39,310 nucleotides of DNA from Acidobacteriota bacterium (lineage in GTDB: Bacteria > Acidobacteriota > Vicinamibacteria > Vicinamibacterales > JAKQTR01). The notes under the pieces are model-generated. The model did no database searches and was not told the origin of the DNA. It was given only the letters and a program-made list of their open reading frames with translations. How positions within the stretch are numbered: the stretch's first letter is position 1; each line of letters starts with the position of its first letter. The position numbers were made by a program, and so were the translations under genes. Below, in pieces: positions 1 through 39,310 of this stretch. Where the stretch lies: the NCBI GenBank assembly GCA_026393755.1, contig JAPKZO010000040.1, forward strand, positions 1 through 39,310, in the 5' to 3' direction.

Positions 1-47
1 AACCAGCGCTCGACGTCGGTCACGGTCTCAGATGCGCGGGTAGCCAT
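1..47 (-). CDS. N-terminal start of an unidentified gene, cut by the window edge
   Basis: An ATG at 47 opens a minus-strand frame that stays open to the left edge and begins MATRASETVTDVERW. Fifteen residues are too few to assign a family. It lies just left of a short inverted repeat (52-73) and the attC-like site at 166-238, so it is probably the gene of the preceding integron cassette, read against the array direction like the VapBC and HicAB genes further on. It could also be a chance frame. Confidence 0.35.
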   Translation of the reverse strand, partial: MATRASETVTDVERW

Positions 48-51
48 AGTA

Positions 52-73
52 TATGTGTAATGTAACACACATA
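52..73. promoter_or_regulatory. 7-bp inverted repeat, possible operator
   Basis: TATGTGT (52-58) is mirrored exactly by ACACATA (67-73) across 8 bp of AT-rich DNA, five bases upstream of the ATG at 47. Autoregulated small genes such as antitoxins often carry such an operator over their promoter. The function is inferred from position and symmetry only. Confidence 0.35.
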
Positions 74-154
74 CCTCGCCGTTTCAACAGGCACGCTTCC
101 GTGTCATTTTTCAGTGATGCTCAAAACTGGGGGTGGGCAAGAGATTCTGGGGTG

Positions 155-183
155 TTGACATGGCGCCTCAACGGCGCTATACC
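155..183 (+). promoter_or_regulatory. Candidate sigma70-type promoter overlapping an attC site, reading towards brnTA
   Basis: TTGACA (155-160) and TATACC (178-183) are separated by 17 bp. The -10 element lies in the left arm of the attC-like site, so transcription would start near 190 and run into brnT. The -35 is a perfect consensus; the -10 matches four of six positions. It could serve as the cassette promoter. Confidence 0.4.
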
Positions 184-238
184 CGACCGGCGCCGATGAT
201 ATCGTGAGCGCCGGCGGGTGAGCGCGGAACGGTTATGC
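166..238 (+). other. attC-like integron recombination site 1
   Basis: Left arm GCGCT-A-TACCCG-A-CCGGCGC (174-193) pairs with right arm GCGCCGGCGGGTGAGCGC (208-225), leaving A179 and A186 unpaired. The right core is GTTATGC (232-238), one base off GTTRRRY. The left inverse core CCTCAAC (166-172) fits YYYAAC. The layout R''-L''-loop-L'-R', with unpaired bases on one arm only, is diagnostic for integron attC sites. The 14-nt loop gives a compact 73-bp site. The next cassette (brnTA) would begin at 233. Confidence 0.75.
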
Positions 239-295
239 CGTCGATACAGGCGGGCTTCCACTCAGTCAATACATCGTGCATACTTAGTGAAGCGT

Positions 296-586
296 ATGTC
301 GGACATCCAGTTCGAGTGGGATTCGGCCAAGGCCGAGGCGAACCTCAGGAAACACGGGGTGAGCTTCGAAGAGGCCGAGACCGTATTCTCGGACGACCTG
401 GCGTTGTTGATTGACGACCCGGATCATTCCGACGAAGAGGAGTGCTTCGTCTTGTTGGGGGTGAGCGTCGCCCCTCGAATTCTGGCGGTGGTGCATGCGT
501 ATCGTTCGGCGCCGGAGCTGATTCGCATCATCTCGGCTCGGAAAGCCACGAAGTCGGAGCGCACGACGTATGTGAAGAGGCCTTGA
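296..586 (+). CDS. brnT: BrnT-family toxin (type II toxin-antitoxin)
   Basis: A 96-residue protein with the BrnT pattern: FEWDSAKAEANLRKHGVSF at the N-terminus, a central EEAETVF, then IRIISARKATKSER near the end. BrnT toxins are RelE-fold ribonucleases that inhibit translation, and the C-terminal R-I-I-S-A-R-x-A segment is a family hallmark. I chose ATG 296 because the family begins at this FEWDxxKxxxN block; an upstream start at 218 would add 26 unrelated residues overlapping attC. The gene lies two bases before brnA, in the usual toxin-first order of BrnTA. A weak inverted repeat (CATAC 279-283, GTATG 294-298) overlaps the start and could be an operator. Length is normal and nothing looks broken. 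Confidence 0.9.
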   Translation: MSDIQFEWDSAKAEANLRKHGVSFEEAETVFSDDLALLIDDPDHSDEEECFVLLGVSVAPRILAVVHAYRSAPELIRIISARKATKSERTTYVKRP

Positions 587-588
587 CC

Positions 589-819
589 ATGAGAAAAGAA
601 TACGACTTCCGCCATGCGCAACCGAATCCCTATGCGAAGCGATTGAAGCGATCGGTCACGATTCGAATCGACGAGGCGACAATCGCGTATTTCAAAGGCC
701 TCGCTGCGGAAAACGGAGTTCCGTATCAAACGCTCATCAATTCGTACTTGCGGGACTGCGCATCATCCAAGCGGCGTCCGATGACGCGCTGGCTTGAAGC
801 GACGAGAGGCGCGGCCTGA
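589..819 (+). CDS. brnA: BrnA-family antitoxin
   Basis: A 76-residue basic protein. After an N-terminal toxin-contacting stretch (EYDFRHAQPNPYAKRLKR) it has a ribbon-helix-helix DNA-binding part: SVTIRIDEATIAYFKGLA followed by GVPYQTLINSYLRD. BrnA neutralises BrnT and represses its own operon through this fold. ATG 589 is two bases after the brnT stop, so the pair is translationally coupled. The module follows attC site 1 directly, so it may be an integron cassette, but I cannot find the GCATAAC inverse core that should close it before 1254. That end of the cassette seems lost. Confidence 0.88.
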   Translation: MRKEYDFRHAQPNPYAKRLKRSVTIRIDEATIAYFKGLAAENGVPYQTLINSYLRDCASSKRRPMTRWLEATRGAA

Positions 820-902
820 GGACGCCGAAACACCAGCAGCGGCCTCGAGCATCTTCCTGCACACGTCTCTGGCTGCGCCGACTCGCCAATACTTGAAGCA
901 AG

Positions 903-1114
903 CTTGAAACTCTGCGCCTCAGAACGCCCAACACGACCGCTCAGCACCTGACGCTTGACGCCGAAAACGCCAACAAACCCGACACCACCCGCAACTACTT
1001 CACCCGCTTCTTTCGACTGTGGCTCCGGAAGTCGCGGGTTCGAACCCCGTTACCTACCCCACTTCCCTTCTCCAACTCCCGCAACAACTTCGCGTCGGTG
1101 TCGTCGAAGGCCGG
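903..1114 (+). repeat. 212-bp direct repeat, copy 1 (partner at 2190-2401)
   Basis: Both copies open with CTTGAAACTCTGCGCCTCAG and close with TCGTCGAAGG-C/A-C/A-GGG; each is 212 bp, and the offset is 1,287 bp. Conservation is strongest over the shared tRNA-His 3' fragment and the 20 bases before it. The copies bracket the whole VapBC cassette. There is no protein gene in 820-1110. Confidence 0.75.
1016..1061 (+). other. 3' half of a tRNA-His gene (att-site-like), copy 1
   Basis: From the anticodon loop CTGTGGC (GTG, His) it continues through a 3' anticodon arm, T-arm GCGGG-TTCGAAC-CCCGT, acceptor strand TACCTAC, discriminator C and encoded CCA. A C at position 73 is typical of bacterial tRNA-His. 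No 5' half is present, so it is not a functional tRNA. Tyrosine integrases often recombine in tRNA genes at the anticodon loop, which is where the homology begins. Confidence 0.7.
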
Positions 1115-1266
1115 GCCTGCACATCTGCCCACGTCATCGACAGCATCTCGCCACGACTGAGGCCCAAGTCAAGAGCGGCAATGATCATCGGCCGGACGTG
1201 ACCGGCCACGACGTCTAGCAGCTTCTTCTCGTCCTCAGCGGGAAGGCGACGATGTTGGGCGGACAA
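1111..1266 (-). pseudogene. Fragment of a tyrosine recombinase (phage-type integrase)
   Basis: Reading leftwards, RLPAEDEKKLLDVV is followed by an I-A-A-L-D-L-G-L-S-R-G-E-M-L stretch and TWADVQARP. This matches the start of the integrase catalytic domain, where the first catalytic arginine lies in the T-G-[LM]-R-x-x-E box. Here that arginine position reads serine. After ARP the frame is lost, and an alternative frame (DDTDAKLLRELEKG) runs up to the tRNA-His fragment, so the middle of the gene is deleted. The rightmost bases overlap the GTTGGGC core at 1254, so the cassette may have inserted at or near the fragment's end. It is most likely the integrase of the element that targeted tRNA-His, not an integron integrase. 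Confidence 0.6.
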
Positions 1267-1287
1267 CAGAAATCCGGCTACTCGGCA

Positions 1288-1722
1288 TCAACCACCAGCC
1301 CGCCGCTTCGACCAGTTCTCGACTCGCAGATCAGTGAAGCGCGAAAAGTCCCTGGTGTTGACCGTGACGAGCACGAGCTTGCTGGCGTGAGCAATCGCAG
1401 CGATCTGTCCGTCGACGTACGGAACCGGTCGGCCGCGTGCTTCCAGTCGTGCTCGCTCGTGACCGTGCCACGTGGCCGCCGCGTCATCGTAGGGCAAGAT
1501 CGGAAATGACGCACGTACGACGTCTCTCAGGTAGGTCTCGAGGGCTGATCGGCGCCGACCCTGCGGAAGGCGGCGGCATCCGTACGTCAATTCGTGCCAC
1601 ACCGGGGCCGCGATGGCGCATTCGTGTCCATGTTCGTTGAGCCGTTCGACGATGTCCGCATCGGGAATCTTGGAGATCGGTGACGAGACGGTGCTCGTAT
1701 CCAGCAGATACCGCAACGTCAT
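1288..1722 (-). CDS. vapC: VapC-type PIN-domain ribonuclease toxin
   Basis: A 144-residue PIN domain protein. The conserved acidic residues are visible: D8 in YLLDTSTVSSP, the glutamate in PVWHELTYG, the aspartate in PYVDGQIAAIA, and a later TVNTRDFSRF. These residues bind Mg2+ in the active site, and VapC toxins cut RNA, typically tRNA or rRNA. The start overlaps the antitoxin stop by four bases (ATGA, 1719-1722), so translation is coupled. It is an intact, full-length gene inside the cassette at 1254-2117. The partner is a Phd/YefM-type antitoxin; such mixed pairing with PIN toxins is well known. Confidence 0.9.
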   Translation of the reverse strand: MTLRYLLDTSTVSSPISKIPDADIVERLNEHGHECAIAAPVWHELTYGCRRLPQGRRRSALETYLRDVVRASFPILPYDDAAATWHGHERARLEARGRPVPYVDGQIAAIAHASKLVLVTVNTRDFSRFTDLRVENWSKRRAGG

Positions 1723-1997
1723 AGCGAGACCGTGCGCCCGGCGCTCTTCTCCCGGATGGGCGCGAAGAAGTCGTTATCGAATCCAACTTCGTCGAGCGAG
1801 TACCGTTTGAGGAAGTCAAGGTAGGCCGTGCGGAACCGGGGTCGGTCAGCTCGCAGGCGTTCAAGAACTCGGAGGGCGACGACAGCAGCGACTGGCTTAC
1901 CCCTGCGAGTCAGTTCGATCTCGACTCCGGCTTCGGCTTGGTCGACGATGCTGGGCAGGCTGCTTCGGGCCTCTGCGATGGAATACCGGTGGGACAT
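1719..1997 (-). CDS. Phd/YefM-family antitoxin of the VapC at 1288
   Basis: A 92-residue protein beginning SHRYSIAEARSSLPSIVDQ, with GVEIELTRRGKPVAAVVAL in the middle. This is the Phd/YefM fold: an N-terminal DNA-binding dimer and a disordered C-terminus (YSLDEVGFDNDFFAP) that wraps the toxin. It should neutralise VapC and repress the operon. Upstream of ATG 1997 are two TGTACA palindromes whose centres are 12 bp apart, the arrangement known for YefM operators. It lies first in the operon, as is usual for antitoxins. Confidence 0.9.
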   Translation of the reverse strand: MSHRYSIAEARSSLPSIVDQAEAGVEIELTRRGKPVAAVVALRVLERLRADRPRFRTAYLDFLKRYSLDEVGFDNDFFAPIREKSAGRTVSL

Positions 1998-2006
1998 ATC
2001 CCATAA

Positions 2007-2024
2007 TGTACATCTAAGTGTACA
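2007..2024. promoter_or_regulatory. YefM-type operator: two TGTACA palindromes 12 bp apart
   Basis: TGTACA at 2007-2012 and again at 2019-2024, with TCTAAG between, ten bases upstream of the antitoxin start. The E. coli YefM-YoeB operator uses adjacent palindromes with TGTACA cores at 12-bp centre spacing, so this is the expected site for the Phd/YefM protein encoded next to it. Confidence 0.7.
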
Positions 2025-2042
2025 CTAGCGCAATATGTTCTC

Positions 2043-2117
2043 GCCCAACCAACGGCTGCACCCGACGGCCGGGAATGCTCGGGGTGCACGGCCGCGGGTG
2101 AGCCGTGATCGTGACGC
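2043..2117 (+). other. attC-like integron recombination site 2 (end of the VapBC cassette)
   Basis: Inverse core GCCCAAC (2043-2049) fits RYYYAAC exactly. Left arm ACGGCT-G-CACCCG-A-CGGCCG (2052-2071) pairs perfectly with right arm CGGCCGCGGGTGAGCCGT (2089-2106), leaving G2058 and A2065 unpaired. The right core position holds GTGACGC (2111-2117), which departs from GTTRRRY. The same GTGACGC and about 35 further bases follow attC site 3. Confidence 0.75.
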
Positions 2118-2150
2118 GTCTGGATGCGCAACAAGCTCCGCTCACAGCGA
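2110..2150 (+). repeat. 41-bp block following attC site 2 (second copy at 5423-5463)
   Basis: Begins CGTGACGCGTCTGGATGCGC and ends CTCACAGCGA; the copy at 5423-5463 differs only at 2136 (C here, T there). Similarity starts exactly at the attC core position and fades after 2150, as if the same incoming DNA had been joined to two different attC sites. Confidence 0.7.
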
Positions 2151-2189
2151 TCTGCGCGGCTACGGTGGCGATCTCCCGCATGAAACGAT

Positions 2190-2401
2190 CTTGAAACTCT
2201 GCGCCTCAGAACGCACGACGCGGCCATAGAACACCCGACGCAGTGGGCCGAGATCGCCAACAACACCGACACGACCAGCGACTGCTTCACCCGCTTCTTT
2301 CGACTGTGGCTCCGGAAGTCGCGGGTTCGAACCCCGTTACCCACCCCACTTCCCCGCCCCAACTCCTGCAACACCTTCGCGCGTTGTCGTCGAAGGCAGG
2401 G
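2190..2401 (+). repeat. 212-bp direct repeat, copy 2 (partner at 903-1114)
   Basis: Second copy of the repeat bracketing the VapBC cassette. It carries its own tRNA-His 3' fragment (2303-2348). Unlike copy 1 it is not followed by integrase-like coding sequence. Confidence 0.75.
2303..2348 (+). other. 3' half of a tRNA-His gene (att-site-like), copy 2
   Basis: Anticodon loop CTGTGGC, T-arm GCGGG-TTCGAAC-CCCGT, acceptor strand TACCCAC, discriminator C and CCA. It differs from copy 1 by one base in the acceptor strand. There is no 5' half. Confidence 0.7.
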
Positions 2402-2796
2402 ATGTCTGATGGCGCCGGTCCATCGTGATCGCACTTTCTGATTCTTCATGATCGCCGTGCCGCTGATGTTCGTCGTCTCGTTGACCAACTGATCCTCGGC
2501 AGGTGATGGCGGGTGTTCGGGACCGTGCGGGCGATCATGATCGCCGGTGCGGCGATCGGGATCGCGGATTCCGGGGTCTCGACCTGGGATTCCGGCGATC
2601 GTGATCGGGACGCCGGAGGCGGCCACGCTTCGCACCCGCGTGCTCTTCTGCTGGGTACTGCTCATCCATTCGGAGCCTCTACTGCATGCTACGCCCTTCG
2701 GTTCGAATCCACCGGGGAGATGCTGCTCTTGGACGTCAATCCGGGGCTCGTGGGTACGACGTGGCCCGTGTCGCCCACGGCGCGGCGACGGGCGGA
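2402..2796. other. About 395 bp without a recognisable gene
   Basis: This stretch has many short GATC/CGATC motifs and near-repeats such as GGATTCCGG around 2566-2600. Open frames exist on both strands, but none resembles a protein family I know. It is probably decayed DNA between the tRNA-fragment repeat and the broken gene at 2797. Confidence 0.4.
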
Positions 2797-3183
2797 GTGA
2801 CCGTGGTCTTTCCATCCTCGAAGTGCCCGGAGGGACCCTACGGCTTCGGCACGATCAACGCGACCGGGAACGCCCTGCATATGGGCAACATTGATATCCG
2901 TACGGAGCAGTGCCTCAACGTCGTCACGGGCGTCATCGACGGGAAGCTCATTGTCCTGACGGCGGCAAACGGCGATGAACTCCACGGGACGTTCACTGGA
3001 GAATCAGCGTCGGCGGGGGGGATCGGGACCGTATTCAAAACCACGTTTACGTTGGTATTCAACGGCGGGACGGGGCGGTTCGAGAACGCGACCGGGACGG
3101 CGGAAGTGACAGGCGTGGTGACCAACGCGGCGAGTTACCCGTGGCCGGGTCGCTGGGAATGGACCGGAACGATCCGCTACTGA
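2797..3183 (+). pseudogene. C-terminal part of a secreted barrel-like protein, 5' end missing
   Basis: The frame encodes GTINATGNALHMGNIDIRT, VLTAANGDELHGTFTG, VFNGGTGRFENATGTAEV and a closing WEWTGTIRY. This pattern (G-T-x-x-x-x-H-x-G, a T-A-x-N-G-D block, then G-G-T-G-R-F-x-x-A-T-G) is common in small exported beta-barrel-like proteins of unknown function in soil bacteria. Those have a signal peptide; here the frame upstream of 2797 gives no signal sequence and no family match, so the start seems lost. GTG 2797 could allow a truncated product. It stands alone between repeats, with no operon partner. Confidence 0.5.
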
Positions 3184-3676
3184 TGCCATCGTTGAGCACA
3201 TTATGTCGAGTGGCCTGACCGCATGGTGAGGCCGCGCAAGCGGGAGCGGAGGGAGGGGCGATCGACCGGACCGAGGCAGACGGGTGCCGAGCGGGCGGTG
3301 GTCAGTGGCGTGCCTGCGAGGTCTCATCACGTGTGGGCTCCTGCCGGAGACATCAGGCAAGAACCATGACAGGTATGGCTGCCGACACGGGTTCGGCATG
3401 CTGCAGCACGGCGAAACCCGAAGAATTCACAGGCGAGGCATCAGTTGGCCGACGCTCTGGAGCCGTGCGACGCAAGCGTTCACGCCGGCGGAGATCACGG
3501 ATTCTTTGCGTTCTGGGAGAGTCCCAACGTAAAAACCCTTTCAGGGGGAGGAGACCACTTGCGGTGATCGTAGCTAAGTCGTAACCCTTCACTTCTGTCG
3601 AGGCTCCACCGGAGTGCGCTGGCGCGACGCCGAACGCGTGGAGGAGAAACTGTTGGCCCCCGCGGACTTGGGCGAA
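3184..3676. other. About 490 bp without a supported gene
   Basis: Several short frames are open on both strands, but none shows a family pattern or a convincing start. I see no tRNA, attC site or strong hairpin. It separates the broken gene at 2797-3183 from the end of the gene at 3677. Confidence 0.4.
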
Positions 3677-4507
3677 CTAGCGAATCCTTGCGACCGCCGA
3701 CCGACACCCCATCTGAGCAAGGTCGATCGCACGCTCTTGAGAAGCACCCAATGCGGCAACTTCCGCTCGGTTGTCGGCGAGTCGCTCGACACGATGCACG
3801 AGATCAGGGTCTCGGGTCGCCGCGGCCAGTCCACATGCCTCCATGACGATCCCCGCCACGTCAGCGTCCGTCGCGCCCTGTGGAGCATGCACGGTCTGAA
3901 CACCAGTCAGTCGCATCCAAGCCACCGCGCGTACCCTCGCGTCGAGCTGTGTTGACAACCTGGTTCGCTGTTCCGAGCCCATGATCAAGGCCAGCGTCCG
4001 CAGCGCGCCAGTTACTTCACCGGCAGATGGGCCATTCGCACCGATGTCACCAGCCCCGGCCACGGTGACGAGCAAGGGGACGAGTTGACTAGGCTCGAAG
4101 CGCACCAACGCGTAGATGGCGGTCATTCCAGAATCGACGGAGCCAACTAGACTCGGAATCGCCGCCGGATCGCCCAGTTTGGCGACAACCCGGACGAGCG
4201 CTAGGTAGTAATCGGCTTCGAAGTCATCCAACTTGGCACCCCGGAGCGACAACGCACGCCGTCGCCCGCGCTCAGAGTTTAGTCGGTCGAGTTCGTCGCA
4301 TAGCGCCCTCAACAAAGTCGGGCTCACTTGACCGGGGGGCAGTCTCTCGAGGTACGCAACAGTGGCGTTCCGCTCTCGCTGCGGTCCCTTGGTCAGGCGA
4401 GAGACGAGCTGTTCCTCCGAGGGAATCGCTGTTTGGGCGAGTACCGACCCATCACACATTACGAAGGAGACCAAAGCAACTGCGATCGTTAGGAGTGGTT
4501 TTCTCAT
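3677..4507 (-). CDS. Secreted helical-repeat (HEAT-like) protein, function unknown
   Basis: 276 residues with an N-terminal signal peptide (MRKPLLTIAVALVSF, cleavage likely after SVLA-Q). The mature part is rich in paired amphipathic helices (YLERLPPGQVSPTLLRALCD, YYLALVRVVAKLGDPAAIPSL, TAIYALVRFEPSQLVPLLVT), as in HEAT/armadillo-type solenoids that mediate protein contacts; no catalytic motif is visible. I chose ATG 4507 because AAGGAGA lies seven bases upstream and the signal peptide begins there; the frame opens further upstream at 4663, but that extension has no coding look and overlaps the M15 gene. It starts 16 bp after the M15 gene ends, so the two probably formed an operon. Confidence 0.65.
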   Translation of the reverse strand: MRKPLLTIAVALVSFVMCDGSVLAQTAIPSEEQLVSRLTKGPQRERNATVAYLERLPPGQVSPTLLRALCDELDRLNSERGRRRALSLRGAKLDDFEADYYLALVRVVAKLGDPAAIPSLVGSVDSGMTAIYALVRFEPSQLVPLLVTVAGAGDIGANGPSAGEVTGALRTLALIMGSEQRTRLSTQLDARVRAVAWMRLTGVQTVHAPQGATDADVAGIVMEACGLAAATRDPDLVHRVERLADNRAEVAALGASQERAIDLAQMGCRSAVARIR

Positions 4508-4523
4508 TCCGCTTCTCCTTGCG

Positions 4524-5150
4524 CTACCAAGCCACATGCAAGTGATGATCAGCAGGATACGTGTCCCAGTCGAGAAGCTCCACAGGCCACGACACACAGG
4601 CAGCGTACCGCAGCAACATGAATTCGCCGTAGTCGTTGCGCACCTCCGGATAGAGATCGACACCTCTTCCGAACTGGTGGTAGCTCCCTGCCACCGCCCC
4701 TACTATCGCAGCATTCCGAACCGGGCAGCGATAGCCACAGGTCACGGTAATCTCCTTGCCGTAGGTGATTGACCGCATGATGTCGAGGTTCCACCAGACA
4801 TCGCTCGAAACGATGCCCCAGGGCACGTGATCGTTGTCCTCTTGGTGGTTCAGTTGAGCCCATGAGAAGTAGGTCGAGGAACCACCGGTTGAGAATTCGG
4901 AGCATGCGGGTACCGTTAGGCCCTTAGACGCGTACTCCCCCGGAGGACATTGAGATCAGGGTCACCGCACCCCTCCGGCTCTCCTCCTCCCCCCACCGGT
5001 TCCGGCGCCGGCGCCGGATACGGATCTTCGGCCAGCATTCCGTCACCACCATCAGTCCTGTGTCCCCACATCCCGTACTGGAGGGCATCCAAGCGCCCAT
5101 ACTCTGCCACGACCTGTACATCGTCGTAGAGGAAGAATTCGTAAGAGCAA
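4524..5150 (-). pseudogene. Broken M15-type (D-Ala-D-Ala carboxypeptidase-like) peptidase gene
   Basis: The downstream part (4524-4955) reads GLTVPACSEFS, YFSWAQLN, WGIVSSDVWWNLDIMR, TCGYRCPVRNAA, SYHQFGRGVDLYP and a terminal DHHLHVAW. That is the M15 peptidase layout, with zinc ligands expected in the S-x-H-x-x-G-x-x-V-D-L box and the final HxH. It has no start except an internal GTG at 4826 that would cut off part of the fold, and a stop (TGA) at 4956-4958 blocks it upstream. A different frame upstream encodes YDDVQVVAEYGRLDALQYG and a proline/glycine-rich linker (PYPAPAPEPVGGGG), which looks like the N-terminus of the same protein. A frameshift near 4930-4955 therefore seems likely. The 5' end vanishes near 5150, where another gene's DNA begins. 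Confidence 0.55.
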
Positions 5151-5157
5151 CCGGCCC

Positions 5158-5415
5158 GAGTACGATTTCTCGCAAGGCGTCCGCGGGAAGCACCACAAGG
5201 CCTATCAAGCCGGCACCAACATCGTGTTTCTTGCGCCGGATATTGCGGCGGTTTTCCCGGATTCCCCGTCGGTAGATCAGGCACTGCGTTTGTTGGTACG
5301 ACTTTCGAAGACGACGGCCGTGATTGGCAGCCGGCCTAATAAGGCGCTGCAGCCGACGAGCCGCGTTCGACAGAAAGCCAAATCAAAGGAACGGGCACGC
5401 GCGGCTCGCGGCTGA
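5158..5415 (+). pseudogene. C-terminal fragment of a small antitoxin-like protein, running into attC site 3
   Basis: The frame reads EYDFSQGVRGKHHKAYQAG, then TNIVFLAPDIAAVFPDSPSV and DQALRLLVRLSK. I know this pattern (E-Y-D-F-x-x-G-x-R-G-K ... G-T-N-V-V-x-L-x-P-D-V-A ... F-P-x-S-x-x-V-N-x-A-L-R) from small proteins encoded next to DUF5615 PIN-like toxins, where they act as putative antitoxins. No ATG or GTG precedes the conserved block before it runs into the M15 gene of the other strand, so the 5' end is missing. No toxin partner remains. The reading frame continues through attC to 5415, giving the tail RPNKALQPTSR, typical of genes read through attC. Confidence 0.55.
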
Positions 5416-5430
5416 GCGCTCGCGTGACGC
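5334..5430 (+). other. attC-like integron recombination site 3
   Basis: Inverse core GCCTAAT (5334-5340; one base off RYYYAAC). Left arm GCGCT-G-CAGCCG-A-CGAGCCGCG (5344-5365) pairs exactly with right arm CGCGGCTCG-CGGCTG-AGCGC (5400-5419), with G5349 and A5356 unpaired. The right core position is GTGACGC (5424-5430), as in site 2. The 34-nt loop makes it longer than site 1. It lies at the 3' end of a plus-strand antitoxin fragment, the usual place for attC in a cassette. Confidence 0.75.
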
Positions 5431-5463
5431 GTCTGGATGCGCAACAAGTTCCGCTCACAGCGA
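5423..5463 (+). repeat. 41-bp block following attC site 3 (copy of 2110-2150)
   Basis: Identical to 2110-2150 except one base (T5449). It starts at the attC core position. After 5463 the two copies diverge. The following 110 bp up to 5574 hold no recognisable gene. Confidence 0.7.
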
Positions 5464-5591
5464 ATTCGCGCGTGAGCTCTTCGACCTTCATTCTCCTGTT
5501 CAAATCCGGACGACGAGCGCTTCGGGGTTCTGGTGTGTGAAATGCCGCGTTCTGCGTATTGGACGTTGGGCAGATAACACGGAAATCGAAA

Positions 5592-5804
5592 TCAGAGATC
5601 TTCGGGACGCAGGCCAGTGCGCTTCGCAACCCGGACAAGCATGCGGGGGCCAAGTTCCTCGTCGTCGTGGAAGGCAAACACGAAATCGGGCCAGCCCTCC
5701 CGCGAGAGGGTTCGGTGCGAGCCAGACTGGCGCTTGAGCCTCCACCCGATTCGGAGCAGGGCTGCGAAGACGCGACGAGCCTTCGCGGACGGCCAGGTGC
5801 TCAC
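5592..5804 (-). CDS. hicA: HicA-family mRNA interferase toxin
   Basis: A 70-residue basic protein of the HicA double-stranded-RNA-binding-like fold. It shows ALLRIGWRLKRQSGSHRTL, with the catalytic histidine in the G-S-H box, then DFVFAFHDDEELGPRMLVRVAKRTGL, which matches the H-x-x-x-E-L and C-terminal helix of the family. HicA cleaves mRNA and tmRNA. Its start overlaps the hicB stop by four bases (5801-5804). Here the antitoxin gene comes first, the reverse of the E. coli order but common elsewhere. It is intact and lies inside the cassette at 5574-6077. Confidence 0.88.
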   Translation of the reverse strand: MSTWPSAKARRVFAALLRIGWRLKRQSGSHRTLSREGWPDFVFAFHDDEELGPRMLVRVAKRTGLRPEDL

Positions 5805-6013
5805 GCGGCAAGAAACGAGACGTTCAGGAACTCGGCGGGGGCCTCAGCGTGATCGAGCCGTTCGGCAAGCACCCGGAGTGCGAGCGCCTGGACGCGGGCA
5901 ATCGCCTCATCTCGGGTTGCGCCGTAGCAGAGTACGCCGGCAAGGTCTGGGACCTCGGCAATCCAGCGACCGTCGTCTTCGAGTTCGAGTTCTATTCGGA
6001 AACTGTGGCTCAC
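5801..6013 (-). CDS. hicB: HicB-family antitoxin
   Basis: With the GTG start at 6013 the product is 70 residues, beginning SHSFRIELELEDDGRWIAEV and followed by PDLAGVLCYGATRDEAIARV. This is the degenerate RNase H-like HicB fold (D-x-D-G-x-W-x-A-E-V-P-D-L-x-G-V, then the G-A-T-x-x-E-A box). It lacks the extra C-terminal DNA-binding domain of larger HicB proteins, so autoregulation may be indirect. An upstream ATG at 6043 would add ten cysteine-rich residues unlike the family, so I prefer GTG 6013. It overlaps hicA by four bases. Confidence 0.85.
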   Translation of the reverse strand: MSHSFRIELELEDDGRWIAEVPDLAGVLCYGATRDEAIARVQALALRVLAERLDHAEAPAEFLNVSFLAA

Positions 6014-6044
6014 GGACGTACAGTAACACGACCGGCAAGTCACT

Positions 6045-6077
6045 GCCCAACGAGGCGCTGCGGCCGACGAGCCGCGG
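6045..6077 (+). other. Left half of an attC-like site (site 4)
   Basis: Inverse core GCCCAAC (6045-6051) and left arm GCGCT-G-CGGCCG-A-CGAGCCGCG (6055-6076), nearly identical to site 3. No complementary right arm or GTT core follows; the sequence changes at once into the broken gene at 6079. The site is therefore inactive as it stands. Confidence 0.65.
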
Positions 6078-6078
6078 T

Positions 6079-6465
6079 GTCATCGTCGCGTATCGCGATC
6101 GATCGGAACAGGAGATCCGCGACATCAGCGTCGCTCGGGCGGACGGCGGCACCTGGAAACTCGGAGGCGTCCTTCACGCCGATGGCTGGAAGATCGCCGC
6201 CTGCCCGGTCAATGGGCCCGCGCTGGCGACGAACGGCGATGCGGTGGCGCTGGCGTGGTTCACCGCCGCCGGCGATCAGGGTCGCGTAAAGGTGACGATA
6301 TCGCGTGACGGCGGCGCCATGTCGTGGATCGAGTTCGCGCACGCGAAAGCCGACCTGGTGGTGGCTTGGCGCACGTCGGGCGCTGCGCCGCACATCAGGA
6401 TCGTCACGACGAAAGTCCCGGCCGACGCCGGGCCAACTACACCACCTGAAGCCCAACGTCGCTAG
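6079..6465 (+). pseudogene. Fragment of a secreted sialidase/BNR-repeat-like protein with an internal deletion
   Basis: The frame reads VAYRDRSEQEIRDISVARAD, GVLHADGWKIAACPVNGPAL, AVALAWFTAAG and TISRDGGA, the conserved core of an exported beta-propeller-like protein found in many soil bacteria. Right after DGGA it jumps to MSWIEFAHAKADLVV. In full-length relatives the S-W-I-E segment comes some thirty residues later, so a stretch seems deleted in frame. The N-terminal half is missing because the sequence starts directly at the half attC. There is no signal peptide or start. The first 240 bp downstream (6466-6702) hold no gene I can name. Confidence 0.55.
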
Positions 6466-6702
6466 CAGATTGTCCAGACTCCGTCCGGTTTCCTCAAAGA
6501 CCATCAGCCGCGCAAGAGCGAGCTCCGGATGGCAGTTCCTGCCACGCCGGTCACCGGTGGAGTTCGCAGTTTCTGCAACAGGCCTCATGCCGATCTGCTG
6601 ATTCCGCAGCAATCCTGACATTCGCTGCCGGCACACACTGTGCAGAAGCGCTATCAGCGCGAAGCGCCTGGCTGCAGCGACATCGGGCAGACGTGAGGAG
6701 AC

Positions 6703-6741
6703 TTGACATATGAGCATCGTTATTGATATGTCTAGACATAT
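6703..6741 (+). promoter_or_regulatory. Promoter and palindromic operator of the second VapBC operon
   Basis: TTGACA (6703-6708) is a consensus -35 element. A perfect 16-bp palindrome ATATGTCTAGACATAT (6726-6741) covers the -10 position and the first bases of the vapB start codon. A third half site, GACATAT (6705-6711), overlaps the -35. A repressor on these sites would block both transcription and translation start, as expected for antitoxin autoregulation. Confidence 0.6.
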
Positions 6742-6985
6742 GCGAACCACTGTTCGGCTTGATGATGCGCTGCTCGAGCAGGCGCAACGGGAGGCGCGCA
6801 GGCGAGGTCAGACGCTGACCGCGCTGATGGCAGAAGGTCTGCGGTTGATGCTGGCCAAGGGCACCGTGGTGCCGAAGCGGTCGCCCGTGATCCTGCCGGT
6901 GTGCAAGGCAGGCGGCGGCACGTTGCCGGGTGTCGATCTCGACGATTCGGCGGCGCTGCTCGACATCATGGAGGAGCGGTCGTGA
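6740..6985 (+). CDS. vapB: Ribbon-helix-helix VapB-type antitoxin
   Basis: 81 residues starting MRTTVRLDDALLEQAQREAR, then RRGQTLTALMAEGLRLML: a classical ribbon-helix-helix DNA-binding unit with beta-strand RTTVRLD and two helices. The C-terminal part (LPVCKAGGGTLPGVDLDDSA, LLDIMEERS) resembles the toxin-binding tail of VapB proteins. I chose ATG 6740 because the beta-strand begins there; two ATGs upstream lie inside the operator. The stop overlaps the vapC start (GTGA, 6982-6985). Expected roles are inhibition of the neighbouring VapC and repression at the palindrome at 6726-6741. Confidence 0.85.
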   Translation: MRTTVRLDDALLEQAQREARRRGQTLTALMAEGLRLMLAKGTVVPKRSPVILPVCKAGGGTLPGVDLDDSAALLDIMEERS

Positions 6986-7407
6986 CGCTCTCCGATGTCA
7001 ACGTGCTGATCTATGCATTCCGGTCGGATGCGGCAGGCCATCAGGCGTATCGGGAGTGGCTGCGGGCCACGGTCAATGGTGACGAAGCCTACGGCATCGC
7101 GCCGCAGGTCCTTTCGTCGTTCGTGCGAGTGGTGACGAACCGTCGCGTGTTCGCCCAGCCGAGCAGGCTGGACGAAACGCTGCTCTTCTGCCACACGCTG
7201 ATGGAACAACCGCACTGCCAGCTGATCCAACCCGGCCCGCGGCACTGGAAGATCTTCTCCGACCTGTGCCGGCACTCGAAAGCCACCGGTAACCTCGTCG
7301 CCGATGCGTGGTTCGCCGCGCTGGCGATCGAATCAGGGTGCGAATGGATCACGACCGATCGCGATTACGCGCGATTCGAGGGGCTCCGATGGAGGACGCC
7401 GGTTTGA
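6982..7407 (+). CDS. vapC: VapC-type PIN-domain ribonuclease toxin
   Basis: 141 residues from GTG 6982: LSDVNVLIYAFRSDAAGH carries the first catalytic aspartate, IAPQVLSSFVRVVTN the second conserved region (with S-S-F-V in place of the usual E), and LVADAWFAALAIESGCEWIT, TTDRDYARF the last two acidic positions. This is the PIN subfamily with D-V-N-V-L-[IL]-Y-A-F. The GTG overlaps the vapB stop by four bases. It is not enclosed by attC sites, so it may be chromosomal. It ends three bases before the REP-like hairpins. Confidence 0.88.
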   Translation: MTLSDVNVLIYAFRSDAAGHQAYREWLRATVNGDEAYGIAPQVLSSFVRVVTNRRVFAQPSRLDETLLFCHTLMEQPHCQLIQPGPRHWKIFSDLCRHSKATGNLVADAWFAALAIESGCEWITTDRDYARFEGLRWRTPV

Positions 7408-7409
7408 AC

Positions 7410-7476
7410 GGTGGGGCGGGCACGGCATGCCGTGCCCCTACGAACTGCATGGCGGGCGCGATGAATCGCGCCCCTA
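7410..7476. repeat. Two REP-like hairpins back to back
   Basis: GGGCACGGCATGCCGTGCCC (7418-7437) is a perfect 20-bp palindrome followed by CTACGA. GGGCGCGAT-GA-ATCGCGCCC (7454-7473) is a second one followed by CTAC. Each is flanked by GG-CGGGC on the left and CCCCTAC on the right, so they are two versions of one element (GTAGGGGC...GCCC on the minus strand). They lie between two converging genes and could end transcription both ways. A shortened copy lies at 18506-18526. Confidence 0.65.
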
Positions 7477-8313
7477 CTGCGCGCGCTTGACGGCCCACTT
7501 CGTCGTGGTGCCGTTTGACGCGACCGTCCCCTCGATGGTGCTGCCGTTGACGCGGCCCTTGTACTGCGCGCCGTTGACCGTAAAGCTGATCTGATCTGCG
7601 ACAAGCCTTCCGCCCGCAATCGGCGTCGAACCCGCACCATTCTTGAGCGACCCGGTCACGATCTGGAATTCCTGCGTGAGCGTCAACTCTCCCTGCGCGG
7701 ACTGCCATGTGCCCGCCGCCTTCGCCGGCACAATCCAGAGGTATGCCGTGCAGTACGACGTGCAGTCTTCCGTCACCGTCACAGTGTCATCAGCGGTCCA
7801 CTCGCCCATCGTGAACGAATTCGACACGATGCGCGTGCCGGGCTTCAGGTCCAGAATCTTCGGCCGCAATCTGAGGTTGATGTCCGGCAACAGAAACATC
7901 GTGATGACAGTGGCCGTGGAGAAATCGCTCTCGAACAGGTCGGCCTTCTCGAACGTGGCCCGCGCGCTCACACCCGCCTCAGCGGCGGCGCGCTTCGACA
8001 GCTCCACCATGTCGGGGTTGTACTCGATGCCGTGCGCCCGCGCGCCGCGCTTGGCCGCCGTGATCACCGTGCGCCCGTCACCCGATCCCAGGTCGAAGAC
8101 GACATCCTGCGCGGTCACCTTGGCGATATCGAGCATCTTCTCTACCAGCGTCTGAGACGTCGGCAGCCAGATCACGTCCTTGCCGGCCTGGCCGGGCGTC
8201 GGCTGAAACTGACCGGGCGGAGGCTGCTGCTGCGCGTGTCCGAACGCGCCAGCTGCCACGACAGCCACTAACACAACCAGAAGCAAGCGGCGAGCGGAAT
8301 GCGGTGCCTTCAT
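7474..8313 (-). CDS. Exported class I SAM-dependent methyltransferase
   Basis: 279 residues. An N-terminal signal sequence (LLLVVLVAVVAAGAFGHAQ) is followed by a proline/glutamine-rich spacer and a class I methyltransferase domain: motif I DLGSGDGR at residues 74-81, the acidic GIEYNP near 95-100, a later TMFLLPDINLRLRP. From about residue 205 a beta-rich tail (GTWQSAQGELTLTQEFQIVTG to the C-terminus) is added. I chose ATG 8313 because GGAGG lies just upstream and the signal sequence starts there. The methyl acceptor is unknown. SAM is not known to be available outside the cytosol, so the signal sequence is puzzling. The stop codon TAG lies within the REP-like element. Confidence 0.7.
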   Translation of the reverse strand: MKAPHSARRLLLVVLVAVVAAGAFGHAQQQPPPGQFQPTPGQAGKDVIWLPTSQTLVEKMLDIAKVTAQDVVFDLGSGDGRTVITAAKRGARAHGIEYNPDMVELSKRAAAEAGVSARATFEKADLFESDFSTATVITMFLLPDINLRLRPKILDLKPGTRIVSNSFTMGEWTADDTVTVTEDCTSYCTAYLWIVPAKAAGTWQSAQGELTLTQEFQIVTGSLKNGAGSTPIAGGRLVADQISFTVNGAQYKGRVNGSTIEGTVASNGTTTKWAVKRAQ

Positions 8314-8437
8314 GGGCGTCCTCCAACGGGCGATGGTGAGAATTCGCGTCGGCGCATTATGTCGGGCAAGGGTCGCCGGACGCAAGCGGAGAGGCTGGGA
8401 CACAGTTCCCCGGAAGATGCGATAGGATCAGGCCACC

Positions 8438-9439
8438 ATGCGCCGACTCACATTGCTCATCGTCATTCTTGCCATGGCCGCCGGCGGCGTCGCCGGGGCC
8501 GTCAGTGTCACCGCGTGCGGCAGCAAGTCCAGTAACGCCATCACGATCGCCGTCGTTCCCAAGGGCACGACCCACGAATTCTGGAAGTCGGTCCACGCGG
8601 GCGCCATCAAGGCGGGACGTGAGTTGGGCGTCACAATCCTCTGGCAGGGGCCGCTCAAGGAAGACGATCGCGAGGATCAGATTCGGGTGGTCGACACGCT
8701 GGTGTCGCGCGGCATCCAGGGGCTGCTGCTGGCGCCGCTCGACGACAAGGCGCTCCGCCAGCCGGTGGCCAACGCTGTCCGCGCGGGCGTCCCGGTGGTG
8801 ACATTCGACTCGAAGCTCGAGAGCGACGATCCCGCCAGCCTGGTGGCGACGAGCAATCTCGATGCGGGCAAGCTGGCCGGCATGCACATGGGCAAGATCC
8901 TCGGCGGCCAGGGCAACGTCATCGTGATGCGGCTGCACGAGGGCGCCGCCAGCACGACGGCCCGCGAGCAGGGCTTCCTCGACGCGGTCGCGACGTTCCC
9001 CGGGATCAAGGTTGTGAGCTCGAACCAGTACGCCGGCGCCCTGGCCGAAGGGGCGTATCGCACGGGCGAGAACCTGCTGGCGTCCACGCGCGCCGCCGAA
9101 GGCGCCGTCCAAGGCATCTTCTGTCCCAACGAGTCGACGACGTTCGGCATGTTGCGGGCGCTGCAGAACGCGGGCCTGGCGGGCAAGATCAAGTACGTCG
9201 GGTTCGACAGCAGCGACAAGCTCGTCCAGGGCGTGCGCGACGGCCAGATTGACGCCTTGCTGCTGCAGGATCCGTTCGCGATGGGCTATGTCGGCGTCAA
9301 GACGCTCGTCGCCCACATGCGCGGCGAGAAGGTGGCGAAGTTCATCGACACGGGCGCAACCATCGTCACGCGCGACAACATGAACCAGCCCGACATCAAA
9401 GAACGCCTGCAACCGAATCTCGATCAATACCTGAAGTAG
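8438..9439 (+). CDS. Sugar ABC transporter substrate-binding lipoprotein (RbsB-like)
   Basis: 333 residues. A signal sequence ends in VTAC, a plausible lipobox with the cysteine as lipidation site. The rest is a periplasmic binding protein of the LacI/ribose-binding family: ITIAVVPKGTTHEFWKSV at the start of the mature part, SRGIQGLLLAPLDDKAL, GVPVVTFDSKLESDDPAS, IFCPNESTTFGMLRAL and YVGFDSSDKLVQGVRDGQID. These proteins capture monosaccharides for a type CUT2 importer. It is followed after four bases by the ATPase gene. The ligand cannot be read from sequence; the GH20 enzyme downstream suggests an amino sugar. It diverges from the methyltransferase gene. Confidence 0.88.
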   Translation: MRRLTLLIVILAMAAGGVAGAVSVTACGSKSSNAITIAVVPKGTTHEFWKSVHAGAIKAGRELGVTILWQGPLKEDDREDQIRVVDTLVSRGIQGLLLAPLDDKALRQPVANAVRAGVPVVTFDSKLESDDPASLVATSNLDAGKLAGMHMGKILGGQGNVIVMRLHEGAASTTAREQGFLDAVATFPGIKVVSSNQYAGALAEGAYRTGENLLASTRAAEGAVQGIFCPNESTTFGMLRALQNAGLAGKIKYVGFDSSDKLVQGVRDGQIDALLLQDPFAMGYVGVKTLVAHMRGEKVAKFIDTGATIVTRDNMNQPDIKERLQPNLDQYLK

Positions 9440-9443
9440 CGGC

Positions 9444-10934
9444 ATGAGCCACGCCCGGCTTCGCGTCGCCAATCTCAGCAAGCGCTTCGGCCCGACCGTG
9501 GCGCTGGACGGCGTGCACCTCGAGGTGGCGGCGGGTGAGGTCCACGCACTGGTCGGAGAAAACGGCGCGGGCAAGAGCACGCTGATGAAGATCCTGTCGG
9601 GCGCGCTGCCACCCGACCACGGCGACGTGCACCTTGACGGCGAGGTGTTCCGCCCGCGCGATCCGCTGGACGCAAGACGGCACGGCGTACTGATGGTGTA
9701 CCAGGAGCTGTCGCTCGCGCCGCATCTGTCGGTCGCAGAGAACATCCTGCTCGGCGCCGAGCCCACGCGCGCCGGCGTCGTGAGGCGTCAGGAACGCGAC
9801 ATCCGTGCCCGCCGGGCCCTCGACGCACTCGACCGCGCCGACATTCCGCTCGGAGCGCGGGCGGGCGATCTGCCTATCGCCGTCCAGCAGGTGGTCGAGA
9901 TCGCGCGGTCGCTCGCACAGTCGGACACCCGCGTCCTCATCCTCGACGAACCAACCAGCAGCCTGTCTGAGCACGATGTACGGAGGCTGTTCGCCGCGAT
10001 TCGCCGCCTGCGGGATCGCGGCCTGAGCATCATCTACATCTCACACGTGCTCGAAGAGGTGCAGGCCATCGCCGATCGTTTCACGGTGCTGCGCGACGGC
10101 GCGACGGTCGGGACGGGCACGGTTGCAGGCACGCCGGCGTCGGACATCGTGCGGATGATGGCCGGCCGCCAGCTGGACGAACTGTTCCCGCGGTCGCCGC
10201 ACACGCCCGGCGAGACGCTCCTTGAATTCGCCGATGTGGCGGGGCTCGTGAAGCCGGACGCGGCCTCACTCTCCCTCCGTCGCGGCGAGGTGGTCGGCAT
10301 CGGTGGACTGGTGGGCGCCGGTCGCACGGAACTGTTGCGCGTGCTCTTTGGCCTCGACCCTGTGAGGAGCGGTTCGGTGCGCGTGGCCTCGTGGAGAGGA
10401 TGGACGACGCCCCGGCGCCGTCTCGCGCAGGGTGTCGGCCTGGCGAGCGAAGACCGCAAGGGCGAAGGGCTGGCGCTCGCCATGTCGGTCGCCGACAACA
10501 TCACGCTCTCGAAGCTCGCCGGTCTCGGCCCGGGGCCGATCGTCGTGCCAGCGCGCCAGCGCGCCGCCGCCACCCGATGGGCCGACCGGCTCCGCGTCCG
10601 CTGTCGCGACATCTCGCAGACGGTCCGCGAGCTTTCGGGCGGCAATCAGCAGAAAGTCGCCATCGCGCGGCTCCTGCACCACGATGTGGACGTCTACCTG
10701 CTCGACGAACCCACGCGCGGCATCGACGTCGGCAGCAAGGCGGAAATCTACGGCCTGATCGACAAGCTGGCGCTGTCGGGCAAGGCGGTGCTGCTGGTTT
10801 CGAGCTACCTGCCGGAGCTGCTGGGGATCTGCGATCGCATCTGCGTGATGCGCCGCGGGCGGCTCGGGCCCGCGCGCCCGCGCGCCGAACTGACCGAGCA
10901 CAACGTGCTGATGGAGGCGACAGGACAGGCATGA
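9444..10934 (+). CDS. Sugar ABC transporter ATPase with two nucleotide-binding domains (RbsA-like)
   Basis: 496 residues with tandem ABC domains, as in CUT2 sugar importers. Domain 1 has Walker A GENGAGKST (about residues 38-46), Q-loop YQELSLAPH, a degenerate signature LPIAVQQ and Walker B VLILDEPTSSLS. Domain 2 has a degenerate Walker A (GLVGAGRTE), SEDRKGEGL, a canonical signature LSGGNQQKV and Walker B VYLLDEPTRGIDVG. Asymmetric degeneration of this kind is normal for the RbsA/MglA/XylG family and implies one strongly hydrolytic site. It overlaps the permease gene by four bases (ATGA, 10931-10934). Confidence 0.93.
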   Translation: MSHARLRVANLSKRFGPTVALDGVHLEVAAGEVHALVGENGAGKSTLMKILSGALPPDHGDVHLDGEVFRPRDPLDARRHGVLMVYQELSLAPHLSVAENILLGAEPTRAGVVRRQERDIRARRALDALDRADIPLGARAGDLPIAVQQVVEIARSLAQSDTRVLILDEPTSSLSEHDVRRLFAAIRRLRDRGLSIIYISHVLEEVQAIADRFTVLRDGATVGTGTVAGTPASDIVRMMAGRQLDELFPRSPHTPGETLLEFADVAGLVKPDAASLSLRRGEVVGIGGLVGAGRTELLRVLFGLDPVRSGSVRVASWRGWTTPRRRLAQGVGLASEDRKGEGLALAMSVADNITLSKLAGLGPGPIVVPARQRAAATRWADRLRVRCRDISQTVRELSGGNQQKVAIARLLHHDVDVYLLDEPTRGIDVGSKAEIYGLIDKLALSGKAVLLVSSYLPELLGICDRICVMRRGRLGPARPRAELTEHNVLMEATGQA

Positions 10935-11914
10935 GCACAGACTCGACACACGCGGTGGCACGCTGGCTCGCCCGCAACAGCTGGGTGGGACCGTTGGTCG
11001 CGCTGCTGGTCCTCTACGCGCTCTTCGCGGCGCTGGTCCCCGACACGTTTCCAACGGCTGGCAATGTGCGGACGATGGTGCGGCAGACGACGGTCGTGGG
11101 CATCGCAGCGCTGGGCATGACGCTGGTGGTGATCCTCGGAGGCATCGACCTGTCCGTCGGATCCACCGTTGCGCTCGCGACGGTTGTGATTGCCTATCTC
11201 CTGCAGGCCGGTGTCGGACCGCTCGGCGCGGCCTTCGGCGGAGTGCTCGTCGCGGCGGTGTGCGGGATGTTCAACGGCGTCCTCATCACCAGCCTCCGCG
11301 TGATGCCGTTTATCGTCACGCTCGGCGCGATGGGCATCATCCGCGGCGCGGCCAAAGGGCTTGCGCACGAACAGAAGATCGATGCGCCCGTGACGTGGCT
11401 CAACAACCTGATCGCGGAACTGCCGCCGGGATCGAAATGGCAGATCCTCCCCGCCGGCGTCTGGCTGCTCATCGTTCTCGCCCTGGCGGCGTCGGCCCTG
11501 CTGCACTACACGCGATTTGGCCGCCACATCTTCGCTGTCGGATCCAATGAACAGACGGCGCGGCTGTGCGGCATCAATGTGCCCGGCGTCAAGATCGCGG
11601 TCTACCTGATCGCGTCGGCGCTGGCCGGGGTGGCGGGGATCATGCAGTTCTCGCGGCTGACGGTGGGCGACCCGACGGTGGCCAACGGTCTGGAGCTCGA
11701 TGTGATTGCGGCCGTCGTCATTGGCGGCGGCACGCTGGCCGGCGGCGAGGGATCGATCCTCGGCGCGATTGTCGGCGCAATGCTGATGACCGAAATCAAG
11801 ACTGGCGGCACGCACCTGGGGCTTTCGAACTGGGTGCAGGAGATCATCACCGGTGTCATCATCATCGTCGCGGTGGCGCTGGACCGGCTGCGGCATCGGC
11901 GGGTGGGGATGTGA
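10931..11914 (+). CDS. Sugar ABC transporter permease (RbsC-like)
   Basis: 327 residues with eight to ten hydrophobic segments. Family landmarks are GMTLVVILGGIDLSVGSTVA near the first third, RVMPFIVTLGAMGIIRGAAK, the coupling-helix-type FGRHIFAVGSNEQTARLCGI, and AAVVIGGGTLAGGEGSILGA. This is the BPD_transp_2 (RbsC/XylH) family that forms the channel of CUT2 importers. ATG 10931 overlaps the ATPase stop, so the three genes form one operon. A GC-rich hairpin begins two bases after the stop. Confidence 0.92.
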   Translation: MSTDSTHAVARWLARNSWVGPLVALLVLYALFAALVPDTFPTAGNVRTMVRQTTVVGIAALGMTLVVILGGIDLSVGSTVALATVVIAYLLQAGVGPLGAAFGGVLVAAVCGMFNGVLITSLRVMPFIVTLGAMGIIRGAAKGLAHEQKIDAPVTWLNNLIAELPPGSKWQILPAGVWLLIVLALAASALLHYTRFGRHIFAVGSNEQTARLCGINVPGVKIAVYLIASALAGVAGIMQFSRLTVGDPTVANGLELDVIAAVVIGGGTLAGGEGSILGAIVGAMLMTEIKTGGTHLGLSNWVQEIITGVIIIVAVALDRLRHRRVGM

Positions 11915-11915
11915 A

Positions 11916-11929
11916 GGTCCGGGGGGACC
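11916..11929 (+). terminator. Short GC hairpin at the end of the sugar transporter operon
   Basis: GGTCC-GGGG-GGACC forms a perfect five-pair stem with a four-base loop directly after the permease stop. There is no T-run after it, so it could be a weak pause or an mRNA-protecting stem rather than a classical terminator. Confidence 0.35.
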
Positions 11930-12240
11930 CACGGCCGCGCGAGGGCTGGAGCGGGCCTTGGGATGGAGACCCCATGAGCGATCCGGTTACGGGGCGCTTC
12001 TCCGCACGTCCCCGCTCACGCAAGCCGGCAAAACATGCCTTACCGGGGCGGGATACCGACCTGACGTTTGCGCTCTTCGCGCAGCCCGTTTCGGCCCTCA
12101 CGGCACGTTTTGCAGACTGACGCTGTCGGCTTGGTTCGAGGGGCCGCGCTGCGAATCGCCCCGTGACCGCAGGGTCGACATTGACCAGACAGGCGTCGCC
12201 GGCTCGCGTCGCGCGGTAGGGGTTCAGGATTCGGGAGGGG
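11930..12240. other. About 310 bp leader between transporter operon and hexosaminidase, no gene seen
   Basis: No frame here looks coding. Several small GC-rich stems are possible, for example GGGG-ATGGAGA-type and ACGGGG/CGTCCCCG around 11988-12015, but I recognise no known riboswitch. The far end holds the ribosome-binding site GGAGGGGG of the next gene. Confidence 0.35.
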
Positions 12241-12248
12241 GCATTTCA

Positions 12249-14381
12249 ATGATTCGCACGCTCGCGCTCGCGTTTCTGTTTCCGCTCGTCACGATCAGTG
12301 TGGCCGCCGCGCAGGAGGGCGGGACGCCGCCGGTGCGCCACACGCTGATGCCCGTGCCGAGGTCCGTCGCGTTCCAGACGGGCCGCCTGGCCGTGCAGTC
12401 CAGCTTCACCGTGGCGGTGACAAAGACGTCCGACGCGCGCCTGATCGCGGGGATCGACCGGGCGCTTCGACGGCTCGAGCGCCGGACCGGCCTCGAGTTT
12501 CCGCGGGCACTGGCGACTGATGCCGATGCGGCGACGCTCCTCATCGCGTGCGACGGCCCCGGCAGCAAGGTGCCTTCGGTCGACGAGAACGAGTCGTACA
12601 CGCTCGCCGTCGATGCGAAGCAGGCCGTGCTGAAAGCCGCGACCACCGTGGGCGTCCTGCGCGGCCTCGAGACGATGCTGCAGCTGGTGGACGGGGATCG
12701 CGCGGGATACTTTCTGCCGGCCGTGACGGTGGATGATGCGCCGCGCTTTCCGTGGCGCGGGCTCCTGATTGACGTGTGCCGGCACTGGATGCCGATCGAG
12801 GTCATCAAGCGCAATCTCGACGGCATGGCGGCGGTGAAGCTCAACGTCCTGCACCTGCACCTGACCGAAGACCAGGGCTTCCGCATCGAGAGCAAGAAGT
12901 TCCCGAAGCTGCATCAGATGGGATCCGACGGCAACTTCTTCACGCAGGATCAGATCCGCGAGATCGTCGCGTACGCCGCGGAGCGCGGCATCCGGGTGGT
13001 GCCAGAGTTCGACATGCCTGGCCATGTGACCAGCTGGCTGGTCGGGCATCCCGAACTGGCGAGCGCACCTGGCCCGTATGCGATCGGGAGGAATTGGGGC
13101 GTATTCGACGCCGCGCTCGACCCGACGCGCGAGAGCGTCTACAAGTTTCTCGACGTGTTCTACCGCGAGATGGCGGGTCTGTTTCCAGACGCCTACATGC
13201 ACATCGGCGGCGACGAGAACAACGGGAAGCACTGGAACGCGAACGCCGCCATCACGGCGTTCATGGGCAAGCACAAGCTGGCAGACGCGAATGCGCTCCA
13301 GGCGTACTTCAATCAGCGCCTGACGAGGATCCTGAAGAAGTACAACAAGCGGATGGTGGGCTGGGACGAAATCCTGCATTCCGACTTGCCGAAAGACGCC
13401 GTCGTGCAGTCGTGGCGGGGCCAGGCGTCACTCGCCGACAGCGCGCGCAAAGGCTACTCGGGGATCCTCTCGAGCGGCTATTACATCGATCTGAGCTACA
13501 AGACCGCCGACCACTACCTGGTGGACCCGCTGCCGCCCACCGTCACGCTGACCTCCGAAGAAGCGACGCGCGTGCTCGGCGGCGAGGCGTGCATGTGGGC
13601 GGAGTGGATTACGCCAGAGACCATCGACTCGCGCATCTGGCCGCGCACGGCGGCAATCGCTGAACGCTTCTGGTCGCCCGGCACGGTCCGCGATGTCAAT
13701 GACATGTACCGGCGGCTGGCGGCCATGTCAATTCAGTTGGAGGACCTCGGCCTTCGCCACGAGAGCATGGCGCCAGTGATGCTGCGGCGCCTCTCCGGCT
13801 CGCATTCGATCGTGTCGCTGTCGGTGCTGGCGTCGGTGGTGGAGCCGGTCAAGGGTTATCGCCGCGGGCGCGGCAAGGCGACGACCCAGTTCGCACCGCT
13901 CACGAGGCTGGTAGATGCGGCGCGCCCGGACAGCATGGTGGCGCTGATGCTGCGCCTCGGCGTGAACGAACTGGTGAGCGATGCGCCGCGGTTCCGGGTT
14001 CAGAAGCAGGAGTTGGCGGGCGCGTTTCAGCAGTTCCGCGACATCCGGCCCGCAATCGATCGGCTGATCGACGAGGCGCCTGTGCTGCAGGAGGTCGCTC
14101 CGCTGGCGGAAGATCTGTCTGGCTTGGGCGCGCTCGGAATCGAGGCGCTCTCGTATCTCGCGTCGGGCATCGCGCCGGCCGCCGACTGGCGCGAGGCGGC
14201 GCTCTCGCGGATCGATCGGGCCGCCGCACCGCGGGCTGACGTCGAGCTGGCGATCATCCTTCCGATGCGAAAGCTCATTGTCGCGGCCGCCGAATTGGGC
14301 CAACTGGCCGAGCTCGGGCCGCGCGCCTGGGCCGCGCACGTGGACACGTTGGCCGCTCCCCCGCCGCCGGTCAAGAAATAG
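12249..14381 (+). CDS. Secreted GH20 beta-N-acetylhexosaminidase
   Basis: 710 residues. A signal peptide (LALAFLFPLVTISVAAAQ) is followed by the GH20 N-terminal domain (about 30-160) and the catalytic TIM barrel. The barrel shows WRGLLIDVCRHWMP (residues 169-182), LHLHLTEDQGFR, VVPEFDMPGHV and MHIGGDENNGKHW; D322-E323 is the catalytic pair of substrate-assisted catalysis. WDEILHSDLPKDAVVQSWRG and GGEACMWAEW complete the pocket. A helical C-terminal region from about 500 on is of unknown role. The enzyme should release GlcNAc or GalNAc from chito-oligosaccharides, glycans or peptidoglycan pieces. ATG 12249 has GGAGGGGG seven bases upstream. Its position after the sugar importer suggests that one supplies the other. 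Confidence 0.93.
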   Translation: MIRTLALAFLFPLVTISVAAAQEGGTPPVRHTLMPVPRSVAFQTGRLAVQSSFTVAVTKTSDARLIAGIDRALRRLERRTGLEFPRALATDADAATLLIACDGPGSKVPSVDENESYTLAVDAKQAVLKAATTVGVLRGLETMLQLVDGDRAGYFLPAVTVDDAPRFPWRGLLIDVCRHWMPIEVIKRNLDGMAAVKLNVLHLHLTEDQGFRIESKKFPKLHQMGSDGNFFTQDQIREIVAYAAERGIRVVPEFDMPGHVTSWLVGHPELASAPGPYAIGRNWGVFDAALDPTRESVYKFLDVFYREMAGLFPDAYMHIGGDENNGKHWNANAAITAFMGKHKLADANALQAYFNQRLTRILKKYNKRMVGWDEILHSDLPKDAVVQSWRGQASLADSARKGYSGILSSGYYIDLSYKTADHYLVDPLPPTVTLTSEEATRVLGGEACMWAEWITPETIDSRIWPRTAAIAERFWSPGTVRDVNDMYRRLAAMSIQLEDLGLRHESMAPVMLRRLSGSHSIVSLSVLASVVEPVKGYRRGRGKATTQFAPLTRLVDAARPDSMVALMLRLGVNELVSDAPRFRVQKQELAGAFQQFRDIRPAIDRLIDEAPVLQEVAPLAEDLSGLGALGIEALSYLASGIAPAADWREAALSRIDRAAAPRADVELAIILPMRKLIVAAAELGQLAELGPRAWAAHVDTLAAPPPPVKK

Positions 14382-14383
14382 GC

Positions 14384-15799
14384 TTACAGCAACGGATAGC
14401 CGACCAGCAGCAGCACGGCGAGAAACCACATCCCGAAGATGAAGCCCAGTCTCCAGAAGTCGAGACGCGGCAGGAATCCGCTTCCGTAATAGACCGGCGC
14501 CGGGCCAGTCGCGTAGGGCGTAATCACGCCCATCAGACCGAGGCTGTAACACAGCAGCAGCGCGAGCGTCCGCACCGGCACGCCCGGCACGGCGGCGCCC
14601 GCCGCCAGCACAACCGGCAACACCGCCACGGTGTGGGCGGTGAGGCTGGCGAACATGTAGTGGCTCAGGAAGAACGCCACCACCAGGCCGATCGTGGCCA
14701 CCGCAGGACTGAACTGTCCCAGATATCCCGCGATGCCTTTCGCAAACCACGGAATGAAGCCGACTCTGGCCAGACCGTCCGACAGCGCGACCAGCGTGGC
14801 GAGCAGCATGAACACGTTCCAGGCCCGCCAGTTCGATACGATGTCCTGCCACGAAATCAACCCGGTCATCAGCATCACGCTGACGACGAGCAGCGCGGTG
14901 GTTGACGGATCAACATAGTCGGCCGCCAGCGTCCAGACGATGACCGCCACGATCGCCAGTGCGGCCATCAGCCATTCGTCACGCGACACGGGGCCGATCT
15001 TTTCGAGCTCACGGTTTGCCCAGATCGGCACCTCCGGGCTGCTCTTTACCTCGGGCGGATAGATGACATAGACGAGCAGCGGCAGCGTGGCCATCAGCAC
15101 GAGTCCAACCGGCCAGGCGCCCAGGAACCATTCACCGATCGACAGGTGAATGCCCGTCGTCCTGGCGACCAGTTCGATGGCGAGCAGGTTGGGCGCCAGG
15201 GCGGTGGCAAACACTGAACACGTGACGGCCGTCGCGGCGAATGCCGTCCACATTACGTAACCGCCGATGCGCCTGGCGGTCGGGCCCGGTTCGGAGCCAT
15301 AGAGGGCAGGAATGTTGCGCGCAATCGGAAAGATCGTGCCCGCGCTGCGAGCGGTGTTGGACGGCATGAACGGCCCAATCACCAGGTCGGCCAGGGCCAC
15401 GGCGTACCCAAGCCCGATCGTGCGCCCGCCCAGTCGTCGAACCAGCAGCAGGGCCAGCCGGCGGCCGAGGCCGGTCTTCTCGTATCCCTGGGCGATCATG
15501 AAGGCGGCGAACACGAGCCAGACGGTCCCGTTCGAGAATCCGCTGAGGGCAAATTTGAGTGAGTCGGCGGGATCGGCGACCACCAGTCGTGACAGGGCCG
15601 CCAGCCCGACCCCGATGAACCCGATCGCGGCTGCGGGCAGGGGTTCGGCCATCAATCCCGCGACGACGGCTGCGAACAGCGCGAAGTAGCGCCACGCACC
15701 GGGCGTCAAGCCGGCTGGCACGGGCAAGGCCAGCACGACGAGACCAACGGCGATTGGCGCCGCGGCGGCGACAACGCGGGAGCGGACTTCTGGTTTCAC
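14384..15799 (-). CDS. DASS/SLC13-family anion transporter (dicarboxylate-type)
   Basis: 471 residues and about 12 to 14 membrane segments. Typical DASS/CitT features are SNGTVWLVFAAFMIAQGYEK, the GPFMPSNTARSAGTIFPIAR segment (an S-N-T motif that binds Na+ and the carboxylate), and a second half with FFLSHYMFASLTAHT and GVITPYATGPAPVYYGSG. Members move dicarboxylates, citrate or sulfate across the inner membrane with Na+ or by exchange; the substrate here cannot be fixed. I chose GTG 15799 because the first membrane segment follows directly, but no strong ribosome-binding site is visible and the frame is open further up. It converges on the hexosaminidase gene, leaving two bases between their stops. 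Confidence 0.85.
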   Translation of the reverse strand: MKPEVRSRVVAAAAPIAVGLVVLALPVPAGLTPGAWRYFALFAAVVAGLMAEPLPAAAIGFIGVGLAALSRLVVADPADSLKFALSGFSNGTVWLVFAAFMIAQGYEKTGLGRRLALLLVRRLGGRTIGLGYAVALADLVIGPFMPSNTARSAGTIFPIARNIPALYGSEPGPTARRIGGYVMWTAFAATAVTCSVFATALAPNLLAIELVARTTGIHLSIGEWFLGAWPVGLVLMATLPLLVYVIYPPEVKSSPEVPIWANRELEKIGPVSRDEWLMAALAIVAVIVWTLAADYVDPSTTALLVVSVMLMTGLISWQDIVSNWRAWNVFMLLATLVALSDGLARVGFIPWFAKGIAGYLGQFSPAVATIGLVVAFFLSHYMFASLTAHTVAVLPVVLAAGAAVPGVPVRTLALLLCYSLGLMGVITPYATGPAPVYYGSGFLPRLDFWRLGFIFGMWFLAVLLLVGYPLL

Positions 15800-15860
15800 C
15801 CGGACGATCCTGCTACAGAAGACTCCGTGGCACAAAGCGAGAAATGGGGTCAGGCTCCTC

Positions 15861-17120
15861 CTACTCGTAGCGCAGGGATTCGATCGGGTCGAGGCGGGAC
15901 GCGCGGAACGCGGGCCACAGCCCGGCAAGGATGCCGGTGACCATCAGGATCAGGGTCGTGGTAATCAGCACGTCTGGTGTCAGCACGAGGTGGATGTCGG
16001 TGCCGCGCGACGGGTCACCGATCAGATCAGCCAGGAACGGCTGCACCCCGGCGACGTTGACCACGATCACGGTGAGAAGGACGCCCGCCACGCCACCGAA
16101 CCCCGTGATGACGAGGGACTCGGCCAGGAACTGCAGCAGCACGTGCCGGCGTCTGGCGCCCAGCGCCTTGCGCAGGCCGATCTCGCGCGTGCGCTCGGTG
16201 ACCGACACGAGCATGATGTTCATCACGCCGACGCCGCCAATCATCAGCGTGAGCGAACCGATGAACACGAGGATGATCTTGAGGCCGGTCGCCATGGCGC
16301 CGACCATCTGCCGCGCCTCTGCGCTGTCGTTGATCTGCAGCGCACGCTCGTCGCGGGCGTCGAAGCGATGCCGCTCGGCCAGCACGCCACGCACCTGCCG
16401 CATTGCCGCCTCGTGAAAATCGGGCGCGATGGTCTGCACGACAATCGTGTCGAGGTAGTCCTGGTGGAAGAGCTGCTCGGTCGATGAAAACGGAATGAAG
16501 ACGCTGAGCTTGTCCGGATAGAAATAGTTCGAGAGCTGCGCCTTGTCGGCGAGCACGCCAATCACTTCGAACGAGACCCCCCGGATCCTGATCGTCTCGC
16601 CGACGCCAGGGCTGTTGCCAAACAGCTTCTCTGCGACGTCGGTTCCCAGAAACGCCACACGGCGCCGCCGCTCCACATCTTCGGCGTTGATAAAGCGACC
16701 GTCGGACGGCACCTCGTGACGCATGTCGCCGTACTCGGGCGCCACGCCGCGCACGCCCGCGGTGGTCTGCCGATTGCCATAACTCAGCGGCAGCGATTCG
16801 TAGATCTCGGGACTGACGGCTTTGACGAGGCCCAGCTGGCGGATGGGCTCGACATCTTCGAACTTCAGGAACACCCGCTTGCCGGCTCGCTCGCCACCCG
16901 CCTGCATGCTGGTCTGGCCCGGCCAGATGACGGCGACGCCGGTGGTGAAGGCGTTGCTGAACCCGAAGATGAGCGCGTTGTGAAAGCCATTGCCGTATGC
17001 CATCAGCGATGTCACGGTGACAATGCCCCACGCAATGCCGAGCATCGTCAAACCGGCCCGGAACCGGTGAGCCACCAGCGAATGCCACGCCTGGGAGAGG
17101 ATCTCTTTCAGCAGCATCAC
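15861..17120 (-). CDS. FtsX/MacB-type ABC permease (second of a pair)
   Basis: 419 residues with the MacB architecture: one N-terminal membrane helix ([20 protein letters not shown]), a long periplasmic MacB_PCD domain (about 50-280), and three C-terminal helices in the FtsX domain ([20 protein letters not shown], then the coupling segment [20 protein letters not shown], then two more). It has no ATP-binding domain. Such permeases act in tripartite efflux or lipoprotein/peptide export. Its ATG overlaps the stop of the preceding permease by four bases. It is 38% or so hydrophobic by eye and full length. The ATPase partner is missing from this operon. Confidence 0.88.
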
Positions 17121-18436
17121 GCCTCATATCTCAGTGCGTCGATCGGCGGCAGCAGCGCGGCCCGGCGTGCGGGATAGGTCGATGCCGCCACGCCAATCAG
17201 CATCAGCATGCCGACGGCAAACACGTTGATCTGCCACGTGATGATCATCCCGCTGAACCGCTCTGGCATCGGCGCGAGGTTGATCAACGCGCACAGACCG
17301 GCCCCGACGACGTAGCCGATGATGCCGCTCAGGCCCGTCAGCAGGATGCCCTCGGCGAAGAACTGCAACTGGATGCTCCGGCCCGTCGCCCCGAGCGCCT
17401 TCCGCACGCCGATCTCCTGCGTGCGTTCGCGCACGGCGATCAGCATGATGTTCATCACGCCGATGCCGCCGAGCATCAGCGTGACGATGCTCACGGCGAG
17501 AAAGAACCGGTCCATGCCGTCGATCATCTTGTCGAACATCACCGACTCGACCGCGGTGTTCCAGAAGCTGATGGCCTCGGGATCCTGCGTGTCGAACCCG
17601 TGGCGCTTCGAGAGAATGTCGCGGACCTCCTGCTCCACCGGCCCGCGCGAATTGAGGCCGAAGAACAGCCGCGCGTTCTTCTCGCGCTCCATGATGTCCC
17701 GGATCATCAGTGTGACTTCGGGCCTGGGTCCGGCGATGATGGCCGACAGATGGTCCGGCGTGTCCAGCTGGCCGGGAAGCGGAAAATCCTTCCGCGCTGT
17801 CTCGTACGGCATGAACAGGCGCTGGTCGTCCTGCCCGGTATAGTTGGAGTCCTGCTGCTTCTTCCGAATACGGCCGATGACGGTGTAGGGCAATGCGTTG
17901 AGTGTGATCTGGCTGCCCACCGGATCGCGCTCCGCGAACAGCTGCACGGACGCGTCGTAGCCCAGAACAACGACGCGCCTCGCCTGCCGGCAGTCTTCCT
18001 CACTGATCGGCCGGCCGCGATCCATTTCGAGCGTCCGCAGATACTGAAACACGGGCCAGATGCCGCTAATCTGCACGGAGCTCGCATTGAACGCGCTCTT
18101 CGCCTTCAGGCCGCCGCGCATCAGCTCGGGGCTCATCGCATCGAGCAGTTTCGACTCCCGCTGCAGCGCATACACATCGTCGATCGTGAGGCGCACGATC
18201 CGACCCGCGCGTTCTCCTCCCGCCTGCAGGCTCGTGCGGCCGTTCCTGATGATGACGATGTTCTTGCCGAGTTCCTCGAGGACGTGCTGGTTGCCGCGGG
18301 CGAATCCCTCGCCCACCGCCGACAGAATGAGGATCGAGATCACGCCCCAGACGATGCCGAACATCGTCAGGAAGCTGCGGAGCTTGTTGGCCCGCAGGTT
18401 CGCGAGTGTCTGGACAAGAAGATCGTTGAGGAACAT
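17117..18436 (-). CDS. FtsX/MacB-type ABC permease (first of a pair)
   Basis: 439 residues: N-terminal helix [20 protein letters not shown], MacB_PCD periplasmic domain with [20 protein letters not shown], and a C-terminal FtsX domain with [40 protein letters not shown] and two further helices. The periplasmic part shares [10 protein letters not shown] with its neighbour ([10 protein letters not shown]), so the two are paralogues that probably pair as a heterodimer. I chose ATG 18436 because it begins the conserved [20 protein letters not shown]; an earlier ATG at 18475 adds 13 unlike residues. The order adaptor-permease-permease mimics MacAB, but the ATP-binding subunit must come from elsewhere. 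Confidence 0.88.
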
Positions 18437-18505
18437 TGTGCCGGCCTGATGCCCGGGCGCGACCACCTCCGCCAAGGCTGCGGCGGTCCGCCGAAGCTTG
18501 ACGCG

Positions 18506-18526
18506 AAGGCGGGTGACGCGCCCCTA
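18506..18526. repeat. Shortened REP-like element
   Basis: On the minus strand it reads GTAGGGGCGCGTCACCCGCC and shares 14 bases (GCAGTAGGGGCGCG) with the element at 7454-7480. The TAG stop of the adaptor gene lies inside it. The hairpin half is degraded. Confidence 0.5.
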
Positions 18527-19720
18527 CTGCAGAACGACCTTCTGGCCTTCCGTCAGGCCGCTCAGCACCTGCGTCTTCGTGCCGTTGCTCACGCCGACCT
18601 TGATCGGGCGTCGCTCTTTGCCCGTCTTCGACCCTGGCGCCACCACATCCACCGACGCGTTGCGCTTGCTGTCGTAGACGACGGCAGCTTCGGGCACGAT
18701 GAGCGTGTTCTTGTGCTGCTCGAGGATGATCTCCGCGTTGGCCGTCATGTTGGCCAGCAGTTCGCCGGCGGAGTTGTCGATCGACACCTTTACCTCGAAC
18801 GAGATGACGTTGTCCTTGTCCGTGCCCATGGGCGAAATCTGCGTGATCCGGCCTTCGAACTGCTTGTCGCGGAACGTCTCCACCTTGATGCGCGCCGCCT
18901 GGCCCATGCGCACCGTGCCGATGTCGGCCTCGTCGACGTTCCCCTTGACGTACACGCGGCTGATGTCGCCGAGCACCATCACGAGCGTGCCGTTGGCGCC
19001 GAGATTGAGAATTGAGGACACCGGGCTGCCGATTTCGACCGGGCGCGCGAGCACCATGCCGTCAATCGGCGACCGGATGGTCGCGTTGTTGAATTCCTCT
19101 TCCGCTCGTTCGAGCGCGGCCTGGGATGCGGCCACCGTTGCGCGAGCCTGGGAGACGCGAGCCTGGCCGACGCCGAGTTGCGTCCGCGCCGCCAGCTGAC
19201 GGTTGACGGCCTGATCCAGGAGGCTTTGCGCATCCTCGACCTGCTGCCGGGAAATCAGCGCGTCCTTGAACAGCCGGTCGGCCCGCTCGACGTTGCGGCG
19301 TGCAAAGGGTACGTCGGGGCCTTCGGCTTCCACCTTGTTCTTCTCGAGTTCGGCGCCGGCGGCCGTCAGGTTGGCCTGGGCGCCGCCAAGGGCGGCCTGC
19401 GCCTCTCGCAGCCTGGCGGCGAGGTTGTCCCGGTCGAGTTCGACCAGGACCTGCCCCACTTTCACCTTCGCCCCGACATCCACTTTCAGTTCCTTGACGA
19501 TCCCATTGGCCTTCGACTTGATCTCGACCTTCGCAATCGGTTCGATGCGACCGGTCGCCACCACCGACTTCGCGAGGTCGCCGCGCTCGACGGCGACAAT
19601 GCGGCCGGCGTCGATCGCGGGTGACGCCCCGCGAAGCGCCATCCATGCGCCCCCCAGGATCACGATGATGCCGATAATGATGGAGCCGAGAATTACGCGG
19701 GATTTTGTCACACGTGCCAT
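18524..19720 (-). CDS. MacA/HlyD-type periplasmic adaptor protein
   Basis: 398 residues. One N-terminal membrane anchor (VILGSIIIGIIVILGGAWMA), a biotinyl-lipoyl-like half motif (VATGRIEPIAKVEIKSKANG, GAKVKVGQVLVELD), a long helical hairpin (about 95-205, rich in A, Q, E, R), the second lipoyl half (ATIRSPIDGMVLARPVEIGS) and beta-barrel and membrane-proximal parts. MacA-type adaptors link an inner-membrane ABC permease to an outer-membrane channel. It is the first gene of the adaptor-permease-permease run, with an 87-bp gap before the next gene that contains the REP-like element. No outer-membrane factor is seen nearby. Confidence 0.9.
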   Translation of the reverse strand: MARVTKSRVILGSIIIGIIVILGGAWMALRGASPAIDAGRIVAVERGDLAKSVVATGRIEPIAKVEIKSKANGIVKELKVDVGAKVKVGQVLVELDRDNLAARLREAQAALGGAQANLTAAGAELEKNKVEAEGPDVPFARRNVERADRLFKDALISRQQVEDAQSLLDQAVNRQLAARTQLGVGQARVSQARATVAASQAALERAEEEFNNATIRSPIDGMVLARPVEIGSPVSSILNLGANGTLVMVLGDISRVYVKGNVDEADIGTVRMGQAARIKVETFRDKQFEGRITQISPMGTDKDNVISFEVKVSIDNSAGELLANMTANAEIILEQHKNTLIVPEAAVVYDSKRNASVDVVAPGSKTGKERRPIKVGVSNGTKTQVLSGLTEGQKVVLQ

Positions 19721-19786
19721 GCAGGACCTCGCTGTCTACAGGTAGCAGACGGCGAAACAACCACAAAGGTTCCCCGCGACGACGCC

Positions 19787-20224
19787 TCAGGGCTCTCCGG
19801 CGGACGGGGCTTGCAGCAGCAGCACAGGCACCTTCAGCGCGTGGCGGACTTTGTCGGCGGTGGCGCCGAGGATGACGTCCTTGAGGAACCGGTGCCCGTG
19901 AGTGGCCATCGCGACCAGGTCGACCGACTCGGCTTCCGCGATGCGGACCAGTTCGGTGGCGGGATCGCCCATCGCCAGCATCACGTCAACAGTGAATCCG
20001 GCGGCGGCCAGCTCTGCTCGCAACGACTCGAGGTACGCGCGGTCTTCGACGATTTCCTTCGACTCGCGCAGCTTCAGATCGTCGTACGCGCGGGCCACCC
20101 ACCCGTCGGCGACGTGCACGAGCAGCAGCCTGGCGCCGCACAGGCGGGCCAGCGGCTGGATGTGGTCGACGATCGTGCGATCGGCCGCCGAATGCTCCAC
20201 CGCGATCAGGATGCGCTTGTACAT
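19787..20224 (-). CDS. Universal stress protein (UspA family)
   Basis: 145 residues of the UspA alpha/beta fold: YKRILIAVEHSAADRTIVDH at the start, ARLLLVHVADGW, ESVDLVAMATHGHRFLKDVI, and HALKVPVLLL at the end. The ATP-binding loop G-x-x-G-x9-G-S/T is imperfect here (HGHRFLKDVILGAT: the second glycine is phenylalanine), so nucleotide binding is uncertain. It starts nine bases after the Nramp gene ends, on the same strand, so the two are probably co-transcribed and it may support metal or stress handling. Confidence 0.9.
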   Translation of the reverse strand: MYKRILIAVEHSAADRTIVDHIQPLARLCGARLLLVHVADGWVARAYDDLKLRESKEIVEDRAYLESLRAELAAAGFTVDVMLAMGDPATELVRIAEAESVDLVAMATHGHRFLKDVILGATADKVRHALKVPVLLLQAPSAGEP

Positions 20225-20233
20225 GCTCAGCCT

Positions 20234-21550
20234 CTATTTCATCAAGCCGCTGGCCACCTGCACGAGCAGCCAGGTATTGAGCACCGCGATCAGCACGGCG
20301 ACCGGCCAGGCGATCGCGCGCACCCAGCGCGGCGCGACGTGCGGCCCCATCACCTTTCGGCTGCCCGTCAACGCGACGAGCGGAAAGACCGCGAACGGCA
20401 GCTGGAGGCTCAGGATGACCTGGCTCAGAATGAGCAGCGCGCCAGAACCTCGGTCGCCGTACATGAGGACCGCGGCGAGCGCCGGGACGATCGCGATCAG
20501 CCGCGTGATGAGGCGCCGCAGCCACGGCCGCAGGCGGATGTTGAGGAAGCCCTCCATCACGATCTGGCCGGCGAGGGTGCCGGTGATGGTCGAATTCTGG
20601 CCCGAGAACAGCAACGCGACGGCGAACAGCGTGCTTGCCACCGAGGTGCCGAGCAGCGGCGCAAGCAGCTTGTACGCATCGCCGATGTCGGCTACCGATT
20701 CGTATGCGGTGCCATGGAACGTCGCCGCCGCCACCACGAGAATCGCCGCGTTGATAAAGAGTGCCGTCGTCAGCGCAAGCGTCGCGTCGATGGTGGCGAA
20801 CCGAATCGCCTCTGACCTGGCCTCTCGCGTATCACCGTACCGGCGGGTCTGCACGATCGACGAGTGCAGGTAGAGGTTGTGCGGCATCACCGTCGCCCCC
20901 AGGATGCCGATGGCGATGTACAGCATGCCCGGGTTGCGGAGGATCTCCGGTGTCGGGATCACTCCGGCCAGCGCGGCGGCGAGGTCCGGCTTCGACAGCC
21001 AGAGCTCGATCGCGAAGGCGCCCGCCATGCCGACAATCAGCGTCACGACCACGGCTTCGAGCATGCGGAACCGGTGCTGCTGCACGACGAGCAGGACCAG
21101 GACATCCAGCGAGGTGAGCACGACACCAACCGCCATCGGGAGACCGAACAGGAGGTTGAGCGCGATGGCGGCTCCGAGCACTTCTGCGAGGTCGCAGGCC
21201 GCGATGGCAATCTCCGCCAGGATCCACAGCACGATGGACGCGCGCTTCGAATAGTACGTGCGGCAGGCCTGGGCGAGATCGAGGCTGGTGGCAATGCCGA
21301 GGCGCGCGGCGAGCGACTGCAGCAGGATCGCCATCAGGTTCGACAGCATGATGACGCTGACAAGCGCGTAGCCGAACTGGGCGCCGCCGGCCAGATCGGT
21401 GGCCCAGTTGCCGGGGTCCATGTAGCCGACCGCGACGAGGTACCCCGGGCCCGCGAAGGCGAAGAGCTTGCGCCAGAAGCCGGCGATCAGCGGGACCGGC
21501 ACCGTTCCGTGCGCCTCTGGCAGGCTCTTGTGGAAGTCGGAGGTGGCCAC
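20234..21550 (-). CDS. mntH: Nramp-family divalent metal transporter (MntH-like)
   Basis: 438 residues from GTG 21550, with about 11 membrane helices. The two hallmark metal sites are present: AVGYMDPGNWATDLAGG in helix 1 and ATVMPHNLYLHSSIVQTR in helix 6. The D-P-G-N and M-P-H motifs bind Mn2+/Fe2+ in proton-coupled import. I prefer GTG 21550 to the ATG at 21610 because TATAGA, a likely -10 element, lies between them and the extra residues look non-family. No MntR or Fur-type operator could be recognised. A universal stress protein follows nine bases downstream. Confidence 0.9.
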   Translation of the reverse strand: MATSDFHKSLPEAHGTVPVPLIAGFWRKLFAFAGPGYLVAVGYMDPGNWATDLAGGAQFGYALVSVIMLSNLMAILLQSLAARLGIATSLDLAQACRTYYSKRASIVLWILAEIAIAACDLAEVLGAAIALNLLFGLPMAVGVVLTSLDVLVLLVVQQHRFRMLEAVVVTLIVGMAGAFAIELWLSKPDLAAALAGVIPTPEILRNPGMLYIAIGILGATVMPHNLYLHSSIVQTRRYGDTREARSEAIRFATIDATLALTTALFINAAILVVAAATFHGTAYESVADIGDAYKLLAPLLGTSVASTLFAVALLFSGQNSTITGTLAGQIVMEGFLNIRLRPWLRRLITRLIAIVPALAAVLMYGDRGSGALLILSQVILSLQLPFAVFPLVALTGSRKVMGPHVAPRWVRAIAWPVAVLIAVLNTWLLVQVASGLMK

Positions 21551-21655
21551 GGATTGGAGTCTATAACGGAATGCGGGAGCGCGGCCCGGGACGGCTTCTC
21601 CGTTCGGCATAGCGTCGCGGGCGTACTAATCCTGTGTGATAATATGAGGATTCGT

Positions 21656-21732
21656 GCGCCCGTAGCTCAGCTGGATAGAGCGACGGCCTCCGGAGCCGTA
21701 GGCCACAGGTTCGAATCCTGTCGGGCGCACCA
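21656..21732 (+). tRNA. tRNA-Arg (anticodon CCG)
   Basis: Acceptor GCGCCCG/CGGGCGC, D-arm GCTC...GAGC, anticodon arm ACGGC-CTCCGGA-GCCGT with CCG in the loop, T-arm ACAGG-TTCGAAT-CCTGT, discriminator A and encoded CCA; 77 nt. GATAAT at 21638-21643, 12 bases upstream, fits a -10 element. Confidence 0.96.
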
Positions 21733-22107
21733 GCCTTCGCATCGTTCCGGTCCGATGCTCTCCTCGCGCCTTCGCTCTTCGAGCTACGGCGTCGCGAGCG
21801 CGATGCTTCGGCTGGGCAAGCCCTCCGCCGTTGCACCGCTCCTGTCCAGTCAAGATGCCTGCTCGTCGTGTTCAATACAGGACAGTACGTCGATTCAGGG
21901 CTGGCTATCATCACAACCAAGGCGGAGATTGTGCGCTCATGGCGTCCTGAGCCTGCCGAAGGACGAGACCGGTAAGGCGCCCCGGGTGCCCCAACGCGGC
22001 ACCCGAGTTAGGGGTGGGAGCCGGAAGGCAGCGCCGGTCGAGTGCCAACGGACTTGCACCGCAGGCTGTTGACAAGCCAGGCGGTGCGAACTCACAAGGT
22101 GGTGGTT
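21733..22107. other. About 375 bp downstream of tRNA-Arg: stem-loops, no gene
   Basis: It holds an imperfect palindrome GTCCTGAGCCTGCCGAAGGAC (21944-21964), which resembles a repeat common in environmental genomes, and a strong eight-pair hairpin CGGGTGCC-CCAACGC-GGCACCCG (21983-22005). TTGACA at 22069-22074 could be a -35 element for the next gene, but the -10 is weak. I see no coding frame. Confidence 0.4.
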
Positions 22108-23262
22108 ATGAAAATGACACGATACACACTCGGACTTCTCGGTCTCGTCGTGCTGACGGCGGGCAGCATGAGTCTCTCGGGACAAGTGAGACAGCGACAA
22201 CGCAATCAGCCAACGTTCAACGCGATGTCGGGAACGTACGAACTCGAATCGACGCGTGGTGGCAATGCGCAGCGCACAGCCGATATGGCCACTCGCAACT
22301 TGCCGCAGCCTCAGCGCGACCGCGCCTATCAGAGCCTGCTGAACCGGCTGCAACCCCCGACGACACTCGCGATCGAGCGCAACGGACGAACGGTCACGAT
22401 CAGCTCGTCGAGCGGTCCTCGCACGACGTTCGACGCGGACGGGCGCACGCAAAACGAGCGTTGGCAGAACGGACGAATGACGAGGACACGCGCCGAGTTC
22501 GTCGGCAACCGGCTGTCGGTCTCGACCAGCGGCAACCGCAACACCGACTTTCTCGTGACGTTCGAGCCGCTGAACTACGGTAACGGCTTGCTCGTCACGC
22601 GGCGGCTGGACAGTGATGATCTCCGCGGCCCGGTGACCATTCAGAGCTACTACCGAAGGGTCGCCAACCAACCGCGGTGGGATGTCTACGCGCCAGAATC
22701 CGGCTACGGCCCCGGGCGCGAACCACGGCCGTTCTTCGTGCCAGACGGCATGCGGCTCGGCGCCGTGCTGGACACCTCGCTCAGCACGCGGACCTCGCGC
22801 AGCGGCCAGCGGTTCTCGATGACCGTGCTGAGCCCGGAGGAGTATCTGTACTCGAAGGTCTACGGTGTCGTGGCGCGGGTCACCCCGTACGGCCCTGGCC
22901 GCAACGCGGATATGCAGGTCGACTTTGACGCGATCGAGTCCATCGACGGCGAGACGTTCGACTTCGACGCGATCCTCGAATCCGTGCAAACACGCGGCGG
23001 TGTGACGTTGCGGGTCGACGCCTCCGGTGGCGTGCCCGATCGGAACCGCACTGACGCGACGATTCAACAAGGCGCGGTCGGCGCGGCCCTCGGCGCGATC
23101 ATCGGCGCCATTGCCGGTGGTGGCAAGGGCGCGGCCATCGGCGCAGTGGTGGGCGGCGCCAGCGGCGTCATCCTCGCGCAGGACCGCGACCAGTATCTCG
23201 ACCTGCCTCCGGGAACCCGGGTCACGATCATCGTCACGCCATCGCGCTACCGCGCACCGTAG
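22108..23262 (+). CDS. Exported glycine-zipper protein, function unknown
   Basis: 384 residues. After MKMTRY comes a signal peptide (TLGLLGLVVLTAGSMSLSGQ). The mature protein has a polar, Q/R/N-rich first half (SGTYELESTRGGNAQRTAD, AIERNGRTVTISSSSGPRTT), then a region resembling envelope-stress beta domains, and near the C-terminus a glycine zipper (GAVGAALGAIIGAIAGG, GAAIGAVVGGASG) that could insert into or along a membrane. The ending PGTRVTIIVTPSRYRAP suits an SH3- or TrbI-like fold. ATG 22108 has AAGGTGG upstream. I do not recognise a characterised homologue; an outer-envelope role is inferred. Confidence 0.7.
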   Translation: MKMTRYTLGLLGLVVLTAGSMSLSGQVRQRQRNQPTFNAMSGTYELESTRGGNAQRTADMATRNLPQPQRDRAYQSLLNRLQPPTTLAIERNGRTVTISSSSGPRTTFDADGRTQNERWQNGRMTRTRAEFVGNRLSVSTSGNRNTDFLVTFEPLNYGNGLLVTRRLDSDDLRGPVTIQSYYRRVANQPRWDVYAPESGYGPGREPRPFFVPDGMRLGAVLDTSLSTRTSRSGQRFSMTVLSPEEYLYSKVYGVVARVTPYGPGRNADMQVDFDAIESIDGETFDFDAILESVQTRGGVTLRVDASGGVPDRNRTDATIQQGAVGAALGAIIGAIAGGGKGAAIGAVVGGASGVILAQDRDQYLDLPPGTRVTIIVTPSRYRAP

Positions 23263-23432
23263 CGACTGGAGAAGTGAGCACGTTGATGCCGCGGCCTTCA
23301 GTCTCGACACCGATTCGAGGTTGTCGACCGCGGCGCATCTCCGCACGCCCAGCGCGTTCCTGGGTAGAGGTTCGACGCGGTTCCCGGCCGATCAGGCAGC
23401 AATGAGCGGAGCGACGTCCTCGCGGTTCACCG

Positions 23433-23684
23433 ATGCGAACGCGAGTTCTCGCACGCCTGAAGCCCGCTTTCCCACCGCCCGTGGATCTTGTTACCACGGT
23501 GCGCGGCTTGGAGGTTGTCATGCCGCCTCCGGAACGCCAACGCCGCCGGCCGAACGGAACGCCTGGCGGGCGGCCCGGCCAACGCGCGCAACCGGCTGCC
23601 CCCGGGCGCGGTCAGGCGCCGCCACGCCTGAGAGGCAATTTTGTCGTCGACACGCCGGGCGGCCGGACGAGGTCACTGCGATGA
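23433..23684 (+). CDS. Doubtful small proline/arginine-rich frame
   Basis: 83 residues, mostly low-complexity (PPERQRRRPNGTPGGRPGQR and similar). Its stop overlaps the start of the next gene by four bases (ATGA, 23681-23684), the only sign that it might be translated. It has no family resemblance and the region 23263-23432 before it holds nothing I recognise. It may be chance coding in GC-rich DNA. Confidence 0.25.
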   Translation: MRTRVLARLKPAFPPPVDLVTTVRGLEVVMPPPERQRRRPNGTPGGRPGQRAQPAAPGRGQAPPRLRGNFVVDTPGGRTRSLR

Positions 23685-24202
23685 CATCCCGCATCGATTT
23701 CATCGAACTGAGCTACAGCGCCCTGGCGGAGAAGGTGGACCAGATCGTCCGCGCTCGCGCGCGGGGGCACATCCATACCACGGTACCCGGGTGTGCCATT
23801 ACCGGCACGGTGCGCCGCGCGATCGTGCTCGAGGCCACAGACGAGGGAAAGGCGTACGTCTTCTTCGACGGGCAGCCTATCGAGGACAGGGCGAAGCCCC
23901 TCGCGATTCTGCTTCACGGCGCCGAGAGTGTCCCGGCCGACACCGAAGACCTCGAACCCGCAAGTGCGGCTGTCGTGGCGATGGCGGAACGGATGCGCAG
24001 CGGGAAGGGACACTTCCACATCCTTAACCCGGTCTGCCTGGTCAACCCCCACCCGGGGCGCTGGACGGTTCTCTTCGAGGATGTTGAGCGCGGACCCATC
24101 GAGAGCGTGTCAGACGAGCGCCCGCTCGCAGACATCCGCCTCGTGGAGCGCCTCATCTACGCGAAGCAGGCCGCTCCTTCGACTGCTCCTTCGTCCCGAT
24201 AG
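23681..24202 (+). CDS. Cytosolic protein of unknown function
   Basis: 173 residues from ATG 23681, with no signal peptide or membrane segment. It starts SRIDFIELSYSALAEKVDQI, then HIHTTVPGCAITGTVRRAIV and VFFDGQPIEDRAKPLAILLH, and ends with LFEDVERGPIESVSDE. The composition (balanced acidic/basic, mixed alpha/beta) looks like a genuine folded protein. The histidines and the cysteine in H-I-H-T-T-V-P-G-C could bind metal, but that is speculation. It converges on the GH127 gene. Confidence 0.6.
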   Translation: MTSRIDFIELSYSALAEKVDQIVRARARGHIHTTVPGCAITGTVRRAIVLEATDEGKAYVFFDGQPIEDRAKPLAILLHGAESVPADTEDLEPASAAVVAMAERMRSGKGHFHILNPVCLVNPHPGRWTVLFEDVERGPIESVSDERPLADIRLVERLIYAKQAAPSTAPSSR

Positions 24203-24260
24203 TCGATGTCGTCGGAGGTCGCCGCGGCCGGACCGCTGGAGTTCGCGGGGGGCCCTCCGT

Positions 24261-26684
24261 CTACTGCTCCTTCATCCAGATGATGGACGTGGCTGGCGGC
24301 GGCGGTGGCGGCCGCACCCCAGGCGCCGCCGGAGCCGGCGCGGCTGTCGCGACCACGGCCGGATTGCGGTTGTAGCGCGCGAAGTTGGGAATCGCCATCA
24401 GCCGGCTCCCATCGGCAAACGTTCCCTTGATCGTCATGACCCCGCCCAGCAGATCCGGCCTCCACTCCGGCGTCAACGGCGTGCCGGGCGCGAGCGCCTG
24501 CGTGATGTCCTGATCGACTTTCTCGATGTTGTAGATGAGCGGGCCGTACTGCAGCGCCACTTTTCCCCTGGTCGCTGCGATTCGATCGCTGGCCCGCACG
24601 CGCTGCACCGTCAGCGGCAACACAAACTCAACGACGTCGCCGGCCTTCCAGGCGCGGGTAATCACCGCGTAGCCCTTCTCAATGACCGGCTTGACGACCG
24701 ACCCGTTGACCGAGATCGGTCCGATGCCATTGGCGGGTGGTGTCCGCGCGTACAGTTCACTTACGTTGCGGCTCGGCACGCGGATCCTGAGGCCGAATCG
24801 GCTCGGCCGCTTGGGATTGACCGCGATGGAGACGCGGCCCTTCCACGGATAGTTGGTGGTCTGCACAATCTGGACATCGGTGCCGGCCACATTCTCCACC
24901 GTCACAGTGCTTCCGGCGAATAAGTTGACGTAGATACTGTCTGCCCCCCGTGCATACATCCACGTGGGCAGCATGAGCAGCGTCCTGGCGATGTTGCCGA
25001 CGCAGCACGGGCACACGTGCCACGGGGCGCGCGGCTCGTTCGCATCAAGCGGGTTGTCGTAGTAGAAATTGCGGCCCTCGAGGTCAATCGATCCGAGCAG
25101 GGCGTTGTACATCGTCTCTTCGTAGAGGTCGGCGAACTTCGCGTCGCCGTACGCCAGGTTCATCTTCCACTGGAAGAAGATCTCGCCGCAACTGGAGCAG
25201 GATTCGCAATACGCCGCGTTGCGCAGCGAGTAGTCGGGGCCGAATCCTTCCGCGGTTTCACCGCTTCCCACCCCGCCGGTGACGTAGTATTTCCGGTTCA
25301 CGACGTTGTCCCAGATCGACAGGACGGCGCTCTGGTAGTCGACGTCGCGCGTGTCGAGCACGATGTCGGTCATGCCGGAGTAAGTGTAGACGGCGCGGAC
25401 CGCATGTCCGACGGCCTCGTATTGCTGGACGACGGGGAGATGGCTCTGGTCGTACTCGGTGCCGCCCTTCCGGCCGTCGAGCAGGAACCTGGCGAGGCGG
25501 ATGTACCGGTCGCCTTTGCCGCCTCCCTCCGTCTCGTTGACGAACCGGCCGAAGCGCCCGAGGGCCTGTTCCATCTCCTGGTGGCCGTCGAACCACGCCT
25601 TCTTCGGAGCCGGCCCGAGGTTGTCGTACCAGCAGTCGGCGAGCTTCCTGGCCGCGTTGTACAGCCGCCGGTCGGCGCCGTTGGTCATCAGGTAGTGATT
25701 GATCGCCGACTCCAGGAAGTAGCCCGCGACATACCCTTCGTGATTGCCTCGTCCCTGCACCGACCAGCGTTCCGCCCAGCGCTCCGGGTTGCGCAGCGTG
25801 AATGCCGTCTGCAGGTAGCCATCAGGCTCCTGTGCGGCCAGGATCTTCGGGATCCAGTCCTCCAGCGTCGCGCGCATCTTCGCGTGCGCCGCGAGGATCT
25901 GCGTGTCGCCCTTCGGATCGATCATGAGCGCGATACTCATCGCCTCGATCGTCTGGTGCACCCATGCGTTCGAGAAGACATAGCCCTTGTGGGCGCCGTG
26001 AGGTTGTCCGGCCAGCGCCTTGGCCGCTTCAACGAAGTTGTCGATGCCGCCCGGACCGAGCTCCAGATCGGTGCGGTTGATCTGAGCGATGCAATGCGGG
26101 ATCCAGTTCACCGTCAGGGCCTTGGCTGTCTGGCCCCAGAGCGCGCTGTCGATCCTGTAGCCCTTGGTGTGAATCGGCGCCAGCCCAACCATGACAGGCT
26201 CGGGCACGACCTTCACCCCCAGGGTCGAGACGGCACGCGTCTGGCCGTTGTCCAGCGTCAGCTTCAGCACGTACGCACCAGGGGCAGAGAACGTGGCGGT
26301 GGTTACCGGAGACGTGGCGTCGGCAAACGTCACCGTGCCTGGCCCCGACTCCTTGCTCCAGGCTGATGTTGGCGCCGGGCCAGGGGGCTCTGGCGGTGGC
26401 GGAGGTGGGGCCCCCGGGGCGGGTCGCCGAGGCGCGCGGCGCGGGGGGACGCCGTAACCAGCCCAGGCGTTCAAGTATGTCTTGCCAGACAGGAGTGTGA
26501 TGCGGTCAACGCCAGCGATGGCCGTCAGCGGCGCCGCATCGAGGCCCACCGCTCCGACCGCGCTCTCGATGATGGGCAGCGCCACCAGCGATGCCGCGGC
26601 CGCCTTGCCCATCGTCTCCAACATCTCGCGACGGGTGATCTCGGTGCGATCGCGCTTGTCGTGACTGTCATTCCCGTGGTGCAT
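24261..26684 (-). CDS. Exported GH127-family glycoside hydrolase (beta-L-arabinofuranosidase-like)
   Basis: 807 residues. The N-terminus has a twin-arginine signal (ITRREMLETMGKAAAASLVA), then a proline-rich linker (about 80-106) and a PKD-like beta domain (SGPGTVTFADATSPVTTATF, about 113-160), followed by the (alpha/alpha) barrel of GH127. The zinc/catalytic cluster of this family is visible: E494 and C496 in YCESCSSCG, and C560-C561 in WHVCPCCVGN, where the first cysteine is the nucleophile in the characterised Bifidobacterium enzyme. Proteins of this kind cut beta-L-arabinofuranosides from plant glycans; substrate here is inferred. I chose ATG 26684 (GGAG eight bases upstream). The proline-rich C-terminus (APGVRPPPPPPATS) is odd. 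Confidence 0.87.
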   Translation of the reverse strand: MHHGNDSHDKRDRTEITRREMLETMGKAAAASLVALPIIESAVGAVGLDAAPLTAIAGVDRITLLSGKTYLNAWAGYGVPPRRAPRRPAPGAPPPPPPEPPGPAPTSAWSKESGPGTVTFADATSPVTTATFSAPGAYVLKLTLDNGQTRAVSTLGVKVVPEPVMVGLAPIHTKGYRIDSALWGQTAKALTVNWIPHCIAQINRTDLELGPGGIDNFVEAAKALAGQPHGAHKGYVFSNAWVHQTIEAMSIALMIDPKGDTQILAAHAKMRATLEDWIPKILAAQEPDGYLQTAFTLRNPERWAERWSVQGRGNHEGYVAGYFLESAINHYLMTNGADRRLYNAARKLADCWYDNLGPAPKKAWFDGHQEMEQALGRFGRFVNETEGGGKGDRYIRLARFLLDGRKGGTEYDQSHLPVVQQYEAVGHAVRAVYTYSGMTDIVLDTRDVDYQSAVLSIWDNVVNRKYYVTGGVGSGETAEGFGPDYSLRNAAYCESCSSCGEIFFQWKMNLAYGDAKFADLYEETMYNALLGSIDLEGRNFYYDNPLDANEPRAPWHVCPCCVGNIARTLLMLPTWMYARGADSIYVNLFAGSTVTVENVAGTDVQIVQTTNYPWKGRVSIAVNPKRPSRFGLRIRVPSRNVSELYARTPPANGIGPISVNGSVVKPVIEKGYAVITRAWKAGDVVEFVLPLTVQRVRASDRIAATRGKVALQYGPLIYNIEKVDQDITQALAPGTPLTPEWRPDLLGGVMTIKGTFADGSRLMAIPNFARYNRNPAVVATAAPAPAAPGVRPPPPPPATSIIWMKEQ

Positions 26685-26931
26685 GATCGTCTTCTCCAGC
26701 GTCGGCACGCGCGGAGGCGTGTGCTGCGCCGATTGTGACAGAAGAGACGACTCCGGGCGGGCAGTTTTTGAGGGTCAGCCTCAAGGCCGATACGAATCCA
26801 GGATCTTCCGCGCCGCGTGGTCCGTGCGCCTCGGATCTACTGGATTTCTGCAATGACCGCAGCATCATCGGCGACGAAGATCCGCTGCCGCCCACCGCGC
26901 CGTTCGCTTCTCTGATTGACGTCGAAGAGCG

Positions 26932-26965
26932 ATGGTATTACTCTTACTGGTAGTGGTAATACCAT
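26932..26965. promoter_or_regulatory. Operator of the AbrB/VapC module: perfect 10-bp inverted repeat
   Basis: ATGGTATTAC (26932-26941) and GTAATACCAT (26956-26965) are exact mirror copies 14 bp apart; the right arm covers the antitoxin ATG. TTGACG at 26916-26921 fits a -35 element. Binding of the AbrB-type antitoxin here would shut off its own operon. Confidence 0.6.
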
Positions 26966-27200
26966 GACTCTGACGACCAAGGGACAAGTCACGATCCCTC
27001 AGGAGATCCGTGATCGCCTCGGCCTTCTCCCGGGCACGCGCGTCGTCTTCGATGTCGTCGGCGGCGGCGTTCGGATCCGTCGCGCAGAGGAACAGACCCG
27101 AGGCGACGTCCTGGTTGCCCATATGCGGGCCGTGGGCCGGCGGGCATCGGGACCGCGCCTCTCCACCGATCAGATTCTCGCCCTCACCCGGGGTGAATGA
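26964..27200 (+). CDS. AbrB/MazE-fold (SpoVT-AbrB) antitoxin
   Basis: 78 residues beginning TLTTKGQVTIPQEIRDRLGL, PGTRVVFDVVGGGVRIR: the swapped-hairpin AbrB DNA-binding fold (T-x-K-G-Q-V-T-I-P, L-G-x-x-P-G). The C-terminal part (GDVLVAHMRAVGRRASGPR, STDQILALTRGE) is the toxin-binding segment of VapB proteins of this class. I chose ATG 26964 because the fold begins there; ATG 26916 would add 16 residues spanning the operator. It is followed two bases later by the PIN toxin gene. Confidence 0.9.
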   Translation: MTLTTKGQVTIPQEIRDRLGLLPGTRVVFDVVGGGVRIRRAEEQTRGDVLVAHMRAVGRRASGPRLSTDQILALTRGE

Positions 27201-27201
27201 C

Positions 27202-27606
27202 GTGGCGACGACGCTCGTCGACAGTAATGTCCTGCTCGACGTGATTACGGAGCACGACGAGTGGATGGACTGGTCGGCGACGGCGCTGGGCAGGGCGGCG
27301 AATGTCTCGAGGCTCGCCATCAACCCCATCGTGTACGCCGAGGTGGCCGCACGATTCGCGCGAATCGAGGACTTGGAAGAGGCGCTGCCGTCTGACTACT
27401 ATCAACGGCTCGCGCTGCCGTGGGAAGCGGCGTTTCTGGCCGGGCAGTGCTTCGTGAAGTACCGGCGTCGAGGGGGGGCGAGGCGATCGCCAATGCCGGA
27501 CTTCTACATCGGCGCCCACGCCGCCATTCAGCAGATGACACTGCTCACACGGGATCCCAGGCGATACCGCACTTACTTTCCGACCCTGCACATCGTCGCG
27601 CCGTAG
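27202..27606 (+). CDS. vapC: VapC-type PIN-domain ribonuclease toxin
   Basis: 134 residues from GTG 27202: ATTLVDSNVLLDVITEHDEW carries the first catalytic aspartate, INPIVYAEVAARF the glutamate, and PMPDFYIGAHA the second aspartate, followed by LLTRDPRRYRTYFPTL, the usual last acidic position. This is the PIN toxin of an AbrB/VapC module. An in-frame GTG at 27193 would overlap the antitoxin gene; GTG 27202, just past the stop, gives the canonical N-terminus. Intact. Confidence 0.88.
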   Translation: MATTLVDSNVLLDVITEHDEWMDWSATALGRAANVSRLAINPIVYAEVAARFARIEDLEEALPSDYYQRLALPWEAAFLAGQCFVKYRRRGGARRSPMPDFYIGAHAAIQQMTLLTRDPRRYRTYFPTLHIVAP

Positions 27607-27686
27607 CTTCGCGGTCCACTCCGGCGTGCCACCGTGACTGGGGCGCTACGGCCGGGCAGGCCATCAATTCCCGCGGCACGACCCGC

Positions 27687-28559
27687 CTACTTGATCTCAA
27701 ACGCCTTCGCGTCGAGGGCCTGATTGTGCCGGACGTCGGTCACGGTCAGGTTGTCCTCGCACAGCACCGTCGCGCCCACACCCTCTCTCGAATACGTGAG
27801 CTTCCAGCTGTGAGGCAAGGTCACAGCATCAACGGTCTTGAAGTCGCCGAACGTTTCGTCGATGTGGTAGATCGTGTCAGACCGCGACGGAGATTCTGCC
27901 GCGGTGGCTCCCATCAGGCCCGGCAGCACCAATCGGTATCCGGAGTGCACGTGGCGGAACGTGTCCGGGTCAAAGTGCAGCGCGACCGTCACTTCGCCGG
28001 CGCCTTTCTTCGCCCGGTACTTGAGCTCATGCAGCGGCCTTCCCTCCACCGTCCTCATACCGGCATACTCGAGCTTTGGCTGCCGTCCCGCGACGTCAAG
28101 CAGGCACCACGCTGCGGTCATGGTGCCGCCGATCAACCCTTCCTTCAGCAGCACATCGTACTGATAGACGAAGGCCGGCACATTGAGCCGGACGCCCGGC
28201 CGCACCTGGGACACGACGACCTTGTTGCCGTCGAGGGCGAACTGCTCAGACGGGTATTCAATCCCGTCGAAGATCATGGAGAGTCGAATGCGCCTTGCAT
28301 CGGACACCAGGTCGGCCGGACCGCGTATCACGCCCTGGGTCGGCAGGCGGATGATGACCTGTCCCGTCCCCGTCATGACGCGGTTCTTGACAGCTGCGCG
28401 CGCTTCCGGCGTGCCGATTGAATCCAGATGCCTGGCGACCAGTTCCTCCGGCTTCATCTTCGGCTGTCTGGCGACGAGTGACGCCTGATCAAGCACTGGC
28501 AGCCCGATTCCGACCAGACAGACGAGGGCCCGATAGCTGATGCGTGCTCTACTGAACAT
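27687..28559 (-). CDS. Exported LolA-like / outer-membrane lipoprotein-sorting-type protein
   Basis: 290 residues. An N-terminal signal sequence (ISYRALVCLVGIGLPVL, cleavage perhaps after SLVA) is followed by PEELVARHLDSIGTPEARAA and a beta-rich body (GTGQVIIRLPTQGVIRGPAD, IRLSMIFDGIEYPSEQFALD, LHELKYRAKKGAGEVTVALH, DFKTVDAVTLPHSWKLTY). This resembles the half-open barrel of LolA/LppX-type lipid-binding proteins, widespread as single exported proteins in Acidobacteriota-like genomes. No lipobox cysteine is seen. It converges on the vapC gene. Ligand and role are unknown. Confidence 0.6.
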   Translation of the reverse strand: MFSRARISYRALVCLVGIGLPVLDQASLVARQPKMKPEELVARHLDSIGTPEARAAVKNRVMTGTGQVIIRLPTQGVIRGPADLVSDARRIRLSMIFDGIEYPSEQFALDGNKVVVSQVRPGVRLNVPAFVYQYDVLLKEGLIGGTMTAAWCLLDVAGRQPKLEYAGMRTVEGRPLHELKYRAKKGAGEVTVALHFDPDTFRHVHSGYRLVLPGLMGATAAESPSRSDTIYHIDETFGDFKTVDAVTLPHSWKLTYSREGVGATVLCEDNLTVTDVRHNQALDAKAFEIK

Positions 28560-28690
28560 CTGTATGCCCTCCTCGCGGCGACGCCGGCGTGTCAGTCGTC
28601 ACGCTGACGAGACCAGACGCCACAACGATGACCGCACCTTTCATGAATGGGGCGTATTATCACACATCTGACGCGGATTCCGCGGGGCGC

Positions 28691-28718
28691 GGGGCCGACG
28701 TTACGGGGCCGACGTTAC
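28691..28718 (+). repeat. Tandem duplication of 14 bp
   Basis: GGGGCCGACGTTAC occurs twice in direct succession, about 60 bp upstream of the tRNA-Arg gene. It probably arose by replication slippage; no role is visible. Confidence 0.6.
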
Positions 28719-28779
28719 CTCTCTCACCAGGGACCGGCGTGCTACAATCGTGCCTGACGCACTGGTTTCGCCGTCAATC

Positions 28780-28856
28780 GCGCCCGTAGCTCATCTGGAT
28801 AGAGCGTCGGCCTTCGAAGCCGCAGGTTGGGGGTTCGAGTCCCTCCGGGCGCACCA
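28780..28856 (+). tRNA. tRNA-Arg (anticodon TCG)
   Basis: Acceptor GCGCCCG/CGGGCGC, D-arm GCTC...GAGC, anticodon loop CTTCGAA with TCG, T-arm GGGGG-TTCGAGT-CCCTC, discriminator A, CCA; 77 nt. One anticodon-stem pair (27-43) is a T/C mismatch. TACAAT at 28743-28748 is a likely -10 element. This acceptor stem matches the other tRNA-Arg. Confidence 0.95.
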
Positions 28857-28922
28857 TTCGACTCGCCTATGGCGAGTACCGCGACGTTCAGCTCGCTCAC
28901 GGCGAGCCAGCCTTCGAACCGC

Positions 28923-29111
28923 GCCGGCGAGGGCACGGCGGCGACCGAAGTGCCGCGTGGAACGCTGTTTCATCACTACGTGCTCGACGCCGGCGGCTGC
29001 GTCGTGGCGGCGGATGAGATCACGCCGACCGCTCAGAACTTCAGCAACGTCGAGGAACAGCTCAGGGCGACGGTCCGCGACGGCAGAGGCGAGAGCGACG
29101 AGGTGCTAAGA
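28923..29111 (+). pseudogene. Fragment of a [NiFe]-hydrogenase large subunit (near the C-terminus)
   Basis: The frame reads [40 protein letters not shown] and VEEQLRATVRDGRGESDE. The G-x-x-A-T-E-x-P-R-G-x-L-x-H box and the P-T-A-Q-N box are hallmarks of the large subunit close to its C-terminus. The nickel-binding D-P-C-x-x-C end, which should follow some 25 to 30 residues later, is absent: after SRLAAQ the sequence is arginine-rich noise. The N-terminal three quarters are missing, since the frame begins in unrelated sequence after the tRNA. It is a relic. Confidence 0.65.
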
Positions 29112-29118
29112 TCCCGGC

Positions 29119-29680
29119 TGGCAGCGCAGGCGCGTCGGCGATCACGGTATCGCTGAACAGCGCCATCGGCGAGGCCCTGAAGGGTCGCATCATCACCAGC
29201 ACCGAGGCGCTCGACCGCGACGCCCTGTCGACCGAAAATCCCGCGATGGCGACCGAAGCCCGCGTCGGCCTGGCCGCGTCTGCAGGCGGCGCCCGCGGAG
29301 CGCGGCGCGAGCTCACCGCCGGCCTGGTGCAGTTCGTTGCTGTACCAGTCAAGGTCGGCGGCCTCACCGTCGAAGCCGCCGAGGACGAGGCGGCCGGCGA
29401 GATCGTCATTCGGATCACCGATACGGGCAAGGGCATCCCGCCGGCGGTGATGCCGTTCCTCTTCGAGCCGTTCTTCACAACGAAGAAAGTCGGCCGGGGC
29501 ACGGGCCTGGGACTTGCCATCGTCCACGGCGTGGTGACGAGGGCGGGAGGCCGCGTGGAAGCCACCAGTGCGCCTGGCGCCACGACATTTGCGATTCGGC
29601 TGCCGAAGGCCGAGCGAGGAGACAGCAATGGCCCGACCGAGACGGCTGGTGCTGGGGCTGGGCAATCCACTGGTCGGTGA
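29119..29680 (+). pseudogene. Sensor histidine kinase remnant (C-terminal half of the ATPase domain)
   Basis: VIRITDTGKGIPPAVMPFLF is the G1 box, EPFFTTKKVGRGTGLGLAIV the F and G2 boxes, and VVTRAGGRVEATSAPGATTF the end of the HATPase_c domain. The N box and the H-box dimerisation domain are missing; the part before it (ITVSLNSAIGEALKGRIITS, ARVGLAASAGGA, VQFVAVPVKVGG) resembles GAF-type sensory sequence joined directly to the ATPase half. A deletion has removed the middle. No start codon fits. The frame runs 52 bases into the protease gene. Confidence 0.55.
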
Positions 29681-30134
29681 GGACGGATTCGGCGGCGCCG
29701 TCGTCGAGTGGTTGCGCCGCAGATCGGATCTTCCCGCCGATGTCGATCTGGTCGATGCGCATACCGATCTGCTCGCGCAGGTGGAGACGCTCGCGTCCTA
29801 CGACGAGGTGGTCCTCGTCGACGTCGTCGTCCCAGCCCCTGGCGCGAAGACGCCCGGCGAAGCTCGAAGAGCGGCGTCCGGCGAAGGCGACGGACGACCC
29901 GGGACGGTCACGGTGATCGACGAGGGGACCTTCGCACGATGGCCCGAGAACTCGCCCAGTTGCCACCAGATCTCACCGCTGCTGGGCGTGAATCTGTTCC
30001 GGATCCTGTATCCAGAGGCTGCGACGCGCATCAGGCTGGTGGCGCTCCACGCCGACAGCCTGCGAATCGGACCAGGCGTAGCGGATTCGCTCGTGGCGGC
30101 TGGCGGCGAAGCCGTCGTTCGCCTCCTCATTTGA
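29628..30134 (+). CDS. Hydrogenase maturation protease (HyaD/HoxW-like)
   Basis: 168 residues from ATG 29628 with AGGAG upstream. RRLVLGLGNPLVGEDGFGGA matches the G-[IL]-G-N-x-L-x-x-[DE]-[DE]-G-x-G start; YDEVVLVDVVVP holds the second metal ligand; SCHQISPLLGVNLFRIL holds the histidine expected in this region. These endopeptidases trim the C-terminus of the [NiFe] large subunit after nickel insertion. The gene is intact while its expected substrate is only a fragment upstream, so either an intact hydrogenase is elsewhere or the gene is an orphan. Confidence 0.85.
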   Translation: MARPRRLVLGLGNPLVGEDGFGGAVVEWLRRRSDLPADVDLVDAHTDLLAQVETLASYDEVVLVDVVVPAPGAKTPGEARRAASGEGDGRPGTVTVIDEGTFARWPENSPSCHQISPLLGVNLFRILYPEAATRIRLVALHADSLRIGPGVADSLVAAGGEAVVRLLI

Positions 30135-30236
30135 GATTCGACTGCTCCCCAGCCGCGGATCCCGCTGCATTTGATCGGCGGACGGTGGTAGAGTGACCGC
30201 CGGCGGGCGAGCGCCGCGTGACCGTGGGGATAACGC

Positions 30237-30809
30237 ATGTACCTGTTTTTCGACACCGAAACGACTGGACTTCCCCGGAACTACAGGGCGCCGGCATCTG
30301 ATCTGTCGAACTGGCCGAGGCTCGTCCAGTTAGCGTGGCTGCTGACAGACGATGACGCAAACGCGATCGCCAGCGCCGAGCACATCGTCAAGCCCGATGG
30401 CTTCACCATCCCCCCAGATGCCAGCAGGATCCACGGCATCACGACCGAGATCGCGATGGACCGGGGGGTCGATCTCAGGTCCGTTCTCGCAGCGCTCACG
30501 CCGGACGTCGAGAAGGCGTCCACGCTGGTCGCGCACAACATGCAGTTCGACGAGAAGATTCTCGGTGCCGAGTTCCTGCGTGCCGGTTATCCGAACCATG
30601 TGGAGTCGAGGAAGCGGCTGTGCACCATGGTGGGTGCAACCGAATACTGCCGTCTTCCCGGACCGTACGGGTACAAGTGGCCCACCCTCCAGGAGCTATA
30701 TGTGACGCTCTTCAACGAGCCGTTCACAGATGCGCATCGCGCGCTTGTTGACGTCCGCGTCTGCGCGAAGTGCTATTTCGAGCTCAAGCGGCGCAAGATT
30801 ATGGCCTGA
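30237..30809 (+). CDS. DEDDh-family 3'-5' exonuclease (DnaQ-like)
   Basis: 190 residues. The three exonuclease motifs are present: FDTETTGLP (Exo I, D6 and E8), LVAHNMQFDEKILGAEF (Exo II, D105) and DAHRALVDVRVCAKCYF (Exo III, H167 and D172). FDxETT with an HxxxxD third motif defines DEDDh enzymes such as the DNA polymerase III epsilon subunit. It is single-domain, without the polymerase-binding or GIY-YIG additions, so it is probably a stand-alone repair or RNA/DNA-trimming enzyme. It stands alone, converging on the M14 gene. Confidence 0.9.
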   Translation: MYLFFDTETTGLPRNYRAPASDLSNWPRLVQLAWLLTDDDANAIASAEHIVKPDGFTIPPDASRIHGITTEIAMDRGVDLRSVLAALTPDVEKASTLVAHNMQFDEKILGAEFLRAGYPNHVESRKRLCTMVGATEYCRLPGPYGYKWPTLQELYVTLFNEPFTDAHRALVDVRVCAKCYFELKRRKIMA

Positions 30810-30827
30810 TCACGGGCTGTTCCTTCC

Positions 30828-33800
30828 CTACTTCGGGTCGAGCTTCCTTCCCGCGTCGAGGCTGTCGAAACTCAGGATGGTGTTGAACACCAGGAAGTAG
30901 CTGCCGATCGTCTCGCCGCGATAGATCGGGTTATTGGCGAAGAGCACGACGTGGCCCTTCCCCACCGGCACGTCGACCACGACCGGCCGCTGAGCGATGT
31001 CGCTGCCTCCGTCAAGCAGGCCTGACACCAGCAGTGACGACTGCGCGTCGAAGCGCACCGCCACGCGGGGCCGGAACGCCGGTGGAATCAGGTTCGCCGG
31101 GTTCCGCTTCATCTGTTCCTCCGTCGGCAGCGAGTACTGCCACGGCTGCGTGACCGGCGGCGTCGGCAGCGGCTTGAGATTGGTCGCTTCGTACGCCGGG
31201 CGCCCCTGCACCTGGTCCGGATCATCTGGCGTGCCGCGGCCGGTCGGCCTCGAACCGCCGCCACCGCCCCCGCGACCTCCCGCCGCTTGCCCCGCCGTAG
31301 CTGCCGAAGGCAGCGAAGGCGGGCCTCCGCGCCCGCCGCCTCCGCCCGCCGTCGCGCTGACGCCGAAACTCTCGCCGTCGCTGTACATCGCCAGATTGTC
31401 GGGCACGCCGTAGACGATCGGGCTCGCCTCATCCACGAGCTTCGTCCGCAGCAGCGATCCGACGACGCGCGTCGATGAGCCGGCGCGGTTCAGGCTGACG
31501 CCGTACGCGAAGTTGTTGGTCAGGGCGAACTCGGCACTGCTGTTCGAGCCGATGTACACGCCGCCCTTGTTGATGAACTCGCGCAGATGCATCAGGCCCT
31601 CGAGGCCCATGCCAATCCGCGTGTCGTCGGTCTGCGCAAACGTGCCGATGTTGGGCATCTCCGGCGACTGCTTCCATGGAATCGGATTCTTCCAGAGCGG
31701 TGTGCCCTCGACCGCTCCCTGCCCGCCGCCGGGTCCGAAGATGATGACATCGTACTTGTCGCGGAGATTGGCCGTCTTCGCGACCGTCTCCGGATCGATA
31801 TAGTCGTAGGGCACCTTGTAGATGTCGAACGCCTGGCGCCACCAGCCTTCTGTCTGGGTGTTGCTCCACTGGTGCAGGATGGCGATGCGAGCCGGGCGCG
31901 CCGGGTGCGTCTTGACCGTCGGGGCCGCCGCGAGCGCCACCGCCGTCAGACCCAGCTCGGTCGCGGCCTTCTCGAGCTCCGGCCGCCCGACGCCGCGGAT
32001 GATGAACGTCCCGCGCCTGAACTTGGTGCCTTCAGCCTCGAACGGGTCCTCGGCGAGTTGGATGTCCGCAGCCTTCAGCATGTAGCGCAGGGTGACCAGG
32101 GTGTTGTCGGCGTTGTGATTGATCGCGAAGATCGTTCCCTGGCCGACCGTGATGCCGCCCGGCGCCTTGACGTCACCCTTTACCAGTTCCATCGGTGCTT
32201 CGAGCACCTTGGTGTCGGTGATGCGCACGGCCTGCACGCCGAACGCTTCCGGGAACGTCCAGCCCGTGTCGTCGTACGGCCGGGTCTGCGGATCGTTGGG
32301 CGCCCAGTACTGATAATCGAGCAGGGCGTCGGCGATCCGCGAGTAGGGCTGATCCATCCGGATGATGTAGCTGTCGGCCGGGAACTCCTTGGTCTGAGGA
32401 GCTGGGGGTTTGGCCGGCTGCGCGGGTGTCGGGGTCTCGCCCGCTTCTCCTGCCGTCGCGGCGCCTGCAGCGCCCGCCCCACGACCGCCCCGCCCGCCAC
32501 GGCCACCAGCGGCTGGCGCGGCTTTGGCGGGCAGCGTCACGGTGAAGGCCGCCGTCGCGCGCGAGATCTCGACCGCCTGCTTCTGCAACACCCGCAGCAT
32601 CTCGGCTTGCGCCCCGAGGCGCGGGTCGCTGGCCGGCAGAACGTACGCCGCGGGCCCCTCGACAGTCGGCTTGAGAATCGAGCGCTTGCTCTTGTCGTAG
32701 AAGTTCCGCAGGAAGTACGCGCGGTTGTTGGCGAAGTAATTGAGCGACACGATGATGCCGGTCTGCTCGTAGTTGTTGTTGTTGCGCAGCGACCACCGGA
32801 CGCGCGCCAGCGGCGGATTCTGCCGCCACCACGTGCGCGCGGTCGCGCTGCCGGTGAGCGTCCGCTCTTCGGTGTCCGCGTTCCCGCCGTTGCCGAACGT
32901 TTCGTACAGCCGGCTGATGCCGTTGTGCAGCGCCGCCATGAACATCAGATAGCCCGGCGACCACGTGTCGAACGTGCCGTAGGCGAAGACGCCCGGCATA
33001 CCCATCCGGGTCATCTCGTTGACGTTGTTCCAGCCGATCATCTGCCATTCGTTGGTCAGAATCGGATCGAGCCACGCATTGAACGGGCCGTTGCCGACGG
33101 TGTTGTCGTACAGGAACGACCCGGATTCGTGCAGGTCGTGCAGCACCTGCGCCTTCCAGCCCAGATACGTGTTGAGCACGTTCTGCGACAGCTTGAGCGT
33201 CAGCCCCATGGCGTCGCGGTTGTTGTCGTGGGCGACGTAATGGCCCGAATAGATCACGCTCGGCGGCGTGTCGTCCGGGTGCTTCTTCTTCCACTCGTAG
33301 ACATCGACGGCCCGATCGCGGCCATCCGGCTCGACCACGGGCGTGATGACGGTGATCACGTGCTCGCGGATGTTCCGGATGTACGGGCTGTCGTCAACGG
33401 CCAGGCGGTACGCCAGTTCCATCAGGGCCGTCGGCGCCCCGGCTTCGGTCGCGTGGATGGCGCCGGTGATGTAGTAGACGGGCGTGGCGCGGTTCGCGAT
33501 CTCGTCGGCCACGGCATCGTTCATCTTGATCGTGCGCGGGTCGGCGAGCTTGGCGAGATCGGCCGCGTTCTTGTCGAGTTTCGCCATCAGCGGCTCGGAC
33601 GCGATCGCCACGGCAATCATCTCCCGGCCCTCCTCGGTCGTGCCGATGGAGAACACCTTGACGCGCGGCGTCGATTTCGCCAGGAGGCGCATGTAGTCGT
33701 GCACCTCCTTCGTGTACGGCAGCTTGCCCGGCGAGCCGGCAATGTCGCCCAGGATCGCCTTCGGCGTCGGCACGGTCTTCGACGCGGGCATGTAATCGAT

Positions 33801-34040
33801 GACCGGCGACAGGAAGAACGTCTCGGTCGTGTATTCCTTGATCTTCTTCGTGTACTCCTCGTCTATCGCCTGCTCCGGCGCCCGGCCCGGCCTCGCCGTG
33901 GAGAGCGCCGCGTCAGTCAGCGGCTTGGGAGACTGACCGGCCCCGGCCCCGCCGGCCGCGAGCCACGCGGGCAGGGACAACAGCAACACGGCGAGGAGAA
34001 GACGCGTCACAGACCTGTGGTTGGGCATCGGGATTCTCAT
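30828..34040 (-). CDS. Very large secreted M14-type zinc carboxypeptidase
   Basis: 1,070 residues. A signal peptide (RLLLAVLLLSLPAWLAAGG) precedes an M14 domain with GAIHATEAGAP (H196 and E199 as zinc ligands), VVEPDGRDR, NNRDAMG and LHDLHESGSF (H304 as third ligand). After the catalytic part come low-complexity inserts: a GGRGGRGGRGAG run followed by an AGEAGETPTPAQPAKPP linker, and later GGGGRGG and GGRGGGGGG stretches. Further beta-rich domains and a glutamine-amidotransferase-like fold (DVIIFGPGGGQGA, GGVYIGSNSSAEFAL) follow. Such large M14 proteins are frequent in Acidobacteriota-like genomes and degrade peptides outside the cell. An alternative start lies at 34028. Confidence 0.85.
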   Translation of the reverse strand: MRIPMPNHRSVTRLLLAVLLLSLPAWLAAGGAGAGQSPKPLTDAALSTARPGRAPEQAIDEEYTKKIKEYTTETFFLSPVIDYMPASKTVPTPKAILGDIAGSPGKLPYTKEVHDYMRLLAKSTPRVKVFSIGTTEEGREMIAVAIASEPLMAKLDKNAADLAKLADPRTIKMNDAVADEIANRATPVYYITGAIHATEAGAPTALMELAYRLAVDDSPYIRNIREHVITVITPVVEPDGRDRAVDVYEWKKKHPDDTPPSVIYSGHYVAHDNNRDAMGLTLKLSQNVLNTYLGWKAQVLHDLHESGSFLYDNTVGNGPFNAWLDPILTNEWQMIGWNNVNEMTRMGMPGVFAYGTFDTWSPGYLMFMAALHNGISRLYETFGNGGNADTEERTLTGSATARTWWRQNPPLARVRWSLRNNNNYEQTGIIVSLNYFANNRAYFLRNFYDKSKRSILKPTVEGPAAYVLPASDPRLGAQAEMLRVLQKQAVEISRATAAFTVTLPAKAAPAAGGRGGRGGRGAGAAGAATAGEAGETPTPAQPAKPPAPQTKEFPADSYIIRMDQPYSRIADALLDYQYWAPNDPQTRPYDDTGWTFPEAFGVQAVRITDTKVLEAPMELVKGDVKAPGGITVGQGTIFAINHNADNTLVTLRYMLKAADIQLAEDPFEAEGTKFRRGTFIIRGVGRPELEKAATELGLTAVALAAAPTVKTHPARPARIAILHQWSNTQTEGWWRQAFDIYKVPYDYIDPETVAKTANLRDKYDVIIFGPGGGQGAVEGTPLWKNPIPWKQSPEMPNIGTFAQTDDTRIGMGLEGLMHLREFINKGGVYIGSNSSAEFALTNNFAYGVSLNRAGSSTRVVGSLLRTKLVDEASPIVYGVPDNLAMYSDGESFGVSATAGGGGGRGGPPSLPSAATAGQAAGGRGGGGGGSRPTGRGTPDDPDQVQGRPAYEATNLKPLPTPPVTQPWQYSLPTEEQMKRNPANLIPPAFRPRVAVRFDAQSSLLVSGLLDGGSDIAQRPVVVDVPVGKGHVVLFANNPIYRGETIGSYFLVFNTILSFDSLDAGRKLDPK

Positions 34041-34085
34041 GAAGCGGAATTGTAGTCGAGATTCGGGAAATGGGGTCGGAGAGGC

Positions 34086-36203
34086 TCAGTACATCGCGCC
34101 AATGATCAGGGAGGCCACGATTGTGCCTGCCGCCAGGCGTGTGGCCCCTGCGAACCGATCGGACAGATGCCGATCCAGGATCTTCAGTGCGACAGCCATC
34201 ACGGCTCCCCACGCCGCGCCGGCCATCAGCATGTTGCGCGGCGTCGGATGCAGGCCGGCGGCGTACATTCCCGCGCTGATGAGACAGGGGATGCTGGCCG
34301 CCGCAATGCCCCGGCCCAGCGCGCGCACGGCCCGGCGCCACCACCGACGCCTGCGCGCGGGGATCTGCGACTCGGACGCGCGGCCGGACCACCAGGCCCA
34401 CGATCCCCACAACAGCGCGACGCCCAGGCCCGCAAGAACCAGCGCCCGCCCGAATTGCCAGACGGCGGCGGCATAGTAGGAGCCCTTCAACACGAACACG
34501 AGGTAGTCCTTCATGAGCGCCGAATCCGAGTGGCGCACGTCCGTCTTCTTCATCCGCGCCACCATGCCGGCGCGCATCCCTCGGAACTGCTCCATCAGGT
34601 CGGCCGTCATGCCAGGAACCTGCGCAAAGTCGTCCACGGTCGCAAACCACCCGCGCCCGTCCCGTGTGCGAACAATCGCCGAGGCCAGAGCGGGCGACAC
34701 GCCGGGAACCGAGAGCAGGTCGGTGACGTCGGCGGCATTCAGGTCGAAGGTGAGCGAAGTCGGCACCGCGAAATACCGGAAGAGCCCCATCCCGAATTCG
34801 ACACCGGGCACGACCATCCACAACGAGGGGCCCATGTTGCCGTCAATCCGTGCGTGACCGGCGATCAACCGCTGGCGCAGTCCTGCGAGATAACCCGGCT
34901 CGGCATGGCGCCTGACGGCGTCCTTATCGACCGTGACACCGCGAGTCACGTCAAGGAAGACGTCGTAGACGGCGGCCGCCTCGTCTGGAAAGCGCGCCGC
35001 ATAGCCGCGGACCAGCTCAATCGCCGGCCATTCACCCCACGCAAACTGCCGATGGAACACGTCGAACAACTTGAGGTAGACGTTTTCGGCCGGCGCAATC
35101 GCGCCGCGCATCTCAACGTCCGCGCCAAGCGCGGCCTGACCAGGCAGAAGGAACGGTTCATAGAACGCCCGTTCGCGATACGTGTTCCGCAGCCGCTCGT
35201 CGCTTGCGAGGCGGTAGAACAGCGTCGCGATCACACCTTCGCTGGCCATCATCTCCGGCCCGTTCTTCAGCTCGCCGTCGGGCGACGGCGGCATCACGTC
35301 GCGGAACATGCGCGCTTCACGCGCGGGCCGGCTGCCGTCGAGAAGCGCTCCGGGCAGGGTGAGCCGGTGCGCGAAGACATTGCGGCGAACCGGTTCGTCG
35401 CGTAGCCGCTGCTCCGCCGGGCCGTGCCATCGGAGGAACCGGAGATTCGCCGGGCAGATCCAGCAGCCGTCGACCTGCTCCCGCGCGAACCGGCCGTACC
35501 ACAACTGCTCGAATGCGGACGCGGATTCGCCTCGATGGGACTGCCATGCTGCCCCGGAATAATGGTCCAGCGACATCGGCTGAAAGTGCTCGCCCCATCC
35601 TTCCGTAAACGCGTACCACGCGTCTGTCTTGACAGTGATGAAATGAATGGCGCTCGACGCGCGCTGCGACGGTGGTCCCGCCAGCGCCGTCATCACGAGG
35701 TGCCCGAGCTCGTGGGCATAGATGGCCTCGAGGCCTTCAACATTGCCGGGCTGCAGGTCGCGCTCGCCGACCACCATGTCGACAAACGGCACGTCCGCCT
35801 TGCGCGAAAGCGATCCGCCGGGCTGCTCGAGCCAGAAGCTCTCGGACGGGAACCCGCCCTGCCGATCGGAGAGAAACAGAAACGCGGGTTCGGTCAGCAC
35901 GGCGCGCTGCGATGGCGGCAAGGCCGGATCCCGAGACAAGTACGTCCTGGCGCGCTGGCTCAACCGCAGGACCAGCTGGCCGTATCCGGCCGGCGCAGCC
36001 ATGATGCCTGCGGCGCGGGCGGCGATGGGATCGCGCTCGGGGCTTGCCGGCACGAGCACATCAGCGCCGCTCTTGTCCGGAGCCGGCTTCGCACTGCGAC
36101 GAAGCAGCACGATGGGTACGGTTGCGGCAGGTTGCGCCTGCACGAGAGCGGACGGCAGAAGCGTGATCGTGATGAAGGCGAGCAGCCAACGCGCGGTTGT
36201 CAT
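34086..36203 (-). CDS. Exported HExxH metalloprotease-like protein with helix-hairpin-helix and membrane tail
   Basis: 705 residues from ATG 36203. A signal peptide (RWLLAFITITLLPSALVQAQ) is followed by a gluzincin-like domain: IYAHELGHLVM (H164, E165, H168) and FTEGWGEHFQ (E201/E205), where the second glutamate region may supply the third zinc ligand. A long helical region follows. Residues 487-545 form a ComEA-like helix-hairpin-helix pair (DLNAADVTDLLSVPGVSPAL, WFATVDDFAQVPGM). The last 125 residues carry four predicted membrane helices (582-605, 632-650, 657-675, 687-704). I know no characterised protein with this order. An alternative ATG at 36224 adds seven residues. Confidence 0.65.
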   Translation of the reverse strand: MTTARWLLAFITITLLPSALVQAQPAATVPIVLLRRSAKPAPDKSGADVLVPASPERDPIAARAAGIMAAPAGYGQLVLRLSQRARTYLSRDPALPPSQRAVLTEPAFLFLSDRQGGFPSESFWLEQPGGSLSRKADVPFVDMVVGERDLQPGNVEGLEAIYAHELGHLVMTALAGPPSQRASSAIHFITVKTDAWYAFTEGWGEHFQPMSLDHYSGAAWQSHRGESASAFEQLWYGRFAREQVDGCWICPANLRFLRWHGPAEQRLRDEPVRRNVFAHRLTLPGALLDGSRPAREARMFRDVMPPSPDGELKNGPEMMASEGVIATLFYRLASDERLRNTYRERAFYEPFLLPGQAALGADVEMRGAIAPAENVYLKLFDVFHRQFAWGEWPAIELVRGYAARFPDEAAAVYDVFLDVTRGVTVDKDAVRRHAEPGYLAGLRQRLIAGHARIDGNMGPSLWMVVPGVEFGMGLFRYFAVPTSLTFDLNAADVTDLLSVPGVSPALASAIVRTRDGRGWFATVDDFAQVPGMTADLMEQFRGMRAGMVARMKKTDVRHSDSALMKDYLVFVLKGSYYAAAVWQFGRALVLAGLGVALLWGSWAWWSGRASESQIPARRRRWWRRAVRALGRGIAAASIPCLISAGMYAAGLHPTPRNMLMAGAAWGAVMAVALKILDRHLSDRFAGATRLAAGTIVASLIIGAMY

Positions 36204-36307
36204 GCTGTGTCTCTGGTTGTGCACTCAGAGACCTAGACGGAGGAACCCTCGGGCGAGTTCCAGTCGAGCAAGGCGCAGTCATTGCCCCCGGGATTCCGAT
36301 TTCCGGC

Positions 36308-38149
36308 TCAGCAGTGGTCGGGCGCCAGAATTTCCATCACACCGTCGATGCGGCCGAGCGGAGCGGCCACCTGAACACCGGCCATCTCTCCGCGTACCTG
36401 TCGGTACGTCTCGTGGGCAATCGCGACGCCTTCGGCGAACGCCTCTTCCTTGGTCGTCGTCTTCCGCATCCGCTCGAGAATGTCCGGCGGCACACTGGCG
36501 CCGGGCACTTCGTTGTTCATGAACTCGGCGTTGCGGTACGACACGAGCGGCCAGATCCCGCAGAGCAACGGAATCTTGATCTGCTCGACCCGTTTCGCGA
36601 AGCGCTCGAGGATGCGCAGATCGAACACGGGCTGCGTCACCATGTACTCGGCACCCGCTTCGATCTTCCAGTCGAGCCGGCGCAATTCGTTGTCGAGATT
36701 GATCGCGCCCGGATTGACGCCGACCCCGACGCTGAATCCGCTCGGCTCGCCGATGGGATTGCTGGCCAGATCGAGCCCGTGGTTCAGGCGATTGATCAGG
36801 TTGACCAGGCCGATGGCATCGACATCGAAGACGGCCGTGGCGTCGGGATAATTGCCGAGCTTGGGCGGGTCGCCGGTGACGGCGAGGATGTTCCGCACGC
36901 CGAGCGCCCACGCGCCCAGCAGATCCGATTGCATGCCGATCACGTTCCGGTCGCGACACGCAAAATGCAGGACGGTCTCGATTCCGACATCCCGCTTGAT
37001 CAGCACCGCCAGCGCAAGCGCCGACATCCGCGCGGAGGCGCGCGGGCCGTCCGGGATGTTGATCGCGTCCACGCCGAAGTGGTGCAACTCCCTGGCCTTC
37101 GCGACTTCGCGCTGCGGCGAAACCCCGCGCGGCGACACCAGTTCCACCAGCGTCACGAACTCTCCGCGCAGCAGCCGGTTCGCCAGGCGCGACTTGTCGG
37201 CCTTCTCGTACACCTTGACGGCCTCGGGGGCCTGCACGGAAAGGTCGCGGACACCGACGTCCATCCGGTGCGCGGGCTGCAGTGCCTGCACGGCCCGCCG
37301 GATCGCGCGGATGTGATCCGGGTTGGTGCCGCAGCAGCCGCCGACAATGGTCGCCCCGGTCTGGATGAAGCGCTTCGCGTACTCCCCGATGTACTCCGGC
37401 GACGTCATGTAGATGTAGCGCCCGCCCACGTTCTGCGGCACGCCCGCGTTTGGCTGCACGGCCAGCGGCAGCGTCGTCAAGGTCTTCAGATGCTCGAGCG
37501 CCTCCAGCATCGCGCGCGGGCCGATCGAGCAGTTCAAGCCGACCGCATCCAGTTCGTAGCCGGCCACGCCCTGAATGAAGCTCTCGAGCGTCGCTCCGCT
37601 GATCAGCACCCCTTCGTCGTTGACCGTGACCTGGGCGAGGATCGGGATCGACGGGTCCAGGTCCTTGACGGCGCGGATGGCCTGTTCCAGTTCCTTCACG
37701 AGTCCGAACGTCTCGAGCACGATCAGATCGACGCCGCCGTCGAGCAGGCCCCGAATCTGCACCTTGAAGGCGTCCCGCACCTCGTCGTACGACAGCGCGC
37801 TCAGCGGCTCGATCTGCACGCCGAGCGGCCCGACCGACCCGGCCACCAGCGCCGCGCCCTTCGCGGCGGTCACGGCCAGTTCGGCGCCGCGCTTGTTGAG
37901 TTCGTACACCTTCGGTTCCAGCCCGTGCGGCGCGAGCTTGAACTGGTTGGCGCCAAACGTGTTGGTCTCGATGACGTCGGCGCCCGCATTCACGTAGTCC
38001 CGGTGCACCTGGAGGACGATGTCCGGGTTGGTGAGGTTGAGCTCGTCGAAGCAGGTGTTGATGAAGATCCCTTTCTCGTAGAGATAGGTCCCCACCCCTC
38101 CGTCGAACACGATGATCTCGTCCCGGAGCCGATCTCTGAAGCTCTTCAT
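36308..38149 (-). CDS. Bifunctional homocysteine S-methyltransferase / methylenetetrahydrofolate reductase
   Basis: 613 residues. Residues 1-290 are the zinc-dependent homocysteine methyltransferase domain (FDGGVGTYLY, ADVIETNTFGANQF, GLNCSIGP with C207, GGCCGTNPDHI with C272-C273; these cysteines bind zinc). Residues 325 to 600 are the FAD-dependent reductase TIM barrel (VTLVELVSPRGV, VTGDPPKLGNYP, MVTQPVFDL). Fused enzymes of this type (YitJ-like) couple formation of methyl-tetrahydrofolate to methionine synthesis. A foldable leader lies upstream (38177-38238), and the gene diverges from the one at 38299. Confidence 0.92.
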   Translation of the reverse strand: MKSFRDRLRDEIIVFDGGVGTYLYEKGIFINTCFDELNLTNPDIVLQVHRDYVNAGADVIETNTFGANQFKLAPHGLEPKVYELNKRGAELAVTAAKGAALVAGSVGPLGVQIEPLSALSYDEVRDAFKVQIRGLLDGGVDLIVLETFGLVKELEQAIRAVKDLDPSIPILAQVTVNDEGVLISGATLESFIQGVAGYELDAVGLNCSIGPRAMLEALEHLKTLTTLPLAVQPNAGVPQNVGGRYIYMTSPEYIGEYAKRFIQTGATIVGGCCGTNPDHIRAIRRAVQALQPAHRMDVGVRDLSVQAPEAVKVYEKADKSRLANRLLRGEFVTLVELVSPRGVSPQREVAKARELHHFGVDAINIPDGPRASARMSALALAVLIKRDVGIETVLHFACRDRNVIGMQSDLLGAWALGVRNILAVTGDPPKLGNYPDATAVFDVDAIGLVNLINRLNHGLDLASNPIGEPSGFSVGVGVNPGAINLDNELRRLDWKIEAGAEYMVTQPVFDLRILERFAKRVEQIKIPLLCGIWPLVSYRNAEFMNNEVPGASVPPDILERMRKTTTKEEAFAEGVAIAHETYRQVRGEMAGVQVAAPLGRIDGVMEILAPDHC

Positions 38150-38176
38150 ATGCCTCGCATTGTCGTCCAGCGATGA

Positions 38177-38238
38177 GGCCTGTGTCTACTGGGAGCGCCC
38201 CTTCGCACAGCGGCGCAACTGCCGCTTTGACACAGCCC
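38177..38238 (-). ncRNA. Possible structured leader RNA upstream of the methionine-synthesis gene
   Basis: On the minus strand GGGCTGTGTC (38238-38229) can pair with GACACAGGCC (38186-38177) except for one mismatch, enclosing a perfect hairpin AGCGGC-AGTTGC-GCCGCT (38226-38209) and a second short GC stem. The layout is a multi-stem RNA 28 bp upstream of a methyl-cycle gene. It does not show the conserved sequence of the SAM or SAH riboswitches I know. It may also be a divergent operator. Confidence 0.35.
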
Positions 38239-38298
38239 GGAAGAGATGGATACTTGCGAATCGCCGGCGTCATCAATCCGTCCCGCAAAGGAACATCC

Positions 38299-39310
38299 AT
38301 GTATCCACCCGCGCGTATCCGCTTCGGTGTTGCCATTGGAATCGCAAGCGTCAGCATCATGCTGGCTGGCATGCCGGCCCAACAACCCGCCGGGCCAGGG
38401 GCTGGGACAGCCGTCGAACAGACGTCGCCCGGGGCAAGGCCACCCGCGACACTCGTCGCCAGCTTCGACGGTCTCGGCGTGGGATTTGACGGGCCGCAGG
38501 GATCATCCGCAGTGCGCAACCCGTCGGACAACAGCCTGGCCGTCGGTCCCGATCACATTGTCCAGACCGTCAATTCGCGGATGGCCATCTTCACGAAGAA
38601 GGGCAAGCGGTTCGATACGACAGGGCGCGCGCTGTACGGGTCGGTGGCCACCAACAACGTGTTCAAGGGTTTTGGCGGGACCTGCGAGTCGACCAACAAC
38701 GGGGATGCCGTCGTCCGCTATGACCAGCTCGCCGACCGCTGGCTGATCGTGATGCCCATCTTCAGGCGCGCGGCGGCGAGGCCCGATCAGCCTGGCGAGT
38801 GGAAGGCCAGTGACACTGCATACCTTAGTCCGCCGGGACGGCCGAATCAGCCAGGGCCGGCGGTCGCGCTGGTGGCTCCCCCGCCGCCACCTCCGCCGCC
38901 GCCCGTGCAGCCGGGACAGGAAGCGCCACGAGGCCAGGCTGGCCCGCCCCCGCGAGGCGCGGCTGGCGGACGCGGGGCCGAAGCGCCGACAGGCCCGTAC
39001 GCGATGTGTTATGCCATCAGCGTCGGGCCGGATCCGTTTGGTCCGTACTATCGATACGAGTTCCTGAGGCCGCTCTTTCCGGACTACCCGCGTCCCGCGG
39101 TCTGGCCCGATGGCTACTACGTCCCGACGAGCACGGGCGACGACCCGATTTCGGAGACGATTACCACCCAGAAGCACGCCTGCGTCGTCGATCGCGCAAA
39201 GATGCTGAAGGGCGAACCCGCAACCGAGCAATGCCTGGTTATCAACAATGTCGGCTTCCTGAACAACGCGGATCTCGATGGAAGGAACCTGCCACCCGCC
39301 GGCGCTCCCA
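38299..39310 (+). CDS. Large exported protein, incomplete at the right edge
   Basis: ATG 38299 with AAAGGAA upstream opens a frame that remains open to the window end (337 codons). The first residues form a signal peptide (RFGVAIGIASVSIMLAG). Then VASFDGLGVGFDGPQGSSAV, SLAVGPDHIVQTVNSRMAIF and DQLADRWLIVMPIF follow, a pattern of exported beta-propeller-like proteins. A proline-rich run (APPPPPPPPPVQPG) and an RG/GG stretch interrupt it before YAMCYAISVGPDPFGPYYRY. There are cysteines (CESTNNG, CYAISVG, HACVVD) that could form disulfides. Function is unknown; the C-terminus lies outside the window. Confidence 0.7.
   Translation, partial: MYPPARIRFGVAIGIASVSIMLAGMPAQQPAGPGAGTAVEQTSPGARPPATLVASFDGLGVGFDGPQGSSAVRNPSDNSLAVGPDHIVQTVNSRMAIFTKKGKRFDTTGRALYGSVATNNVFKGFGGTCESTNNGDAVVRYDQLADRWLIVMPIFRRAAARPDQPGEWKASDTAYLSPPGRPNQPGPAVALVAPPPPPPPPPVQPGQEAPRGQAGPPPRGAAGGRGAEAPTGPYAMCYAISVGPDPFGPYYRYEFLRPLFPDYPRPAVWPDGYYVPTSTGDDPISETITTQKHACVVDRAKMLKGEPATEQCLVINNVGFLNNADLDGRNLPPAGAP

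Follow-up and report, generated by a model that had tools for sequence, protein, structure and literature searches.

A probable remnant of an integron cassette array, largely of toxin-antitoxin cassettes, in an Acidobacteriota genome

Near the start of the 39,310 bases of DNA analysed here (the window) lie toxin-antitoxin (TA) genes between motifs that resemble integron recombination sites. A preliminary description proposed that the VapBC and HicAB modules are complete integron-type cassettes, with no complete integrase in view. Are these genes cassettes, and if so, what became of their array? An integron integrase pairs a folded attC site with another att site and joins the DNA at G^TT. We conclude that positions 165-6076 are probably a scrambled remnant of a CALIN-type cassette array that consisted largely of TA cassettes. 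Judging by their intact reading frames, the window holds three complete TA pairs: BrnTA, VapBC, and HicAB.

attC sites and cassette boundaries

Core-pair and folding scans for attC sites were either too strict or too noisy, so we used nhmmer and a covariance model (R1) instead. R1 was built from the sites of relatives alone, using 31 of the 41 collected sites. (We left out five near-identical and two degenerate sites of L064, as well as L057:13961, L063:17848, and L074:2664.) The structure in R1 covaries: 90.9% of cells are paired, versus 76.6% in shuffles, and there are 82 double-change cells, versus 28.1 in shuffles. We found attC matches in 45 of 60 genomes of this Acidobacteriota order, counting the window's own genome (G000) and the genomes used to train R1. 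We will also refer to the nearest genome, which is from the same genus (G001), and to a genome from another family (G024). The window lies on contig C40 of G000, and its mosaic was read from a draft assembly.

Table 1. Features of the left part of the window. R1 E-values are approximate (short calibration).
Positions	Strand	Feature	Basis
1-160	-	IS end at contig edge; gene reads off contig	Bases 1-141 identical to the starts of C7 (reversed) and C15
165-238	+	attC site 1, core GTTATGC	R1 28.4 bits, E 1.6e-5
296-586	+	BrnT	PF04365, E 1.4e-27
589-819	+	BrnA	PF14384, E 1e-7
818-881	+	DJ-1/PfpI cassette gene fragment	86% nt to intact cassette gene, G001:C46
891-1115		Repeat D1, copy 1; holds tRNA-His 3' end
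1116-1254	-	Probable tyrosine recombinase remnant; abuts VapBC start core	Translation
1254-2110	+	VapBC-type cassette; core GTTGGGC 1254, inverse core GCCCAAC 2043	89.9% nt to G001:C37 cassette
1288-1722	-	PIN-domain toxin, intact	PF01850, E 2e-10
1719-1997	-	Phd/YefM-type antitoxin, intact; overlaps toxin gene	PF02604, E 5.4e-10
2043-2115	+	attC site 2; R' position GTGACGC	R1 40.0 bits, E 9.6e-9
2111-2182	+	DJ-1/PfpI cassette fragment joined to attC site 2	91.7% nt to G001:C46
2183-2401		Repeat D1, copy 2
5152-5333	+	Antitoxin gene, 5'-truncated; BrnT-like toxin gone	89.9% nt over 5152-5419 to G001:C2
5334-5430	+	attC site 3; R' position GTGACGC	R1 36.5 bits, E 9e-8
5424-5484	+	DJ-1/PfpI cassette fragment with internal deletion	Comparison with DJ-1/PfpI gene
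5565-6076	+	HicAB cassette; core GTTGGGC 5565, inverse core GCCCAAC 6045; attC 3' half missing	G024:C17 homology
5592-5804	-	HicA toxin, intact	PF07927, E 2.9e-10
5801-6013	-	HicB-like antitoxin, intact; overlaps hicA	PF15919, E 0.0041 (under cut-off); beside hicA
6079-6465	+	Remnant of conserved gene, right edge of array	Matches in 28 of 60 genomes

Of the four attC sites that had been proposed, R1 scores three (Table 1). The fourth, at 6045-6107, is a half site that scores at background level (13.6 bits, E = 0.2; the best other match in the window has 17.1 bits). As had been described, BrnTA follows an attC site (site 1), and VapBC and HicAB both start at GTTGGGC (1254-1260 and 5565-5571), although HicAB had been placed at 5574. 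The VapBC unit is a complete cassette: its start core is complementary to its own inverse core, which is followed by a folded attC. In the HicAB unit the cores match as well, but its attC lacks the 3' half, so we consider it to be a truncated cassette. BrnTA is not a complete cassette either, as GCATAAC, which would match its start core, is absent from positions 1-7500. (The HicB-like gene has no Pfam match at E ≤ 0.001; the PF15919 match in Table 1 was obtained by scanning the frame as 5801-6043.)

By themselves, pairs of seven-base cores are weak evidence because of how frequent GTTGGGC is: there are seven copies on the plus strand of the window, and for a fixed point the chance that one falls in the preceding 789 or 480 bases is about 13% or 8%, respectively. 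The inverse core GCCCAAC also occurs at 926, within a tRNA-related repeat, and at 6451; neither copy falls in an R1 match. It is the comparison with relatives that gives the core pairs significance.

First, positions 1254-2064 are 89.9% identical over 811 bases to G001:C37:5146-5956, and the homology begins at the GTTGGGC core. The VapBC homologue in G001 sits in an array, with an attC on each side, and the length from core to inverse core is 789 bases in both genomes. Second, positions 5561-6069 are 89.4% identical over 509 bases to G024:C17:6683-6175, with homology beginning four bases before GTTGGGC. The G024 homologue is complete and also lies in an array with an attC on each side, and the core-to-inverse-core length is again the same (480 bases). 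The breakpoints at G^TTGGGC thus coincide in relatives, and VapBC and HicAB are genuine integron cassette genes that read against the array, as the preliminary description had it.

In relatives, including one from another family, attC sites enclose the same cassettes, so these have probably moved between lineages. The identity levels in G024 are consistent with transfer: 89% for the HicAB DNA versus 61% (protein) for the best match of the methyltransferase adjoining the array. Both types of TA pair also occur without attC sites. Among eight VapBC loci of relatives that were scanned with R1, one is flanked by attC on both sides, two on a single side (at 35.1 and 22.3 bits), and five on neither, so VapBC is frequently found outside arrays. 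For HicAB (11 scanned loci), the corresponding counts are 5, 2, and 4. These counts cover the R1-scanned loci only and leave out other matches such as L238 and L283; many of the relatives' matches to the VapBC and HicAB queries span the attC part alone.

Probable disruption of an array

In the window the cassettes are not joined into one uninterrupted array. No attC precedes either GTTGGGC start core, and two of the three attC sites lead straight into an internal part of a gene from another cassette. The two DJ-1/PfpI fragments that begin at 2111 and 5424 share their starting base within that gene and lie behind two different attC sites. The homologue of the truncated antitoxin gene in G001 (on C2) belongs to a BrnT/antitoxin cassette with attC on each side.

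Other DNA lies between these pieces. Positions 2302-2349, in the second copy of D1, are identical (48/48) to C7 at its tRNA-His gene. C7 also shares the IS end at the window's left edge, and continues from it into frames that match DUF6788 (E = 1e-6) and DDE_Tnp_1 (E = 3.1e-8). The probable recombinase remnant has eight weak tblastn matches in phage records (six annotated as integrase; best E = 4e-3), no Pfam match, and no plasmid match at E ≤ 0.01. A plasmid search with positions 1-6500 gave one weak match, at 6173-6319. We considered whether VapBC had inserted into a single tyrosine recombinase gene, with the flanks representing the empty site, and rejected this because the right flank is part of the DJ-1/PfpI cassette. 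At the right edge, the gene at 6079-6465 matches 28 of the 60 genomes (own genome included, E ≤ 1e-5), and the matches outside the own genome all stop by residue 82 of 127.

Decay is also apparent at the R' position, where GTT is present in 20 of 32 sites from the own genome versus 40 of 42 sites from relatives' arrays (Fisher p = 0.0006, counted by eye). If we consider only sites with at least 37 bits, GTT is present in 14 of 20 own sites versus 40 of 42 (p = 0.011). (For the own genome we used 32 of 33 rows, dropping one opposite-strand duplicate. For relatives we used 42 of 59 rows, dropping three window rows, 10 opposite-strand duplicates, and four weaker rows, three of which keep GTT.)

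The flank identities suggest that an insertion sequence, recombination linked to tRNA-His, and deletions broke up the array, in an order that we can only infer, and that VapBC and HicAB thereby lost the attC in front of their start cores. Three TA pairs are intact, versus a DJ-1/PfpI gene in pieces and one antitoxin without its toxin. From these three pairs, a likely reason would be that the loss of a TA pair is penalised, while other cassette genes are free to decay.

The integrase and alternative origins

The preliminary description saw no complete integrase. This holds for the window, but a complete intI is present on another contig (C36:101592-102536; TIGR02249, 426.5 bits versus a cut-off of 265). 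It is the only one of the genome's 12 TIGR02249 matches that is above the cut-off, and none of the 12 is in the window. The window thus lacks intI only locally. Its contig begins inside an IS end, and an intI might lie beyond it. As a complete integron has intI, attI, and attC in one locus, the window is not one. The five best named relatives of this IntI are from Acidobacteriota MAGs, in agreement with the host that had been proposed.

An attC adjoins intI on C36. Across the genome there are at least 27 attC sites at E ≤ 1e-3, distributed over 11 places, of which the window holds two (150 of 10,630 candidates were scored). We ran Pfam on 30 of the genome's proteins. Of these, 28 are encoded between the attC sites of six further clusters, and two lie next to the final scored site on C39. 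The matches were PIN (twice) and LDcluster4, Fic, DUF4160, Rap1a, and MazE (once each). From this result, the TA content of the other clusters is below that of the window.

Could the window be the distal part of the C36 integron, parted from intI by the assembly alone? C36 stops about 2 kb past intI; the array there continues over the contig edge, in an orientation that would fit, and C40 starts beside an attC. But the end of C36 lies inside a DDE-transposase IS (90.7% identity over 140 bases to a copy on C11), while C40 starts in a different IS, which is common to C7 and C15. With the two contig ends in two different insertion sequences, a direct join is not supported. The end of C39, which has an attC array of its own, matches the other end of the C11 copy (87.9% over 140 bases), and TTAG lies beside the IS ends of both C36 and C39. 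C36-C39 would be the simpler join, albeit an unproven one; the IS end of C36 is also found at the end of C38 (141/141 bases). Synteny was no help in joining the contigs: the UPF0029 gene next to intI has matches in 6 of 60 genomes (counting the own genome), and for the methyltransferase next to the array there is no match in G001 at E ≤ 1e-20. Overall, a separation by the assembly alone seems unlikely.

We find it similarly improbable that there was never an array here and that an integrase acting in trans inserted the cassettes one by one at non-att sites. Such insertion at attG sites is described by Loot et al. 2024 (as cited in PMC12901181 and PMC12444791), and an origin of CALINs by off-target insertion has been proposed (PMC8618304). 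The window's cassette boundaries do lie at or near the crossover base beside non-att DNA. In particular, VapBC has the formal signature: on its left, non-att DNA adjoins G^TTGGGC, and on its right, attC is joined near R' to non-core DNA. The common start base of the two DJ-1/PfpI fragments would also fit. On the other hand, the flanks of VapBC are not from one gene, as the right flank is part of the DJ-1/PfpI cassette, and the right junction reads GTG instead of the GNT motif of integrase recognition given in PMC10127599. We found no empty site in relatives. The crossover at the attC at 5334 is uncertain by a few bases, and the presence of several different cassettes in one place is a better fit to an array.

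A more elaborate scenario, to which we give little credence, is that cassettes settled outside integrons in a natural genome: the C36 integrase would have inserted the TA cassettes near tRNA-His, at sites that are not att sites, and cut the DJ-1/PfpI cassette internally; this would have put a shortened cassette, starting from G^TGACGC, behind two attC sites, and TA addiction would then have held the remnant in place. Finally, chance palindromes near ordinary chromosomal TA genes, with no integron involved, deserve virtually no weight: GTTRRRY is at the level expected from shuffling (39 in the window versus a mean of 36.25) and the 6045 site is at background, but the R1 scores, the equal cassette lengths, and the attC-flanked homologues in relatives argue against chance. 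We therefore return to a decayed, scrambled array as the probable origin of positions 165-6076.

Comparison with known systems

TA cassettes with matching boundaries are found in different families of one Acidobacteriota order, and the window is a case of TA pairs outlasting the array that carried them. This genome is suited to testing whether TA cassettes preserve cassette clusters once they are parted from the integrase.

Such arrays had been thought little described in Acidobacteriota, which is only partly so. Covariance models of attC have been published for 11 taxa, the Acidobacteria among them (PMC8352920), and the phylum is listed with those that carry integrons (PMC8618304). Acidobacteriota integrons, CALINs, and TA cassettes have already been published, and the locus does not represent a new type of element.

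The distance rule of IntegronFinder is 4 kb, and the three attC sites scored by R1 (at 165, 2043, and 5334) are 1.8 and 3.2 kb apart. As in a CALIN, whose default threshold is two attC sites (PMC12444791), there are several sites within a few kilobases, with cassette genes between them, and no intI in the window. Unlike a CALIN, non-cassette DNA lies between the sites, two R' cores have been lost, one side is a contig edge, and intI is elsewhere in the genome.

The window also resembles chromosomal integrons in that small type II TA operons, with HicAB among them, form its cassettes: the Vibrio cholerae chromosomal integron has 19 TA cassettes (PMC11023631), and Treponema denticola has a HicAB cassette (PMC4909258). 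Unlike those systems, the cassettes here are from Acidobacteriota and lie in a decayed remnant, with VapBC and HicAB both oriented against the array.

Cassette boundaries and attC sites

The preliminary description proposed an attC cluster with no integrase, in a genome resembling Acidobacteriota. It also proposed that the VapBC and HicAB units, both toxin-antitoxin (TA) pairs, are bounded by the core GTTGGGC and the inverse core GCCCAAC, and relatives bear this out. In a DNA search with the VapBC unit, 28 of 162 genomes from the order gave some match, several of them in the attC part alone. One match, in a relative of the same genus (G001:C37:5146-5956), is 89.9% identical over 811 bases, and the homology begins at window position 1254, the G of GTTGGGC. 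In that relative, VapBC has an attC site before it (L263 5068-5152, 38.5 bits) and its own attC after it (5935-6008, 52 bits). (Scores are from R1, our attC covariance model.) The HicAB unit had some match in 50 of the 162 genomes, many to the attC part only. In a relative from another family (G024:C17:6683-6175), it is 89.4% identical over 509 bases. This homology extends four bases upstream of the core, to 5561; in G024 these bases belong to the end of the preceding attC, and HicAB has attC on each side there (R1, 60.5 and 76 bits). The core-to-inverse-core distance is 789 bases for VapBC and 480 bases for HicAB, both in the window and in these relatives. Breakpoints coincide with the cores or lie four bases away, and the distances agree, so an objection to these boundaries on the basis of breakpoints fails. 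Among the loci scanned with R1, attC lay on both sides, one side, or neither side of HicAB in 5, 2, and 4 of 11, and of VapBC in 1, 2, and 5 of 8.

Because the boundaries match in relatives, sequence comparison supports the view that the TA cassettes moved as units. HicAB is 89% identical to G024 in DNA, while the methyltransferase adjoining the array is 61% identical in protein to its closest G024 counterpart, which speaks for transfer of HicAB between lineages.

R1 was trained on attC sites near integron integrases in same-order relatives, with this genome contributing none, and was built from an alignment of 31 of the 41 collected sites. Its structure covaries (90.9% paired cells versus 76.6% in shuffles; 82 double-change cells versus 28.1), and a separate structure prediction gives the same central stem. 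With filters off, R1 recovered three of the four attC sites first proposed in the window (see table); the best further match has 17.1 bits. The fourth, at 6045-6107, lacks its 3' half, which is why it scored 13.6 bits (E 0.2).

Features of the window and related loci
Feature	Location	Strand	Remark
attC	165-238		R1 28.4 bits, E 1.6e-5
attC	2043-2115		R1 40.0 bits, E 9.6e-9
attC	5334-5430		R1 36.5 bits, E 9e-8
Third DJ-1/PfpI fragment	818-881		
Repeat D1	about 894-1115 and 2181-2401		two diverged copies
Recombinase remnant	1116-1254	-	
Peptidase M15-like fragment	4524-4826	-	within 3677-5150
Second VapB/PIN pair	6710-7407	+	
DDE-transposase IS	G000:C36:104471-104610; C39 right end; C38 end; L132:241-1620 (C11)		this genome
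Integron loci with intI and attC on same strand, array 3' of intI	L064 (G019), L048, L049, L066, L063, L065, L068, L075, L043		

Broken genes and repeats around the cassettes

Within the window, R1 matched no attC preceding either start core. The VapBC start core directly adjoins a probable tyrosine recombinase remnant, which is weakly similar to phage integrases and had no match in a Pfam scan. Beyond it lies repeat D1, which contains the 3' end of tRNA-His; a stretch within the second copy (2183-2401) is identical at 48/48 bases to contig C7 at its tRNA-His gene (G000:C7:3634-3690). An integrative element at tRNA-His may have used the D1 copies as attachment repeats.

Two attC sites, those at 2043 and 5334, have GTGACGC at the R' core position and lead into internal sequence of a DJ-1/PfpI gene (PF01965, E 4.2e-28); the two fragments of this gene begin at the identical base. 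G001:C46 carries this cassette gene intact. The attC at 5334 is part of a BrnT (TA toxin)/antitoxin cassette. G001:C2 has the complete cassette between two attC sites, whereas the copy in the window has lost the toxin. The HicAB attC is cut off at 6076, beside a remnant of a conserved gene. The left edge of the window (1-141) is an IS end also present in C7 and C15, and C7 continues into a DDE transposase frame.

Between the second and third attC sites, 3677-5150 is non-cassette DNA; a 328-aa frame there had no match in a Pfam scan. The second VapB/PIN pair is just outside the array, with no R1 attC match beside it.

The integrase and the proposed origins of the locus

No integrase was originally seen, and the window has no intI match, but a complete intI is present elsewhere in the genome, on C36 (TIGR02249, 426.5 bits against a cut-off of 265; tyrosine recombinase domains). 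(The genome is 4.43 Mb in 42 contigs; the window lies leftmost in C40, a contig of 377,523 bases.) About 2 kb past intI, C36 runs into an IS and stops within it. The opposite end of this IS is matched by the end of C39, a contig with an attC array of its own, and the IS end of C36 is also found at the end of C38. C36-C39 is the simpler join; neither it nor C36-C40 is proven. Joining the intI contig onto the window is unsupported, as C36 and C40 terminate in different ISs. As read by eye, TTAG is found beside the ends of this IS; because TTAG also lies in the common attC core GTTAGGC, the IS may prefer attC-core-like sites.

IntI moves cassettes by recombining a folded attC with a second att site, the join falling at G^TT. 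We prefer the explanation that IS and tRNA-island rearrangements would have cut a piece of an array off from its integrase. Alternatively, the cassettes might be off-target insertions by IntI. That both junctions fall on one DJ-1 base looks like the work of an integrase, but their GTG is unlike the GNT motif given in PMC10127599, and our search found no empty site.

Three complete TA pairs in the window are intact. The broken genes are DJ-1/PfpI, the antitoxin that lost its toxin, the recombinase, and the one at the right edge of the array. Addiction would be the simplest reading of why the TA pairs were retained.

Integrons across the order and in other bacteria

This genome has at least 27 attC sites (R1, E<=1e-3) in 11 places on 10 contigs, two of them in the window. 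This is a lower bound because R1 scored 150 of 10,630 candidates. Across 60 genomes of the order, this one included, intI exceeds the cut-off in 17 and at least one attC (E<=0.01) is present in 45. By eye, GTT is at R' in 20/32 sites from this genome versus 40/42 in relatives' arrays (Fisher p 0.0006), or 14/20 versus 40/42 for sites of at least 37 bits (p 0.011). The attC clusters of this genome look older or less active than those of relatives, with the two sets of sites sampled differently.

Acidobacteriota are listed among integron carriers and CALINs (attC clusters without an integron integrase) have three proposed origins, one of which is off-target insertion (PMC8618304); an attC model for Acidobacteria exists (PMC8352920); V. 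cholerae carries 19 cassettes with TA systems, and TA systems of integrons have their own promoters (PMC11023631); and HicAB cassettes are on record in Treponema (PMC4909258). None of the titles found on CALINs, cassettes, or intI concerned Acidobacteriota integrons, in a partial coverage that does not imply absence from print. Among 13 integron loci of the order, 4 (including C36) have the usual arrangement, while in 9, by eye, intI and attC share a strand and the array lies 3' of intI. These nine resemble the "reverse integron" of Treponema denticola, as described in PMC4909258.
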